A stretch of DNA of 64,000 bases from Heliocidaris erythrogramma. Taxonomy: Eukaryota > Echinodermata > Echinoidea > Camarodonta > Echinometridae. The notes beneath the pieces were generated by a model. It saw nothing but the letters and a program-made list of their open reading frames with translations. It made no database searches and was not told where the DNA came from. Where the stretch lies: NCBI GenBank assembly GCA_025617745.1, contig CM046873.1, positions 25,984,410-26,048,409 of the forward strand, given 5' to 3'. A program made the position numbers and the translations under genes. Of the stretch, positions 1 through 64,000 are shown one piece after another (within the stretch, counting starts at the first letter, position 1; each line of letters starts with the position of its first letter).

Positions 1-616
1 TATTCAAAAATATTTACAACATTTTTCTTCGAAGTTAAGAACTGCGAGTCTTCGGATAGGTTAGAGTGTAATTCTGCTTAGAAATAATTGACATTTTTCA
101 CCAATGAACTGGGAAATTAACATTAGAATTATGACATTCAAGAATCTAAGCAACTTCAGCTGTTTATAATAGACTATTGTAATCAGAATCTTATATGATG
201 GTGCGCAGAATCTGTAAGTTATATAGACATCCAAGGTTACCCCCCCCCCCCCCCCCTCTCTCTCTCTCTCTCTCTTTCTCTCTTTTATTCATTTTGAATA
301 CGCCACCGACACAGTGGAAAATTCATTATAGACTTTCTCAACACTGTAATATATTTAAAGGGGAATAAAAGGCAACAAACATTAGCCTATAATCGTGTAA
401 ATAATTGTCAGCCTATTACAAATATCTTGAAATTACTCCTATTTGATTATTTAAAGGGAAATTAACCTCAGCGTATGAATTAGCTTATTTTGAATGGTGT
501 AGTATATGCCTCTTATTTGATACATGCAATTTCATGTAAAAACACAGGATATAGATATAAATCACTATTTTCCAGCCAAGTTATCGTCTGCTAGCAATAA
601 TAAGGGGGCTGCCATA
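1..616. other. Non-coding AT-rich sequence
   Basis: I see no gene here. A C-run followed by a (CT)n microsatellite lies at about 241-285. The rest is unstructured AT-rich sequence with no long open frame or repeat partner that I could find in the window. Confidence 0.6.
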
Positions 617-933
617 GACCAGTTCGTAGTTAGCGCGTGGTACAAATGACCCCAAATATCCACAGATATTTTAGACATGGAGGGTCCCTTTATGTGCACT
701 TCAGAAAAATAACTCTGGGAGTGATGGAGGTGCCTCATGAATAGCTTTTGTTTCCCCCTTTAAAAAGAATACTTCCACCTGGATATCAAGGAATGCACCA
801 TTAGTGCATAATTGAATAATGATTACATGACATTCATGAGTACATATCAAATATTAGTGTCAGTGGGTTTTAGAATTTGGTACAGATGACCTTTATCTGC
901 TCATGCTCAGACCGTATCTACGAACTGGCTTAT
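617..933. mobile_element. MITE-like repeat, family 1 copy 1
   Basis: About 320 bp, nearly identical to 21368-21689 in the same orientation. The ends are short inverted repeats: AGTTCGTAG near 621 and CTACGAACT near 919. There is no coding capacity. By eye the two copies differ at only a few percent of positions, which suggests fairly recent mobility. The superfamily cannot be assigned from what is visible. Confidence 0.75.
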
Positions 934-1417
934 TACTTTATGTGTACACGAACATATTTTTCATCCCAAGTAAAATTTCCTTCATCGTTAACTTGTAATT
1001 GATTTTTAGAGGACAAATATATATTAGATAAAGTCACATATTCTGAAATGTAAGTTTAGTTTTATATATTTTTTAAAAGGTGTTAATTTGTTCATAAAAA
1101 ATATACTTCATAAAAAATATACGTCAAGGACGGAGAATTGACGTCAAGGACGGAGACAATCGTAACAATACCAAAACAAAGCGAGGAATCTGCTTTACAG
1201 GATGGCTATTAGAACTCATGGGTCGTCAATTATCTAGGCCCATGGCCAATAACAATCGTAATAAAATCAGAACAAAGCGACGTATCTGTTGTAAAGGTAG
1301 GCTATTATCAATGCATATGGTACCTAATGATCCGTGTCATGCACAAAATGGCAGCCTCCATGGAAAGACGTAGCAGACAATAGGTGCATCTAGAATATCA
1401 CGTGGGGTTAATTGTCC
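934..1417. other. Non-coding, short direct repeats
   Basis: There is no gene. An 18-bp phrase containing GTCAAGGACGGAGA occurs twice in a row at about 1122-1158. A longer imperfect direct repeat of about 96 bp period starts with CAATCGTAA near 1158 and again near 1253. Confidence 0.5.
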
Positions 1418-2022
1418 TTTAAGAAGGAGAACAGTGTCTCCAAAAGTTGCAGTTTCCTTCCTTGACATTATCTCATGGGGGCTGCCATTTTCTTTACAAA
1501 GTAATGCCAGAGCAGTTCTATTTGTGAGATACCCACTGACCTATAAACTAGCTACCATGACACTCATGATCAGCTGTGGAATACATGACACTGGATTTTG
1601 CCAGTAACAAACCATTTTTGTAGTCATGTACATTCAAATGAAGATACTTTTATCCTGTCATATAACCTATTTGTGTCAAGATATTTGGTTCAGCTGTTTC
1701 TTTTGTTAAGCAGGATTTGGCATGCGCTTGTAAGTTGCTTGGTCGGACAAAGGTTTGTCAATTCTTCAAAGACGTGACTAAGACCTACAACTGCTCTTAG
1801 ATATCACCTGTGCGAGACAATGGGGGTACCAAGATGGCTGCCATTTTACATGGGTGGCTTTAGTTGTACAATAGCTATTCATTATGCAACATCTTATCCA
1901 TTGTGTACAGGTAAATGGACATGTACCGCAATGACATCACAGTTTATTCAAAATGGCAGCCCCCATGGGATAATATCTAGCAAGAAATCTGCAAACTTTA
2001 GAGAGACTGTTCTCCTTACTGA
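1418..2022. mobile_element. Inverted-repeat element (about 600 bp)
   Basis: The left end AAGGAGAACAGTGTCTC at about 1424 is mirrored by GAGACTGTTCTCCTT at about 2004. Further inside, CATGGGGGCTGCCATTTT near 1476 is mirrored by AAAATGGCAGCCCCCATG near 1951. Such long inverted ends with a non-coding centre fit a non-autonomous DNA transposon. An AATAAA on the minus strand inside it (1942-1947) could serve as polyadenylation signal for the gene at 2223-4724, but that is speculative. Confidence 0.65.
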
Positions 2023-2222
2023 GTAATCAAATCAGAGTATTTTCAAGATATTTTGAACAGGCTCACAATTTTCCACATGATTATCAGCTAATGTATGTTG
2101 AGTTTCATTCTCCTTTAAAGGAAAACCAGAATATCTTCTCAAAGCATTCTTCTTTTTTCTTCCCTTATATGACGAAAAACAATATATTTAAACCCTGTCA
2201 AACCACTGACCACTGAATTATC

Positions 2223-4724
2223 TCATTCCGTGTATCCGGTTTCCGTGGGCAATGTGTTAACATTAGTTATTTCATGAGGCTCATCACAAAAGGAACAAAG
2301 TTGTTCTAGATGTATCGTATGTTGCTTGCTTTCTTCTCCGATTTGAGTTCGCAACTCTTTGGGTACCTTTCCATCATTTGCGATTGGAACTGGCATATCT
2401 GCCGTTGAGGAGGTGCCAGCAATATCGCTTAATAGCTGATGCTTCATGATGTCTTCGGGTGACTCGAGACGATCCATCAAATCATTGAGGACTTCAAGCA
2501 CAGCTACTGATAATCTCGAACCGGTTTTGTCCTCAGCTAGCTCTTCATCTTCTGCTTCCATTCCTTCATGATCATGTGTGTTTAGGTCAATTCCTGACCC
2601 TGAGGCGTTGTAATCCTGAACAAATGCAATGACTTTCTCTTGATCATCCTTTAGAACCTTGACCGTCTGGTGTACAATGCCAACATCATTTCCAGCCCCA
2701 CGCTCGTCAAAGACGCGAAGGATTTTCCTCTCTACGGCCTTGCCATCTTTTGGTCTTTCAGGAGATACTGGATACTTTTGTTTCCATGATGATGTAGATG
2801 TTGCATGGAATTCGGCATGTGTAGGTGATTTCGACTTGGTGTTTGTTGGACCGGCATCCATTGGGGCAGAAGGTGGTTCTTCTGAAGATAGTGATAAGCT
2901 GATAGTCTTCATCTTGGATTGTCCTTCATCGGCATCTTTGGGAAGGTTACCATTGTCCTTAGCTGCTGCGTCATTTGGTAGATATTCCTCGGGATTATCG
3001 GCGGGACGCTCCGCTGCTAAGTATGAGTCAGAATTGTGATTGTTGAGACCTTTTGTGATATGAAGAAACCTGCAATTTTGTTTTTTTAATGGCTTGATTT
3101 GTTGCCTTGAAACGATTCTGTAGAGATTCGTCTCTGTTCGATAGAGATCTCCTAGTCTGTTTTCTATGTAATTCACTTTCGATCTCGCCTTTATAAGGTC
3201 CTCCTTGAAGGACTGCTTTTGTTGAATACCTGGATCCGTTAGTTGCTTGACAGGTTTGGGAATATCCAAATACTGCAACTTTACATTGAGGTCTGACTTC
3301 TGTTTCAATGAGTACAAATATAGGCTCGGATGGGACTGGAAAGGCTGCAAACGCGTCACAGGTTTGAAATCTGACGGAAGGTCCAATAGTTGAAGTGAAG
3401 CGTTGGCATTGGGAGAGCGCTGCTGTGATAAGTGAGGAAATGTTTCATCAATCCGTTCAATGGGTTTCAGGTGCTTATCATTGACTAGGTCTTTCCCACT
3501 GATCTGAAGCTTCCTGATCCAATCCTCAACATATGGAAGGTCTCCTGTCTTGTCCGATATTCTCTCTAGACTGGTCAAAGGACATAATCGACGTTTCCGA
3601 GTCCCCGCCCTACCACGTCCAACCATGGACAAATTCGTCCTTTGGGATTCAGGTTGTTCAGTCTGAACAGTCTTCCCAATCTGGGGCAGAGATACCGCAG
3701 TCTTCAAACTATTTGCTTTGCTTCGTTTCCCCGCCGGTACAAACGATTCCAGTCTCCCCGGGAAATAGCAGTTCGTGTCAACAGAAGCTGTTGGAACCTT
3801 TTGTTTTTTGGAGAGTATGTATGAGTTTTGATTTTCCTTTGATGCCCTGTAAGCTGCCATGGCGGAAACGTTATATTGCTCAACTATCGTTGTACTTTTG
3901 CTGGCCTCTCTCGTGCTATCCGTATCTGTTGCCAATTTGGATTGCACCCCAACAACCTTGTCGTTGTACTGATCAATTGGTTCACCAAATGAGGTATTGG
4001 TAGATACGGCCATGTCCGATAGGGTACAATCTTTCGATGACACGCTAATGTCTTGATCTGTGTTTACGTGTAACGAAACGGTAGAGTCTTGTTTGCTCGC
4101 GATGTTTGACTTTCCCTCGGGTGAAATACGACCTGGCACCAAGCAATCAAGAAATGAGATTCCATTGTCCTCATCTTTGTTCGTGTTCTCTTTTGAAGTC
4201 GACGTTTGAGTGGAATTCGTGTCGCCTTCTGATCCCATCCATTTACCAGATTTTTTGTCCTCTTTACGTGCAGTGTCTGACGTATCTCCATCGCGCCCTG
4301 TCTCACGGGATCCGCGTATTTCTTGAAGATCGTCAAACGTCGCTGTTGGGATCTGGATGAATGACCCCTTGTGTCTTCCTTGTCGCCCTTCCTTCGCAAT
4401 CGTTGACGGTGATGAGTGACCCCTCGACGTTGACGAGCCTCTCTCCCCCCTTTGACTTCCCCAGACAGAGCCGCCATTTTGTTTCTGACTCTCTCGCATT
4501 AGGGAGATGATGTAGTCGTGTGTCGCCGAATAGTACCACTGCCTTGGGTCGGTGAAGTCGGCTACGATTTGTCGGTGACTGCGGGCGAGAATGTCGTCCG
4601 TACTGAGTGACCCCTTGCCCACGGACTCCGAGAGTCGACGTCGCAAGGAATACTTCAGGTCCTCCGTGTAGCGGTCCATCTTCGAGCGCTTCTTCGACGT
4701 CCTCTCGTGGTTCGGTCTCGACAT
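2223..4724 (-). CDS. Unrecognised 833-residue disordered protein
   Basis: A single uninterrupted frame of 833 residues, far longer than chance in DNA of this composition. I do not recognise the family. Residues 1-82 are basic then aromatic (SKKRSK, SLRRRL, DPRQWYYS, YIISLM) and may form the only folded N-terminal part. About 85-490 is rich in Ser, Thr, Asp, Glu and Lys with no repeats and looks disordered. A charged helical or coiled-coil stretch lies at about 504-545 (LIKARSKVNYIENRL). A second predicted helix is at about 738-766 (VLEVLNDLMDRL) after an acidic run (EAEDEELAED). There is no signal peptide or membrane segment, so a cytosolic or nuclear scaffold is plausible. The start is the first Met in frame, preceded by ACAACC. 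The last 10-15 residues come from a dispersed repeat that also occurs near 49.05 kb. It could be one exon of a larger gene, but it has its own start and stop. Confidence 0.7.
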   Translation of the reverse strand: MSRPNHERTSKKRSKMDRYTEDLKYSLRRRLSESVGKGSLSTDDILARSHRQIVADFTDPRQWYYSATHDYIISLMRESQKQNGGSVWGSQRGERGSSTSRGHSSPSTIAKEGRQGRHKGSFIQIPTATFDDLQEIRGSRETGRDGDTSDTARKEDKKSGKWMGSEGDTNSTQTSTSKENTNKDEDNGISFLDCLVPGRISPEGKSNIASKQDSTVSLHVNTDQDISVSSKDCTLSDMAVSTNTSFGEPIDQYNDKVVGVQSKLATDTDSTREASKSTTIVEQYNVSAMAAYRASKENQNSYILSKKQKVPTASVDTNCYFPGRLESFVPAGKRSKANSLKTAVSLPQIGKTVQTEQPESQRTNLSMVGRGRAGTRKRRLCPLTSLERISDKTGDLPYVEDWIRKLQISGKDLVNDKHLKPIERIDETFPHLSQQRSPNANASLQLLDLPSDFKPVTRLQPFQSHPSLYLYSLKQKSDLNVKLQYLDIPKPVKQLTDPGIQQKQSFKEDLIKARSKVNYIENRLGDLYRTETNLYRIVSRQQIKPLKKQNCRFLHITKGLNNHNSDSYLAAERPADNPEEYLPNDAAAKDNGNLPKDADEGQSKMKTISLSLSSEEPPSAPMDAGPTNTKSKSPTHAEFHATSTSSWKQKYPVSPERPKDGKAVERKILRVFDERGAGNDVGIVHQTVKVLKDDQEKVIAFVQDYNASGSGIDLNTHDHEGMEAEDEELAEDKTGSRLSVAVLEVLNDLMDRLESPEDIMKHQLLSDIAGTSSTADMPVPIANDGKVPKELRTQIGEESKQHTIHLEQLCSFCDEPHEITNVNTLPTETGYTE

Positions 4725-4978
4725 GGTTGTCAGTGGTGCTTATGACTGGTCAATCTGGTTTGGGCATAAATAATTGAAAAGGAGATGAAATAGAAGAATT
4801 AATAATCTTGATACAAACTGAAAGAAACGAATCCATTATTAATCTTGATATCCCATACAACATGCACTTTTACTAGACATTTGGATGTAGCAACTCACTT
4901 TTTGTTTTGAAAGCAAACAAACAACCATTCAAATAGCACTACAATGCTGGAATTGTTAATGAAATATGCAACTTTGCC
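4725..4978. other. Upstream region of the 833-residue gene
   Basis: This would hold the promoter and 5' UTR of the minus-strand gene ending at 4724. The minus strand has an AT-rich TTATTTATG about 45 bases upstream of the ATG, but no convincing promoter element. The rest is plain AT-rich sequence. Confidence 0.3.
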
Positions 4979-5215
4979 AATAGACCTGTTTACTAAGTGA
5001 TTCAAATTTATGGATGTTTCTTTCCTGGGGACCTAGGGGACGAGGTATTCCATTAACCTGTTATTAATGAATGAACTACAATACTTGGAATCCAGTTTGC
5101 ATACATTAGATGTTGCTATGTCGGTCAAGCCTCTGGCAAGCTTTCAGGTTGTCAAGAGCAACCTTTGTTTCAAACGTATGCATAAAATTTGAATCACTTA
5201 GTAAACAAGTCTATT
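4979..5215. mobile_element. MITE with about 34-bp inverted ends
   Basis: The left end AATAGACCTGTTTACTAAGT at 4979 is mirrored by ACTTAGTAAACAAGTCTATT ending at 5215, and the match continues inward through TGATTCAAATTTATG. The element is 237 bp and non-coding: a typical non-autonomous DNA transposon. It lies about 250 bases upstream of the 833-residue gene. Confidence 0.85.
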
Positions 5216-7063
5216 GTTATGGATTGGAAAGACCTTTCGTGAATGAAAAATTATATGAAAGGACATCATGTGACAGGTTCATAAAGTGTTTTATAAAATG
5301 CAATAAAAGTCATTGCAGCGTACATTCATTCCGTATGTTTACTTCATGTTTACTACATACAGTACTTAGTCTCTATGACTGCGAAACGAATTTAGCCAAA
5401 CTACCTTATTATCTGATAATACAAAACACTCATCACTGCTACTGATAAATAGTAACAATCACTGTTAATTGCTTTTATCAAGACTCAATAACGCTTATGT
5501 AAATATTGTTTAATCATTAAACTAAAACTATTTTTAATTACCTGATAAATAAGAACAATCAATATCAACCGCGTTAATAGCTGTTATTAAAGTCTAAACC
5601 TATATTTAAAAAATAAAAACGCTAAGTGTCACAATGTTGAATTTATTTTAGCAAAATGCTTTTTGATTATCAGATGGTTATTATCCAAAGGCTATTACAC
5701 TCGTACAATTGTTAACATGTTCATGTAAAAACAGACGTCATACATGTACTTTAGTCCCACATGGGGCGGAACAGGGGTTGATCAGCCGTTTAAAGGCCCC
5801 CAAAAGGCCACTGAAAATTTAATTACCGTCTGGGGCGGTATTCACAAGCCAAATATGATCATCTATCCTGTCTATGGTTCTCCGCATTGTGGATTTTTTT
5901 TTCTTCCTCCCAACTTTCGCGACAATTGTGTTTTTTAAAGCAACCGTCAGGGGATTAGTTAAGAGAATTTTCGGTGTGAACCCCCACCCCCCCCCCCCCC
6001 CCCCTCTGACACACACACGCGCACACGCACAAACTATTTTTCTGTCTACAATTTATCATTTTTTTAAGCCTTGCCGTTAACTTACGAAATAACCCTTCAT
6101 TCATTCATTTTTTCTTACTTTCTTTCTTACTTTCTTACTTTCTTTCTTTCTTTGAGCTTCTTGGAAGAACGTTTGTAACCATGTTTCGTCCGGCCCCCTC
6201 CTCCCAATTCGAAATGGGCTAGAAATGCCCCTAAAGCCCACCCCAATTTTTATTCTGTCACATATTTGTTTTCATTGAGCTCTAAATGACTTGGGGCTTA
6301 CAACGCCGAACTTACAATAAATATTTTATCTTTTTGCTTTCGTACTTAAGCTACGTATAAATAGTTTAATAATGCTGGCTGATAATGATGATGATAATAA
6401 TAATAATAATAATAGTAATAATAAGAATAATCAAAATTATGAATTATATATATATATATATATATGTATGTATATGTACCTATTTGCGGATTAGGGGAAT
6501 AATAATGCGTAAAAAATCAGCCATCAGGGATAAAGTGGTCTTAGGGGCCAAATTTTCCTTCTCCTTAACGTTTTGACGGCTTGATTCAGTACTTTCTCGA
6601 GGTCTTGCCAACCTTTTAGGCATATTGGCAGGCGACTGCTTCTTCCATACATAGTCCTATAGTCCATTAGAAGTCATTTTTTTTTAAATAATAATGGGAT
6701 GTTATATGTGCAGTGCGTAAAAAATGAACGTTAGGGAGAAGTGGTGTTATGTTTTCATGGGGTTAAAAATTGTTTTTAGAGCAAAAATCTATTGTTAAGC
6801 TTTCAAATGTTAACCATATGTCATCATCTTTTGTGAATACCTCACAGTTAATCAATTTAACAGTTACCCAACAAATTAGTTCCTTCCTTCTTAATTTTCA
6901 AGCAAATAATGAAAATTCCCCTATGGTAGCTTTTTTAGCACTTCCCCCTATGGTTGAATCTAGGTATATATACATATATATATAAGAGCAACAATTGGCT
7001 CACACTTTTTAACATGGTGGGGTAGTGTACTCGGGTGCTAATTATATATTATTGTTTGTTGTG

Positions 7064-7094
<31 letters not shown>

Positions 7095-7404
7095 AATATA
7101 TATATACCCCTAATTGGTACATTAGGAGGACAGTTTTTTTTTCTTTTTCTTTGTTCAACTGTCGATCTAATGTACCAACTGTCTACCTAATGTAGGGGTC
7201 GCTATTATGACGGAATAAACTGCATTGTTAGGTGTCGACTTAATGTACCCGTTAGTCAAATATACATATCCCTTCAAATATCTCAGTTATCCTTTTGCTG
7301 TTTCTGTCCTACTCATGTAGATCCGAAGAAGGGCTAAGTGCCCGAAAACTTATTAAAAGCGTGGTACCAACATCTACGTCTGCAGGTGTACTTATTTTGT
7401 TGCT

Positions 7405-7435
<31 letters not shown>

Positions 7436-7524
7436 GATGAGGCTTCGGCCGAAACAGACTGTCCAGCTAAGTCACTAAAGTAACACTTTCCAGCCTATTA
7501 AAATTTGTACTATATATTTATATA
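5216..7524. other. Non-coding, microsatellite-rich
   Basis: I see no gene. It contains a C-run followed by CA repeats (about 5985-6030), (CTTT)n near 6115-6150, (AAT)n at about 6394-6424, and (AT)n tracts at about 6443-6465, 7065-7105 and 7418-7435. The open frames here are short and built from these repeats. Confidence 0.6.
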
Positions 7525-7687
7525 TGTGAAAGAAATGCGAGAATAACGTTGCGTAGCTCAATCAAGTTCCCCAGAGCTGTCCTCCCTTTTTGAAATTTTT
7601 GCAAAGGCTGAAAAAATGTCTCCGCCGGGAATCGACCGGGTCGTTGGCTTAGAACGCCAATGCCTTAACCACTAGACCACGGAGACG
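7525..7687 (-). mobile_element. tRNA-derived SINE, copy 1
   Basis: Read on the minus strand, the element starts with a tRNA-like head (7618-7687) and continues with a unique body to 7525, followed by AT-rich sequence. The head folds with a perfect 7-bp acceptor stem (GTCTCCG/CGGAGAC), a D-arm GTCTAGTGGTTAAGGC, a perfect 5-bp anticodon stem (TTGGC/GCCAA) and anticodon TCT (Arg). The T-arm is short by about two bases. A second copy lacking the head is at 7933-8040. Confidence 0.75.
7618..7687 (-). tRNA. tRNA-Arg(TCT)-like SINE head, probably not functional
   Basis: The 70-nt cloverleaf has intact acceptor, D and anticodon stems, but the T-arm reads CCGG-TCGATT-CCCGG and is missing about two bases. 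Because the same flank recurs at 7933-8040, I read this as the promoter head of a SINE rather than a tRNA gene for translation. Confidence 0.5.
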
Positions 7688-7932
7688 GGTTAGTGGTTTC
7701 GGCGACACCAGATTCAATTGACCGACAGATTGGCAAATCCTCAACCTTATTAATAAATTCCCCTTGTCGGGGGCAGATGAGTTTTTGTGAACAAGACAAG
7801 CCGCTAGTGCCTCAGCTGGATCCAAGCGACTGCTTTGAATACATGTATACATTAGAATTAATTATTATTAGCATTATTGTAAGGAAATAACATATACAAC
7901 AGATTTGGCAAATCTCGTGGAAATAAATACAA

Positions 7933-8038
7933 TGTGAAAGAAATGCGAGAATAACGTTGCGTAGCTCAATCAAATTCCCCAGAGCTGTCCTCCCTTTTTG
8001 AAATATTTGCAAAGGCTGAAAAAATGTCTCCGCCGGGA

Positions 8039-8040
<2 letters not shown>
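7933..8040 (-). mobile_element. SINE fragment, copy 2, head lost
   Basis: Nearly identical to 7525-7631, but it ends in the first few bases of the tRNA-like head (CTCCGCCGGGAAT) and runs directly into a (TA)n tract at 8041-8096. The break inside the head suggests replacement by microsatellite expansion or recombination. Confidence 0.75.

Positions 8041-8096
<56 letters not shown>
8041..8096. repeat. (TA)n microsatellite
   Basis: About 56 bp of uninterrupted TA dinucleotides abut the truncated SINE. Confidence 0.95.
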
Positions 8097-8097
<1 letters not shown>

Positions 8098-9567
8098 GTA
8101 TATATGAAATGTATATCATAGAGAAATAATGATAACAAGAAGATCTAATTTGGAAAATTACATTAGTTTTGTAATATAACACTTTTTCACTTTTAATTTG
8201 GGGCTTTCGAAAAGGAACAGACCTCCAGAAATTTTGAAATTATTCATTGTTTTGCATTAGATTTATAGATGAAATTATATCAGGATTCATATTATAAACT
8301 TTGCCCAACATCACTGACGCAGTTTATCTACTTGTTTGTTTTTGTTTCCATAACAACATTTAACAGGTTAAAACGATAAACTTGTAATATCTGACGGATA
8401 GCCCGTTTCAATGGCATTTACATAATGCCACTGTTCTTTCATGGGGTCCTAAGTGACATATTAATGAGTGATGTATCAACTTTATATCTTTTATTGCATG
8501 ATCGGCAGGAGAACGGGCTGAAAATGACTTTTCAAATGAATGGAATTTGCACCCCTTCATTTATTCCAATATCTAGTATGTTTATATATGAGCATTTAAC
8601 ATGAATGACCTTATAGATCACTCAATTCATTTGACACCGACTGTAAATAATCAAAGTATAAAAATATTTGAATGAGAACAGTGTGCAAAGATAAAAAGTG
8701 AATTATCTTTGTTTAGCCCCTTAATTAATTTTGCTGTTTATTTTTCGAATTCTAAACATTAGTAGAATATATCTTTTGATGAGTTATGTTTTCAAGGGAT
8801 TGTCTACTTTTTATACAAATGAGCAATCATGACAAATGTTTATCTACGAGACAGATGCAAATCATAAACTATACCAGTACAGTGTGTGACTAGCGCCATT
8901 ATTGTAATCATGCTAGGGAACAAAAATGTGCTAATTCATGCCAATTTGTTAAGGCCAAATAAAAATAATTCCTAGTTTCTCGTCCCCTCCTCCTTCCTTC
9001 TTTCGGGCGGCCTCAATTTTTTTTTTTTTTTTTTTGTTATTTGATATATTCATTCTGAAATGAAATAAATAAGAATATGAGGATATCTAGACAAAAAGTT
9101 TTAAAAGAAAACTTTAATATAATGCAATTTCTTTTCGTTTTGAGCCTTTGAAATGCATGTACAAGTGAAATTAAATTTTGGAAATGTGTGTTGAAATTGA
9201 CCCAATAGCATTTTGGTGTATCGGGATTATTTTAAATATTAAAATAATACCATGAAACCCCTCTTCCTCATTTTCGAAAAATCAGGACGAGAAACTATCG
9301 AATCAATTTTACTTGGCCTAACAAATTATGTTGGACCCAGTGAAATGTTTTGGAGTGTCTTTTTATTAGTCAAAGAAATTTCTGACAAGCAAAAAAAAAA
9401 GGTCATTAGCGTTTCCTTCAAAATGTTAATCATGCTTGGAATAATGCTATATGCTCAAGGGTAAAATTAGTGCCCACTCTGGCAACTAGGCCAGTAAATG
9501 TCCAATGTGAAGGTATATACTGGTATAGCATATACCTGTGTATACTATACCAGTGTATATTATTCAC
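8097..9567. other. Non-coding AT-rich sequence
   Basis: No gene, hairpin element or repeat partner was recognised. A T-run is at about 9018-9035. A 70-codon frame at 9252-9464 has no recognisable features. Confidence 0.5.
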
Positions 9568-9605
9568 GTTCGTGGCATGTTCATGAACATGTACATGCCA
9601 CGAAC
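9568..9605. repeat. 13-bp inverted repeat, 12-bp loop
   Basis: GTTCGTGGCATGT at 9568 is exactly mirrored by ACATGCCACGAAC ending at 9605. The intervening bases include a smaller palindrome, TTCATGAA. Confidence 0.9.
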
Positions 9606-9790
9606 CTGGATACTCTTATACCTATTAAACTCGAAATTAATTGTTTTAAAATTTCAAGAGGTTTGAAATCTGGTTATCATTTGTCTTTCTAGAATATGTC
9701 TTATATATTCTTCATATCGATTTCATCATCATCATTATTCCTATTATTTTAATGTGTGAGTTTGGGTAGAGGACCATTCTTCAAATCACG

Positions 9791-9893
9791 GGTGTAGACA
9801 CGCATAATTATCCATTGTTAGTGGGGATGGTCTATTTATCACCCCCCCCCCCCCCCCCACTAACAATAGAAAGTGTGTTCGTATCTACGCCAC
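9791..9893. mobile_element. Poly-C-centred hairpin element, copy 1
   Basis: About 100 bp with loosely mirrored ends (GTGTAGACACGCATA at the left, GTATCTACGCCACT at the right), an inner CTATTGTTAGTG-type palindrome and a C-run in the middle. A second copy in the opposite orientation is at 20697-20814. Homopolymer-centred hairpins like this look like a MITE family. Confidence 0.7.
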
Positions 9894-10499
9894 TGATTCA
9901 AATATCGCAATATGGCCAGCGTCCGATTTTCCAGGGAGGTACTAGGCAAGCCTGGTTAGCATGGTTGTGGTTGGTATATACATGTACCTTTTTGGTTTTG
10001 CGGTACATTGTACATAGCAACATAAAACTAAAACGATACGCACAACCAAGGAGGTACTAAGCTTGGCACAACATTCCATTGGCATGGGCCGTAGTTTCCA
10101 TAGCTACCTAACTCTCAAAAGATTTATTTTCATGAAGTATTTTGCTATTCTTATTCTTTGATATGCATTCTTCCTTATTTTTCAATATTGGCATCAAGTA
10201 ACACCTGAAGTCGATCGCCACTGGTAAACACTTCTCAGATTTGATCAAAGACACTCAAAGTGTTTGGAGTGCAAACAGTGAATAATAAAAGGAGAGACCG
10301 AGAAGTCAAAAGATTTTGGGGAGGCGTACTAAAAACAGAAATGTGAAGAATTATTGATGCATATTTGCCTTTAAACCGGACAATCTGATAGCCTGGTATG
10401 ATCATGCAAAAAGGCTCCCTGCGACTACACTACCATATGACTACTCTCGAACTCTTAACTAAAGTGAAATATCTGACATTCTGTCCAGACAGAATCTAT
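9894..10499. other. Non-coding sequence
   Basis: No gene, hairpin or repeat partner was recognised. Confidence 0.4.
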
Positions 10500-10625
10500 C
10501 TCCTCACCCCACCCCCTTTCTGTCAGTATCTTTCTTTCTCTCTCTCTCTCTCTCTCTCTGTTTCACTTTCTTTCGCTTTTTTTTTCTCTCTCCTTCTCTT
10601 CATTCGCCCTCTCTCTCACACACAC
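10500..10625. repeat. Pyrimidine tract with (CT)n
   Basis: Low-complexity C and T sequence including (TC)n at about 10525-10558 and a CA run near 10617-10627. The open frames here are artefacts of composition. Confidence 0.9.
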
Positions 10626-10855
10626 TCTTTCCCTGTGATTAGAAATATTAACTGGCTTCAAGTGCTAAATGCAGTAGTGCCAATGTGAAAATCCTCCACT
10701 CTAAAAAAAATTGCAACAATTTTTCATCATAATTATGGTATTGGAGAACACAACTAATCTATCTCATAGTAGAATTATTGATAGAATTTATTTCTTTCGT
10801 GCCTTCCTTCACGAGAATTTGATTCATAAAATGTAAATCTACATACCCAAGTTGT

Positions 10856-11650
10856 TGGGGTTTTTTTATTCATTCTTTATCCTAATTTTATTCTTCCTCG
10901 TTTTTAATATTTTTTCCTTCGAATCCCTCTTCTTATATTCCCATTCCTATGTTTTCTCTTTCCTCTTCTCTCTCTTATTCTTTATATTCGTCTTTTTTTT
11001 CTTCTTCTTCTAAAGCCTACAAACACAAAGCTTTGCTTTTACCTTAGGCTCCTTCATATCCTCCTTGCAATTTTGATAGTCCTTATTTTATTTGCAAGTA
11101 ACGAAAAGTAAACCAAAGTGATTTGATATACTTTATGTACTTATGATTACTGAATATACACTTTATTATTTTTATTATCATTATTTCTTATAAAAACAGA
11201 CAATATGTATGAAAAAAGTGTAATGTGAAATGTGAAAATAAAGCGAACCTTGAACCTTGAATGCAGAAATTCTCCTCCTTCTGTTTTTCTTCATTTCCTC
11301 CTTGTTCTTCTTCTTGTTCTTCTTCTTTTTCGTTTTCATATTTCTTTCCTCCTTCTCCTCTACTTCTTTTAGTTCTTCTTTCTCTTCTTCTCATTCTTTC
11401 TTCTTTTCCATCTTTCTCTAACTCCTTATCATCTTATTCTTCTTCTTTCTCTTCCTCATTTTTTCTTCCTTTTCTTCTCCCTCCTTCTCCTCCTCCTCCT
11501 CCCTTTCCTTCTCGTCCTATTTTCCTTCGAATAAAAAGAATCTCATGCTCTCTCTCTTTAACCTCTTGATCCACTTTCTCTTTCTCTAATTATTCTCCTT
11601 CGCCTTTTTGTTTTTCTTCTTCGCATCCGTACAATGTATTCTTTCCTTTC
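10856..11650. repeat. Long polypyrimidine (TTC-rich) region
   Basis: Nearly 800 bp strongly biased to T and C on the plus strand, broken by a mixed stretch at about 11020-11260. Mirror-like pyrimidine tracts of this kind can form triplex DNA. No gene is present; frames on either strand encode only Ser/Phe/Leu or Lys/Glu/Arg runs. Confidence 0.8.
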
Positions 11651-12856
11651 TTACTGAGAAATAATGGATATTATATTTCAAAATCCTTGAAATCATTTGA
11701 AAGGATATTACAGCTAGAATGATTTACAGATGTAGGACTGGTTTTCTTCTTTCTATATAATGTTCATTCCCATAGCTACTGAAAACTGTATACACTGCCT
11801 CAGAACAGCTACTGTGCTCTGTTTAAAAAAAAAATTAAACGATAGCCAAATATTTTACTTTTCTCACATTATCCCTATGAGCATTATATAACAGTGGGTC
11901 TAAACGTAAGTGGATCTTCACAGTCAATCAGTGGCGTATCTATGGATTAAGACGCCGGGACAAAACAATTAAATTAATTTCAATTCAAAGTTTTTTTCAC
12001 TCAAACATACAATGACAACAATGACTAATATGCAGAGCAGAATTTGAGGCAAAACCTGTTGAGAAAATAGAAAAATAGAGCAACCTAGAATACATGTGCG
12101 ACATTACGATATCTTGGAGCGATATGCGAGGAGCAAAGCGACCGAGCCTTATATAGTATAATGTTCGCATTTTAAACCCTCGAAAAATTGTTTTCTAATG
12201 CATTAAATGCGGATTGGGACGCATTCATAGTCCTCATAATCATACTTTTTCTTAATTTTCTCCTATTTTTCTTTCTCTCTTTTGCGTTTTTGCACCCCTT
12301 CAAGTGCCGCCCGGGGCACGTGCCCCCTGCCCCCATAGATAGTCAATAATGTCGTTTCGCTTTATTCACTAGATTCATTAATTATCAATATCTATTTTTC
12401 AAATCACTTGATTACAGGGAACTATTAATAACGATATTAAAAGGAAAATCCCTTGGATGGACTGCGTACGTGCAAGCTTCCAATTTGATCTTATAAAAAA
12501 ATACGCTCTAATGTTAAAGGTTGTTCGGATCGTCAGTATCATATTGACCCCTTCTTTTTCGTATGATATTTTACACCATTGCAAAGTCTGCAATTATTAT
12601 ATGGGATAAGACAAGATTTCAGTAGAAATTCCTGGCATCCATTTTGTTAATAGAAAAATAATTTTAAATACAATATATCTTTGTTGCATGCTACTTAGTC
12701 ATCTCTTTTCTCTTTTCTTCTAGACAAGACAATTATATTGGTCTTTATTATCTTCTATCTGCCCCTCACCTTCTTTCTCTCTCTCTCCCTATCTCTCTCC
12801 CTCTCTCTCTGTAAAGATATTATAGGCATACTCTTCCAGTGCCGATGTTGCTTGCC
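11651..12856. other. Non-coding sequence
   Basis: No gene was recognised. A (TC)n tract lies at about 12775-12812. The piece around 11935-12345, which reads like GTGGCGTATCTATGG at one end and a CCCGGGGCACGTGCCCC stretch at the other, may be an old repeat, but I found no partner. Confidence 0.4.
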
Positions 12857-12887
12857 AGGGAATTATGGAGGGAAACTGACCCCCATT

Positions 12888-12918
<31 letters not shown>

Positions 12919-13000
12919 ACTGAGCGACTTTTCGAGAAGCTGGCGAGACCAAAAAACTACGGGTCTACCTTTTGACAAACCTTCATTTGTGTGCCCCCTC
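12857..13000. repeat. Dispersed repeat with poly-C, copy 1
   Basis: This starts AGGGAATTATGGAGGG, contains a long C-run, then CACTGAGCGACTTTTCGAGA, and is related to 36670-36890 in the same orientation. The other copy runs on without interruption where this one is split by the element at 13004-13179. Confidence 0.8.
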
Positions 13001-13003
13001 TTA

Positions 13004-13179
13004 GGGGGTGTTGCAAGAAAGTTGCAATCGATTGCAAATTGTAAAGCAAATTAGAACAACCATTCTGAATGGTTCAGGGTCTGCCCATTCAAGAAGATGC
13101 GTTTGCAAGAATGATTTTGATTGGTCAGTACCGTTCAGTTGCAACTTGCAATCAATCGCAACTTTCTTGCAACACCCCA
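13004..13179. mobile_element. Harbinger-like MITE, TSD TTA
   Basis: The left end GGGGTGTTGCAAGAAAGTTG is mirrored by CAACTTTCTTGCAACACCCC-type sequence ending at 13179 (two to three mismatches, further match inward). It is flanked by TTA at 13001-13003 and 13180-13182. A 3-bp TTA duplication with G-rich termini fits the PIF/Harbinger superfamily. The element is 176 bp, non-coding and inserted into the repeat at 12857. Confidence 0.85.
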
Positions 13180-13182
13180 TTA

Positions 13183-14290
13183 GTTGGTAAGTTTTGTCTT
13201 TTTTCCAAAAGGCACCCCCCCCCTTGAAAAAAGCTGGTGACGGCACTGACTTGTCATTTTTATTCACCAAAATAATGCTCGACCACAGAAAAAGGTAAAT
13301 GGTGGTCAATGTATATCAAAATTTCGAGCATAAATCAAGCATTCTCAATATATGATTATAATTTTATGCTACCATAGAAATTTGCAGAGAAAATCGCAAT
13401 TTAAAAAAAGATATTACCTTATTTTAACATTAATCAATAGTAAACAAATGAGAAATAAAAAAAAAATTGTACACAATATTTTGTGAAATAATAAATGGTT
13501 AATGAGGTGCAGAAATTCGAAAAGTAAGCATTGATCACGTTTTGGTAAAATGTTAAAGAGAGCTAAACCCGTTGGCACAGTAAGAGTTAAGAAAAAGAGA
13601 AAAAAAAGCTTACCAAGAGTGATCTCAAGTACAGAGGCCTGATCTGCGACAAAACAAAACAACACACGTATCTAACATTTCTAACAGTCCAAATTCCTGT
13701 GGGTCCTGTAAAATCATGAAGAAGAAATTATGAAGAAGACTGGCCGAAGAGTAGGCAACCGTAGCTCCAATCAAAGGTGTAATCCTTGCTCAAATCTTGT
13801 CGACATGGCGTGTGCATACGAGCGTGATCTCCGCCAATATGACACTGGTTGTATGACTTGTATCCATGAAGCCGAATCAATCGAAGATTATTCATCTACA
13901 CGGCAACGACAAGGAAGATTAACATCTTCTTACAACCGAGTTAATCGGTCCGATACGGGTGAAAATAGGCATAAGTTTTACAGCTAATTGTTTCGTTTCT
14001 AAATTCCAGCGAGAATTATTACATGTAATAGCGGAGAGAACACGGAGATTATATGATACGTCCGCGTTGGTGTTTTGTTTGGGTAATGTTTCGCGTAGTT
14101 AATTACACCCATGTCAGTTTGCAAAGGCGGGGGCGTTTCGTCAAGCGGAATCATTTAAACGATATCATTCTTGTAATCAAGAAGTACATGCCGGTCCAAA
14201 GTTTGCTTAATAGCTAATAGGTTTTTAGTTCATAAGATATAGCATTCCGACACATTATCTGCCTCAGAAATATACCCTTGACATTGTTAC
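13183..14290. other. Non-coding sequence
   Basis: The 85-codon frame at 13730-13987 has a mixed composition with several cysteines. I see no domain, splice context or partner, so I do not call it a gene. Confidence 0.4.
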
Positions 14291-14299
14291 TAGTCTCGG

Positions 14300-14690
14300 T
14301 GTGTGACGTTTCATTCTCTTTTCTTCTGCTGCTTCTACTCCTCCTCCTTTTTCTTCTTCTTCTCCTTCTTCTCCTTCTTTCTCCTCCTTCTTTTTCTTGT
14401 CCTCCTCCTCCTTCTTCTCCTTGTTCTTCTTCTCCTCCTTTTTTCTTCTTCTTCTCCTTCTTCTTCTTCTCCTTCTTCTTCTTCTCCTTCTTCTCCTCCT
14501 TCTTCTTGTCCTCCTTCCTCTTTCCTCCTCCTTCTTCTGTTTCTTCTTTTCTTCTTCTTCTTATGATTATCATCTTTATTATTATTATCATCATTATTCT
14601 CCTCCTGCTCCTCTTCTTTCTTCTTCTTCGTCTTCTCATCATCCTCCTCTCTTCTTTTCCTTCTTCTTCTTCTTCTCCTTTATAGTCCTT
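14300..14690. repeat. (TTC/TCC)n pyrimidine tract with ATT core
   Basis: About 390 bp of pyrimidine-rich triplet repeats, interrupted near 14565-14600 by (ATT)n and ATC repeats. No coding meaning should be attached to the Leu/Phe/Ser frames. Confidence 0.9.
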
Positions 14691-14740
14691 CGTATTTCAA
14701 ATTTATTATTTACAGACGTGATTTACATTAAGAATTATCT

Positions 14741-14860
14741 ACCCCCCCCCCCCCAGTAAGAAGACTTTGACGGAGGCACAAGACATATTAATATCCCTCC
14801 TCCCCCACCCCCGCCCCCCCCCCCCCCCCCAAAAAAAAAAAAAAAAAAAAAAAAAAAATG
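14741..14860. repeat. C-runs followed by a long A-run
   Basis: A C-run at about 14742-14754, a second C-rich block near 14800-14830 and an uninterrupted A-run of about 28 bp. The abrupt C-to-A switch is a likely place for polymerase slippage or assembly error. Confidence 0.85.
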
Positions 14861-14902
14861 TGCCATTGCCATTGACGCTAACTGATGGGAAATAAATAAA
14901 TG

Positions 14903-15184
14903 TCGACATAGCTTTGTGCGCAAGCTGGATTACTCAGCAAGTGGAGACCAATCGCTGAATCGCATTTGGCTATCTTTGGTCTGTTAGCGGGCATTTCAGA
15001 TTTGCAGGCACGGACGGGCTGCGTGCGCTGATTGGTTGTACGGTTCCGAATAGTCGAGGGGACGCGTTGTTTAATGTGCCTGCAAATCTGAAATGCCCGC
15101 TAACAGACCAAAGATAGCCAAATGCGATTCAGCGATTGGTCTCCACTTGCTGAACAATCCAGCTTGCGCACAAAGCTATGCCGA
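14903..15184. mobile_element. Foldback MITE, 108-bp arms
   Basis: Two near-perfect 108-bp arms (14903-15010 and 15077-15184) flank a 66-bp centre. The outer ends read GTCGACATAGCTTTGTGCG and its mirror. It is non-coding: short reading frames in the right arm are mirrored in the left. The arms are still almost identical, so the insertion is young or the arms undergo gene conversion. Confidence 0.9.
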
Positions 15185-15298
15185 CGACCATTTCTCAATT
15201 ATGTCCCGGGCCAGAAGTGCAGCGCATTTACGCTTTCTGGAAGCCGCCTACATTCAATCGCACGAACCCCTTCTGTGCAGACAAAAGGAGTTCGTCCA

Positions 15299-15426
15299 AG
15301 CTTTGCGATTGTTCTGAAATTACAACATCTGGGTTGCGTCCGGGTTTATCGAGTATAATATAGTTGATTTCAAGTAATTTGTTATATACCTGCGTGATAA
15401 CCTGATGAGTGCAGGTCGAAAAGCTT
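15299..15426. repeat. Dispersed repeat, partner at 58312-58441 inverted
   Basis: About 125 bp match 58312-58441 on the opposite strand with few differences (for example TTTGCGATTGTTCTGAAATT here). The two sites are 43 kb apart. It sits just beyond the foldback element. It may be the conserved core of an unidentified transposon. Confidence 0.85.
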
Positions 15427-15649
15427 CATTATCATCTCTTTTTCGTGCATATTGAAATTATGTCTCCTTTAATTTTTAATCGTATTCTAAAATCTTCATA
15501 ATCAAAATCTCATAAAGATAATCCTCTTCATAGTCTGTGTAAAACCAACGGTAATACTTAACCAAAAAGTCTTTTGGAGGATTTTAACATTTCGTTCATG
15601 TCCAGTGCATATCACATTATGATAGGCGTTTCTATATTATGCGCTTCCA

Positions 15650-15930
15650 AAGGACTTTGGATATCATTACCCCGGCTTAAGCTCCGGCAACCGTATAGGT
15701 CTCGGTGCATGTCCTACCAGGTACCCACTAACTACACTTGGGTCGAGTGTGGCCAAGGAAATCTTTGAGAACTCCTTGGTGTGGCAAGCGTAGGTTACTG
15801 ATGTCAAGGAGTTACCACAGAGCTCCATGCTGATGTCTTGCCAAAGTACGATAGTGCTCCGGCAAGGATATTAGAACCCGTACCTTGTCGTTCACAGTCC
15901 TGAGCCAATATCCACTAAACACCTTCATCG
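15650..15930 (-). mobile_element. SINE-like element
   Basis: The minus strand shows box-like sequence (TAGTGGATATTGGCTCAGGA) followed by GGTTCTAATATCC and the body phrase TTTGGCAAGACAT, shared in spirit with the SINEs at 25.2 and 44.8 kb, and then a phrase mirroring GGGTACCTGGTAGGACAT. It has decayed: the B-box is degenerate. Confidence 0.5.
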
Positions 15931-16019
15931 TATGGTTTTACCAAGATGTCCCACCGCCAACGTCTCATGCTGGCTAACTCTAATCGACATGGAGTGTTAT
16001 AGACACTGGCGAACACAGG

Positions 16020-16660
16020 GGGCACAGGGGTGCCATGCCCCCCCCCCCCCCCCCAATTCAGCCACTAAAAAAAAATAAAAAGTAAGCGAAAAGCAGGGGA
16101 GTTGGGAGAAAAGGGCCTAAAAAGGCGCTACTATCCGTTATCTTTCTCTCAAAATTTGCTAAAACATCAGAGCGTTTGCACTTCGCGCGGGAAGGGGGAA
16201 ACTCCCCCTCCCCGCACACACCCCTGTTACATACAGTACAGTATTGCGTCCAACTGAAAAGCATCCAGAGCGTCGAACTAACTTTCTGTCTAAAAAAAAG
16301 TCTTACGAGCCGTTATCTTTCTGTCAAATTTACTGTAAAACGTAGGACCCACCCCTCGTTACAGTGCAGTATTACGTCCAAATAACTGAAAAGCAGTCCA
16401 GACGTCGAAATAACTTTCCGCCTAAAAAGAGGTGCTACGAGCCGTTATCTTTCTCTCAAATATTTCGTCCAAGTAATTGAAAAGCAGTCGGGGCGTCCCA
16501 TTCCCTCCCCCCCCCCCCCCCCTCCTTCCCCTCCCTGCACCCATCCCAGTTACAGTACAGTATTACGTCCAAATAACTGAAAAGCAGTCCAGATGTCGAA
16601 ATAACTTTCTGCCTAAAAAGAGGGGCTATACGATCGAACCGTTATCCTTCTCTCAATAAA
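16020..16660. repeat. Imperfect tandem repeats, 130-190 bp
   Basis: The phrase ACAGTACAGTATTACGTCC followed by AACTGAAAAGCA recurs near 16225, 16357 and 16550, and TTATCTTTCTCTCAAA-type sequence recurs near 16138, 16312, 16445 and 16640. The units are separated by C-runs. It has no coding content. Confidence 0.8.
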
Positions 16661-17372
16661 GCCTTCATTCAATTAAGCATCGCATGGTCACGTGATCACG
16701 CAACAAACCCGTTTCTGCATTCGAATTTATATTGGAGCATCCAATTTACCGTGTTGAGCATTCATTTTTTTTTTAAATCCCCCAGCATTATTTGTGATAT
16801 TTTCCTATTGTCTTGTGTTATGTATTTGACATGATTTTCGCCATTCAAGATAGGACCTACATGTTTTTGTTTATGGCGAATTTTAAAGGTCCTATCGTTT
16901 GAGCGAATAAAGGTTTATTCATTTTTTTTTTTTGTCGCGTGGTCGTGGATGTATATACAAAACAGGAAACAACTGTAGGTCGCGAGAGAGATCTTACAAA
17001 TATAATTATTTTCTTTGTAATTGATGACACACTGAATAACAGAAGAACTTTTAGAAGCCTATATAGGAGACAAATAATAATAATAATAATAATATATAAG
17101 ATTTATAAGGCGCCGAATCCACTTGAGGATCAAATGATCAAATGAAAGCTTTTATACCGCTATTTCATTCAGGAGACGATAAAGAAAACGTAACGACATC
17201 TTCTAAGTAAAAGAAGAGTTTTAAAAGTTACCCTATAATTATCTATAGTTCGATGAGAAAAAAAATAAGGGAATGCTGGTTTTCTGACACTTTGTTGTCT
17301 ATACTCCTTCCTCGGGGGAGATAGTCGCCTATGCTTAGGTGCATGAATTTTCTCGTTCAAAGTATAGGCCTA
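16661..17372. other. Non-coding sequence
   Basis: No gene was recognised. A palindromic GGTCACGTGATCACG lies near 16686 and an (ATA)n tract at about 17073-17093. Confidence 0.4.
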
Positions 17373-17460
17373 TAAGAAGTTGATCTGTTGTCACACGAAG
17401 GAGCAAACGAGGGTTGCGCCGTTTCGACCGCTAACTGCTAGTCTTCGTCAGGCAATGTGG

Positions 17461-17642
17461 ACAGTCGTGTGAGTGTGTGTGTGTAATTGGGTTTTTACAG
17501 ACGTGTATCAATCAGATATGATTATTTACGTCTGAGACCGACCTTCAACGTCACCATCCGAAAGACGTGACTCAGTCTCGAACCTGGGTCGGCTGAATCA
17601 GTTTATAACTTCCACTGGTAGCTGGATTACAGGCGCACGCCA
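17461..17642 (-). repeat. Penelope 3'-region segment shared with 26-32 kb
   Basis: A (GT)n tract, then ACAGACGTGTATCAATCAG and a block ending in CGCCACAACGCCCAG. The same block occurs at 26461-26518 plus 27218-27354 and at 31230-31295 plus 32067-32203, in each case split by an inserted hairpin element that is absent here. This copy therefore shows the unsplit state. Confidence 0.9.
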
Positions 17643-18320
17643 CAACGCCCAGGCAAGCGCCTTTTATAGCGTAAGCTGCGTTCCGAGGGCGCCGGAACTG
17701 CCGTGCTGCTATTGGTCCGTGAAACCGACCAACCAGAAGCCGCGGACGGTGCGTTCGGTGCGGACGTCGGGGAAAACCCCGTCGGTGCTACTGGCGGGCT
17801 ACTGGCTACTGGCGGGCGAAATGCGAACGTCGGACGTAGGGGCGCATGTCGGCGGATGGTGGGGAGCCATTCCTCCGGGATGTCAATGCCATTATCTCTA
17901 TTGATATTATTGGGGTGTAAACGGATTTGGATAGCTTCTTTAACACGCCGTGTGTAACAGTGCTTATCCCGCGCTATGCAACTTACCTCATCCCAATTGG
18001 AGGGTGCTGTGCGCTCCAAGCATGCATGCTCAGCGACTGGCGAACTATCTATGCGACGGTGCTTGACATCTCTGCGGTGTTCTAGCATTCTTTCGTTTAC
18101 GGGTCTACCTGTTTCGCCGATGTAGACCTTGTCGCAAGTCCCGCATGGGATCTTGTAGACAACGTCGCCAAGTCTGCCGGGTAGCGTGGGGTCCTTCGGG
18201 TGGACTAGCTGGTTACGAATATTGGTGTCGGACTTGAAAACGGCGCGTATGCTATGCTTCTCTAGGTGTCGGCGGAGCTGGCGAGAAATAAAATCGACAA
18301 ACGGAAGAACAACGGTAGAC
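17627..18320 (-). pseudogene. Penelope GIY-YIG endonuclease domain
   Basis: Continuing from the RT in a shifted frame, an open stretch begins near FISRQLRRHLEKHS and runs to a stop at 17627. It contains the VVYKIPC segment and the GIY-YIG core VYIGETGR with the following EHRRD, then an HPNNINRDNG phrase near the typical C-terminal part. This nuclease nicks target DNA for Penelope integration. The domain looks intact, but it is separated from the RT by a frame change and a deletion. The Pro/Ala/Ser-rich tail (about 70 residues before the stop) is of low complexity. Confidence 0.85.
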
Positions 18321-18363
18321 TTGTAATTCCCGGTGCACTAGTGTGTCAAGGAAAGCGATGCGG

Positions 18364-19470
18364 CTATTGCCTTCCGTCTCCATATAGTGAAACGAATAGA
18401 CGGTTGCTGCGCTTCACGTGACTTAAAAGACCACCGGTGGTGGATCTATTAGTTACACTGAAGGTATCATAGACATAGCGTTTCCAAATTATCGGGCTGA
18501 GTTCGGGCGGGCAAGCTTTGAGCGCATCTTCCTCAAAGGATTCCATGTACAAGTTAGCAATAACTGCGGAAACAGGACTCCCCATGGCCGCTCCTTCTTG
18601 TTGTTCATAAAAGTCACCGTTGTACATGAAGTACGTGGATTCTAGCACGAACTTAAGAAGATCTGTGACCTGGGCAGGAGAGAGCTTGGTGCGATCGGGC
18701 AGAGTAGCGTCGGCTTCCAGTCGCTGGAGAGCGACGACGCAAGCGGCTTCTACGGGTACATTGGTAAACAGGGATACCACGTCGAAAGAGACCATGATCT
18801 CGTGATCACGTATGGTCTCGCTGCGCAAGAAATCAACAAACGCGGCAGAGTTACGGACTGCATGCTGACTGTTACCAATCAAGGGGGAGAGAATTTCGGC
18901 TAAAAACTTAGAAGTGTTGTAAGCAAATGAACTCATACAAGATACTATCAGGCGCAGCGGGATCTCAGGTTTGTGGATTTTCGGCAATCCATAGATTCTA
19001 GGCGGTTGCTTCTGTGAGGGTCTAAGCATACGGTATGTCGAATCATCGATATCACTATTCTTGTGAAAACCGCAGAGAATGGTCGCAAGCTTGCGGGAGA
19101 AACACTCGGTGGGGTCTTTCCGTAGAGCGCGGTAAGGACCTGAGCTGATCAAATCTGACATCTTATCACGGTAAGTAGAGGTGTCTAATACCACGCTAGC
19201 GCGGCCTTTGTCAGCTGGCAAAATCATAATCGAGCTGTCTTCCTTGAGCGACTTCAAGGCTTTGCGCATGCCAGGAGTGACGTTGGACTTAGGCGGTTCG
19301 GCTGAGGAGAGGATCGCATTGACCTCCCTGCGGACTGAGCCGACGGTTTCGGCATCACGGCAACGGACGGAAGATTCGACTTTGGCAATAATCTCAGCAG
19401 CAGGGATGCGCTTAGGAGCTATAGCAAAATTAAGCCCCTTTCCCTCGTTTGCTCCTTCGTGTGACAACAT
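18364..19470 (-). pseudogene. Penelope-like reverse transcriptase, inactive
   Basis: A 368-residue frame, starting at MLSHEGANEGKGLNF within the terminal repeat. Visible RT motifs are GLPKIHKPEIPLRLIVSC (about 160-177), motif A VSFDVVSLFTNVPVE (about 228-242), motif B GAAMGSPVSAVIANLY and motif C. Motif C reads YVYDTF, where active family members have two adjacent aspartates (YVDDTF or YADDTF). The first Asp codon has become Tyr, which should abolish polymerisation. The frame runs off after GDGRQ. In the next frame the FLDTLV motif that normally precedes the thumb appears, and the sequence then jumps to the linker before the endonuclease, so roughly 90-110 residues of thumb are lost. The start is probably a 5' truncation point rather than the original start. 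Confidence 0.9.
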
Positions 19471-19482
19471 ATCAACTTATAC

Positions 19483-20104
19483 TCTTATTGTGCTACCACG
19501 ATGATCAACATTTTCCCCACTATAGGCTTATATTTTCAAATTAAAGGGCGAGTCAATTAGAATCAACATTGGGGCTAAAAATGTAGTACATAAGTCCAAT
19601 GACACAATTCTGACATTTTTACAGAAAAAAAATTGCCCAGTAACAAGAAATTGGTCAAAAAACTCACTAATTTGGGAACGCCCAAAAAAATTGACAGCTG
19701 ATTGGCTAGAGCGATTTGACGTAGCATCGGGAAGTCCCCCGCGAAGCCACTAAGTTTGACTAATATGTTGGCAATGTAAATGAATGATAATTTATCCATT
19801 TTCATATCACTATTTATACAATTTCGACAATCTTTAAGTCCCCCAAAAGGATTTGAATGGGTTGTTTAGACATTTTAGTAGAGGTCAAATGACAAGTCTG
19901 GCATTTTTTCAAACACTTTACCCATGATAATTCCTCTTTTGGATTAGGTTTATGTTTTGGAAAAACGTAATATTTTACAGACAAGTAGACGTGTGGACAG
20001 TCGCTTTACTGCTGACCGTACCTTGCGAATCTTTGTGTGCGTGCTTATGATAACAACCAAGTACACTGAAAGACTGGGTGAAAGTCTAAATATATTACAA
20101 CAAT
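19483..20104. other. Non-coding sequence
   Basis: No gene or repeat was recognised. The 76-codon minus frame at 19575-19805 has no supporting features. Confidence 0.4.
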
Positions 20105-20305
20105 GCTTCACAAAGAGTTAAGATTGACTAACAGTCGTACTTAACTTCCTAGTTGTGTGAGGTATATGACACATCACCGCATTGGTCAGATCATGCTCAG
20201 GGGCGCTCGTTATTGGGTAATCTACCAATGAGATTACGTGTTTAATACTGCATGCGCATTGGCACTTACGCATGACTTTAAGTCGAACTTAACTCTTTGT
20301 GAAAC
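20105..20305. mobile_element. MITE, about 200 bp
   Basis: The left end CTTCACAAAGAGTTAAG (20107) is mirrored by CTTAACTCTTTGTGAA-type sequence ending near 20303, with a second mirrored pair just inside (GTCGTACTTAAC and its counterpart near 20282). It is non-coding. Confidence 0.8.
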
Positions 20306-20696
20306 AACCCCCAGGTGTATTCCTTAACTTGTGTGGCTTTGGGAAACCTACAGAATACAATCCGTCCTTTAAAATTTACAAGTTGCCTAGAGGACAATAA
20401 GGTCTTCTACATTATGGACTCAAGAAGGAAATTAATTTCGAAATCATCCTTATTTAGGGGGATTATGAACGAAACAGGGGGTTTACAACTTTCGTGTTAA
20501 ATTGAATGAACATGTTCCGAATTTGAATGCCCGAGGTGTCCTTTCGGCAGTTGCCGATGAATTTGAAGGATTCTACATCCGTGCAAAATTGAATGCACGG
20601 AAATGAATTTGAATGATGCAAGAGTTAAATCCCTTGCACGAAACGCTAATTTGAATGACTTGAATACATTTTTGAATGACAGAAGATGCGGTAAAC

Positions 20697-20814
20697 AGTG
20701 GCGTAGACACGAACACGCTTTCTATTGTTAGTGGGGGTGATGAATAGATCATTCCCCCCCCCCCCCCCCTCCCCCCACTAACAATGGATAATTATGCGTG
20801 TCTACGCCTGTGGC
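20697..20814. mobile_element. Poly-C-centred hairpin element, copy 2
   Basis: Reverse-orientation relative of 9791-9893: it begins GTGGCGTAGACACGAACACG, has a central C-run, and ends CGTGTCTACGCC. The inner CTATTGTTAGTGGGG is mirrored by CCCCACTAACAATGG. Confidence 0.8.
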
Positions 20815-20896
20815 TGTAAATGATGTATTTGCTAAATTTAATGAGCGTTTAATTAAATTTACTATAAAAAAAGCGAATTGGCTTGGAAAACCTGTA

Positions 20897-20908
20897 TTAT
20901 TATTACTA

Positions 20909-20939
<31 letters not shown>

Positions 20940-21055
20940 TACATTATTCAATTATATTTCATATATATATTTAATTATATTATTACTACTACTACTACTA
21001 ATCTTTGTATTATCATTAATATTATTATCATTATCATCATCATCATTATTATTAG

Positions 21056-21100
<45 letters not shown>

Positions 21101-21122
21101 TATTATTATTATCATTATTATA
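20897..21122. repeat. (ATT)n / (ATC)n microsatellite
   Basis: Triplet-repeat tract of about 225 bp with a short non-repeat island at about 20945-20985. Long Ile or Tyr frames here are artefacts. Confidence 0.95.
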
Positions 21123-21367
21123 GGTTTTTGCGGTCAATTTCGGACTTTTTTCATTCAATTTAGCGGAACAAATCTGCACCGTAAAATTCATCAATCAACT
21201 TGGTATTTCGGTCATTCAAATTCGCACTTGGATCAAACAATTTAACACTTTTCTCATTCAAAATAAAAAGTCGGTTGGGAGCCTTCAAATTCGCCACCAC
21301 GCCGGAAAACGTCCCTGCCAGCATTCAAATTCGCACGTGGGTATTTGAATTCGTAATAAGCCCATTC

Positions 21368-21689
21368 AATAAGCCAGTTCGGGGTTAGCGCATGGTACAA
21401 ATGACCCCAAATATCCACAGATATTTTAGACATGGAGGGTCCCTTTATGTGCACTTCAGAAAAATAACTCTGGGAGTGATAGAGGTGCCTCATGAATAGC
21501 TTTTGTTTCCCCCTTTAAAAAGAATACTTCCACCTGGATATCATGGAATGCACCATTAGTGCATAATTGAATAATGATTACATGACACTCATGAGCACAT
21601 ATCGAATATTAGTGTCAGTGGGTTTTAGAATTTGGTACAGATGACCTTTATCTGCTCATGCTCAGATTGCATCTCCGAAGTGGCTTATT
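21368..21689. mobile_element. MITE-like repeat, family 1 copy 2
   Basis: Near-identical to 617-933. The left end is preserved as AATAAGCCAGTTCGGGG. The right end reads CCGAAGTGGCTTATT, so the terminal inverted repeat is AATAAGCCA(G)TTCG-like. It is inserted in the AATTTGAATG motif cluster. Confidence 0.8.
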
Positions 21690-22224
21690 TAGCATGTTTA
21701 AGGTATTTGGATAAACATGAGATAAACATGAATTCATTAAAAGAAGCTTATATGAATTAAAGACTACATAAAAGCTCATATGCAATTCGAAACCAATATA
21801 TCAAAATTAATAAAGAATAACAACCAAATAAAATGTGTTCGACGTAAATTACGAATTCGAATGCTCAATGTGCGAAAAAGAATGCTCTGAAATGAATTTG
21901 AATGCTGGAATAACGGTATTGCGCAATCGCATCACCTCCCGTTCTAAATTGAATGACCGTTTTACGAACTTGATGCATTTTTTTGCGAATTCGAATGAAA
22001 TTAGTTTAAATTGGATTGATAATAGTACTAATACGAATGCATGAAATATTAATTTGAATGCTTAAATGCTTGTACACGGCCAAATTCTTCTAAATTGAAT
22101 GCACGTAGTATGAATTTGACTGATGAACTTACGAAATTGACCGCATTTATTCTTAAGATATATGCTAATTACCTGAACCGACAAAAGAATTCACAAATTT
22201 AAGCGTTCACCCCCCCCGGTCTGG

Positions 22225-22890
22225 ATTCGTAACGGAGAATACCACTCCTTGCTCAAACTAAACCGCTTGAATGGAAGGCGTTAGAAACGCATATAAAGAC
22301 GAGGTTATGGCTATGTAAATACAACTGTATATGAAACAAAGATTAGTAACGCTTGCTGATCTCGCTCCCTCAACGAAAAGTTATTTAATCGATTCATTAA
22401 AGCAATCGATTGTCTAATAGATTGAATGGCGGTGCGAAATCAAATCTTCATAATTATATCTCAAGTAAAAATTACAGACACAATTTAGCATTCTATTCAA
22501 TTTTCCAACATTGTATAAAAATAAAATTAAATCTTTATTTTTAGTTCAACTCTTATCAATATCTTATCAATTGTGATAAATAAAAAAATAGGATTTTTTT
22601 ATTTCTTTCAACCTATCAAAAATTACTTCAAAATATCAAAGTATTACTTCATTTTCACACAACGACTTATCCAAGGACGCCGGACGGGCGTTTAAGTTAC
22701 CGATGGCAATTTTTATGGCTATTCAGTCAACCCAGGGTAGATAACAATTCCTCCTGTCTATATCGCAGGCATCCTAGACGTTTTAGTTTGTCAACCCCAG
22801 GCTAGATTTTAAAAAAAATGACACCTGTTTATATCACACGTGTCTCAGATGTTTTAATTTGTTGTCAACCCAGACTCGTATTTGTGGATG
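22225..22890. repeat. Truncated outer piece of the tandem duplication
   Basis: 22230-22430 matches the block near 23165, 28490 and 33715 (AGAATACCACT, ACTAAACC, AATCGATTGTCTAA). 22720-22880 matches the block near 28190-28370 and 33410-33590 (GTCAACCCAGGGTAGAT, CAACCCAGACTCGTATTTGT). This is a diverged unit lacking about 4.6 kb of core. Confidence 0.75.
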
Positions 22891-22902
22891 CGTGTGATAT
22901 TT

Positions 22903-23035
22903 ACAGGCATTTTATTTATTTTTTTTATTCATTTAATTGTTTTTTGGGGGGTGAGTTGGTTTTTTTTTTTTGGTTTTTTTTTTGTTTGTTTTTTGTTGCT
23001 AAATGTACACACACGCATACACACATAAACATAAC
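22903..23035. repeat. T- and G-rich simple sequence
   Basis: Long T-runs broken by GGGG and then CA repeats. It interrupts the block that is continuous at 28375 and 33600. Confidence 0.85.
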
Positions 23036-25213
23036 TGAATAATACCCCGGAGTATACCAATAAATTCAGAAAATTCATGAGTGATGTTGTAGAAAGGCGG
23101 TAACAACCCGGGGTAACAACTGTTCACACCTCTCCCTCCCCCTCCCCATTTCTGGATCTGCAAACAGAGAATACCGCTCAAACTAAACCACTTGAATGCA
23201 AGGTGTTAGAAACGCACATAAAGACGAGGTTAGCTATGTAAATATGCGAAACTGAGGAAAAACGTGCATGCATTTTTGTTGCTAACCGCGGCCGTGAACA
23301 AATATTTTGTAATCGATTTATTGTAATAATCGATTGTCTAAAAGGGAAATGTTGGTATGAAAATAAAATCATACCTAATAATCTTACCAAAATATATATT
23401 TGAAAATTTTACCTCACCTGAAGAAAATATTAAATCATAGAGCAAAGTAAAAATATTTTCCTGTATTGAACTATCAATTTCTTTTCTAGAAAAAAAATGC
23501 CGGTAATTATTTTAACCAAAAACAAATATAAGTATTTTTTTATGTAAACACTTTTTTCCATTAGAATTTTTGTCTCAACAACGCGGCCGAAGGCCGCTGG
23601 CATTAAGGATTCTTTTTGACACACATCTTGCCGAAGCGAGATGTCTTAATAAAATATAAGATATATGTTCATACGTGATACATAGCATGCTTTCTAAGTC
23701 TCAAAGCTATATCCAGTATGTTCAGACAGGCCATGATCCACTTGTTCTAATTCTATCACCCACTCGTGACTATTCATCGCTTACTCGCTGCCAAAACAAT
23801 AATTACTGCGCCACACACGGTGACCCGAGTATAATTCGTATCCATGGTCAAAACGCGCGGAAGTTTGTGCACAGGAGTCATTTCATGCCAAGTTTTGGTT
23901 TTGAATAATATTTTATTTGTCTTCATAAATCAACATAATAACACAATAACAATTCATTTGTAATATCGATAATACAATCAAATAGCAAATACATTGTGTT
24001 AAAATAATAAATTTAAATAAACCTTGTACATGTCAAAATTGACTGAACTCCAATCTTATACCAAAATAAAACACGTGCACACTATTCTCTGGTAAGCACA
24101 TGTAAATCAATATCTAAAGACCACATCATATATATATATAAAAAGAAAAAGAAGGAAAAAGACAAAAAAACCCTCCCTTACCACACAGTATACACAGTAG
24201 CCTATACCCTACATCACATGAATACATACATTACATTACAGCACCAGATGAAACAGACACAATGATAATAGAAAAAAGTAGGAAAGAGGGTACATCACAC
24301 GAATACATACATTACATTATTTATAGCACCACATGAAACAGAGAGAATCATAATAGTTGCGAGATAGCAGCGAATGAAGCGGCGATTGCGCTCACACTAC
24401 AAAATTGATAGTCACAAGCACGGTGGATGGTCTACCGCCAAGTATCGATGCTTTGTCGCTGGATCCTGAGATTTACTCCTGCCAAACTCGCTGCCAGAAT
24501 GGTTTCGAAACCTAGCTCCAACTATTAACTCGCTTCTATCTCGTGACTATCTGCGTTCAGACAGCGTTTGGTCTTAAAACTATCTGGTCATGACCAAAAT
24601 AGTCTCGAAACCTAGATAGCATCGATGCTCTCGCTCTACGTGTGAACGTATACCTTAAAAGGTAATCTGCCAATAATTATGACCATTTAACTTGCAATAA
24701 TATTTTTAGCGATAAATACCAACACTAATATTTTGCAGGCATTTGTTTTTGTTTAACTATCGGGGTGAACTAGGACATCTTGTCCCAGTTCACCCAGTTA
24801 CTTTTTGTAAGGATGGAAGCTACAAACATTTGCTGTAAAGTCTTCAAAATTTCCAGGGGTGGGGGGGGGGGGGGTGTTCTGAAATTGAATGATCTATTTG
24901 ATCTATCTTCTTTTTTTTAAACCACGGTGCCGAATTTTTTGAAATTGGAATTTTACGATCTACATTCTGTCGCTAACTGAATCAACGTCTTTCGGAGAAC
25001 AGTGCACTCCACAGTCTTTCACTCGTCAAAACAAAATTTCCTAAAATAAAATACCAAATTTCCTGAAATTTTCAAAGCCAATGTGTAGTACTTGTTGTTT
25101 TTGTTATATGAAAATTGCCATGGAGACTTTAGTAGAGTCCTGGTCATGCAGTTCTCAAAGAATTGGGAAAGGTTGACAAAGTCTACGTGAGAATTGTTTT
25201 ATACTGTGTTGTT

Positions 25214-25510
25214 GTAGAGGTGTCGTGGTCTAGTGGATACGTCACCGGACTGTGGCTCACATGGTTCGCGGTTCGAATCCCGCCACGGCGCTAATGTCCT
25301 TTGGCAAGACATTCATCTACATTTGCCACTCTCAACCCAGGTGAAGTAAATGGGTACCCGGTAGGAAGAAATTCCTTGAAATGCTTTAGCGCCATAATAG
25401 GCAGCTCGGCTAAAGCCGGGTAATAATGTGATACTTTGTATTAAGCGCAGTAGAGTATATCCATATAGTGGCTGCGCTATATAAATGGGCATATTATTAT
25501 TATTATTGTT
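25214..25510 (+). mobile_element. tRNA-derived SINE in copy A, TSD TTGTT
   Basis: A 297-bp insertion with a precise empty site in copy B (near 30288). The flanks repeat TTGTT at 25209-25213 and 25506-25510. The head at about 25219-25291 has A-box-like GTGGTCTAGTGGATACGTC and B-box GGTTCGAATCC. The body has TTTGGCAAGACATTCATC and GGGTACCCGGTAGGA, and ends in (TTA)n. A relative is at 44806-45080. Confidence 0.92.
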
Positions 25511-26460
25511 TTGGAATAATAATGATGATAATAATATGTCTTGTTTACCCAGGATAGCCTCATCAGTATTATATACTGTTCTCCCTGAGGGTCCTGCATG
25601 CAATCATCAAAATAGATAAGAAATTGACCCAATCTCACTAAAAAGAACATGTACTACATACATAAATGAGTATATGGGACTACACACACAAATGGCATGA
25701 ATGTTCGGCCCGAACATTCAAGCTATTTCTAGTCATAGCCTATTTCGAGTATAAGAGCATTTGAAGAACAATCCTTTTCAGAGGATGTTTCTAATATGAT
25801 GTTCTTCCAAACAGACAAAAAAGGAATGAGAAAGCTCACAAAATATTTTTCACATTTCCCAGAACTCCTCAGGATACCCTTTAATATGAAACTTATATAG
25901 TTGATCAATTTTGCGAGTGAGCGAGCCAAAATTACACTCAATTTAGAGTGAATCAATTTTTTTTTATTTAAACACAAAATAAAGATGTAAAAGGGTCAAT
26001 ATTGGTTCACTGTTATTCAGGAAAGCTCTACTAGTAGTAGAACCATATTATACTTAAATGCTGTATGCGGGGTGTTCACTATAGCCAATTGGTATACATA
26101 CTTATATAGATTATTTGACAATGAATGATGAAAAATGGACAAAAAAGTGGACAAAAAAAGATGTGAAAATCAAACCTAGAAGCAAAATCGCAGTATATCT
26201 GTGAATGTATATGTGAACATTGATAGTTAAGGCCTTTCGTATGATTCAAACTAATTTATAAAAGGTTAATTGCTTTTTTAGTTAGAGGTGGTGTCCCATT
26301 TTTCGGGCGTCCCGGTTCACCCCGCTCTCCCCTACATTATTTCTTGTTTTTCGTTACCTTTTGTTTTGGTGTTTGTGGGTTGTTGTTTTTTCTAAATAAT
26401 TTGAAATATTTAAAATAATAAGTCAAATCAGCATCCCATTTCACTAGCACAATTTTATAC

Positions 26461-27354
26461 ATAGTAATGTGTGTGTGTGTGTGTGTGTAATTGTTTTTTT
26501 ACAGACGTGTATCAATCAGTATACAAATAATGAATGTTTATGAGTGCAATGGAAAGAATATTTTCATGAGTTGAAAGATGGAATGTTCCATTCAATGAGG
26601 CGAAGCCGAATTGAATGGAACAGATTCCATCTTTCAACGAATTCCATCTTTCAACGAATGAAAAATTATTATTATTATTATCCTTGTTATTTGTACAATA
26701 AAATATAATTTATTTATAAATTTAACGTAACTGGCCGGGTCCCTGTCGGGGTAGCGTCTGCCAATGAGCAGTCAGTCAGAGCCCAGTTCACGCTCAACCA
26801 AATTCTCAATTATCTCTTCACTCGGTGGATTCTCTCACAAAAGTATATTGTGCTTAACATGGAATCGGCCACACTCACTCAAACAATCACCTAAACTAAT
26901 AGATGTACTCGTATAATGTTGTGGCTAAAGTTGACAAGAAACTTTTAACCAAATACACTTCTTTCCTCTACAGCAGCTCAACATCGTCCTGTCGCACGCG
27001 AGCGTAAAATAACACATAGATCTATGGGCAAAGTCCGGTATGCGCTGTATCGCAGCCGCGCATTACACTGAAAAGGTCGAGGCGTTGAATGGAAAAAAAT
27101 CGTATGGAACAAATGCACGCTAGCTAGCGCTAAACCATGGAATGGAACAAATATTTAATAACATGTGACCTATTATTCTCCAATCAAATTACAAGGATCT
27201 ACTCAGGTGTTGTATAAATATGATTATTTACGTCTGGGACCGACCTTTAACGTCACCATCCGAAATACGTGACTCAGTCTCGAACATGGGTCCGCTGAAT
27301 CAGTTTATAACTTCCACTGGTAGCTGGATTACAGGCGCACGCCACAACGCCCAG
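26461..27354. mobile_element. Penelope 3' fragment split by a nested element, copy A
   Basis: The Penelope 3' segment known unsplit at 17461-17642 is here broken after ATCAATCAG (26518), and resumes at ATGATTATTTACG (27219). The roughly 700-bp insert begins TATACAA and ends TTGTATA. It contains a strong hairpin at 26570-26638 (GTTGAAAGATGGAAT mirrored by ATTCCATCTTTCAAC) and an (ATT)n tract. Confidence 0.8.
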
Positions 27355-27538
27355 TTGTAATGGAATGTTATACAGTAATGGAATTTATACATACTTGATC
27401 ACTACTACATAAGAAGTACCGGACTTATACCAAAGACGTTTAATAGTATCAAGACAGATCACTGTCACCTACTTCCGTAGTACATTTTGGAGATGTAAAT
27501 TGCTGTGTTAAAAACAGACTCGGAAAAATATGTTCGCC

Positions 27539-27572
<34 letters not shown>

Positions 27573-30500
27573 GCTTAAATAGCGCATCATTCAGTCATCT
27601 CTATGCACTTTACAAATTATGAAAACTAACTATATTCGTAATGTGTATAAATAAATACATGATATTAAATTACTTTACAATACATTCAGTTAAATTACAT
27701 TAGATCACAATACAGTGTGCCTACATTTATTGCATTACCTAGCACTACATTATAAGCGAGTGAAATACTTGAAATTATACGACATAAAAGTGAAATAGCG
27801 GATAACATAAACATACACATGATTAGACGCATTGATATAATTTATAACATTAAGAGTAAAGGTGTGTCTTTAGAGAGTTCTTGAAACTATTGACGGAGGA
27901 TGCTTCACGAAGTTGGGTAGGAAGAGAATTCTACATGTGTAGGTGATAAGGTGCTGAAAGCACGTTTCCCGTAAAATTTGCTGTTCACCCTCGGTGTATA
28001 ACACGTGAAAATAGTCATCTTCCATAGGGTTAACACGTGAAAACATGGATTTTAAAAATGATTATAGTTCCTCTGGTATTACCTTGAATTTAGTGTAAAT
28101 GTGGCTTACATGTAATTTTAGACTGCTTATATTACAATCTTACACACTTAAGTTTTTTGGTCAAACCCAGTGTTGTCTTTGTGTCCATTAAGTCAACCCT
28201 GATAACAATTCCCAATGTCCATATCACAGGCAACCTAGACGTTTAAGTTTATCAACCCAGAGTAGTTTTGTGGCTATTTAGTCAACCCAGGGTAGATTGA
28301 AAAATGCCATCTGTTTATATCACACTTGTCTCAGAAGTTTTAATTTTTTGACAACCCAGACTCGTATTTGTGGATATTAAATACTCCGGAGTATACCAAT
28401 AAATTTAGAAGATTCATGAGTGATGTTGTAGAAAGGCGGTACCAACTGTTAACACCTCCCCATCCCCCTCCCCATTTCTGGATTTACAAATAGAGAATAC
28501 CACTCAAACTAAACCACTTGAATGCAAGGTGTTATAAACGCACATAAAGACGAGGTTAGCTATGTAAATACGCGAAACTCAGAGGAAAAACCTGCATGCA
28601 TTTATGTTGTTAATCGCGGCCGTGAACCGTATTTTTAATCGATTTATTGTAATAATCGATTGTCCAAAATGGAAATTTTGGTATGAAAATAAAATCATGC
28701 CTAATAATCTTACCAAAATATATTTTTGAAAATTTTACCTCACCTGAAATTAATAAAGAAAATATTAAATCATAGAGCAAATTAAAAATATTTTCCTATA
28801 TTGAACTATCAATTTCTTTCCTAGAAAAAAAAATGCCGGTAATTATTTTAACCAAAAAAAATATAAGTATTTTTTTATCTAAACACTTGTTTCCATTAAA
28901 ATTTTTGTCTTCAACAAAGCGGCCGGAGGCCGCTGGCATTATGTTTACTTTTTGACACACATCTTGCCGAAGCGAGATGTCTTATAAGATATAATGTTCA
29001 TACGTGGTACATAGCATGCTTTCTAAGTCTCGAAGCTATATCCAGTATGTTCAGACAGGCCATGATCCACTTGTTCTAATTCTATCACCCACTCGTGACT
29101 ATTCATCGCTTACTCGCTGCCAAAACAATAATTACTGCGCCACACACGGTGAAAACACGTGCACACTATTCTCTGGTAAGCACATGTCAATCAATATCTA
29201 AAGACCACATCATATATATATAAAAACAAAAAGAAGGAAAAAGAAAAAAAAAAACCCTCCCTTACCACACAGTATACACAGTAGCCTACTTACACCTACA
29301 TCACACGAATACATACATTACATTACAGCACCAGATGAAACAGACACAATGATAATAGAAAAAAGTAGGAAAGAGGGTACATCACACGAATACATACATT
29401 ACATTATTTATAGCACCACATGAAACAGAGAGAATCATAATAGTTGCGAGATAGCAGCGAATGAAGCGGCGATTGCGCTCACACTACAAAATCGATAGTC
29501 ACAAGCACGGTGGATGGTCTACCGCCAAGTATCGATGCTTTGTCGCTGGATCCTGAGATTTACTCCTGCCAAACTCGCTGCCAGAATGGTTTCGAAACCT
29601 AGCTCCAACTCGCTTCTATCTCGTGACTATCTGCGTTCAGACAGCGTTTGGTCTTAAAACTATCTGGTCATGACCAAAATAGTCTCGAAACCTAGATAGC
29701 ATCGATGCTCTCGCTCTACGTGTGAACGTATACCTTTAAAAGGTAATCTGCCAATAATTATGACCATTTAACTTGCAATAATATTTTTAGCGATAAATAC
29801 CAACACTAATATTTTGCAGGCATTTGTTTTTGTTTAACTATCGGGGTGAACTAGGACATCTTGTCCCAGTTCACCCAGTTACTTTTTGTAAGGATGGAAG
29901 CTACAAACATTTGCTGTAAAGTCTTCAAAATTTCCAGGGGTGGGGGGGGGTGTTCTGAAATTGAATGATCTATTTGATCTATCTTCTTTTTTTTAAACCA
30001 CGGTGCCGAATTTTTTGAAATTGGAATTTTACGATCTACATTCTGTCGCTAACTGAATCAACGTCTTTCGGAGAACAGTGCACTCCACAGTCTTTCACTC
30101 GTCAAAACAAAATTTCCTAAAATAAAATACCAAATTTCCTGAAATTTTCAAAGCCAAAGTGTAGTACTTGTTGTTTTTGTTATATGAAAATTGCCATGGA
30201 GACTTTAGTAGAGTCCTGGTCATGCAGTTCTCAAAGGAATTGGGAAAGGTTGACCAAGTCTACGTGAGAATTGTTTTATACTGTGTTGTTTTGGAATAAT
30301 AATGATGATAATAATATGTCTTGTTTACCCAGGATAGCCTCATCAGTATTATATACTGTTCTCCCTGAGGGTCCTGCAATCATCAAAATAGATAAGAAAT
30401 TGACCCAATCTCACTAAAAAGAACATGTACTACATACATAAATGAGTATATGGGACTACACACACAAATGGCATGAATGTTCGGCCCGAACATTCAAGCT

Positions 30501-32417
30501 ATTTCTAGTCATAGCTATTTCGAGTATAAGAGCATTTGAAGAACAATCCTTTTCAGAGGATGTTTCTAATATGATGTTCTTCCAAACAGACATAAAAGGA
30601 ATGAGAAAGCTCACAAAATATTTTTCACATTTCCCAGAACTCCTCAGGATACCCTTTAATATGAAACTTATATAGTTGATCAATTTTGCGAGTGAGCGAG
30701 CCAAAATTACACTCAATTTAGAGAGAATCATTTTTTTTTTTATTTAAACACAAAATAAAGATGTAAAAAGTCAATATTGGTTCACTGTTATTCAGGAAAG
30801 CTCTACTTTAGTAGAACCATATTATACTTAAATGCTGTATGCGGGGTGTTCACTATAGCCAATTGGTATACATACTTATATAGATTATTTGACAATGAAT
30901 GATGAAAAATGGACAAAAAAGTGGACAAAAAAAGATGTGAAAATCAAACCTAGAAGCAAAATCGCAGTATATCTGTGAATGTATATGTGAACATTGATAG
31001 TTAAGGCCTTTCGTATGATTCAAACTAATTTATAAAAGGTTAATTGCTTTTTTAGTTAGAGGTGGTGTCCCATTTTTCGGGCGTCCCGGTTCACCCCGCT
31101 CTCCCCTACATTATTTCTTGTTTTTCGTTACCTTTTGTTTTGGTGTTTGTGGTTTGTTGTTTTTTCTAAATAATTTGAAATATTTAAAATAATAAGTCAA
31201 ATCAGCATCCCATTTCACTAGCACAATTTTATACATAGTGTGTGTGTGTGTGTGTGTGTGTGTAATTGTTTTTTTACAGACGTGTATCAATCAGTATACA
31301 AATAATGAATGTTTATGAGTGCAATGGAAAGAATATTTTCATGAGTTGAAAGATGGAATGTTCCATTCAATGAGGCGAAGCCGAATTGAATGGAACAGAT
31401 TCCATCTTTCAACGAATGAAAATATTCTTTCCTTTGCACGAATGAAAAAAAAATCATTATTTGTTTTATACAACATCTGAGTAGATCCTATATAAGTGCG
31501 TTGTATTATTATTATTATTATTATTATTATCCTTGTTATTTGTACAATAAAATATAATTTATTTATAAATGTAACGTAACTGGCCGGTCCCTGTCGGGGT
31601 AGCGTCTGCCAATGAGCAGTCAGTCAGAGCCCAGTTCACGCTCAACCAAATTCTCAATTATCTCTTCACTCGGTGGATTCTCTCACAAAAGTATATTGTG
31701 CTTAACATGGAATCGGCCACACTCACTCAAACAATCACCTAAACTAATAGATGTACTCGTATAATGTTGTGGCTAAAGTTGACAAGAAACTTTTAACCAA
31801 ATACACTTCTTTCCTCTACAGCAGCTCAACATCGTCCTGTCGCACGCGAGCGTAAAATAACACATAGATCTATGGGCAAAGTCCGGTATGCGCTGTATCG
31901 CAGCCGCGCATTACACTGAAAAGGTCGAGGCGTTGAATGGAAAAAATCGTATGGAACAAAAATGCACGCTAGCTAGCGCTAAACCATGGAATGGAACAAA
32001 TATTTAATAACATGTGACCTATTATTCTCCAATCAAATTACAAGGATCTACTCAGGTGTTGTATAAATATGATTATTTACGTCTGGGACCGACCTTTAAC
32101 GTCACCATCCGAAAGACGTGACTCAGTCTCGAACATGGGTCCGCTGAATCAGTTTATAACTTCCACTGGTAGCTGGATTACAGGCGCACGCCACAACGCC
32201 CAGTTGTAATGGAATGTTATACAGTAATGGAATTTGTATACTTGATCACTACTACATAAGAAGTACCGGACGCGTGTAATTTTTTGGTAACCAAGCCTAG
32301 GCAGATTTCGCATTTTTTCATACTAATACGGTTTATTCCGTCAAGACTAATCGGCATGAATATTCATGAAAACGAATTTTAGCTATATAATAAAACGAGC
32401 AAGGGCATCGAGCAGCT

Positions 32418-32491
32418 GCTCTGTGTGGCGCAATCGGATAATCCAGTCTTCTCTTGGTGAAGGAACCAAGAGTTCGAATCTCGGCAGAAGA
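32418..32491 (+). tRNA. tRNA-Arg(TCT)-like pseudogene inside the MITE
   Basis: A-box-like TGGCGCAATCGGATAA and B-box AGTTCGAATCTC are recognisable, and GTCTTCTC supplies a possible TCT anticodon, as in animal tRNA-Arg. The acceptor stem pairs poorly (GCTCTGT against GCAGAAG), so I regard it as a degenerate passenger or internal promoter rather than a working tRNA. Confidence 0.55.
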
Positions 32492-32518
32492 TTATATTAC
32501 GAAATTTTCTTTTGCTTA

Positions 32519-32548
32519 TTAGGGTTAGGGTTAGGGTTAGGGTTAGGG
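32519..32548 (+). repeat. Interstitial (TTAGGG)5 telomeric repeat
   Basis: Five perfect copies of the animal telomere repeat lie 28 bases downstream of the tRNA-like sequence and inside the transposed element. They are therefore not a chromosome end. Confidence 0.97.
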
Positions 32549-33602
32549 TTTAGAAAATACAAGTCCGATACTTGTAGTCTGTTTCAAAGTCTTCAAAAAG
32601 GGGTTTCTGCCTAGGCTTGGTTACAAAAAAAAAGACGCGTACCGGACTTATACCAAAGACGTTTAATAGTATCAAGACAGATCACTGTCACCTACTTCCG
32701 TAGTACATTTTGGAGATGTGAATTGCTGTGTTAAAAACAGACTCGGAAAAATATGTTCGCCATAATAATAATAAAATAATAATAATAATAATAAGCTTAA
32801 ATAGCGCATCATTCAGTCATCTCTATGCACTTTACAAATTATGAAAACTAACTATATTCGTAATGTGTATAAATAAATACATGATATTAAATTACTTTAC
32901 ACTACATTCAGTTAAATTACATTAGATCACAATACAGTGTGCCTACATTTATTGCATTACCTAGCACTACATTATAAGCGAGTGAAATACTTGAAATTAT
33001 ACGACATAAAAGTGAAATATCGGATAACATAAACATACACATGATTAGACGCATTGATATAATTTATAACATTAAGAGTAAAGGTGTGTCTTTAGAGAGT
33101 TCTTGAAACTATTGACGGAGGATGCTTCACGAAGTTGGGTAGGAAGAGAATTCTACATGTGTTTAGGTGATAAGGTGCTGAAAGCACGTTCCCCGTAAAA
33201 TTTGCTGTTCACCCTCGGTGTATAACACGTGAAAATAGTCATCTCCCATAGGGTTAACACGTGAAAACATGGATTTTAAAAATGATTATAGTTCCTCTGG
33301 TATTACCTTGAATTTAGTGTAAATGTGGCTTACATGTAATTTTAGACTGCTTATATTATAATCTTACACACTTAAGTTTTTTGGTCAACCCAGTGTTGTC
33401 TTTGTGTCCATTAAGTCAACCCAGATAACAATTCCTACTGTCTATATCACAGGCATCCAAGACGTTTAAGTTTATCAACCCAGAGTAGTTTTGTGGCTAT
33501 TTAGTCAACCCAGGGTAGATTGAAAATGCCATCTGTTTATATCACACTTGTCTCAGAAGTTTTAATTTTTTGACAACCCAGACTCGTATTTGTGGATATT
33601 AA

Positions 33603-35345
33603 ATACTCCGGAGTATACCAATAAATTCACAAAATTCATGAGTGATGTTGTAGAAAGGCAGTACCAACTGTTCACACCTCCCCCTCCCCCTCCCCATTTC
33701 TGGATCTGCAAACAGAGAATACCACTCAAACTAAACCACTTGAATGCAAGGTGTTAGAAACACACATAAAGACGAGGTTAGCTATGTAAATACGCGAAAC
33801 TCCGAGGAAAAACGTGCATGCATTTATGTTGCCAATCGCGGCCGTGAACAAATATTTTTAATCGATTTATTGTAATAATCGATTGTCCAAAATGGAAATG
33901 TTGGTATGAAAATAAAATCATCCTAATAAACTTACCAAAATATATCTTTGAAAATCTTACCTGACCTGAAATGAATGAAAAAATAATTTAATTATAGAGC
34001 AAAGTAAAAATATTTTCCTATATTGAACTATCAATTTTTTTTCCAGAAAAAATATGCCGGTAATTATTTTAACCAAAAACAAAATATAAGGAATTTTTTA
34101 TAAATACTTGTTTCCGATTTAAACGTTGTCTCAACGTCGATCTCAAGAAGTCAGACTAGAGAGAGAAAAATTTCATTATTTTTGACACACATCTTGCCGA
34201 AGCGAGATGTCTGAGATATCAAAAGAAATGTCAATATGATTCTACCAAACAGATTAAATACGAAGAGTGCTCAGTCCCGAATTAAAGCACGCGTATATAA
34301 TTATTGTGGTACATGTCGATCGACCCAGAGGGAAAGGTCATAGTCTCTATCAAGATGTCTGTATTTTTTATCTTCTTTATTTTTTCTTCTTTTTCTGGAC
34401 ATCGTTTTTGGTAAAGCCGTAACTAAGGGCATAATCTTGATATTGTCCCTTCAAATACAAACTTATACCCAAAAACAGAATCAACTCTAACTGCACCAGG
34501 GAGGAGAGGGAGAGAGTTGGGGGCTAGGGCTAGATGTTTGTATATTAAATCCTGGGTAAACAAGACATATTATTATCATCATTATTATTCCAAAACAACA
34601 CAGTATTAAACAATTCTCAAGTAGAACTTGGTCAACCTTTCCCAATTCCTTTGAGAATTATATGACCAGGACTCCACTAAAGTCTCCATGGCAATTTTCA
34701 TATAATAAAAACAACAAGTACTAGCTTAAAGAGGCTTTTGAAAATTTCAGGAAATTTTGTTTTGACGTGTGAAAGACTGTGGAGTGCACGGTTCTCCGAA
34801 AGACGTTAATTCAGTTAGTGACAGAATGTAGATCGTAAAATTCCGATTTCAAAAGATTCGGTGGTAAAAAAAAAGATAGATCAGATAGAGCATTAAATTT
34901 CAGAACCCCCCCCCCCCCCCCCGGAAATTTTGAAGACTTTACAGTAAAGGTTTGTCGCATCCACTTTTACAAAAAGTAACTGGGGTGAACTGCATGGGAC
35001 AAGATGTCTAGATAAATAAAAAACAAAAACAAATGCCTGCAAAATATTAGTGTTGGCCGGTATTTATCGCTAAAAATATAATTGCAAAGGGTCACATAAG
35101 TATGCGGGATGTTCACTATAGCCAAGTGGTATAGTTAGAGGTGGTGTCCCAGTTCTCCCGCGTCCCAGTTCACCCCGCTCTCCCCAACATTATTTTCGTT
35201 GCCTTTTATTTTGGTGTTTGTGGGGTTGTTGTTTTTTGCAAAATGATTTGAAATATTTAGAAGAATAAATACTGAATAAGTCAAATCAGCATCCCATTTT
35301 ACTAGCACAATCTTATACATAGTAATGGAATGTTTACTTATACTT
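33603..35345. repeat. Diverged, rearranged third copy (C)
   Basis: 33603-34200 follows copies A and B in direct order with more differences. About 34553-35083 matches the reverse complement of 24710-25560 (minus the SINE), for example the GGTCAACCTTTCCCAATTCC phrase. About 35098-35325 returns to direct order, matching 26069-26460. It stops exactly where A and B acquire the (GT)n-Penelope fragment, so C probably predates that insertion. Confidence 0.85.
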
Positions 35346-35719
35346 AAAATACTTTTTAAAGGAGGAAGAAACAAAGCATCCCTCCCTCCCACCCACACAC
35401 ACCAAAAAAACATCCCTGTTAACACCCCTTAGCTTCTATAACTGTTGCCTATAAAATTTCTTCGGCAATATCGTGATACAGGCCCCGCAACTTACCCGTC
35501 TTGTAATCGATTACTAATCATCTTCTTAGACTTCTAACTTCAGCCAACTCACTAGTTATACTCGTGTTACAGGCCCCGCGCAACCACGTTGAACAGCTTA
35601 CAAAACGGAAATGGGGCCTGTATCACGATTAACATTATAAACTCGTGAACAAGGCCCCATCCTATGCAAAATGAAGACAGACAACACGGTAGTGGGGCTT
35701 CAAGATTACATATAAGGGC

Positions 35720-36240
35720 ATAGTTGCAAGGGAGGGGATAAAGGCAGGGCGGATCTGAATCGGCCGCCCCCCCCCCTTTTGAAACCCTTAAGTACACAAT
35801 AAAACAAATTGCCTCCTTAATTTATTGGGGGCGGAGGGGGAATTGCAAGGGAGGGGTTAAAGGGATATAAGGGGATACTTTCCCCCAATATCTAAACAAT
35901 TTTTTTTAATGGGGAATCCCCCAATTTATATTTTTGAGGGGGAATGGCAGGGGGGGGGGGGGGGTTAATTGCAAGGGAGGGGATAAAGGCATGGGCGGAT
36001 CCAGGGGCTAAAGCGGCCGTGCCCCCTTAAAATCCAAGTGGCATGCCTTAACTACAAAAATAATTTCCTTTTGGGGGGGTGGGGGATTGCAAGGGAGGGG
36101 TTATTCCAATCCAAGTGGCATGCCTTAACTACACAATAAAATAATTTCCTCTTTTTGGGGGGGGGGGGGATTGCAAGGGCGGGGTTATTGCAAGGGAGGG
36201 GTTACGATATATAAGGGGATACTTTCCCCCAATATTTAAA
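35720..36240. repeat. TTGCAAGGGAGGGG tandem repeats with G-runs
   Basis: TTGCAAGGGAGGGGATAAAGG or its TTAAAGG/TTATT variants occur near 35722, 35841, 35970, 36086, 36170 and 36188. Two of the intervals also share AATCCAAGTGGCATGCCTTA. The G-runs vary in length and may be misassembled. Confidence 0.85.
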
Positions 36241-36669
36241 CTTTTTTTTTTTTTTGGGGGGGGGGGTATTTCGCTGAAGTGACAGATAAAAATTAAATTA
36301 AAAGGGGGTCCAACTGAAAAGCAAAGCCAAAAAAAAAGGCGGGGGTGCCCTCAGGAACAAAAGAGGGGTTGAGCAAAATAACAGAATAAAAATGAAAGGT
36401 AGAATACACTCAAGGAAACTCATTGTAATGACAATGCTAAAAAAATACAATGATTTATGAAAGAAAAATTGGGATTTCTTTTTTTGTTCTTTTTTTTTTT
36501 TTTTGGTGGTGGGGGGGGGGGTACGCCCACAAATAAATAAATCAATAATATATGAATACATGTACACATTGGCGGATCCAGGGGGGCACTTCCGCCCGTG
36601 CCTCCCCCCCCCCCCCTTTTTTTTGGAATGAAGACCTTTTTTTTTTTTGCTTTTTTTTTGTTGATTGTC

Positions 36670-36890
36670 AGGGAATTATGGAGGGCAACTGGACCCCCAT
36701 AACCCCTACTGAGCGAATTTTGAAGGTTTGGCGAAAAAAGAAATTTTTGTCGCACCCCCCCCCCCCCCCCCCCCCCAAACTCCCCCACTGAGCGACTTTT
36801 CGAGAAGCTGCCGAGACCAAAAAAATACGGGTCACCCTTTTAACAAACTTTCATTTTTGTGCCCCCTCTTTTACTCAATCCTGGATCCGC
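36670..36890. repeat. Dispersed repeat with poly-C, copy 2
   Basis: Related to 12857-13000. CAGGGAATTATGGAGGG, a C-run, then CACTGAGCGACTTTTCGAGA and GTGCCCCCTCTT continue to the GGATCCGCCCCTGC end. Confidence 0.8.
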
Positions 36891-37631
36891 CCCTGCATGT
36901 ACATTTCATTTTCAACCCCCCCCCCCCCCCCCCCGGCACCACCAGTACATAGTGTCCTTTAAAATGTCACACCCTTGGTTAGATTTGAAATGCTCACTGC
37001 ATTCCCTACTTTTGTTTTATTGTACAGCAATTTACAATGTAGTTGAATCCCAACAGTCCTCAATATCGAGGCCCCGCTGCTGTGTTCTGTGGCTTGAAAT
37101 TCCGTAGCACGGGGCGTCGATAACGATTATAACTAGTATGGTCGTGAAACAGGCCCCATTTGGGCACTGTAGGACATGCAGCGGGGCCTGGATCACGAGT
37201 ATAACTAGTGAGCTGGCTGAAGTTAGAACCCTAATACAAAGGTACAATGATCGATTACACTTGCAAACTAGCGGGGCCTGTATCACGAGTATGCCATTTC
37301 GGCATTTCTTCTTCGCAGTTCTCTTCAGGATACGAGAGGTCAAAATTTTGAATACCTTTCTAATTATCATGAGTAGGCCTACTCATCAAATGCTTTCAAA
37401 CACTACATTTCTCGGGCCCTACGTTGCAATGTTATGTCTTTTAATTAGCGTTCCTGGACCATTCATGATGCGCCTTTTTTTTTTATAGCTTTCTAGTCAA
37501 TTGAGTTTGTGTTGTAATTTGCTTCATAAGAAGTACCGTACCGGCCGTGTTTTTACCTTCAATTAAAAATAGATTTATTTTTGAATTTTGTATCATCCAG
37601 CCTTTTCCAGGCATACAAATACAGCTAGGTT

Positions 37632-37717
37632 ATGAAAATGGCTCGCTTTCAAGGTGATAACGATTCTATGTGTGACGAAGATGATATTTTCGACAGTGTC
37701 GTGATGGCGGAAGACAG
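37632..37717 (+). CDS. LTO1: LTO1 exon 1
   Basis: Encodes 28 residues plus two bases (AG) of Arg-29. Two in-frame ATGs (37632 and 37638) are close together and either could start translation. The donor GTTAGT follows directly. The acidic DEDDIFDSVV stretch is the conserved N-terminal motif. Confidence 0.9.
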
Positions 37718-40700
37718 GTTAGTTGATGATTGTTGTTATTGCGGTTTTGTCACTGACACTGGAGTGTGGGATGCTGAGACTGAGTGCACACTGACATATG
37801 CTGTGACTGTCTGAATCAATTTGCGTTGCCCCACATATTGGAATTGATGTCATGATTTACTAGTATAAGTATAACTAATATCACACTTCACAGAACATTG
37901 GGGTGTTTCATAAAGCTGTTCGTAAGTTACGCACGACTTTACGCACGACTGGTCATGCTGGTGATCATTTCTTGTGCTAAACATGCTAAATCAATGATTG
38001 AGAATCTGATTAGTATCACTCCCGGTACATTTCTGTAAAATAGTTGGTATTTTCTGTCGCATGTACTAAAGGTATGGGGGGGAAAATAAGATAAATATTT
38101 TAAATACTTGCTTTCAAATTCAGCCCTTAAAAATCTCACTCCTACCTCAAATGGCCGTTAGGAAGAACTTTTGATATTTACAGCAAAATCCAAAGTCAAA
38201 ATCTTGTCCAAAACCGGAGAAATCCCCGCCGATTTGTTTCGCGATCGCGTGTTGTTTACAAACTGCCGATGTCTTAGACTAAAATCGGCCAATATAATTT
38301 TTGTCCACGAAGAAACTCGGGATCGCAAGGGCACATCGATCTTTACGATCGCGCACACAGAAAATCGGAACTTTTCCGTGTACGCCATAGGGACCGAATT
38401 TTTGAGGACAAAACTCTTTTGGGGAGATGTCAGCGCCCGCGGCTAGCCAGGATTAGCTTCGTGAATGTAGAAAAAAAAAAAAAAAATGGCTATACGCCTT
38501 CTACACACGAAGCTAGGCGTTATTACCCAGCAATCACATTCCGCACGGGGTAGTACGACATGAAAAATGCCCTGAAATCACACTTTTCTGATAGTTTCCA
38601 AGACCCACAGACCCTTCCCCACAGCGTTTCCTCCTAGGGAAACGTTTGTAATGACAATTTTTTTTCGATTGACTCTAATTTTGGAAATATATCCATAAAA
38701 AGATGATAAAAATTTCAGAAAACTCACCAGCGTTTGCGTATCCATGCCTCCGAGGTCATGCAGATCAAAATGGCGGCACGATCGCCGTAATCGAAATCAT
38801 GAAAACTATTAGGCGCCGTTTGTAAATTTATTATTTAGCTCAATTATTTACATATAATTCACTATTTAGCTCTTTTCTACGATTATTATACGATAAAATG
38901 ACATAAAGGATACAATGTTTTATAAATAATGAATTTTGCAATTTCCATAATATTTGATATATAATGAATTTGTGAAATCATTATTTATAAATAATGGAAA
39001 CTTCAAAATTCATTATTTATATATGATGAATATTGTAAAATCATTATTTAAAAAAAATGGAAATTGCAAAATTCATTATTTATAAAACATTGTATCCTTT
39101 ATGTCATTTTATCGTATAATAATCGTAGAAAAGAGCTAAATAGTGAATTATATGTAAATAATTGAGCTAAATAATAAATTTACAAACGGCGCCTAATAGT
39201 TTTCATGATTTCGATTACGGCGATCGTGCCGCCATTTTGATCTGCATGACCTCGGAGGCATGGATACGCAAACGCTGGTGAGTTTTCTGAAATTTTTATC
39301 ATCTTTTTATGGATATATTTCCAAAATTAGAGTCAATCGAAAAAAAATTGTCATTACAAACGTTTCCCTAGGAGGAAACGCTGTGGGGAAGGGTCTGTGG
39401 GTCTTGGAAACTATCAGAAAAGTGTGATTTCAGGGCATTTTTCATGTCGTACTACCCCGTGCGGAATGTGATTGCTGGGTAATAACGCCTAGCTTCGTGT
39501 GTAGAAGGCGTATAGCCATTTTTTTTTTCTACATTCACGAAGCTAATCCTGGCTACCCGCGGCGACCAGGAAATGTACACAATGACTCCGATAGCTCGTT
39601 TCGCGAGAATCAACAGTAAATTGCGGATTTCATTTTTGTAAATATCTTTTCCAACATTGGTGAGTTGAATTTATTGTATTTCTTGGATATTTTGGGGTCG
39701 GTTTTTGAAAATTAAATGCCGATTTTGAGTGAATATTGGTGACTTTTGTGCAGTGGTGTTTTAAAAAGATGAGGTGTATGACTGCCTACATTATACACAC
39801 GAAGTATAGGAATGTAGCTATGAGTGCTTAGTATTACTATTACAAAAAAGTATTACTATTAGTATTAGGATCAGTTTCACTGTCATTATTCATGTTATTA
39901 TTATTATCACCTAAGAACATGTTCCAGTCGTTCGAAAAGTCATTCGTAACTTTACGAACCATGCGAACAGCTTTATGAAACATGCGAACAGCTTTATGAA
40001 ACACTGGGCCAAAGTCGTTATTATGCCCACTCATAGGTACACGCCATTGCCGACTGTGTAGTAACGCAGCCAACACACATCCCATACCTAAACTGCATCA
40101 CTGTGCATTTTTGGCTATATTTAATTGAATATAATATATTACAGTTTACTTATATCCAAAGAATTATATTGAATAATAGATGATTAAAACTTACCAGGTT
40201 GTTTTGTGACCTTTGAAGAGGGTTTCCTGAAATTTTGGGTCCTTTTTGTCGATAACTGCTATCGAGACTGTCCCGTCAGCATCCAGTTTGTATTTTTCAC
40301 GATTATGATGAAGGGAGCCCTCAGCGCTCGTAGTAGTACCGGCGCGATGGGTTCGTCGATCTCCTACGAAGACCTGAAAGGGCCAAACTGACGACGTAAA
40401 AAAGAAAAAATATTACGTACGTACGTAATAATTACTACGTACGTACGTAATATTTTTTATTTTTTTACGTCGTCAGTTTGGCCCTTTCAGGTCTTCGTAG
40501 AATAGCTTGTGTGCGTAACATTCTGCGTACGTATCAACGGTGCGTAACCATGTAGAGCGGCCTCACTAGTGCGCAACATATTGAGAGCAATCGTGATCCG
40601 TATGCAGGTGTGGGTAACAAGTTCCAAAAAGAGAGCTGTAAATGTAAGTTTTTATAACTTTCTACATTTTGTATCTTAACGAACTGATAACTTAAACTCT

Positions 40701-43700
40701 AAAGAATGATACTTAAGTATTAGTTTGCCCACAAAAACATCCATTTGAAACAAAATTACATCTGTATCCCCAATACCCAGTATACACACATGTATATGAT
40801 TCTAATGGTCAATATGACCATTGCTTGCTGATGTGATTATGCCCAGCCGCTATTAAATCCGCCTGAACAAGTGAATAATTAGTCAAGTTTCTTGCCTTGG
40901 TTTTCATTGTTGAAATTCAGTTATTTATAACGGAATAAACGCTATCGTTATCGATTCATAACTGAAAAAATTATCAGCAAGAAAAAGCGGGATTCGAACT
41001 CGGGACCTTAAACGCGAGTGCAGTGTAGAAAGAGAATACTCCAGACAGTCTCACCAGACGCCTTTACAACTAGACCACGAGCAATTGACAGCGAATGATC
41101 TTGCTGCACTAGATGTATTACTTAGTTTATTAAGCCGCTTTATACCTCCGCTCCATACAAATCCTATCTACATGTAGATCTATACCTCCGTTCTGCTGTT
41201 TTTTGGATATCCTAGGTAGGATTCTTGCCAATTTGAGGATTACTGGGCATATTAGCTATAATAGCCAAACACTGGAGTCACAACAGAATTTTTTTACGAC
41301 CGAAAGTGTTATGCAGCGTAAGAGATAAGACCCGAAATCAAAGTACCGCTCCACTCTTATCGCTCGATCTTGATAGCTCCCTCGCTCTTTGAATTAACAT
41401 GATTAAGAACGGGGTTCAATGCCGACTCTCATTCAACATCACTCATAAAATTTATTTTATGAGTGAGTGAATCTGATCAGTTCACCCATGGCATGCGGGG
41501 TCTAGTTCTGCTCGTTCAACCTCTAGTTTGGTCAAAGAAACAACACCAACAAGGCAATTTATCCCAGCCAAATTTTTGCCTCATCGAGGTCAGAAACCCA
41601 TTTGTTTTGTGTGTGGGTCATAAAGAAAATGGCAAAAGTCGTTATTATGCCCAGCCACCATTAAATCCGCCTGACCAAGTGAATATTTAGTCAAGTTTCT
41701 TGTGTTTTTATTATTGAAATTCTGATCATTTTCAACGGAATAAACGCTATTGTTAATTCATAACTGAAAAAAATTTCAGTCAAGAAGAGTGGGAATCGAA
41801 CCAACAACATTGTAGAATGTGCGGTGTAGAATAAGGATACTTCGACCATGCAGATTTCTTTACCACTAGACCACGAGTAGTTGACGGTACAGTTCGTTGC
41901 TCTTAAGGCTTTATACCTCCACTCTATAGAAATTCAATACCTCTTTTCGGCTCACTGTTTTTTCGATATCCTAGGTAGGATTTTTGCCAATTTGAGGATT
42001 ACTGGGCATATTAGCTATTATAGCCACAAAAACAGTTATGAAAACAAAAGTAGACGGTGAATCTTTGAAGTAGACGGTCAAAAGGGGTAATCTGCTTATC
42101 ATATTTTCATTTTGCGCCCAATCCCTTTGCCACAAATGTAAACAAAGCAAATCGATCTCCCAAATGGGAGACTGTCTCGCAAGACCAAAATTATTTACAG
42201 AAGTTTCTGATATCAGATATCAGAGACAATCTCCTAAATAGGAGAGTCTCCGATATTGGTCATGCGCCTCTACTGCCGAGTTTATTTGTTGACAAAATTT
42301 TATTGGCTGAGTTTAGTCTAAAACAACATGCGATCGCGAAAAAAATTTGTGCGGGAAATGTCAGAAGATGTTCCTAACAGCCATTTAAGGTAAGAGTGAG
42401 ATTTTTAAGAGCTGAATTTGAAAAGAAGTATTTAAAATATCTTTCTTATTTCCCCCTCCCCATACCTTTAGTACATGCGATAGAAAATGAGTAGTAATTT
42501 TGCCTTCGTCTTGCTTAGTGGTCATTATATGACCATTATTACTTGGTTTGAAGTTTTTAAGTTTGAAGTTTATTTGTTCCGCATTCCACATTTACATCAA
42601 AACAATTTTTCAGAAGTTATTTTACAAGCATAATTGTCAATTTCAAAAGAACTCAGATCAAGTATAATGTACAGTATAAAAATAGAAAGTTTGAGAAATA
42701 TATAAACGACTGGCAAAAGAAGTAAGAAAAATGTAAAATATGGCGAGCCTAAATAAAAAGCATTGCTTGTAAATGATTAGGCTCCCGTATAGAGTAATTC
42801 TGATTGGGATGCAATTAAAAGGGGAGACGGACTAGAAGTAGCAGATTTATAAAACGTACAAGGAGAGCAAAGCTCAGAATGTGGAGTAAAGAAACGAAAA
42901 AGACGAAAGAGAAAAAGAAAGAAAGGAAAAAGAAAAGAAAAAAAAGAAAATTGGTGTGGGCTATGACTCAATATCTTGGTCGATCACGATATCTATATCA
43001 CATCGGCCATTGCGCATGCATGCACCATTTTGATTCTCACGACGGTGGTAATGAGAACCAGGAAAAAAGCTGTACAAAATACCATTTTCTACAATTGGAA
43101 TTACAAGTCTAAAGAATAAAAAGCGAATAAAGGAGGATTCCTCATTTCCTCGCAAACTTTTAGTAATGGTGAGTCAATTTAACATATATGTCTCAATATA
43201 ATTAGAATTTAACATGCCTAAAGCTGACACCGCATTTGTCAAATTGACGATGTATTTATAATGGCATGTATGGGCCTACACATGTACTTACATGAGTGCG
43301 CTACAATGATGACATGCAGCCTTCTTTTGATGGTCGGGCAGAAATGGAGGAGAACGAGTCGAATAAGAGGAGGAGGATAAGAAGAAATATTTTTTCATTA
43401 CTATAATAATATTATTAATTTGTAAACAAATCTTTCGGCATATTACTCCCAGTGTTAAAGATCGTATGCTCGATCTGTAATGAAAAACACAAGTCAGAAA
43501 AAATTGGAACCTTTAACACTGGGAGTAATATGCCGAAAGATTTGTTTACAAATTAAAAATTCCTCCCCAGTCAAGCTTCTTCGTTTACTAATAATATTAT
43601 TCATTAACATGATTAACCTCTGAGAGCTTTTGCTTCTCTCTCTCTCTTTCTCCTCTCTCTCTCTTTCTCCTCTCTCCCTCTCCTCTCTCTCTCTCCCTCT

Positions 43701-46700
43701 CTTCTCTCTCTCTCCCTCTCTTCTCTCTCTCTCTCCCTCTCTTCTCTCTCTCTCTCCCTCTCTTCTCTCTCTCCCGCTCTCTCTTTCTCTCTCCCTCTCT
43801 CTCTTTCTCTCTCCCTCTCTCTCTTTCTCCTCTCTCTCTCCCTCTCTCTCTTTCTCTCTCCCTCTCTCTCTTTCTCTTTCTCTGTCAACTTTAAGGTGTC
43901 AAGCTGCTGGTTTCCAGGAAGGTTTTAAGAAAGGAGAAGAGTTAGGGAGAGAGCAGGGATTGGTCATGGGGCAAGAGAAAGGGGAGCAGACAGGAGATGA
44001 GCTTGGGTTCTACTTTGGTTTCATCGTCACATGGAGAGCTTTGCTGATGAATAAACCTGATGGTGACAAAGGCAATGCCAGGTGAGATGTCTAGTCCTTG
44101 GCCCTGTTTTCAGTCAAAAATGGTTATTATTAACAAGTTACAGTTACTGATATAAGCTACTGAAATCATGAAATCTGATTGGCTGTGAGCACATTCGTTA
44201 TAGATTTGTGACAGTTCTTATTCACAGCTAGTCTTTTTAACAGGGCTCTTATCTATCACCACTGGTTTTCTTTAAAACATAAAAAAGGTAGTCATGCAAA
44301 GGATAGAAATTGTCAAAATGAGAGGATAAATAGGTTCGGGCCGTTCATTCTACTGAAGAAAACAGTTTTCTCATTGAATGAATTTGTTTTTTGAGAATTT
44401 CAAATTTTCCTTTTTCCTCATATCTATCAAAGTGGGAGAAACTTGTCAGTTTGGAGGTGTAATACATGTATATATTTCTTAGCTATTTGCATTTGACCAA
44501 ACCAGCTGCAACATAAGCAAGAATTGAAATATTGCAATAAATTTCTTATTTCCTTTAACCAGTCCAAATTTGTTACTTTGAGGTCTATCAATTGATGTGA
44601 ACTGTAACTCATTTGTGAATTGTTGAATGGGAAATACATGTAGATTCTTTTGTGAGCTCTTTACATTTGCCCAAATCAGCTCTAACATGAGAAATTTGAA
44701 TATGACTCGAGAAAATGCAGGTATTTTAAGATTTTTTGATTATTGAACACAGTACATGTACCTCTGTTTATTTCTTTTCTGGAGTCTCTGTTTATACCCC
44801 TTCAAAAGTCTAGTAGATACGTCACCGGACTGTGGATCTCATGGTTCGCGGGTCGAGTCCCGCCGCGGCACTAATGTCCTTTGGCAAGACATTTATCTAC
44901 ATTTGCCACTCTCCACCCAGGTGTAGTAAATGGGTACCTGGGAATTTATTCCTTGAATGCTCTCAGCACCTTATAGGGCAGCTGGACTATAGCCAGGGTA
45001 ATAATACTACTTTGGCGCTTAGAAACATTGTATTAAATGCAATATAAATGTTACTTATTATTATTATTATTATTATTAATATTTCCAAGAAGTATGCATC
45101 ATCTTTTAATATAGCAACATATCTCTGCCCTTCTATTGCTTCCTAGACCACTGAAGATTATTGAGAGTTTAATCACAATTATTCAAGGACTTCCGCAAGA
45201 AGAACCAAACAGCGTCAAGTACTGGGACGTAGTGCAGAAGATCAGAGCCAAATTTAAGCAGGTAACACCTTGCAGCATCTTGCGAATTACAGACTACTAA
45301 ATTCTAAAATAACTGTTTGGACACCTACCCCTTAGATCATAACCCATCTACATTTACATGAGTGTAATATAATTAATCATAGTTAAAGGGTGACTAAAAT
45401 AGAAAATTAATTGCCCATTTTTTTGTAGGAAGGAGTCATCAGGAACCAAAAAATATCTATCACACACTTTTTTATGCATTTAGTCATATTTCATAATCAT
45501 TTTGAAAAGTACATTTTCGCTGATTTACAAAGTCATAAGCCCCGCCCCTAAAACAAACATTGAAGCGACATTGTGATCACGTGATCTGTGACGTATGAGA
45601 AGTAAAGGAAAATATTCCACACACCTATATACGATGGTGCACGCCCGTGGGCCTGGCAGGCCCAACCCGGTATGGCCCGTGTGCCGAGCGCAAACATGAT
45701 ATTTACTGCATCAACCATTTGCATTGCATATTTTTGTGTTTAATTCCTCACAATAACGTTGATTTGGGGACACAGTTTCATCAATAATTACAAATCGGTG
45801 CATGGTTGCGGGCTGTAGCAAGACCCCTAAAGATGATGTAAGCTTGCATCATTTTCCTAAGGATAAAAATCTACGGAAATTGTGGGTTGCAAAGGTAAAG
45901 CTCACGCGGGCAGAGTGGTAAGGGCCGGCCAAGTGAGTGGAGTACAATTTGCAGTGATCACTTTGCCGAAGATGATTTTGAGGATCCTGCATGGCCTGTA
46001 TTCCGAATTTGGCATAAAGAAAAGGAGAAGCAAGCTAAAAGATTCAGTTATTCCAACGATTAGACTTGGAGTCAAGTTTTCTAATCTTTTTTCAACAACA
46101 TCGTCTCCAGCAGCTGGAGCAGCTTCACCCGTAACTCCAGGGAGCTCCAACGCGTTGGAGCTCCCTGGAGTTACTTCACCCACAGCCCCTTCACCAGGCC
46201 CCGGCGTGTCTTCTGCGAGGAGTTCATTTCAAACATGGTTGAATTCCCCTTGCCACTTGATCTTCTTTGCCTTCAGGATCTGATAAATCAGAGTTCGTAT
46301 CTGGCTCAAAAAAGTCCTCCAACTCGGAATCACGGTCACTTTTCATCTCTCTATATAAGTTACTTGAATTCAACCAAAATCTAAGATAGTACTACCGTAG
46401 TATGTATAGCGAAGTGAAAAAAGGCTGAATGTGAAATAAATAAAACAAAAGCGTTCACCAGTCGCTAAGTACGAGGGGAACATAGGTGCCGTACTAAAGA
46501 TGTGTAGTACATTGTACAGACGCATGAAACGGCTGTGAATGCATTTAAGACCAATGCAAAACTTTTGATGGATAAGAACATTGCTCAAAAAAAGTTAAAA
46601 ACAAAACAAGAGCTGTATATTTGGGCAAAAGTGTTTGCTGATCTTGTAGAAAATATACTGATAATGATTATTCACTCCTAAGACTATACTGATTAATTTC

Positions 46701-47703
46701 CTTTTTTCATAAATTGTCCGTTGGACAGAGGGGTCAAATACCGCAGTGTGTGTAAAATGTTATATGCTGCAGCCTGCAGATCTTGTGCCTCTTACTCTTC
46801 ATACGTCACTTGGGGGTGTGACATCAATTAGCCAATCAGCTCACGAGTTTTAAGGAACGGTTCCAAAACCTCTAATTTACCCCCTTTTTCGCCAAAACGA
46901 GATATAATTTAGACAATCAGTTGCCAGATTTGTGATTGGAAGGCAAAAATACATGGAAATGGCACCCTTTTCTCTCTAATTTAGTCAACCTTTAAGTTCA
47001 CTGAGCATTTAGCCAGAATTTACTATTTTTACATTTTTTCTTTTAATTTATTATAAAATACACATCATAAATGATTATTTTTTTCACAAGTTTATTCTTT
47101 TATATATTCCCCCCCCCCCCTGCCATTTTCATGGAACATGGTAAACAAAATTATTCTGTTGTGTGTGCATGTGGTAATGCCTTACACGCTCCAAAAATAT
47201 CATCTCTAACAAGCCATCTTACCAACATTTGATCTTGCAGGCTTTCAGTAAACCTAGGTCACTCAGGCATACACGTAGGTGATGGGGTGCCAGTAAATGG
47301 GGGGGGGGGGGGGCATCACCAAATTTTCTCTTTAGGCAAAATATAATTTAGGTCCTGACCTCAATTCAGACATAACACCCCTGATTGTAACTTTCTGAAC
47401 AGCATACCTATCAACTGTCCCTATTTAACAGGGACAATCCTGATTTTTGGAAAAAGAAAGAGTCACTTCTACCACTGTGTCCCTATTTTTGCAAAATCTG
47501 TCTGTAGTAATGTATAGGAAACTCAGAATTGTCCCCATTTTCAGCCTCTGCCATGTCATTTGTCACTATTTCTTGGGTTTCAAGGTTGGCAGGTCTGGAA
47601 CAGTGCTTAGTCTTTTCTGTCCATGTTTTTGCAGGTTGCCTCGTTATTGAACATCTCTGTCAACTACACTCCAAAGACGGAACAGAAAGGCTTCTCATTT
47701 TGA
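37632..47703 (+). CDS. LTO1: LTO1 homologue (ABCE1 Fe-S maturation adaptor), 4 exons
   Basis: Joining 37632-37717, 43896-44081, 45147-45261 and 47635-47703 gives an open frame of 151 residues. All introns are GT-AG and the phases fit (2, 2, 0). The N-terminus has DDIFDSVVMAEDR, close to DIFDAIVMADER in vertebrate LTO1. Residues 34-70 form ten glycines at every fourth position, the deca-GX3 motif of the Yae1/Lto1 family. The C-terminus ends GFSF; the terminal aromatic residue matches the short signal read by the cytosolic iron-sulfur targeting complex. In the family, LTO1 pairs with YAE1 to recruit that complex to ABCE1, needed for ribosome recycling. Human LTO1 is 137 residues, so length agrees. 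The start could be Met-1 or Met-3. Introns 1 and 3 are full of mobile elements. The 3' UTR is not delimited. Confidence 0.93.
37899..40009. mobile_element. Inverted-repeat element hosting the 1.1-kb foldback
   Basis: The left end TGTTTCATAAAGCTGTTCGT (37903) recurs inverted at the right end, where TTTCATAAAGCTGTTCGCATG occurs twice in tandem (about 39961-40005). It lies within LTO1 intron 1. The element at 38444-39555 is nested inside. Part of its left half (about 38030-38155) reappears inverted at 42383-42492. Confidence 0.7.
38444..39555. mobile_element. 1.1-kb foldback element, 8-bp TSD CCCGCGGC
   Basis: Two nearly identical arms of about 500 bp (38444 to about 38945 and about 39055-39555) face each other around a roughly 110-bp AT-rich centre. 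The tips are TAGCCAGGATTAGCTTCG and its mirror. The perfect 8-bp duplication CCCGCGGC lies at 38436-38443 and 39556-39563. An 8-bp duplication is typical of hAT elements, though the tip does not show a classic hAT start. There is no coding frame. It lies in LTO1 intron 1. Confidence 0.92.
40364..40500. repeat. 137-bp near-perfect palindrome
   Basis: CTACGAAGACCTGAAAGGGC at 40364 is mirrored by its reverse complement ending at 40500. The arms meet at an AT-rich centre with ACGTACGTACGTAAT-type repeats. No spacer is evident. It lies in LTO1 intron 1 and is probably the shell of a very small transposon. Confidence 0.9.
40836..41253. mobile_element. TTATGCCCAG element, copy 1 with tRNA-like insert
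   Basis: The ends are short inverted repeats (TTATGCCCAG on the left, CTGGGCATA on the right). The interior is shared with 41643-42012, including GGAATAAACGCTAT and TATCCTAGGTAGGAT. The minus strand contains a tRNA-like stretch (41063-41088 TCGTGGTCTAGTTGTAAAGG; B-box AGTTCGAATCCCGC near 40990) stretched by extra sequence. Confidence 0.75.
41643..42012. mobile_element. TTATGCCCAG element, copy 2
   Basis: Second copy of the element at 40836-41253, in the same orientation 800 bp downstream. Its tRNA-like insert (minus strand, ACTCGTGGTCTAGTGGTAAA near 41862-41881; GGTTCGATTCCCAC near 41790) is better preserved. Both copies lie in LTO1 intron 1. Confidence 0.75.
42383..42492. repeat. Inverted partner of 38030-38155
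   Basis: The reverse complement of this segment matches the left half of the element at 37899-40009 (for example CGCATGTACTAAAGGTATGG). It shows that this piece moves independently or is the end of a larger element. Confidence 0.75.
43417..43554. repeat. 44-bp perfect inverted repeat, 50-bp loop
   Basis: Arms 43417-43460 and 43511-43554 mirror each other exactly (outer AATTTGTAAACAAATCTTTC). It lies about 340 bases before LTO1 exon 2. Confidence 0.93.
43630..43885. repeat. (CT)n-rich pyrimidine tract before LTO1 exon 2
   Basis: About 255 bp of CTCTCT with TTTCTC and CCCTCT variants. It doubles as an exaggerated polypyrimidine tract immediately upstream of the exon-2 acceptor (43894-43895). 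Length variation here could influence splicing. Confidence 0.95.
43896..44081 (+). CDS. LTO1: LTO1 exon 2 (deca-GX3 helix)
   Basis: The acceptor CTTTAAG follows a pyrimidine tract of about 260 bp. The first base completes Arg-29, giving R-CQAAG, parallel to R-FHGEG in vertebrates. It carries all ten GX3 glycines and the FGFIVTW segment. The donor is GTGAGA, phase 2. Confidence 0.93.
44099..44248. mobile_element. CTCAGCCAAT-family MITE, reverse copy
   Basis: The ends AGCCCTGTTAAAAAGACT-like and GGCCCTGTTTTCAGTC are mirrored. The inside has GATTGGCTGTGAGC, the reverse complement of the GCTCTCAGCCAATC phrase in the copies at 50349, 51853 and 62930. It lies in LTO1 intron 2. Confidence 0.7.
44806..45080 (+). 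mobile_element. tRNA-derived SINE, head truncated
   Basis: Relative of the SINE at 25214-25510: TCTAGTAGATACGTCACCGG, B-box GGTCGAGTCCC, TTTGGCAAGACATTTATC, GGGTACCTGG, ending in (TTA)n. The first part of the tRNA head is missing. It sits about 65 bases upstream of LTO1 exon 3. Confidence 0.88.
45147..45261 (+). CDS. LTO1: LTO1 exon 3
   Basis: Acceptor TTCCTAG, donor GTAACA. It encodes PLKIIESLITIIQ and IRAKFKQ, aligning with LESLIGMIQ and IRGKFKQ in the vertebrate protein. It ends in phase 0. Confidence 0.92.
45801..46070 (+). pseudogene. THAP domain remnant, frameshifted
   Basis: The first frame reads MVAGCSKTPKDDV, LHHFPKD, LRKLWV and RAEW, then stops. A shifted frame continues with SDHFAEDDFEDPAWPVF. 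Together these show the C-x-x-C-type start, the FPKD motif, the Trp positions and the HF(A)EDDF motif of THAP (C2CH) DNA-binding domains. At least one frameshift and one stop separate them, so it is not functional. Confidence 0.85.
46131..46174. repeat. 44-bp perfect palindrome
   Basis: Two 22-base arms meet without spacer at ACGCGT. The arm begins GTAACTCCAGGGAGCTCCAA. It lies within the Kolobok-like relic just after the THAP remnant, in a Pro/Ser/Ala-coding low-complexity stretch. Confidence 0.97.
47635..47703 (+). CDS. LTO1: LTO1 exon 4 (C-terminus)
   Basis: The acceptor TTTTTGCAG is strong. The 22 codons plus stop (VASLLNIS ... GFSF) correspond to FCSLLNVQ ... GLSF at the vertebrate C-terminus. 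The aromatic last residue is expected to be functionally important. Confidence 0.93.
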   Translation, partial: VASLLNISVNYTPKTEQKGFSF

Positions 47704-48229
47704 TCTCTGCTTCGATCATGGCAGAGATGTCTACTTGAAGGTTCGTTTCAATATACTTTTTTCTTTTGTTTCTTTCTTTATGGATTTTTTTTTTTCTAGA
47801 ACTGTGCATAAATGTATTATGTGTTCAAAATCAAAATAGAAATATCACTCCAATCATTATTGCCTGATGAAGTACACAAGTTTTTAAGATTCAGGTCTTT
47901 TGTAACATATTTCAGGCCATGACCAAAGAATATCTGTAAGTATCTGATAATTAAACAACCAGGCAAAAATCACTTGCTAAGATATATCTCAGAAGATTTG
48001 TTTGTAAGAAATTATTTATCTTTTATGCTTTTCCAACTCTGCAAATTGCATTTTAAAAAGTAAAAGTAAAAGAAAGGATGCTATTCATACAGTGCTTCAT
48101 TTTGGGAGTAGTAAAAGAAGTCCATGCCCTTATCACAATCATAAAGTCTTACTTTAGCTCAATCTGTTTTACTGATTTTTCCGAATGCATTTTTAAAAGT
48201 GCCTTCTCATTTCGTTTATTTTTCAACTT

Positions 48230-48830
48230 CAGCTAATCAACGGCGTGGAGCGCTTGGTCTGCCAACTATATGGATTGGCATGGGTTATACATGTATCAGA
48301 CCAATGATCAGAGCAATTTGGAATCCTGTGTATGAGAGCTTTTAGTAGCATCGTATTGGCTACATCGGAACAGTTGCTGGAAGCACTGAGGATCAGCTAC
48401 TTGGAACCTGTGCTGGGCCAGCTACTTCTTTCTAGGATGTTGGCTTGCATAGGGTAGATTGGACCAAATGTTGGAAGCATTCCAGTTCAACTAGGTGGAA
48501 CCTTTCATCTGACAGCTTTCTTGACTGTATAGCATCCTATGGGCTGCATTGGACCGGTCTGTGGAAGCTCTTAAGATCTGTTACATGTATGTGGTGCTGT
48601 TGGTCTGCCAGCTACTTCTTTCTAGGATGTTGGCTTGCGTAGGGTAGATTAGACTAATTGTTGGAAGCATTCCAGTTCAACTAGGTGGAACCTTTCATCT
48701 GACAGCTTTCTTGACTGTATAGCATCCTATGGGCTGCATTGGACCGTTCTGTGGAAGCTCTTAAGATCTGTTACATGTATGTGGTGCTGTTGGTCTGGCA
48801 GCTACTTCTTTCTTGGCTGTTGGGTGGCAT
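48230..48830. repeat. 190-bp tandem repeats (about three units)
   Basis: GCTACTTCTTTCTAGGATGT occurs at 48421 and 48611, and a diverged GCTACTTCTTTCTTGGCTGT at 48801, so the period is exactly 190 bp. The two inner units are nearly identical. It lies downstream of LTO1 and could be part of its 3' UTR, but that is unproven. Confidence 0.85.
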
Positions 48831-49014
48831 GGGCAGAGCTGGGTGTCATAAAGAGTAATTCTAGGACTTTTTTAAGATCTAACTTTAACAATTTTGGCAG
48901 CAGTGGCAGTTTAAAAATTTGGTATTTGGTGACTTACAAAAAATATCATTGCCAAAATACGATTGGCCAGATTGGCATGGGTTGGAGATTGAATAATGAA
49001 CTGATGCTGGATTT

Positions 49015-49110
49015 TAATCCGTTGACCACTATTGACTACTGAATTCTCTCATTCCAGTGGGCTTAAAACAGGGAGCATCCGATTCCCGTGGGCAATGGGT
49101 TAATTAAGCA
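49015..49110. repeat. Dispersed repeat, partner of 2206-2263
   Basis: TGACTACTGAATTCTCTCATTCC and CCCGTGGGCAATGGGTTAA match the 3' end of the 833-residue gene (2206-2263), except for about 20 extra bases here. Confidence 0.85.
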
Positions 49111-49506
49111 TCTCTGGTCGTTATCAAAGATGGGGAAGAAATAAGGAACTGATGAGTGGATGTTGACAGTTGAGCATCCCTGGTTGACAAGTATGGCATC
49201 AGAAGAGCTCTGAGAAATGCTCGGATTTAGTGTCAAGTCAAAAACACATGTACGCCACAAAATACCTGCAAAGAACACCTTAACGTATGAGCCGCTATTG
49301 GCGCAAAGCCAACATTTAGTCATCGGAGTTCACTTTTGTATTTTATATGTGCTTTCTGAAAGTAGACATTCCATGCTTTCCTATGATATACATGAAATAC
49401 AATTTAGAGTTTACTCCCATACAACCTAGTGAGATATTATGTTATGCTAATAATGATACTTTATGTTGAAGCAGATCACATTGTTGAAGATTTTATTATT
49501 GATGAG

Positions 49507-49787
49507 CCACTATGAACACGATGACAAAGAGAGCGGACAAAGAGAGCGGACAAAATATACAGTTCCTCATTGTACCCTCCACAATTGCTCTCGTAGACAA
49601 AAGAACATCCCTTCATTGCTATTATGTAAAATAAGTAGAACAGGTGAATATGCATGTGACACCTGTTCTACATATTTTTACATAATAGCAATGAAGGTAT
49701 GTTCTTTTGTCAACCAGAGCAAGTGTGGAAGGTACAATGAGGAGCTGTATATTTTGTCCGCTTCCTTGTTCGCCATGTTCATAGTGA
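49507..49787. mobile_element. Foldback MITE, about 280 bp
   Basis: The left end CACTATGAACACGATGACAA is mirrored by the right end TTGTTCGCCATGTTCATAGTG. Mirrored inner blocks include CATTGCTATTATGTAAAA and AACAGGTG. Arms of about 130 bp meet near 49645. A 17-base duplication (GAGAGCGGACAAA twice) distinguishes the left arm. Confidence 0.88.
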
Positions 49788-50348
49788 GCAATGCCATAAT
49801 TATAGATAATGCAGAATCAGTGGGGGGGTTCAATTTTTTTTTTATAGACGATGGAAAGATTTGCAAAAATAGTTTGGTAACTCGGGGTGCTTAGCACTTC
49901 GGTATTGCTCAAAAATGTTTACATGTGTGGGACTAGGACTTTATAATGGACCAAAATCTGTGTGGGTATCACTGATACTCAGACCAAGACAGTGGATAAT
50001 ATCATCTGCTGAAAACCAGATGGACATTACCTCATTTCATTTACAGCTCATGGACAGTTTTGGTAGCAAAAAGGATATCGGAAGAAACGTGTAATAGTAT
50101 AGTCTCATGTTGTTCTCAGAGTTAATGACCTTCTGGCTCTCAACTTACAATATGTACTGAAATGCATTTTGTCAGTATCGTTGTTTAATGGTCAGACCAG
50201 ATTTTATACTGTACTTGAGAGATCCATAATTCTAAAATATTCAAGATTCAATATTTTGATATTGTAAAACTATTAAGATTTACAAAGAATAGCATGCCTT
50301 TGTTCTAGAAATTTATTCTGGAGTAATGGATCGTTAAATTGGATATCA

Positions 50349-50500
50349 GGGCCCTGTTTCTAAAAACTTGTTATCAATAAAAAAAAACTGCACAATTTCT
50401 GTGACAAATTTGCTCTCAGCCAATCCGACTCAAGGATTTCAGTAGCTTATAACAATTATTGTAACTTGTAATTGATGACAAGTTTATGAAATGGGACCCA
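50349..50500. mobile_element. CTCAGCCAAT-family MITE
   Basis: The ends GGGCCCTGTTTC and (inverted) GGGTCCCATTTC are similar. The inner ACTTGTTATCAAT is mirrored by ATTGATGACAAGT. The core ACAAATTTGCTCTCAGCCAA is shared with 51853 and 62930. Confidence 0.8.
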
Positions 50501-51435
50501 GGAGTAAGTTTCATATCACGATTTAAAGAACTTAAAAAGAGGCACTGTGATTTTAACACTTGTCTCACAGTTTTATTATCATTTTTTTTTGGTATTTTTA
50601 TTGGGGGTACATTTATATTGTTAATATAACTTAATGCCACTGTAAAATGTAAATTTTGAAGCTAAACAATTATCTGCTACTAAGGCTTGTTCATCCTTCA
50701 AAACATTCATAGATGATTTATTATTTTGGTTAAATCATAATGTGATTCAGTACTTTATTTTTCTAGCAGAAATAGGCCCTATTTTTGCAAAAGGAATTTA
50801 GGTCATCTCATAAACAACCATAACATTTTGCTGGCTTTATTTCTTGCCTAACATGGTAACACAAAGTAGATTTCATATTAATGATGAAATCATGTTATTT
50901 TAGGCCTCAGCAAATCATGATTATTTTGCTAACACTGCAATAGGTGTAAATGTATTGTAACTCAATCATTTCATTTCCTTTTAATCAATTTCAGTAATTC
51001 AAAAAGATTCTATTTACATAATATTGAAATTCTGCTGCACTCTATTATATCTGTGTTTTGGAAGCTATTCTAATTGTATGCATGAATAGTCGTATTAAAA
51101 CGAAAATTGAAGTATTTATTTTTGTACAATAAATAATCAAAAGAATGAATATTATCTCATCACTGGAGTAGTTTTCCTCATGCCTAGTCTTTGGCAAAAT
51201 TATTCTTTAAAAATTAGTTACATTATTTGAGTTCAAGAAATAACTTATAAGAGAGATTAGTTGAGTGGTGGAGGAGCATGAAGTGATGTACATGTGTATG
51301 GGAGATGATTGATAGGCTTTGTTATCTTGGGGATACAATCAACAGTGGATGATTGCAGTGGCAAGAAAATGCAGATTTGGGGTGGATGAAGTTTAATGAG
51401 CTGGTGGAAGGTTTACGCTGAGAATAAAAGGCAAT

Positions 51436-51759
51436 GGCCCGTATTCTCGAAGCCCTGCCTAAGTGCTGTAGATTTAAGCCACTGAATTATGGAGAGCCCA
51501 AATGTCACCCACTTTTAATCCTACAAAATCACTATAGACTCCCTCTAGTTCTTAAACCGAATGCAAAAATAGAAAAACCTCACGATAGAATTGATTCCTG
51601 ATGCTCATTTCATGCCAGAAAATAATTTTTGTTTCTTTATTTTGGTACATGAATATAATTATTTATACTAGACTTAGGGGTTGACAATTGGCCTTCCATA
51701 AATTAATGGCCTAAGTTAAGCCAGACTAAACTTGGGGGCCACTTTTGAGAATAAGGGCG
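51436..51759. mobile_element. MITE inserted in LINE remnant
   Basis: The left end GGCCCGTATTCTCGAAG and the right end TTTTGAGAATAAGGGCG are inverted copies with a few differences. It interrupts the LINE frame between WMKFNELVEGL and IYKACVG. Confidence 0.75.
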
Positions 51760-51852
51760 AATATCTATAAGGCTTGTGTTGGAACAGCGATGGTATATAG
51801 CTCACAAACCTGGAACGTGAAGACAGTAGAATATGGTTTCGTGAGGAGAAAC

Positions 51853-51950
51853 GGGAGCGTTTCATCAAGTGTCTTGTCTGTGATTTTTACCGACAAATTT
51901 GCTCTCAGCCAATCAAGCATTTCAGTAGCTTATAATAGTTGTTGTAAACT
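51853..51950. mobile_element. CTCAGCCAAT-family MITE, 3'-truncated
   Basis: It starts GGGAGCGTTTCATCAAGTGT and matches the first two thirds of 62930-63069. The right inverted end is missing. Confidence 0.8.
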
Positions 51951-51963
51951 GATAGAAAGAATG

Positions 51964-52141
51964 CAGTGGCAACTCGTTATAAAGAGCTCCGATATAACAA
52001 GATTCCTGATATAACAAGGTGATTTTGCTGGTACCAGGTCTTGGTATTCTTGTTTTTTCACCCTAGTATAAAGAGATTCCTGGTATTTTAACAAGGTAAT
52101 TGTCATGGCCCCAAGGTCTTCGTTATAGTGCGTTTCCACTG
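51964..52141. mobile_element. CAGTGG-ended MITE in LINE remnant
   Basis: The left end CAGTGGCAACTCGTTATAAA and the right end CGTTATAGTGCGTTTCCACTG form inverted repeats, a form common among Tc1/mariner- or pogo-type MITEs. It lies directly after the truncated CTCAGCCAAT-family copy. Confidence 0.8.
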
Positions 52142-52469
52142 TACAAGTGAGGTCATGGAGAGGTCGGGTCTGGAAGAAACTGGTGGAAGTGGTAAAGAGA
52201 AGTGGATTGAGATGGATGGGCCATGTGCTGAGAAGGGAAGATGATGAACCTGTGAAAAGAGCGTGGGATCTGGAAGTGGATGCCATAAGAGAAAAAGGAA
52301 GACCAAAGACTACATGGAAAGATATGGTGAAGAAGGAAAGCAGTAAGGTTGGTCTAAGAGAGGAGGATGCTTGAGACAAGGAAAAGTGGAAGGATGGGTG
52401 TCATCATGGAGCGAAAGTCAGTAAGACCTCGTAAGAGGGAAAATGCTGACTGTAATAAATGATGATAAT

Positions 52470-52625
52470 CTTCTTCTTCTTCTTCTTCTTCTTCATCTTC
52501 TTCTACTTCTTCTACTTCTACTTCTGCTTCTTCTTCTTCTTTTTCTTCTTCTTCTTCTTCTTCTTCATCATCATCTTCTTCTACTTCTTCTTCTTCTCCC
52601 CCTCCTCCTCTTCCCTTCTTTCTCT
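52470..52625. repeat. (TTC)n microsatellite
   Basis: Triplet repeat with CTA and CAT variants, directly following the LINE 3' end, as many LINEs end in simple repeats. Confidence 0.95.
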
Positions 52626-52759
52626 GCATCTCTCTATTTCTCTATTGCTCTTCCTTTCTCTCTTGTATTATTTTGCTCTCTATTTTTGGAAGCTTGAGTC
52701 AAATGTTAATGCCTTACATGCAGTAAACAAAATTCATAAAACAAAGAAACGCATATAGT

Positions 52760-53633
52760 TCTCTTAATATTAATGAATTATTGTACATAAATCTTTAATT
52801 TGATAGGTTTTACTCACTTACAGTGTCATTTACAAATGATTGTCAAATGGAGTGCGCATAATCCATTTTCTCTCCGATTTACCAAGTTTCTTTATACATG
52901 AAAAATTAATTTGTGTTAAATATTTACACAGAATGTTTGTCGCACATTACGTACACACATGTCACAAGTTTATCATGAGCCAGTCGATGTCTTATTTCAG
53001 TTCAATGACAGAGAAGACTAGAAAATTTGAGGAGATTAATTTCATGAAAGAAATATATTCAGACTACATTTCGGTGAAGTCCCAAAAATAAGAAGAAACA
53101 AATTATTTGAAGAGTGTAGAACTTGAAAATACAAAAATGCCTATCCAAACCCTCGTTGGCTCATACATACAAAAAATATCAAATTTACTAATGATATTAA
53201 AAAATACAATTCCTATGCCACATTTTATATAAGCCTAATTGATATCAGTTCTAATTTACAATAATTACATGCATAAAAGAAAACTCGTACAAAAATAATC
53301 TGTAATTCATACTGAATATTTTATAAAATTTCAAATAGTAATATGGATGATTTGCAAATTTCAAATTCTTCGTCAGTATTTGACTATAGGCCTGAACCAA
53401 AAAGACGGAAAGCTTCAGTATATCTATGTTTTCTACACCGAGTTCAACATCATTCTGAGATTTTTTTTAAATCGTAATTTGTACATCTTTCGCCTTTCTG
53501 TGGCGCAAATCTTTTTCATCTATCGAGATTTTTGCTTTCTGTAGGCCTAAAAATCGTAAGTCACTAGGGCAGAACTAAACCTCAGATGACTTTCCTTTTG
53601 TCATCTTTCGCCCTATTATTTTTACAACCATTT
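52760..53633. other. Non-coding; probable 3' flank of the ZP gene
   Basis: AT-rich, without recognised genes or repeats. The 3' UTR of the minus-strand ZP gene should lie in the upper part, but no clear polyadenylation signal was found close to the stop codon. Confidence 0.4.
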
Positions 53634-53839
53634 CTAACGCTCCGTTATGGATTCCAGTGAGATGCCAGGGCGACCGACGAACTTCCCCAACCTCCGATTC
53701 TGCACCTGGAGTCTCCGCATCACCGTTACCATGGAGACGAGAAGAGCTATAAGGATGAGGCAGAGGATGAGAGCGCTCACGGAGACATAGACGGAGCCGA
53801 GTGGACTCTGCGACAGGGTCTTCTTATTCTCCATATTTT
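53634..53839 (-). CDS. ZP gene exon K (transmembrane helix and tail)
   Basis: Acceptor TCATGCAG. It encodes ENKKTLSQSPLG, the hydrophobic helix VYVSVSALILCLILIALLV, then MRRLQVQNRRLGKF and a short tail ending ESITER. The stop is at 53634-53636. Confidence 0.92.
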
Positions 53840-56800
53840 CTGCATGAAAAAGTGTAATGTTATATTTAGTTATTGCATCATTTACATGTAATAAAAGCCA
53901 CAATGTTTCCGTTCCTATTTTCTCGATTATTTCCATCTTGGTCTTACCTAATATGGTTCAATTCGACACTCCTTTCTTCGAGTGTATAATTTTCATCTCT
54001 TTATTCCGTATAGTATTCAACTTCACTATACATACAGTGTAATTGGTAGAAAGCCTTCGCCGCACTCCCCTTATACAAAAGATTATCATAATGACCAAAA
54101 TGTATAGTTTCCAGTGGATCTTCTCATCATATTTATGTGCGCGTGCATGTGTATGTGTGCGCGTGTGTTGTTTGTTTTTGTTTTTGTCTGGATAATGCAT
54201 GTCCCACCTACGTTTCTGCTTTCCCCTACAAATTCATAAATAAATCTATTCAAATTTATATGCAATCCATATTTGATTGCTGCATATACCTAGCAACGTG
54301 GACGACTTTCCACGCCCTCCTGCATCAACAACTTTGATTGGTCCGTCTGTGCCGAAGAGAGCATGTGATAGGCTATGGGTATCGACGAATCGACGTCGCC
54401 TATTGGCTGGGACGTGGTAGAGCGGACATTGACGTACGCTTCCATTCTCCTGTAGCTGTATTTCACAGTGAACGAAGATCTACGAAAACGAATGGAATTC
54501 GTACAATAAGCCAATCAGAAGCGAGATTTTAGAATACATTGTTAGAAGAGAGGTGCTGATTGGTTGATGCTAGAAGATAATATTTACGGTGAGTTACGAT
54601 TTCCAAAAAAAAAATCTGTATCAGGGCGTTATGACATTGAATCTTGGGCATTTTTCGGTAGGAGTTGCTTCGAAGTTAGTGCAACAGGGCTACAATTCAA
54701 CTGTTTCAACATGTAACATGTAAAATATGACTGTAGTACCTGACCGGTGTGGAACTATACATGCCTATTTTGAGCAATAAAACAAAATATAAGCCAAGAT
54801 TCAGTAATTTAATTTCATTTCATTTCATTTCATTTTATTTCCAGTACTAGTAAAAGACATACAAAATATACAAAATACAAATCACAATTTACATTTGATA
54901 GAATAAAAAAACGGAGAAAAATATACAAGAGAAACAAACATACAGGTGTTGATAAAAGGGAAAAGTAATTCATAATCTAGTACGTGGAGGGGGATAACAA
55001 AAGCAAATTTGCTTGTCTGGGTTATCCCCCTAATAATCATAATATAAAACTGTAAAGGGAGGGGGTCATTTTAAATATTAATATTGGCACTAAGAAGAGA
55101 GTTGCATTTTTAACAATAAATGTTTTTTAAAATTCCTTTTAAAACTTTGGAGCGATGCAGAATTTTTAATATCATTACTTAACCCATTCCAGAGGACATG
55201 CCCTCTATATCTTATACTTTTTTGCCCTAGGGCTGTTTTAAAGTATATGCTATGAAGTTTTTGTGAGTTCCTGGTATTATAATTATGGACAAAATCATTT
55301 AACATGTACCAATCACTAAAATTTTGTGGTAAGGATTTTTGAACATATTTATACATAAATTCCCCAAGTTGTAAATCACATAGCTGATAAATTGTCAAAA
55401 CATTATATCTTAGAAAAATATCTGAAGTATGTGCTCTAAAATGTATCTTGGCTATTACTCTCAGGGCACGTTTCTGCAATAAAAAGATTCTGTTAACAAG
55501 ATAAGTTGAACTACTTGCCCACAACATACTGCCATATGATAAATGTGGTAAAATTAATGAGTTATAAATAAGTAACAATGCATGTGAGGGTAAAACAAAT
55601 TTAAGTTTGCTCATTACACCAATAACTCGAGCAATTTTTGAACATAAACGATCAATATGGTTTGACCATGTGAGCTTCTCATCAATAGTGAGACCTAAGA
55701 ATTGTACATATTTTATCTGAGTAAGACTATTAGGAATATTTGCAACTTTTATATTTAATAAATTACTGTCAAACTTTGTATTTTGAGTAGTAAAATGCAT
55801 ATAATTTGTTTTATCTAGGTTGACTCGTAGGCCATTAACTTTGAACCAATCAAAGACCTTGTTAGTTTCCATATTCATTTTATACATCAGTGACGTCAGA
55901 TCTGAGTCACTTAAAAAAACATTTGTATCATCTGCAAAGATAATATATGACAGTACCTCAGATACATTAGGAAGGTCGTTTATATAAATGAGAAAAAATA
56001 AAATTGGCCATAATTTTGGCCATAGATGCAGAATGGCGCTCTTTAGGAAGGCAGAAAAATGGAGCCCACTTTGCCCAAGGAGGCCTAATCCCATTACCAA
56101 CATTATTTCCGTCCTGAAACCTTCATTGTGAAAAAGGTTTTTTTTTTCAAATTCATTATCGTCATTATTTTCAAATGTTAGGTTAATATATTATTTGATC
56201 TTTCAAAATAAATATCTATCAGACAAAACACAAAGGTATGCAACTTTGGTGTACTAAGTATTATGGTAATAGGCGGCGCACAATAACCTTTGTAACGTAC
56301 CGACTCGCTTAGGAAGTGACCGAGGAAGGCGAAGGACTGAATTGAGAATCGGGTCTTCAGACGAGCTTGTGACTCGAACTTGACCGAGTCATCCAACGCA
56401 CAGCTATTACAAACGAGAAAACATGCAATGTCAAAACTTAACTGAATTCAATAGAGTATAGGATCTGTCAATTCGACAGAAGGTACAATAATTAACTTGG
56501 CAGGGACATACAGACTGGACTAACTACAAGAAGATGGAATAAAAAAAACAAGAATTTTTACTAGATAAACCTCTTTCGTGAAGTCGGGCAATAAGACTTG
56601 CGACGTGCAGATTTTCAAATTAATCGCAAGAGTTTGTTTTTCGCAATATTTCTTTAACACTTCTGGATAACGATGGTTGTGTTCTTGCGAAGTGTCTGGC
56701 CGCAAATCTAGACAAAATACAGAGAGGAAAACAATCTCCGATCAAACTGGAGAACCATATCTTTAAAGATATATTCCCAGTGAAAATGAACTGGACATAG

Positions 56801-58465
56801 ATAAATAGAGATGCCCGATCTGCATGCATATTTCTGTATGAAATTTCCCTTTATCATTAAAAACACGCGATGCTGCTGAACAAAAAGAGATCCATTTGAA
56901 ACGGACGATACAGGTCAAACTTCGCGATTTTATTAACCTCGTAATATTTCTAAAATGGCAATTTTACTAATTTTGCGATTTTAAAAACATCACAATTGGA
57001 ATATTATTATAACAACAATTATTATACTAACATCACAACATTTCCAACATCTCAATTTAAATATTAAACATCACAATTTTAATAACATCACGATTTTCAC
57101 GATTTTAGTAACATCGCAATATCATTCATTAACATTCACGGAAAACATATAGTGTAAATGTGCTAAAAGTCCCGACTTACTCATTTTCGATGAACCGGTA
57201 GTACAAACGGTCAACAGGGTTGGGAGTGGGTGTGGCTTCGCAAGATTTCAAGAAGATGCGTTGCCCTGGTAACGTGTTGTCAGGGTCATCCAGGAGGACC
57301 TTAGCTTCAAAGAACAGTCGGTCACTGAGTGTGACTTCGAGAGGGTAGTCGGCGTACCTAAATGCAAATAAAATAATTTATGTTAATTTATTCATTCATT
57401 CATTATTTTGTTCGTTCCTTTAAAGTAACGTAGATTCTTCTTCTCGTTGTTTTACACACTTACGTTCAACAAATTCCAGTAGTATGTTTCCAGGAGCATA
57501 AGTTTACTTCAACAGCAGGGACCCGGTGATGTTTATAGCGGAAAGAAGCAGTAAAATTCCGGGTACGAATGAATTGTTTTTACACACTTAATCAGTAAAT
57601 TGAAAGTTTGCATTTTCCAAAGTCAGAGTCTAGATCCTGCCAAAGTTTAAATTCAAAGTCATTTTCAAAGTCAAAGTCCAGATCCTGCCAAAGTTTTAAT
57701 TCAAAGCCTATCTGAAATGCAGTCAGCCTCAACTTTGAATTCACCCTCAATTGATGCGTTCTGTGGAACGCTGCAAATGGACTTTAATAGTGCAATGACT
57801 ATTTTGCTGCTTAAGGTATAGGCTTTTGTTTACGCTAGTTGCAAAGGAATTCAATTCGTTCAATTCGTTTAAGGTTCAAATCTCAAATAATATAAACTCA
57901 CATTTTTATCAGTCAAACAGATGGAATCTCTCCATCCTTTGATGATTTGATGGTATATTTTACCAGACTGCTAAGAAAGCATGGTATACTTGCAAGTAAG
58001 CAACCAGGGGACGGACGGCTTTAAGTCCTCCCCGAGGGACTTGATATTGAGGATTAATGCCTTACCAAAGGACACTAGCGCATCCACTTGGTTTCGAACC
58101 CGGGTCCTCCAGTTACGAGACCACTACTCTACCACTGAGCCATCGCCCTAGCTTCCTCGCTATATCTTAGAAATTGTCATAGTGTTATGCTTTCAAGCAC
58201 AAATTTGATTGAGATCTGATAGGTTTTCTTCTTTACTTACAAAAGAATTATCGGCTTACTTTTGCTTTCACATAATTATGTTTCAATATGGCACGAAAAA
58301 GAGACATGATAACGAAGCTTTTCGACCTGCACTCATCAGGTTATCACGCAGGTATATAACAAATTACTTGAAATCAAATATATTATACTCGATGAACCCG
58401 GACGCAACCCAGACGTTGTAATTTCAGAACAATCGCAAATGTTTGTTTGTAACCTCCTTTTCTTG

Positions 58466-58496
<31 letters not shown>

Positions 58497-61400
58497 CCTC
58501 TTTCTCTCTCCCCCTCTCTCTCTCTCTCGCTCTTCCTTTTCTTCCCGTTTTACCATTATGGAATCCGGTCTACTTACGCATATCTTCGAGAGTAGCTTTC
58601 ATCTTCATACATTTTCATAGAGAAATTGAAAGTGCCATGGCCAGTTCGGTTAAAGACCACTGCGGGTAGATCCGCATCGAACTCGACAAACGTGACCTTG
58701 TCCTTATCCATTTCGCAAACCACGTTGATTGCTGTAGCACTGTGCCGGGTAACCGACGGGTGTCCAGGAACCGTCATAGTGGCTATCCGAATGGTGTTGG
58801 ATATGATTGACTTGCCTCGCCCCGGATCCTTTCAAACAAGCAAAATTGAACAAAATCATATTCTAATACTATATTGTTGTAATGGGGAAATATGACTTAG
58901 TTTGAAGTTTTCTTATCCAATTTTAAGTGAAATATAAATCTTCAATATAACTGATTTAAGCATGTTAATATAGTACATTGTTAATATAGTTTTATCGAAG
59001 CTAAAAAATATGCCTATCCAACTACAAATCTTAAATGACAATACTACATTTGAATACTTTCGTCATAACAGGGGACTATACCATTTATACTATATATATG
59101 TGGAATACAGTGGCAATAACTGATAGTTTGTAACGACAGGCACTTGAAAATAGTTTCTCAAAGTTCACGAACCGGGAGAAGGGGGACTCTCGTCGGAACG
59201 CATAGCCTACTGTTTGATTTTCAGATAATGAGGGGCTTCTTACGATTTTGGTTCCACAATACTGGTAATGTGTCCCCATGACAAAATGGGTCCCATTGTG
59301 TTCCCGTCCTACACAGGTTGGTTCGTTGAAGTGCATGTTGTTCGGGTCTTCAAACGGGACCATTGTCTTGGGGACAAAGATCTGCATGAAAGTCCCGAAG
59401 CATTGGGGACGTGGAAGGAACCGGTCCGTCGGCGGACGGCGGAGACCGCTAGAATCTGTACGATAAGCAGGAAAGCAAAACATAACATAATGTTTTTTAT
59501 AGGAAAAAGGACATGGCCGAATTGGGAATTTAAAAAGATATATAAATTAATCTTTCTATACATCGTTATGTGACTTGAATAACTTCATCATTCTGCTATT
59601 TTTCATTGCCAAAATTAACAAATCTAAACAAGATTATTCGTGTGCGTCTACTTATCTTTGACAAGCTATAGGACGCCCTCTTTAGATCTAACGAAATTGC
59701 TATTATCGTCAGCCTTATGCCAAAAGGGCCTTAAGGCCATAGACTTTATACAGTGATAAGGCCCTTTTGGCATAAGGCCGACGTTATGATCATAGGATTT
59801 GAAGGGAGAAAAAAATGTAGTAGAGTCTATATCCTATGTTGAGATCCTATGTTGAGAATAATTATCAACTTACATAAGTATAAAAAAATTCCAACAGATA
59901 TATCCAGCTATCTCATAGTGAATTCAGGGATTCGATCAAGAATACCTAGTGGTGAGGAGCGGGAAAGGAAAATGAATAGGCCAAAGCTTTAAATGGGTTG
60001 CAATCTATTATTTGACCCTACCTTGCAGGACTTAAAAGCGACTGAAAGCAATCTGGTTGCAATTATGTATCGCTCGTTCTCAGAAAGCGTACTTATACGG
60101 ATTATTATTATTATTCATAAGTTTTTACTCTACTTTGCAGGACTAAAAGCGATCGACTATAAGCAATCGTTCGCCAGCAACTAATTACGATTCATAACCT
60201 ACACTTTTACTCTACAATGAAGGACTACAAGCAGCTGCAGCGATCAAGCTATCTAGTTGACACATTCATCTTGGAATTACTTTTCATCTTGCTCGATCCC
60301 CGGTAACATTTCCTGTAGGCATCGTTAAATCTACCTGTGCCAATATAGAAGTCCCACGAGGCAGCCTTCGACCATGGCTCGCAGCTGCTGAACCCCCTCG
60401 CCAGACCTTCGGGGAGGCTGAGGGTATAGTTGGTCCCTTCGTACAGCAGACCGTCGGGGATGCTGAACAAGATGGCGTTGTAATCGTAAATGAGCCCGTC
60501 TCCAGGTGTGGTCTCGACTTTGACGGAGTGGACCAGGGATTGGTCGTCGGCCTGGTGGATTTGGATCTCTGAAACTTGGTTCGGGCGGGCTATCTGCCGT
60601 CAAATAAAAAGTGCAAGCGATTTAAAATTATTAGGCTAGAGCTTAAGAATTTATGGTTAGGCTTGAGTTCGAAGAAAGCAATTGCTAGGCCTATATATTT
60701 CAAAATGTAAATGTCTGTTGTAAGCCGTTTTTAATGTTGTAAGATTCTAACAAAAAGGATGTTTTTTTCCTAACTCATGCTCAATAATTTCTATATAGCC
60801 GCCGAAATGCATCCCGATTTACTGTTCATTATAAGATTTTGTACATGTATTTCGGATATAGGCCTCTTTCTTGATAAGCAGGCGAGATCTCATATATCGT
60901 ACAGAAAAATATTATTCGATTTGCTATTCATATACGATTCAATCATGTACTTTGTAGGATGTTAGAACGCACACCGTTTGTATATAGCACTATGTCCTTT
61001 CGATTAGCTTTCCATGCAATCTGAGTAATTCTACGTTGTACTGCGCAATTACAACAGGACCGCTCATTTTAAGCAGGAGTCGAATGAACGCGATGTGCGT
61101 CCATCAAGAGCTTACCAGATCATCGAAGACTATCTCGAAGGCTGTCCCCTCGGCTCGGACTGGACTGCCCTCACCGGGGTAGGAGTAAAGAGGATTGGGT
61201 GTGGGGGCACTCTCATCTAAAACAATAAAATTACAGAAAAAGTCAGAATCGGACGACGTGGTTTGCACCCACCTACCAACAAATCAGTTAGTGATAATGC
61301 GCGTTTATGAAAGTTATCAAATTAAAGACCAATGATTATGCAGAAAAGGGACAATGCGACGCACTTTAATTATTTGAGTCATCTTCAACAGTTGAAATAG

Positions 61401-63380
61401 ATAAGGTATCCTCTCTAATACTAATGACCAAAACTGATCACATCTGTCACTGATATCTTCGTTCATTGAGTAGTCAGCTAATTATTGACTATTTGGAAGG
61501 AACTCTACGAAACCTTCTTGTAACATTTGAAGTTTATGGAAGTGATCTTCACTTCTTTTCTTTTTCTAAAGTGAAGGGGAGAGGGTGCATAGATGCATGG
61601 GCATGTTTGAGGGTCAAGTCTATTAAAACTCGATCTTACCTCCTACTGAAATGTCGATACAGCCTTGACTTCCTTGTAATCTAAAGTTAGAAGACAAAAA
61701 TATAATATTACATTTAAAGGTGCTTCTTTTGCTATTTTGAAACCCAAGGGGATAGGCCTACGCATAATCGATCACACAGGTACAACAATAATTTGATTTG
61801 ATGACAGATCACTATAGTTATAGACTGCATAGGACTGCTATAGCCATGATATGACACTCTGGAAAAAGGGGATTCCTTCTCCTTTGTTTCATTAAAAAAG
61901 ATTAATTCAGGTGAAAAATAAAACTCGTTACCCGGTGGTGTCTTCTGGTTGGAAGCAGAAGAGAGACACGCCCCTGTCGTTCTCCTCTGGTGTCCAAGTC
62001 ATTGTGACGTAAGCCTGCAGAGGGTTACCTGGAACCCGGCGAAGAGGGCTCTTCTGCATTCCACGAACGCTGGTCGTGGCGATTTGTCGGATCCTGAAAG
62101 ATTTTGTTTTAAGAAATTAGAGAAACTGAGTAGTGGAATAAAACTGGACAGGGAATACGAAACTCATGAATTTGTGGAAGTTCCGTTCATGGAGAATGTC
62201 ACAAGGGTAAATATTGAAACCGATCGCTGAGGCTCGAGAAACGAGTCAATGCGCTAAATGTATCCTTGGAGTCAACAGGGTGTTCAGACCGTGGTTCAGA
62301 CACAAAAACTTTATACCAAAACGGTATAGCTATACGATGGATCTATGTGTTTGAACGCTGACTAATGAAACGTCGTATAACGAAACTGGGGTCAGAGCAT
62401 CGTTTCGAACTAGAACTCGATAAAGAATCACCTTTCCGCGCGTGTCTGAACGTATGGCGACCATAGAACGGTACTAGTATAACTGCGCGAAAGGTGACCT
62501 TACCTCTCATTTGGGCTAGCGGCGACCATAACAACATGCGCAGTTCAACACTGCGCATCTATACGATTTTTTTTTTGGGGGGGGGGGGTTCTAATCGGTC
62601 GAGATATATTGTGTCTGAACGTTCCGTAGGCTCTACGATGATTTTTTTTCTCTTTATCGAGTTTCGGTATAAACGTTTTGTGTCTGAACAGGGGGTAATT
62701 CCCATGGTACCTCGCGGCAATTAGGGGGATAGTATAGGAAAACCCTACGTGCAGATGGCCTTCTTTATTCTTCATCTTTTTACAGAGGTGGCCACTTAGA
62801 ATGATTTGACCATATCTTCAAATAACTTTCGGTTGTCGTATATATATATATATATATGTTTAGCTTTCGGTCAATGAATAGATAGAATAATGAAATTATT
62901 TTATCCTTTGTATACCACCCTTACACCTGGGGAGCGTTTCATCAAGCGTTTTGTCAGTGATTAATTTGTACTGACAAATTTGCTCTCAGCCAATCAGATA
63001 CAAGGATTTCAGTAGCTTAGAACAGTTGTCGGTAAAAATCACTGACAAAACGCTTGATGAAACGCTCCCATGATACGTTACAAATATTGAGTGGAAAGAG
63101 AAGTTTGCATTACTAACCTTGTTGCATTGGTCAACGTTCTCGCAGTCACGTTAAAACTAAACGTCTGTCCGACCCTCAGGATCCAACACGCGCTCGTCGA
63201 CGGCCCAACGATCAAGGGCTTCGAGCAGGTCATGTCGCCGGTGACCTCGAGCATGAACTGGAAGGGGACTTTGCTGTGCACGACGCCGTTGCTGGAGTCC
63301 TCGATGACGATGGCGACGGCGTACCAGCCGACGTCAGCAGCCCCAGGGAAGAGGATGAGACGGCAGCCGAGTTCTCGATT
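53634..63380 (-). CDS. ZP-domain type I membrane protein, 3' 11 exons
   Basis: Eleven exons join without a phase conflict into 654 residues plus stop. The 5' exons lie beyond the window. Residues 1-275 are extracellular, with motifs GWYAVAIVIED, FQFMLEV and VTMTWTPEENDRG; I know this pattern only as an unnamed module of invertebrate ZP proteins. About 290-545 is a ZP domain with all eight cysteines: four in exons F-G (ZP-N) and four in exons H-J (ZP-C). RRRR at 550-553 is a furin-type site in the position where ZP proteins are cleaved. A hydrophobic helix spans about 603-627, followed by a 27-residue basic tail. Several N-glycosylation sequons occur. ZP proteins polymerise into extracellular filaments after cleavage. 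The specific role here (egg coat, epithelial matrix, receptor) cannot be told. Confidence 0.9.
54290..54479 (-). CDS. ZP gene exon J (last ZP cysteines, furin site)
   Basis: Acceptor TTTCGTAG, donor GTATAT (slightly weak). It is not evident from the longest open frames here, because the real frame differs. It encodes IFVHCEIQLQENGSVRQCPL with cysteines seven and eight, then ANRRRRF, a furin-type site. It enters in phase 0 and exits in phase 1, exactly what exons I and K require. Confidence 0.88.
54809..56010 (-). mobile_element. 5'-truncated LINE in ZP intron
   Basis: A non-LTR retrotransposon in gene orientation within the intron between exons I and J. The RT frame starts around ILFFLIYINDLP (normally preceded by the PQGS motif, missing here), keeps the FADDTNVF active site, and runs to a stop at 55090, with WFKVNGLRVN, FLGLTIDEKLTW and LPHLSYG phrases of the CR1/L2/Jockey-like group. 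The 3' end is a (GAAAT)n tail (plus strand 54809-54843). The frame is intact downstream of the truncation, so the insertion is young. Confidence 0.88.
55090..56010 (-). pseudogene. LINE reverse transcriptase, C-terminal part
   Basis: About 305 residues of RT from just before the FADD motif to the end of the ORF. Polymerase fingers and endonuclease are missing through 5' truncation. An ATG at 56103 extends the frame into unrelated flank and should not be taken as a start. Confidence 0.85.
56301..56403 (-). CDS. ZP gene exon I (ZP-C)
   Basis: Acceptor GTAATAG, donor GTACGT. It completes an Asp codon and encodes CALDDSVKFESQ and RFSIQSFAFLG, with the sixth cysteine. It exits in phase 0. Confidence 0.92.
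57181..57357 (-). CDS. ZP gene exon H (ZP-C)
   Basis: Acceptor GCATTTAG, donor GTAAGT. It encodes YPLEVTLSDRLFFEAKVLL, FLKSCEATPTPNP and LYYRFIEN, the best-conserved part of ZP-C, with the fifth cysteine. Confidence 0.95.
58000..58150 (-). mobile_element. tRNA-Thr-like SINE fragment
   Basis: The minus strand reads GGCGATGGCTCAGTGGTAGA, an anticodon loop containing CGT, and a B-box GGTTCGAAACC, followed by TCCTTTGGTAAGGCATTAAT. It lies in the ZP intron between exons G and H. The tRNA-like head is 58081-58147. Confidence 0.78.
58312..58441. repeat. Dispersed repeat, partner at 15299-15426
   Basis: Inverted relative of 15299-15426, here in the ZP intron. GAGTGCAGGTCGAAAAGCTT-type sequence marks one end. 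A (CT)n tract follows at 58470-58530. Confidence 0.85.
58578..58828 (-). CDS. ZP gene exon G (end of ZP-N, start of ZP-C)
   Basis: Acceptor TTGAAAG, donor GTAAGT. It encodes SNTIRIATM, HSATAINVVCEM (fourth cysteine) and TFNFSMKMYED. It exits in phase 2. Confidence 0.93.
59244..59455 (-). CDS. ZP gene exon F (ZP-N core)
   Basis: Acceptor CGTACAG, donor GTAAGA. It encodes CFGTFMQIFVPKTM, NNMHFNEPTCVG and YQYCGTKI, the first three ZP cysteines with the typical N-E-P-T-C and C-G-T contexts. It has a sequon at NGT. Confidence 0.93.
59707..59783. repeat. 27-bp inverted repeat hairpin
   Basis: CGTCAGCCTTATGCCAAAAG is mirrored by CTTTTGGCATAAGGCCGACG, with a centre of about 23 bases (one mismatch). 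It lies in the ZP intron between exons E and F. Confidence 0.92.
60335..60593 (-). CDS. ZP gene exon E
   Basis: Acceptor ACGGCAG, donor GTAGAT. It encodes IARPNQVSEIQIHQ, ILFSIPDGLLYEGTNYTLSLP and ASWDFYIGTG. It is probably the last part of the module before ZP-N. It exits in phase 1. Confidence 0.9.
61116..61216 (-). CDS. ZP gene exon D
   Basis: Acceptor TTTTAG, donor GTAAGC. It encodes a Pro/Gly-rich linker (DESAPTPNPLYSYPGEGSP) and FEIVFDDL. It exits in phase 0. Confidence 0.88.
61640..61680 (-). CDS. ZP gene exon C (41-bp microexon)
   Basis: Flanked by CTTTAG and GTAAGA. It encodes LQGSQGCIDISVG, enters in phase 2 and leaves in phase 1. The fit in phase on both sides and the lone cysteine support it despite its size. 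Confidence 0.85.
61932..62093 (-). CDS. ZP gene exon B
   Basis: Acceptor CTTTCAG, donor GTAACG. It encodes IRQIATTSVRGM, then AYVTMTWTPEENDRG and LFCFQPEDT. Both ends are phase 2. Confidence 0.9.
62278..62694. mobile_element. Inverted-repeat element in ZP intron
   Basis: The left end GTTCAGACACAAAAACTTTA (after a repeated GTTCAGAC) is mirrored by ACGTTTTGTGTCTGAAC at about 62673-62690. Inner blocks around GGTATAGC and GAACTAGAACTCGATAAAG also recur as mirror images. It is non-coding. Confidence 0.75.
62930..63069. mobile_element. CTCAGCCAAT-family MITE, intact copy
   Basis: The perfect 33-bp inverted ends begin GGGAGCGTTTCATCAAGCGT. The core is ACAAATTTGCTCTCAGCCAA. At 140 bp it is the best-preserved member in the window, only 49 bases from ZP exon A. 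Confidence 0.95.
63118..63380 (-). CDS. ZP gene exon A
   Basis: Acceptor CTCTTCCAG, donor GTTAGT. It opens in phase 0 and encodes NRELGCRLILFPG, GWYAVAIVIEDSS, VPFQFMLEV and two sequons (NVT, NAT). It ends with two bases of an Arg codon. Confidence 0.9.
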
Positions 63381-63425
63381 CTGGAAGAGAAGATGATTGA
63401 CTTCTATAGCCTAGCTCACACGAGG

Positions 63426-63780
63426 CTGACATAAGGACCGCGTCAGTGACTATACTACGGTCTTTTGACGTCATTTTGTCGTTAAAAGATGATTGCAAAG
63501 TTATCAGAACAAACAATACTTTTAACAAATTTTGTATTATGGGTTTATTGCCTTCATTGGCTTGATTAGTGCAGATAATGACGCAATTGAAATGACGTTA
63601 GGACTGCGTCAGTAACTGGTAGCGTCTTTTGTGCAATATGAACAAGTGATATCGCATAAAAAGGTGATTGCAAAAAAAGTAATCAGTGCAAACAAGACTT
63701 TTAACAACTGGCGTATGGATTGATATCCTTCACAATTGTCGATTAGCGCAGGTATTGACGCGGACCTAACGTCAGCAAAA
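63426..63780. repeat. Two-unit imperfect tandem repeat (about 180 bp)
   Basis: Phrases GCGTCAGTAACT/GCGTCAGTGACT, AAAAGATGATTGCAAA/AAAGGTGATTGCAAA, ACTTTTAACAA and TGACGTTAGGAC-like sequence recur about 180 bp apart. No coding content. Upstream ZP exons were not found between here and the window end. Confidence 0.7.
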
Positions 63781-64000
63781 TAATAACCCACTTCGTGTGA
63801 ACCGCGGTTAGTACCGATTGCGCCCAAAGAGACATTTTGATTGCGATTATTACATGCGCTAAGCAAATTCTGTGTTTGCACTGTCCGTATGGCGCATCAA
63901 CGATCGCGTCAGTCGTTGACGCAGTCGTACGTCAGCGAGACGACGCGTCAGGGTTAACGGGTATAAACTTTTATGTAATGTGTTAGTTGAAATTAGGCCT
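63781..64000. other. Non-coding; GC-richer intron or 5' flank
   Basis: Contains GACGCAGTCGTACGTCAGCG and similar CGTCA-rich text. No exon of the ZP gene was recognised. Confidence 0.4.

Follow-up and report, generated by a model that had tools for sequence, protein, structure and literature searches.

How did a telomere-type repeat come to lie, together with a tRNA-like sequence, between the inverted ends of a short DNA element? This question is raised by a locus of the sea urchin Heliocidaris erythrogramma, situated in a stretch of 64,000 nucleotides that was analysed as a whole and is called the window here (contig C21, positions 25984410-26048409). Positions 32272-32638 of the window are occupied, on the forward strand, by a 367-bp non-autonomous transposon, delimited by the alignment to its empty site and by genome matches and belonging to the short form, TTAGGG subfamily, of the family described below. 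It is flanked by perfect 9-bp target-site duplications of GTACCGGAC, with C-C-G at their centre (left copy 32263-32271, right copy 32639-32647), and its ends pair over about 34 bases, as a left terminal inverted repeat at 32272-32305 (forward strand) and a right one at 32605-32638 (reverse strand). The region 22739-34135 consists of tandem units of about 5.2 kb, two nearly complete and a third partial. The two nearly complete units are 98.1% identical over 4,670 aligned bases, and their alignment contains an insertion of 376 bases, which is the element plus one 9-bp repeat; the neighbouring unit has a single copy of GTACCGGAC at 27416-27424. A preliminary description of this DNA had reported the insertion with its inverted ends and 9-bp duplication, an empty site near 27420 in the sister copy and five TTAGGG units, all of which we recover at these coordinates, the array reading (TTAGGG)5.3 at 32519-32550 on the forward strand.

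The window's two tandem copies are compatible with insertion and with precise excision alike. A Mutator-like element in yeast is reported to excise precisely in about 90% of events when it is flanked by a duplication (PMC5225508), so the empty site could in principle be a product of excision; that the family transposes is indicated by other copies, which have duplications of their own. Several further insertions are present in one tandem unit and absent from another. A SINE-like insertion with a tRNA-like head (25209-25505) is found in one copy only and looks recently active, given a 99.6% identical copy at another locus (L014), and a 245-bp insertion (23823-24067), also in one copy only, had no match in 236 kb sampled. 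Elsewhere in the window there is a large foldback with 479-bp arms that are 99% complementary (38437-39562), an 82% relative of which lies in L014, and a region of open frames (17627-19476) in which 18364-19473 has reverse transcriptase similarity (RVT_1, below the curated cut-off); the downstream frame, without a family match, looks like a Penelope-type GIY-YIG part.

The ends of the element follow the pattern GCGT...GTAACCAAGCCTAGGCAGA. Both ends contain the exact 19-base core GTAACCAAGCCTAGGCAGA, for which 0.04 matches at up to three mismatches are expected by chance, and the whole assembly (1,064,227,859 bp in 26 contigs) contains it 1,428 times (725 forward, 703 reverse), compared with 0 for the reversed control. 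The exact core at both ends and the genomic count together rule out chance inverted ends. The core had no exact match in the viral contigs or prokaryote genome contigs searched, collections that may omit the window's own genome. A mechanical scan for inverted ends and duplications gave 12 candidates, none with the ends of this element, gapped ends being missed by the design of the scan. As folded DNA, bases 32273-32629 greatly exceed 100 shuffles in stability (z -5.6), chiefly owing to the inverted ends; folded as RNA without its ends, the element is no better than shuffles (z -0.16). In its interior, four short inverted repeats with arms of at least 6 bases lie side by side without overlap; 0 of 500 shuffles and 7 of 214 equal window pieces have as many. 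With arms of at least 5 there are five, a count attained in 21 of 300 shuffles. A 14-base perfect palindrome, CATGAATATTCATG, at 32355-32368 occurs too in the ends of two longer copies (L104 and L105).

A 357-base query from the element gave 45 matches from the best 40 scored of 1,981 first-look candidates. At least about 41 near-complete copies lie on many contigs, which rules out a one-off capture. Six top-scoring copies, the window's own included, are 100% identical over the query, and such identity suggests recent activity of the family; the near-identity of the scored copies is biased, since these are the best matches. Most copies have the length of the query or depart from it by multiples of six. 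The 100 core sites that were listed, covering contig C1 and contig C2 up to 18.9 Mb, pair into 17 short copies, 20 pairs with cores 1.2-1.5 kb apart, one of 2.1 kb and one of 8.4 kb, with 22 sites unpaired; all 17 short and 8 of the 20 long pairs were read. TTAGGG is present in 9 of these short copies and absent from the other 8, two of which (L119 and L120) agree in duplication sequence and in variants, as one duplicated insertion would. Over all 51 short loci read, window included, 43 have the array, most of them having been picked as best matches to the window element. No copy was met in a 200-kb sample of contig C1 (20 stretches), which agrees with a genomic total between a few hundred and a thousand. 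Four loci (L077, L083, L088, L097) have neighbouring copies that are adjacent, in tandem or partial, and at L077 a single 9-bp spacer separates successive copies.

These elements are short and non-coding, with inverted ends, duplications of fixed length and many copies, and thus form a genuine family of miniature inverted-repeat elements (MITEs). The preliminary description had suggested a mobile vehicle for telomere repeats and Pol III promoters, and a genome search for further copies with duplications and TTAGGG cargo. Many were found, dispersed and with 9-bp duplications of their own, and the vehicle is borne out for telomere repeats; for Pol III promoters it is a conjecture. The combined cargo of tRNA-like part and TTAGGG recurs in other copies but is not constant, as the 8 short copies without TTAGGG demonstrate.

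Of 59 delimited copies, 41 lie between perfect 9-bp duplications (35 of 49 short, 6 of 10 long), and in the remaining 18 the duplications are imperfect, with one or two mismatches in 11 and more than two in 7. All 38 distinct perfect duplications, the set from which the rule is derived, share C as their fourth and G as their sixth base. Their G+C content is 80%, against 32-47% along the window, and the 50-bp flanks of the best-match copies are fairly G+C-rich (50%). The two-sided symmetry of this C-N-G rule is the expectation for a symmetric transposase target, and so strict a centre provides a sharp, testable property of the element's transposase.

The same ends also bound a form of about 1.35 kb, without the tRNA-like part or TTAGGG. 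Its inverted ends are largely matched over about 200 bases in five of six aligned copies and over about 90 in the sixth (L104), compared with only about 34 bases in the short form; the left end of the window element resembles this sister form over about 50 bases. Six long copies (L104-L107, L115, L116) have neither a TTAGGG array nor an exact A-box motif, and seven loci of 1.4-2.3 kb have no stop-to-stop frame above 87 aa. At one locus (L103, C1:69190590-69199110) the element ends lie 8.4 kb apart with gag/protease-like frames between them. We rejected this locus as an autonomous copy, as its frames read as gag/protease of an LTR retrotransposon, which is apparently nested in a long form of the element. 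The element loci read yielded neither a transposase nor an autonomous copy.

From the length of the duplications and the long ends, the transposase is most likely Mutator-like. Superfamilies other than Mutator likewise make 8-9-bp duplications, so the Mutator-type label is one that we infer. The Merlin superfamily, with 8-9-bp duplications and an IS1016-type transposase, is also compatible with the 9 bp found here. That a transposase of such another family, for example Merlin, moves these elements is a tentative alternative, which we consider unlikely: no apparent site preference is reported for Muta1 (PMC5225508), in contrast to the strict C-N-G centre here, but inverted ends as long as those of the 1.35-kb form (about 200 bp) fit a Mutator-like element. 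For the latter, duplications of 8-11 bp and typically long ends are described (PMC6446971); this family has 9 bp in 41 of 59 copies and long ends in its 1.35-kb form.

The telomeric array is the sole place in the window where TTAGGGTTAGGG occurs at up to one mismatch (4 overlapping matches, 0.24 expected). In the other delimited TTAGGG copies the longest perfect run is 2-12 units. Twenty contig ends were read: one, at the end of C9, consists of TTAGGG repeats (164 units in its last kilobase), and a telomere array is absent from the other 19, the start of C1 being read as N. From this contig end we take TTAGGG to be the host telomere repeat. Two loci with shared flanks (L081 and L100), which represent one insertion in a duplicated locus, have 5 and 2 units, so that array length changes in place. 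One copy (L109, C1:60134625-60135325) has 12 units and an extra segment of 238 bp.

The junctions of the array are nearly uniform. At the array site, marked here by a stroke, the eight TTAGGG-less copies read CTTATT/TAAAAATAAGG, typically within CTTTTGCTTATT/TAAAAATAAGGTGACTGAGTAAGAAAATAC and with small differences among the eight; judged by these junctions, they show the pre-insertion site. On the left, 42 of 44 arrays (43 loci) begin after exact TGCTTATT, the exceptions being one changed base (L090) and a changed unit near the array start (L084). On the right, 41 arrays read TTTAGAAAAT, one has a changed base (L091), one a changed unit (L101) and one, L113, is different. L113 reads TTTTGCTTATT-AGGG(TTAGGG)3-TT-TGCTTATTTAAAAATAAGG, with an 8-10-bp duplication around the array; with longer left context it reads TTGCTTATT-AGGG(TTAGGG)3-TT-TGCTTATTTAAAAATAAGG, the old sequence being broken only by the telomeric block and the duplication.

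In a tree built with the array masked, rooted arbitrarily and without support values, 40 TTAGGG copies fall in one group against 8 others, which form no group of their own. As the TTAGGG copies form a single group, TTAGGG was probably acquired once, followed by transposition. L113 has the ancestral base at sites 8, 148, 178 and 198 and the derived base at site 208, a position at which the ancestral base persists in ten other TTAGGG copies. This single copy may hold the original junction or may be a later recombinant, a possibility raised by its base at site 208; site 8, inside a gapped T-run, argues against a recombinant origin.

A telomerase-type insertion is expected to leave an empty ancestral site and an in-register junction, sometimes with a target duplication. 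The observations that bear on it here are the empty form in 8 copies, the TT in register and the 8-10-bp duplication in one copy. Two other sources for the array were weighed. An element near a chromosome end might have captured a piece of real telomere, by gap repair or template switch, and then spread. Mutator-like elements are known to capture host gene fragments (PMC5225508) and one contig end has the same repeat as the array, but the roughly 15 kb adjoining the one telomere array read hold no element copy and the copies read hold only TTAGGG-type units at the site; we regard this origin as doubtful. Alternatively, a local TTAG-like sequence of the MITE could have expanded by slippage, with no part for telomerase or capture; this would account for arrays that differ by whole units, both from copy to copy and within the one insertion that is present twice. 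Against it, neither GGG nor a TTAGGG seed stands at the site in the TTAGGG-less copies (TTATTTAAAAATAAGG), and L113 has an added block with a flanking duplication, which makes slippage a poor candidate.

The second part of the cargo, at 32415-32495 on the forward strand, aligns to tRNA-Arg(TCT), and includes an A-box-like motif at 32426 and a B-box-like motif with two mismatches at 32471, the sole such pair in the window. Against a tRNA-Arg(TCT) reference the alignment scores 43, compared with a mean of 21.8 and a maximum of 36 in 500 shuffles; five other copies (L110-L114) score 35-41 against shuffle maxima of 32-38, with L114 (37) below its own maximum of 38. ARAGORN and Rfam, run without a positive control, called no tRNA in the window element or the other forms tested; weak Rfam matches (RAGATH-15, lincRNA and others) were discarded, being far below gathering scores, and the segment does not fold as RNA more stably than shuffles (z -0.89). 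Of the degenerate tRNA-Arg(TCT)-like cargo first described, the similarity beyond shuffles thus stands (43 against 36), but ARAGORN and Rfam do not recognise it and the label denotes likeness in sequence alone. An origin of the segment from a tRNA is plausible on this similarity.

Both boxes are identical to the window's in 24 of 37 copies. All 17 short copies from the listed core sites hold the segment, damaged in some; L109 lacks the B-box part and L118 has one A-box change. Among 37 otherwise near-identical copies the most variable inner sites lie in the tRNA-like part (element positions 141-224), which has 66 minor letters, compared with 11, 4 and 3 in other inner parts, 12 in the array and 22 and 14 in the ends. 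This excess looks partly like ancestral variants that are still segregating. Two TTTT runs (32505-32513, forward strand), 3' of the B-box-like motif and before the array, are possible Pol III terminators, and from their position a Pol III transcript would probably end before the telomere repeat. Although the tRNA-Arg-like similarity exceeds shuffles and the same window has a SINE-like insertion with a tRNA-like head (25209-25505), the idea of a tRNA-derived SINE with a TTAGGG tail in an accidental frame of inverted repeats is very improbable and is rejected, since tRNA-derived SINEs have no inverted ends and make duplications of variable length, while these copies are bounded by inverted ends and 9-bp duplications and the same ends bound forms free of both cargo parts.

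We propose that the MITE is moved in trans by a transposase, probably Mutator-like, which would make 9-bp duplications at C-N-G-centred targets. An older member would already have had the tRNA-like segment. Telomeric repeats would have entered such a member once, most likely by telomerase-type repair of a break, the array starting in register on an exposed TT, and about 30 bp may next have been deleted at the right junction. The transposase would then have copied the TTAGGG version, presumably by cut-and-paste, to many chromosomes, leaving a short interstitial array at each site, and array length would have drifted afterwards, mostly in 6-bp steps. We consider this account as a whole likely. 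A bolder reading, to which we give little credence, is that the MITE is a standing dispersal system for the telomere repeat, written once by telomerase and planted at C-N-G sites beside a putative Pol III-type promoter. If it were true, the planted telomeric seeds could be binding sites for telomere proteins, points of fragility or fusion, or starting points of new telomeres.

How does this family compare with known systems? With Mutator-like MITEs, such as those of pineapple with 9/10-bp duplications that are termed Mutator-derived (PMC8449440), it shares 9-bp duplications, long inverted ends in a sister form and non-coding short forms. It differs from them in its telomeric cargo, tRNA-like segment and strict C-N-G centre, and its class is assigned from ends and duplications alone. 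The interstitial telomeric insertions of primates, rodents and horse are similar in having a short TTAGGG block, an in-register junction and an occasional target duplication. Target duplications are reported at 3 of 66 horse loci and in-register bases at 31 of 40 (PMC7215372), and duplications at 6 of 130 rodent and 4 of 25 primate insertions (PMC2246262). Those papers treat insertions locus by locus, whereas in this genome a transposon has most likely multiplied a single event.

Tandem repeats tied to MITEs are described for (GTCY)n in insects and Xstir in Xenopus (PMC6947457), and this family resembles them in that respect; it differs in that the repeat here is also found at a host contig end and a repeat-less form exists in the same genome. 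MER6, a MITE with a SINE V domain, is likewise a DNA transposon carrying a retroelement piece, but it is Mariner-derived and its abstract names no telomere repeat (PMC6887750). Helenus similarly has a tRNA-like sequence within a mobile element that is not a SINE, but there it lies in LTRs, with 4-5-bp duplications (PMC10886601), in contrast to the inverted ends and 9 bp of this family. Among the matches listed, no title or abstract opening named a TTAGGG-bearing transposon with terminal inverted repeats and a tRNA-like part. A review counts transposition of mobile elements among the possible ways in which interstitial telomere repeats arise (PMC6410037). With filled, empty and candidate junction copies in one genome, this route becomes directly testable; interstitial telomere repeats need not mark old chromosome fusions, and the family is direct evidence for the dispersal of telomere sequence within a genome by a transposon.
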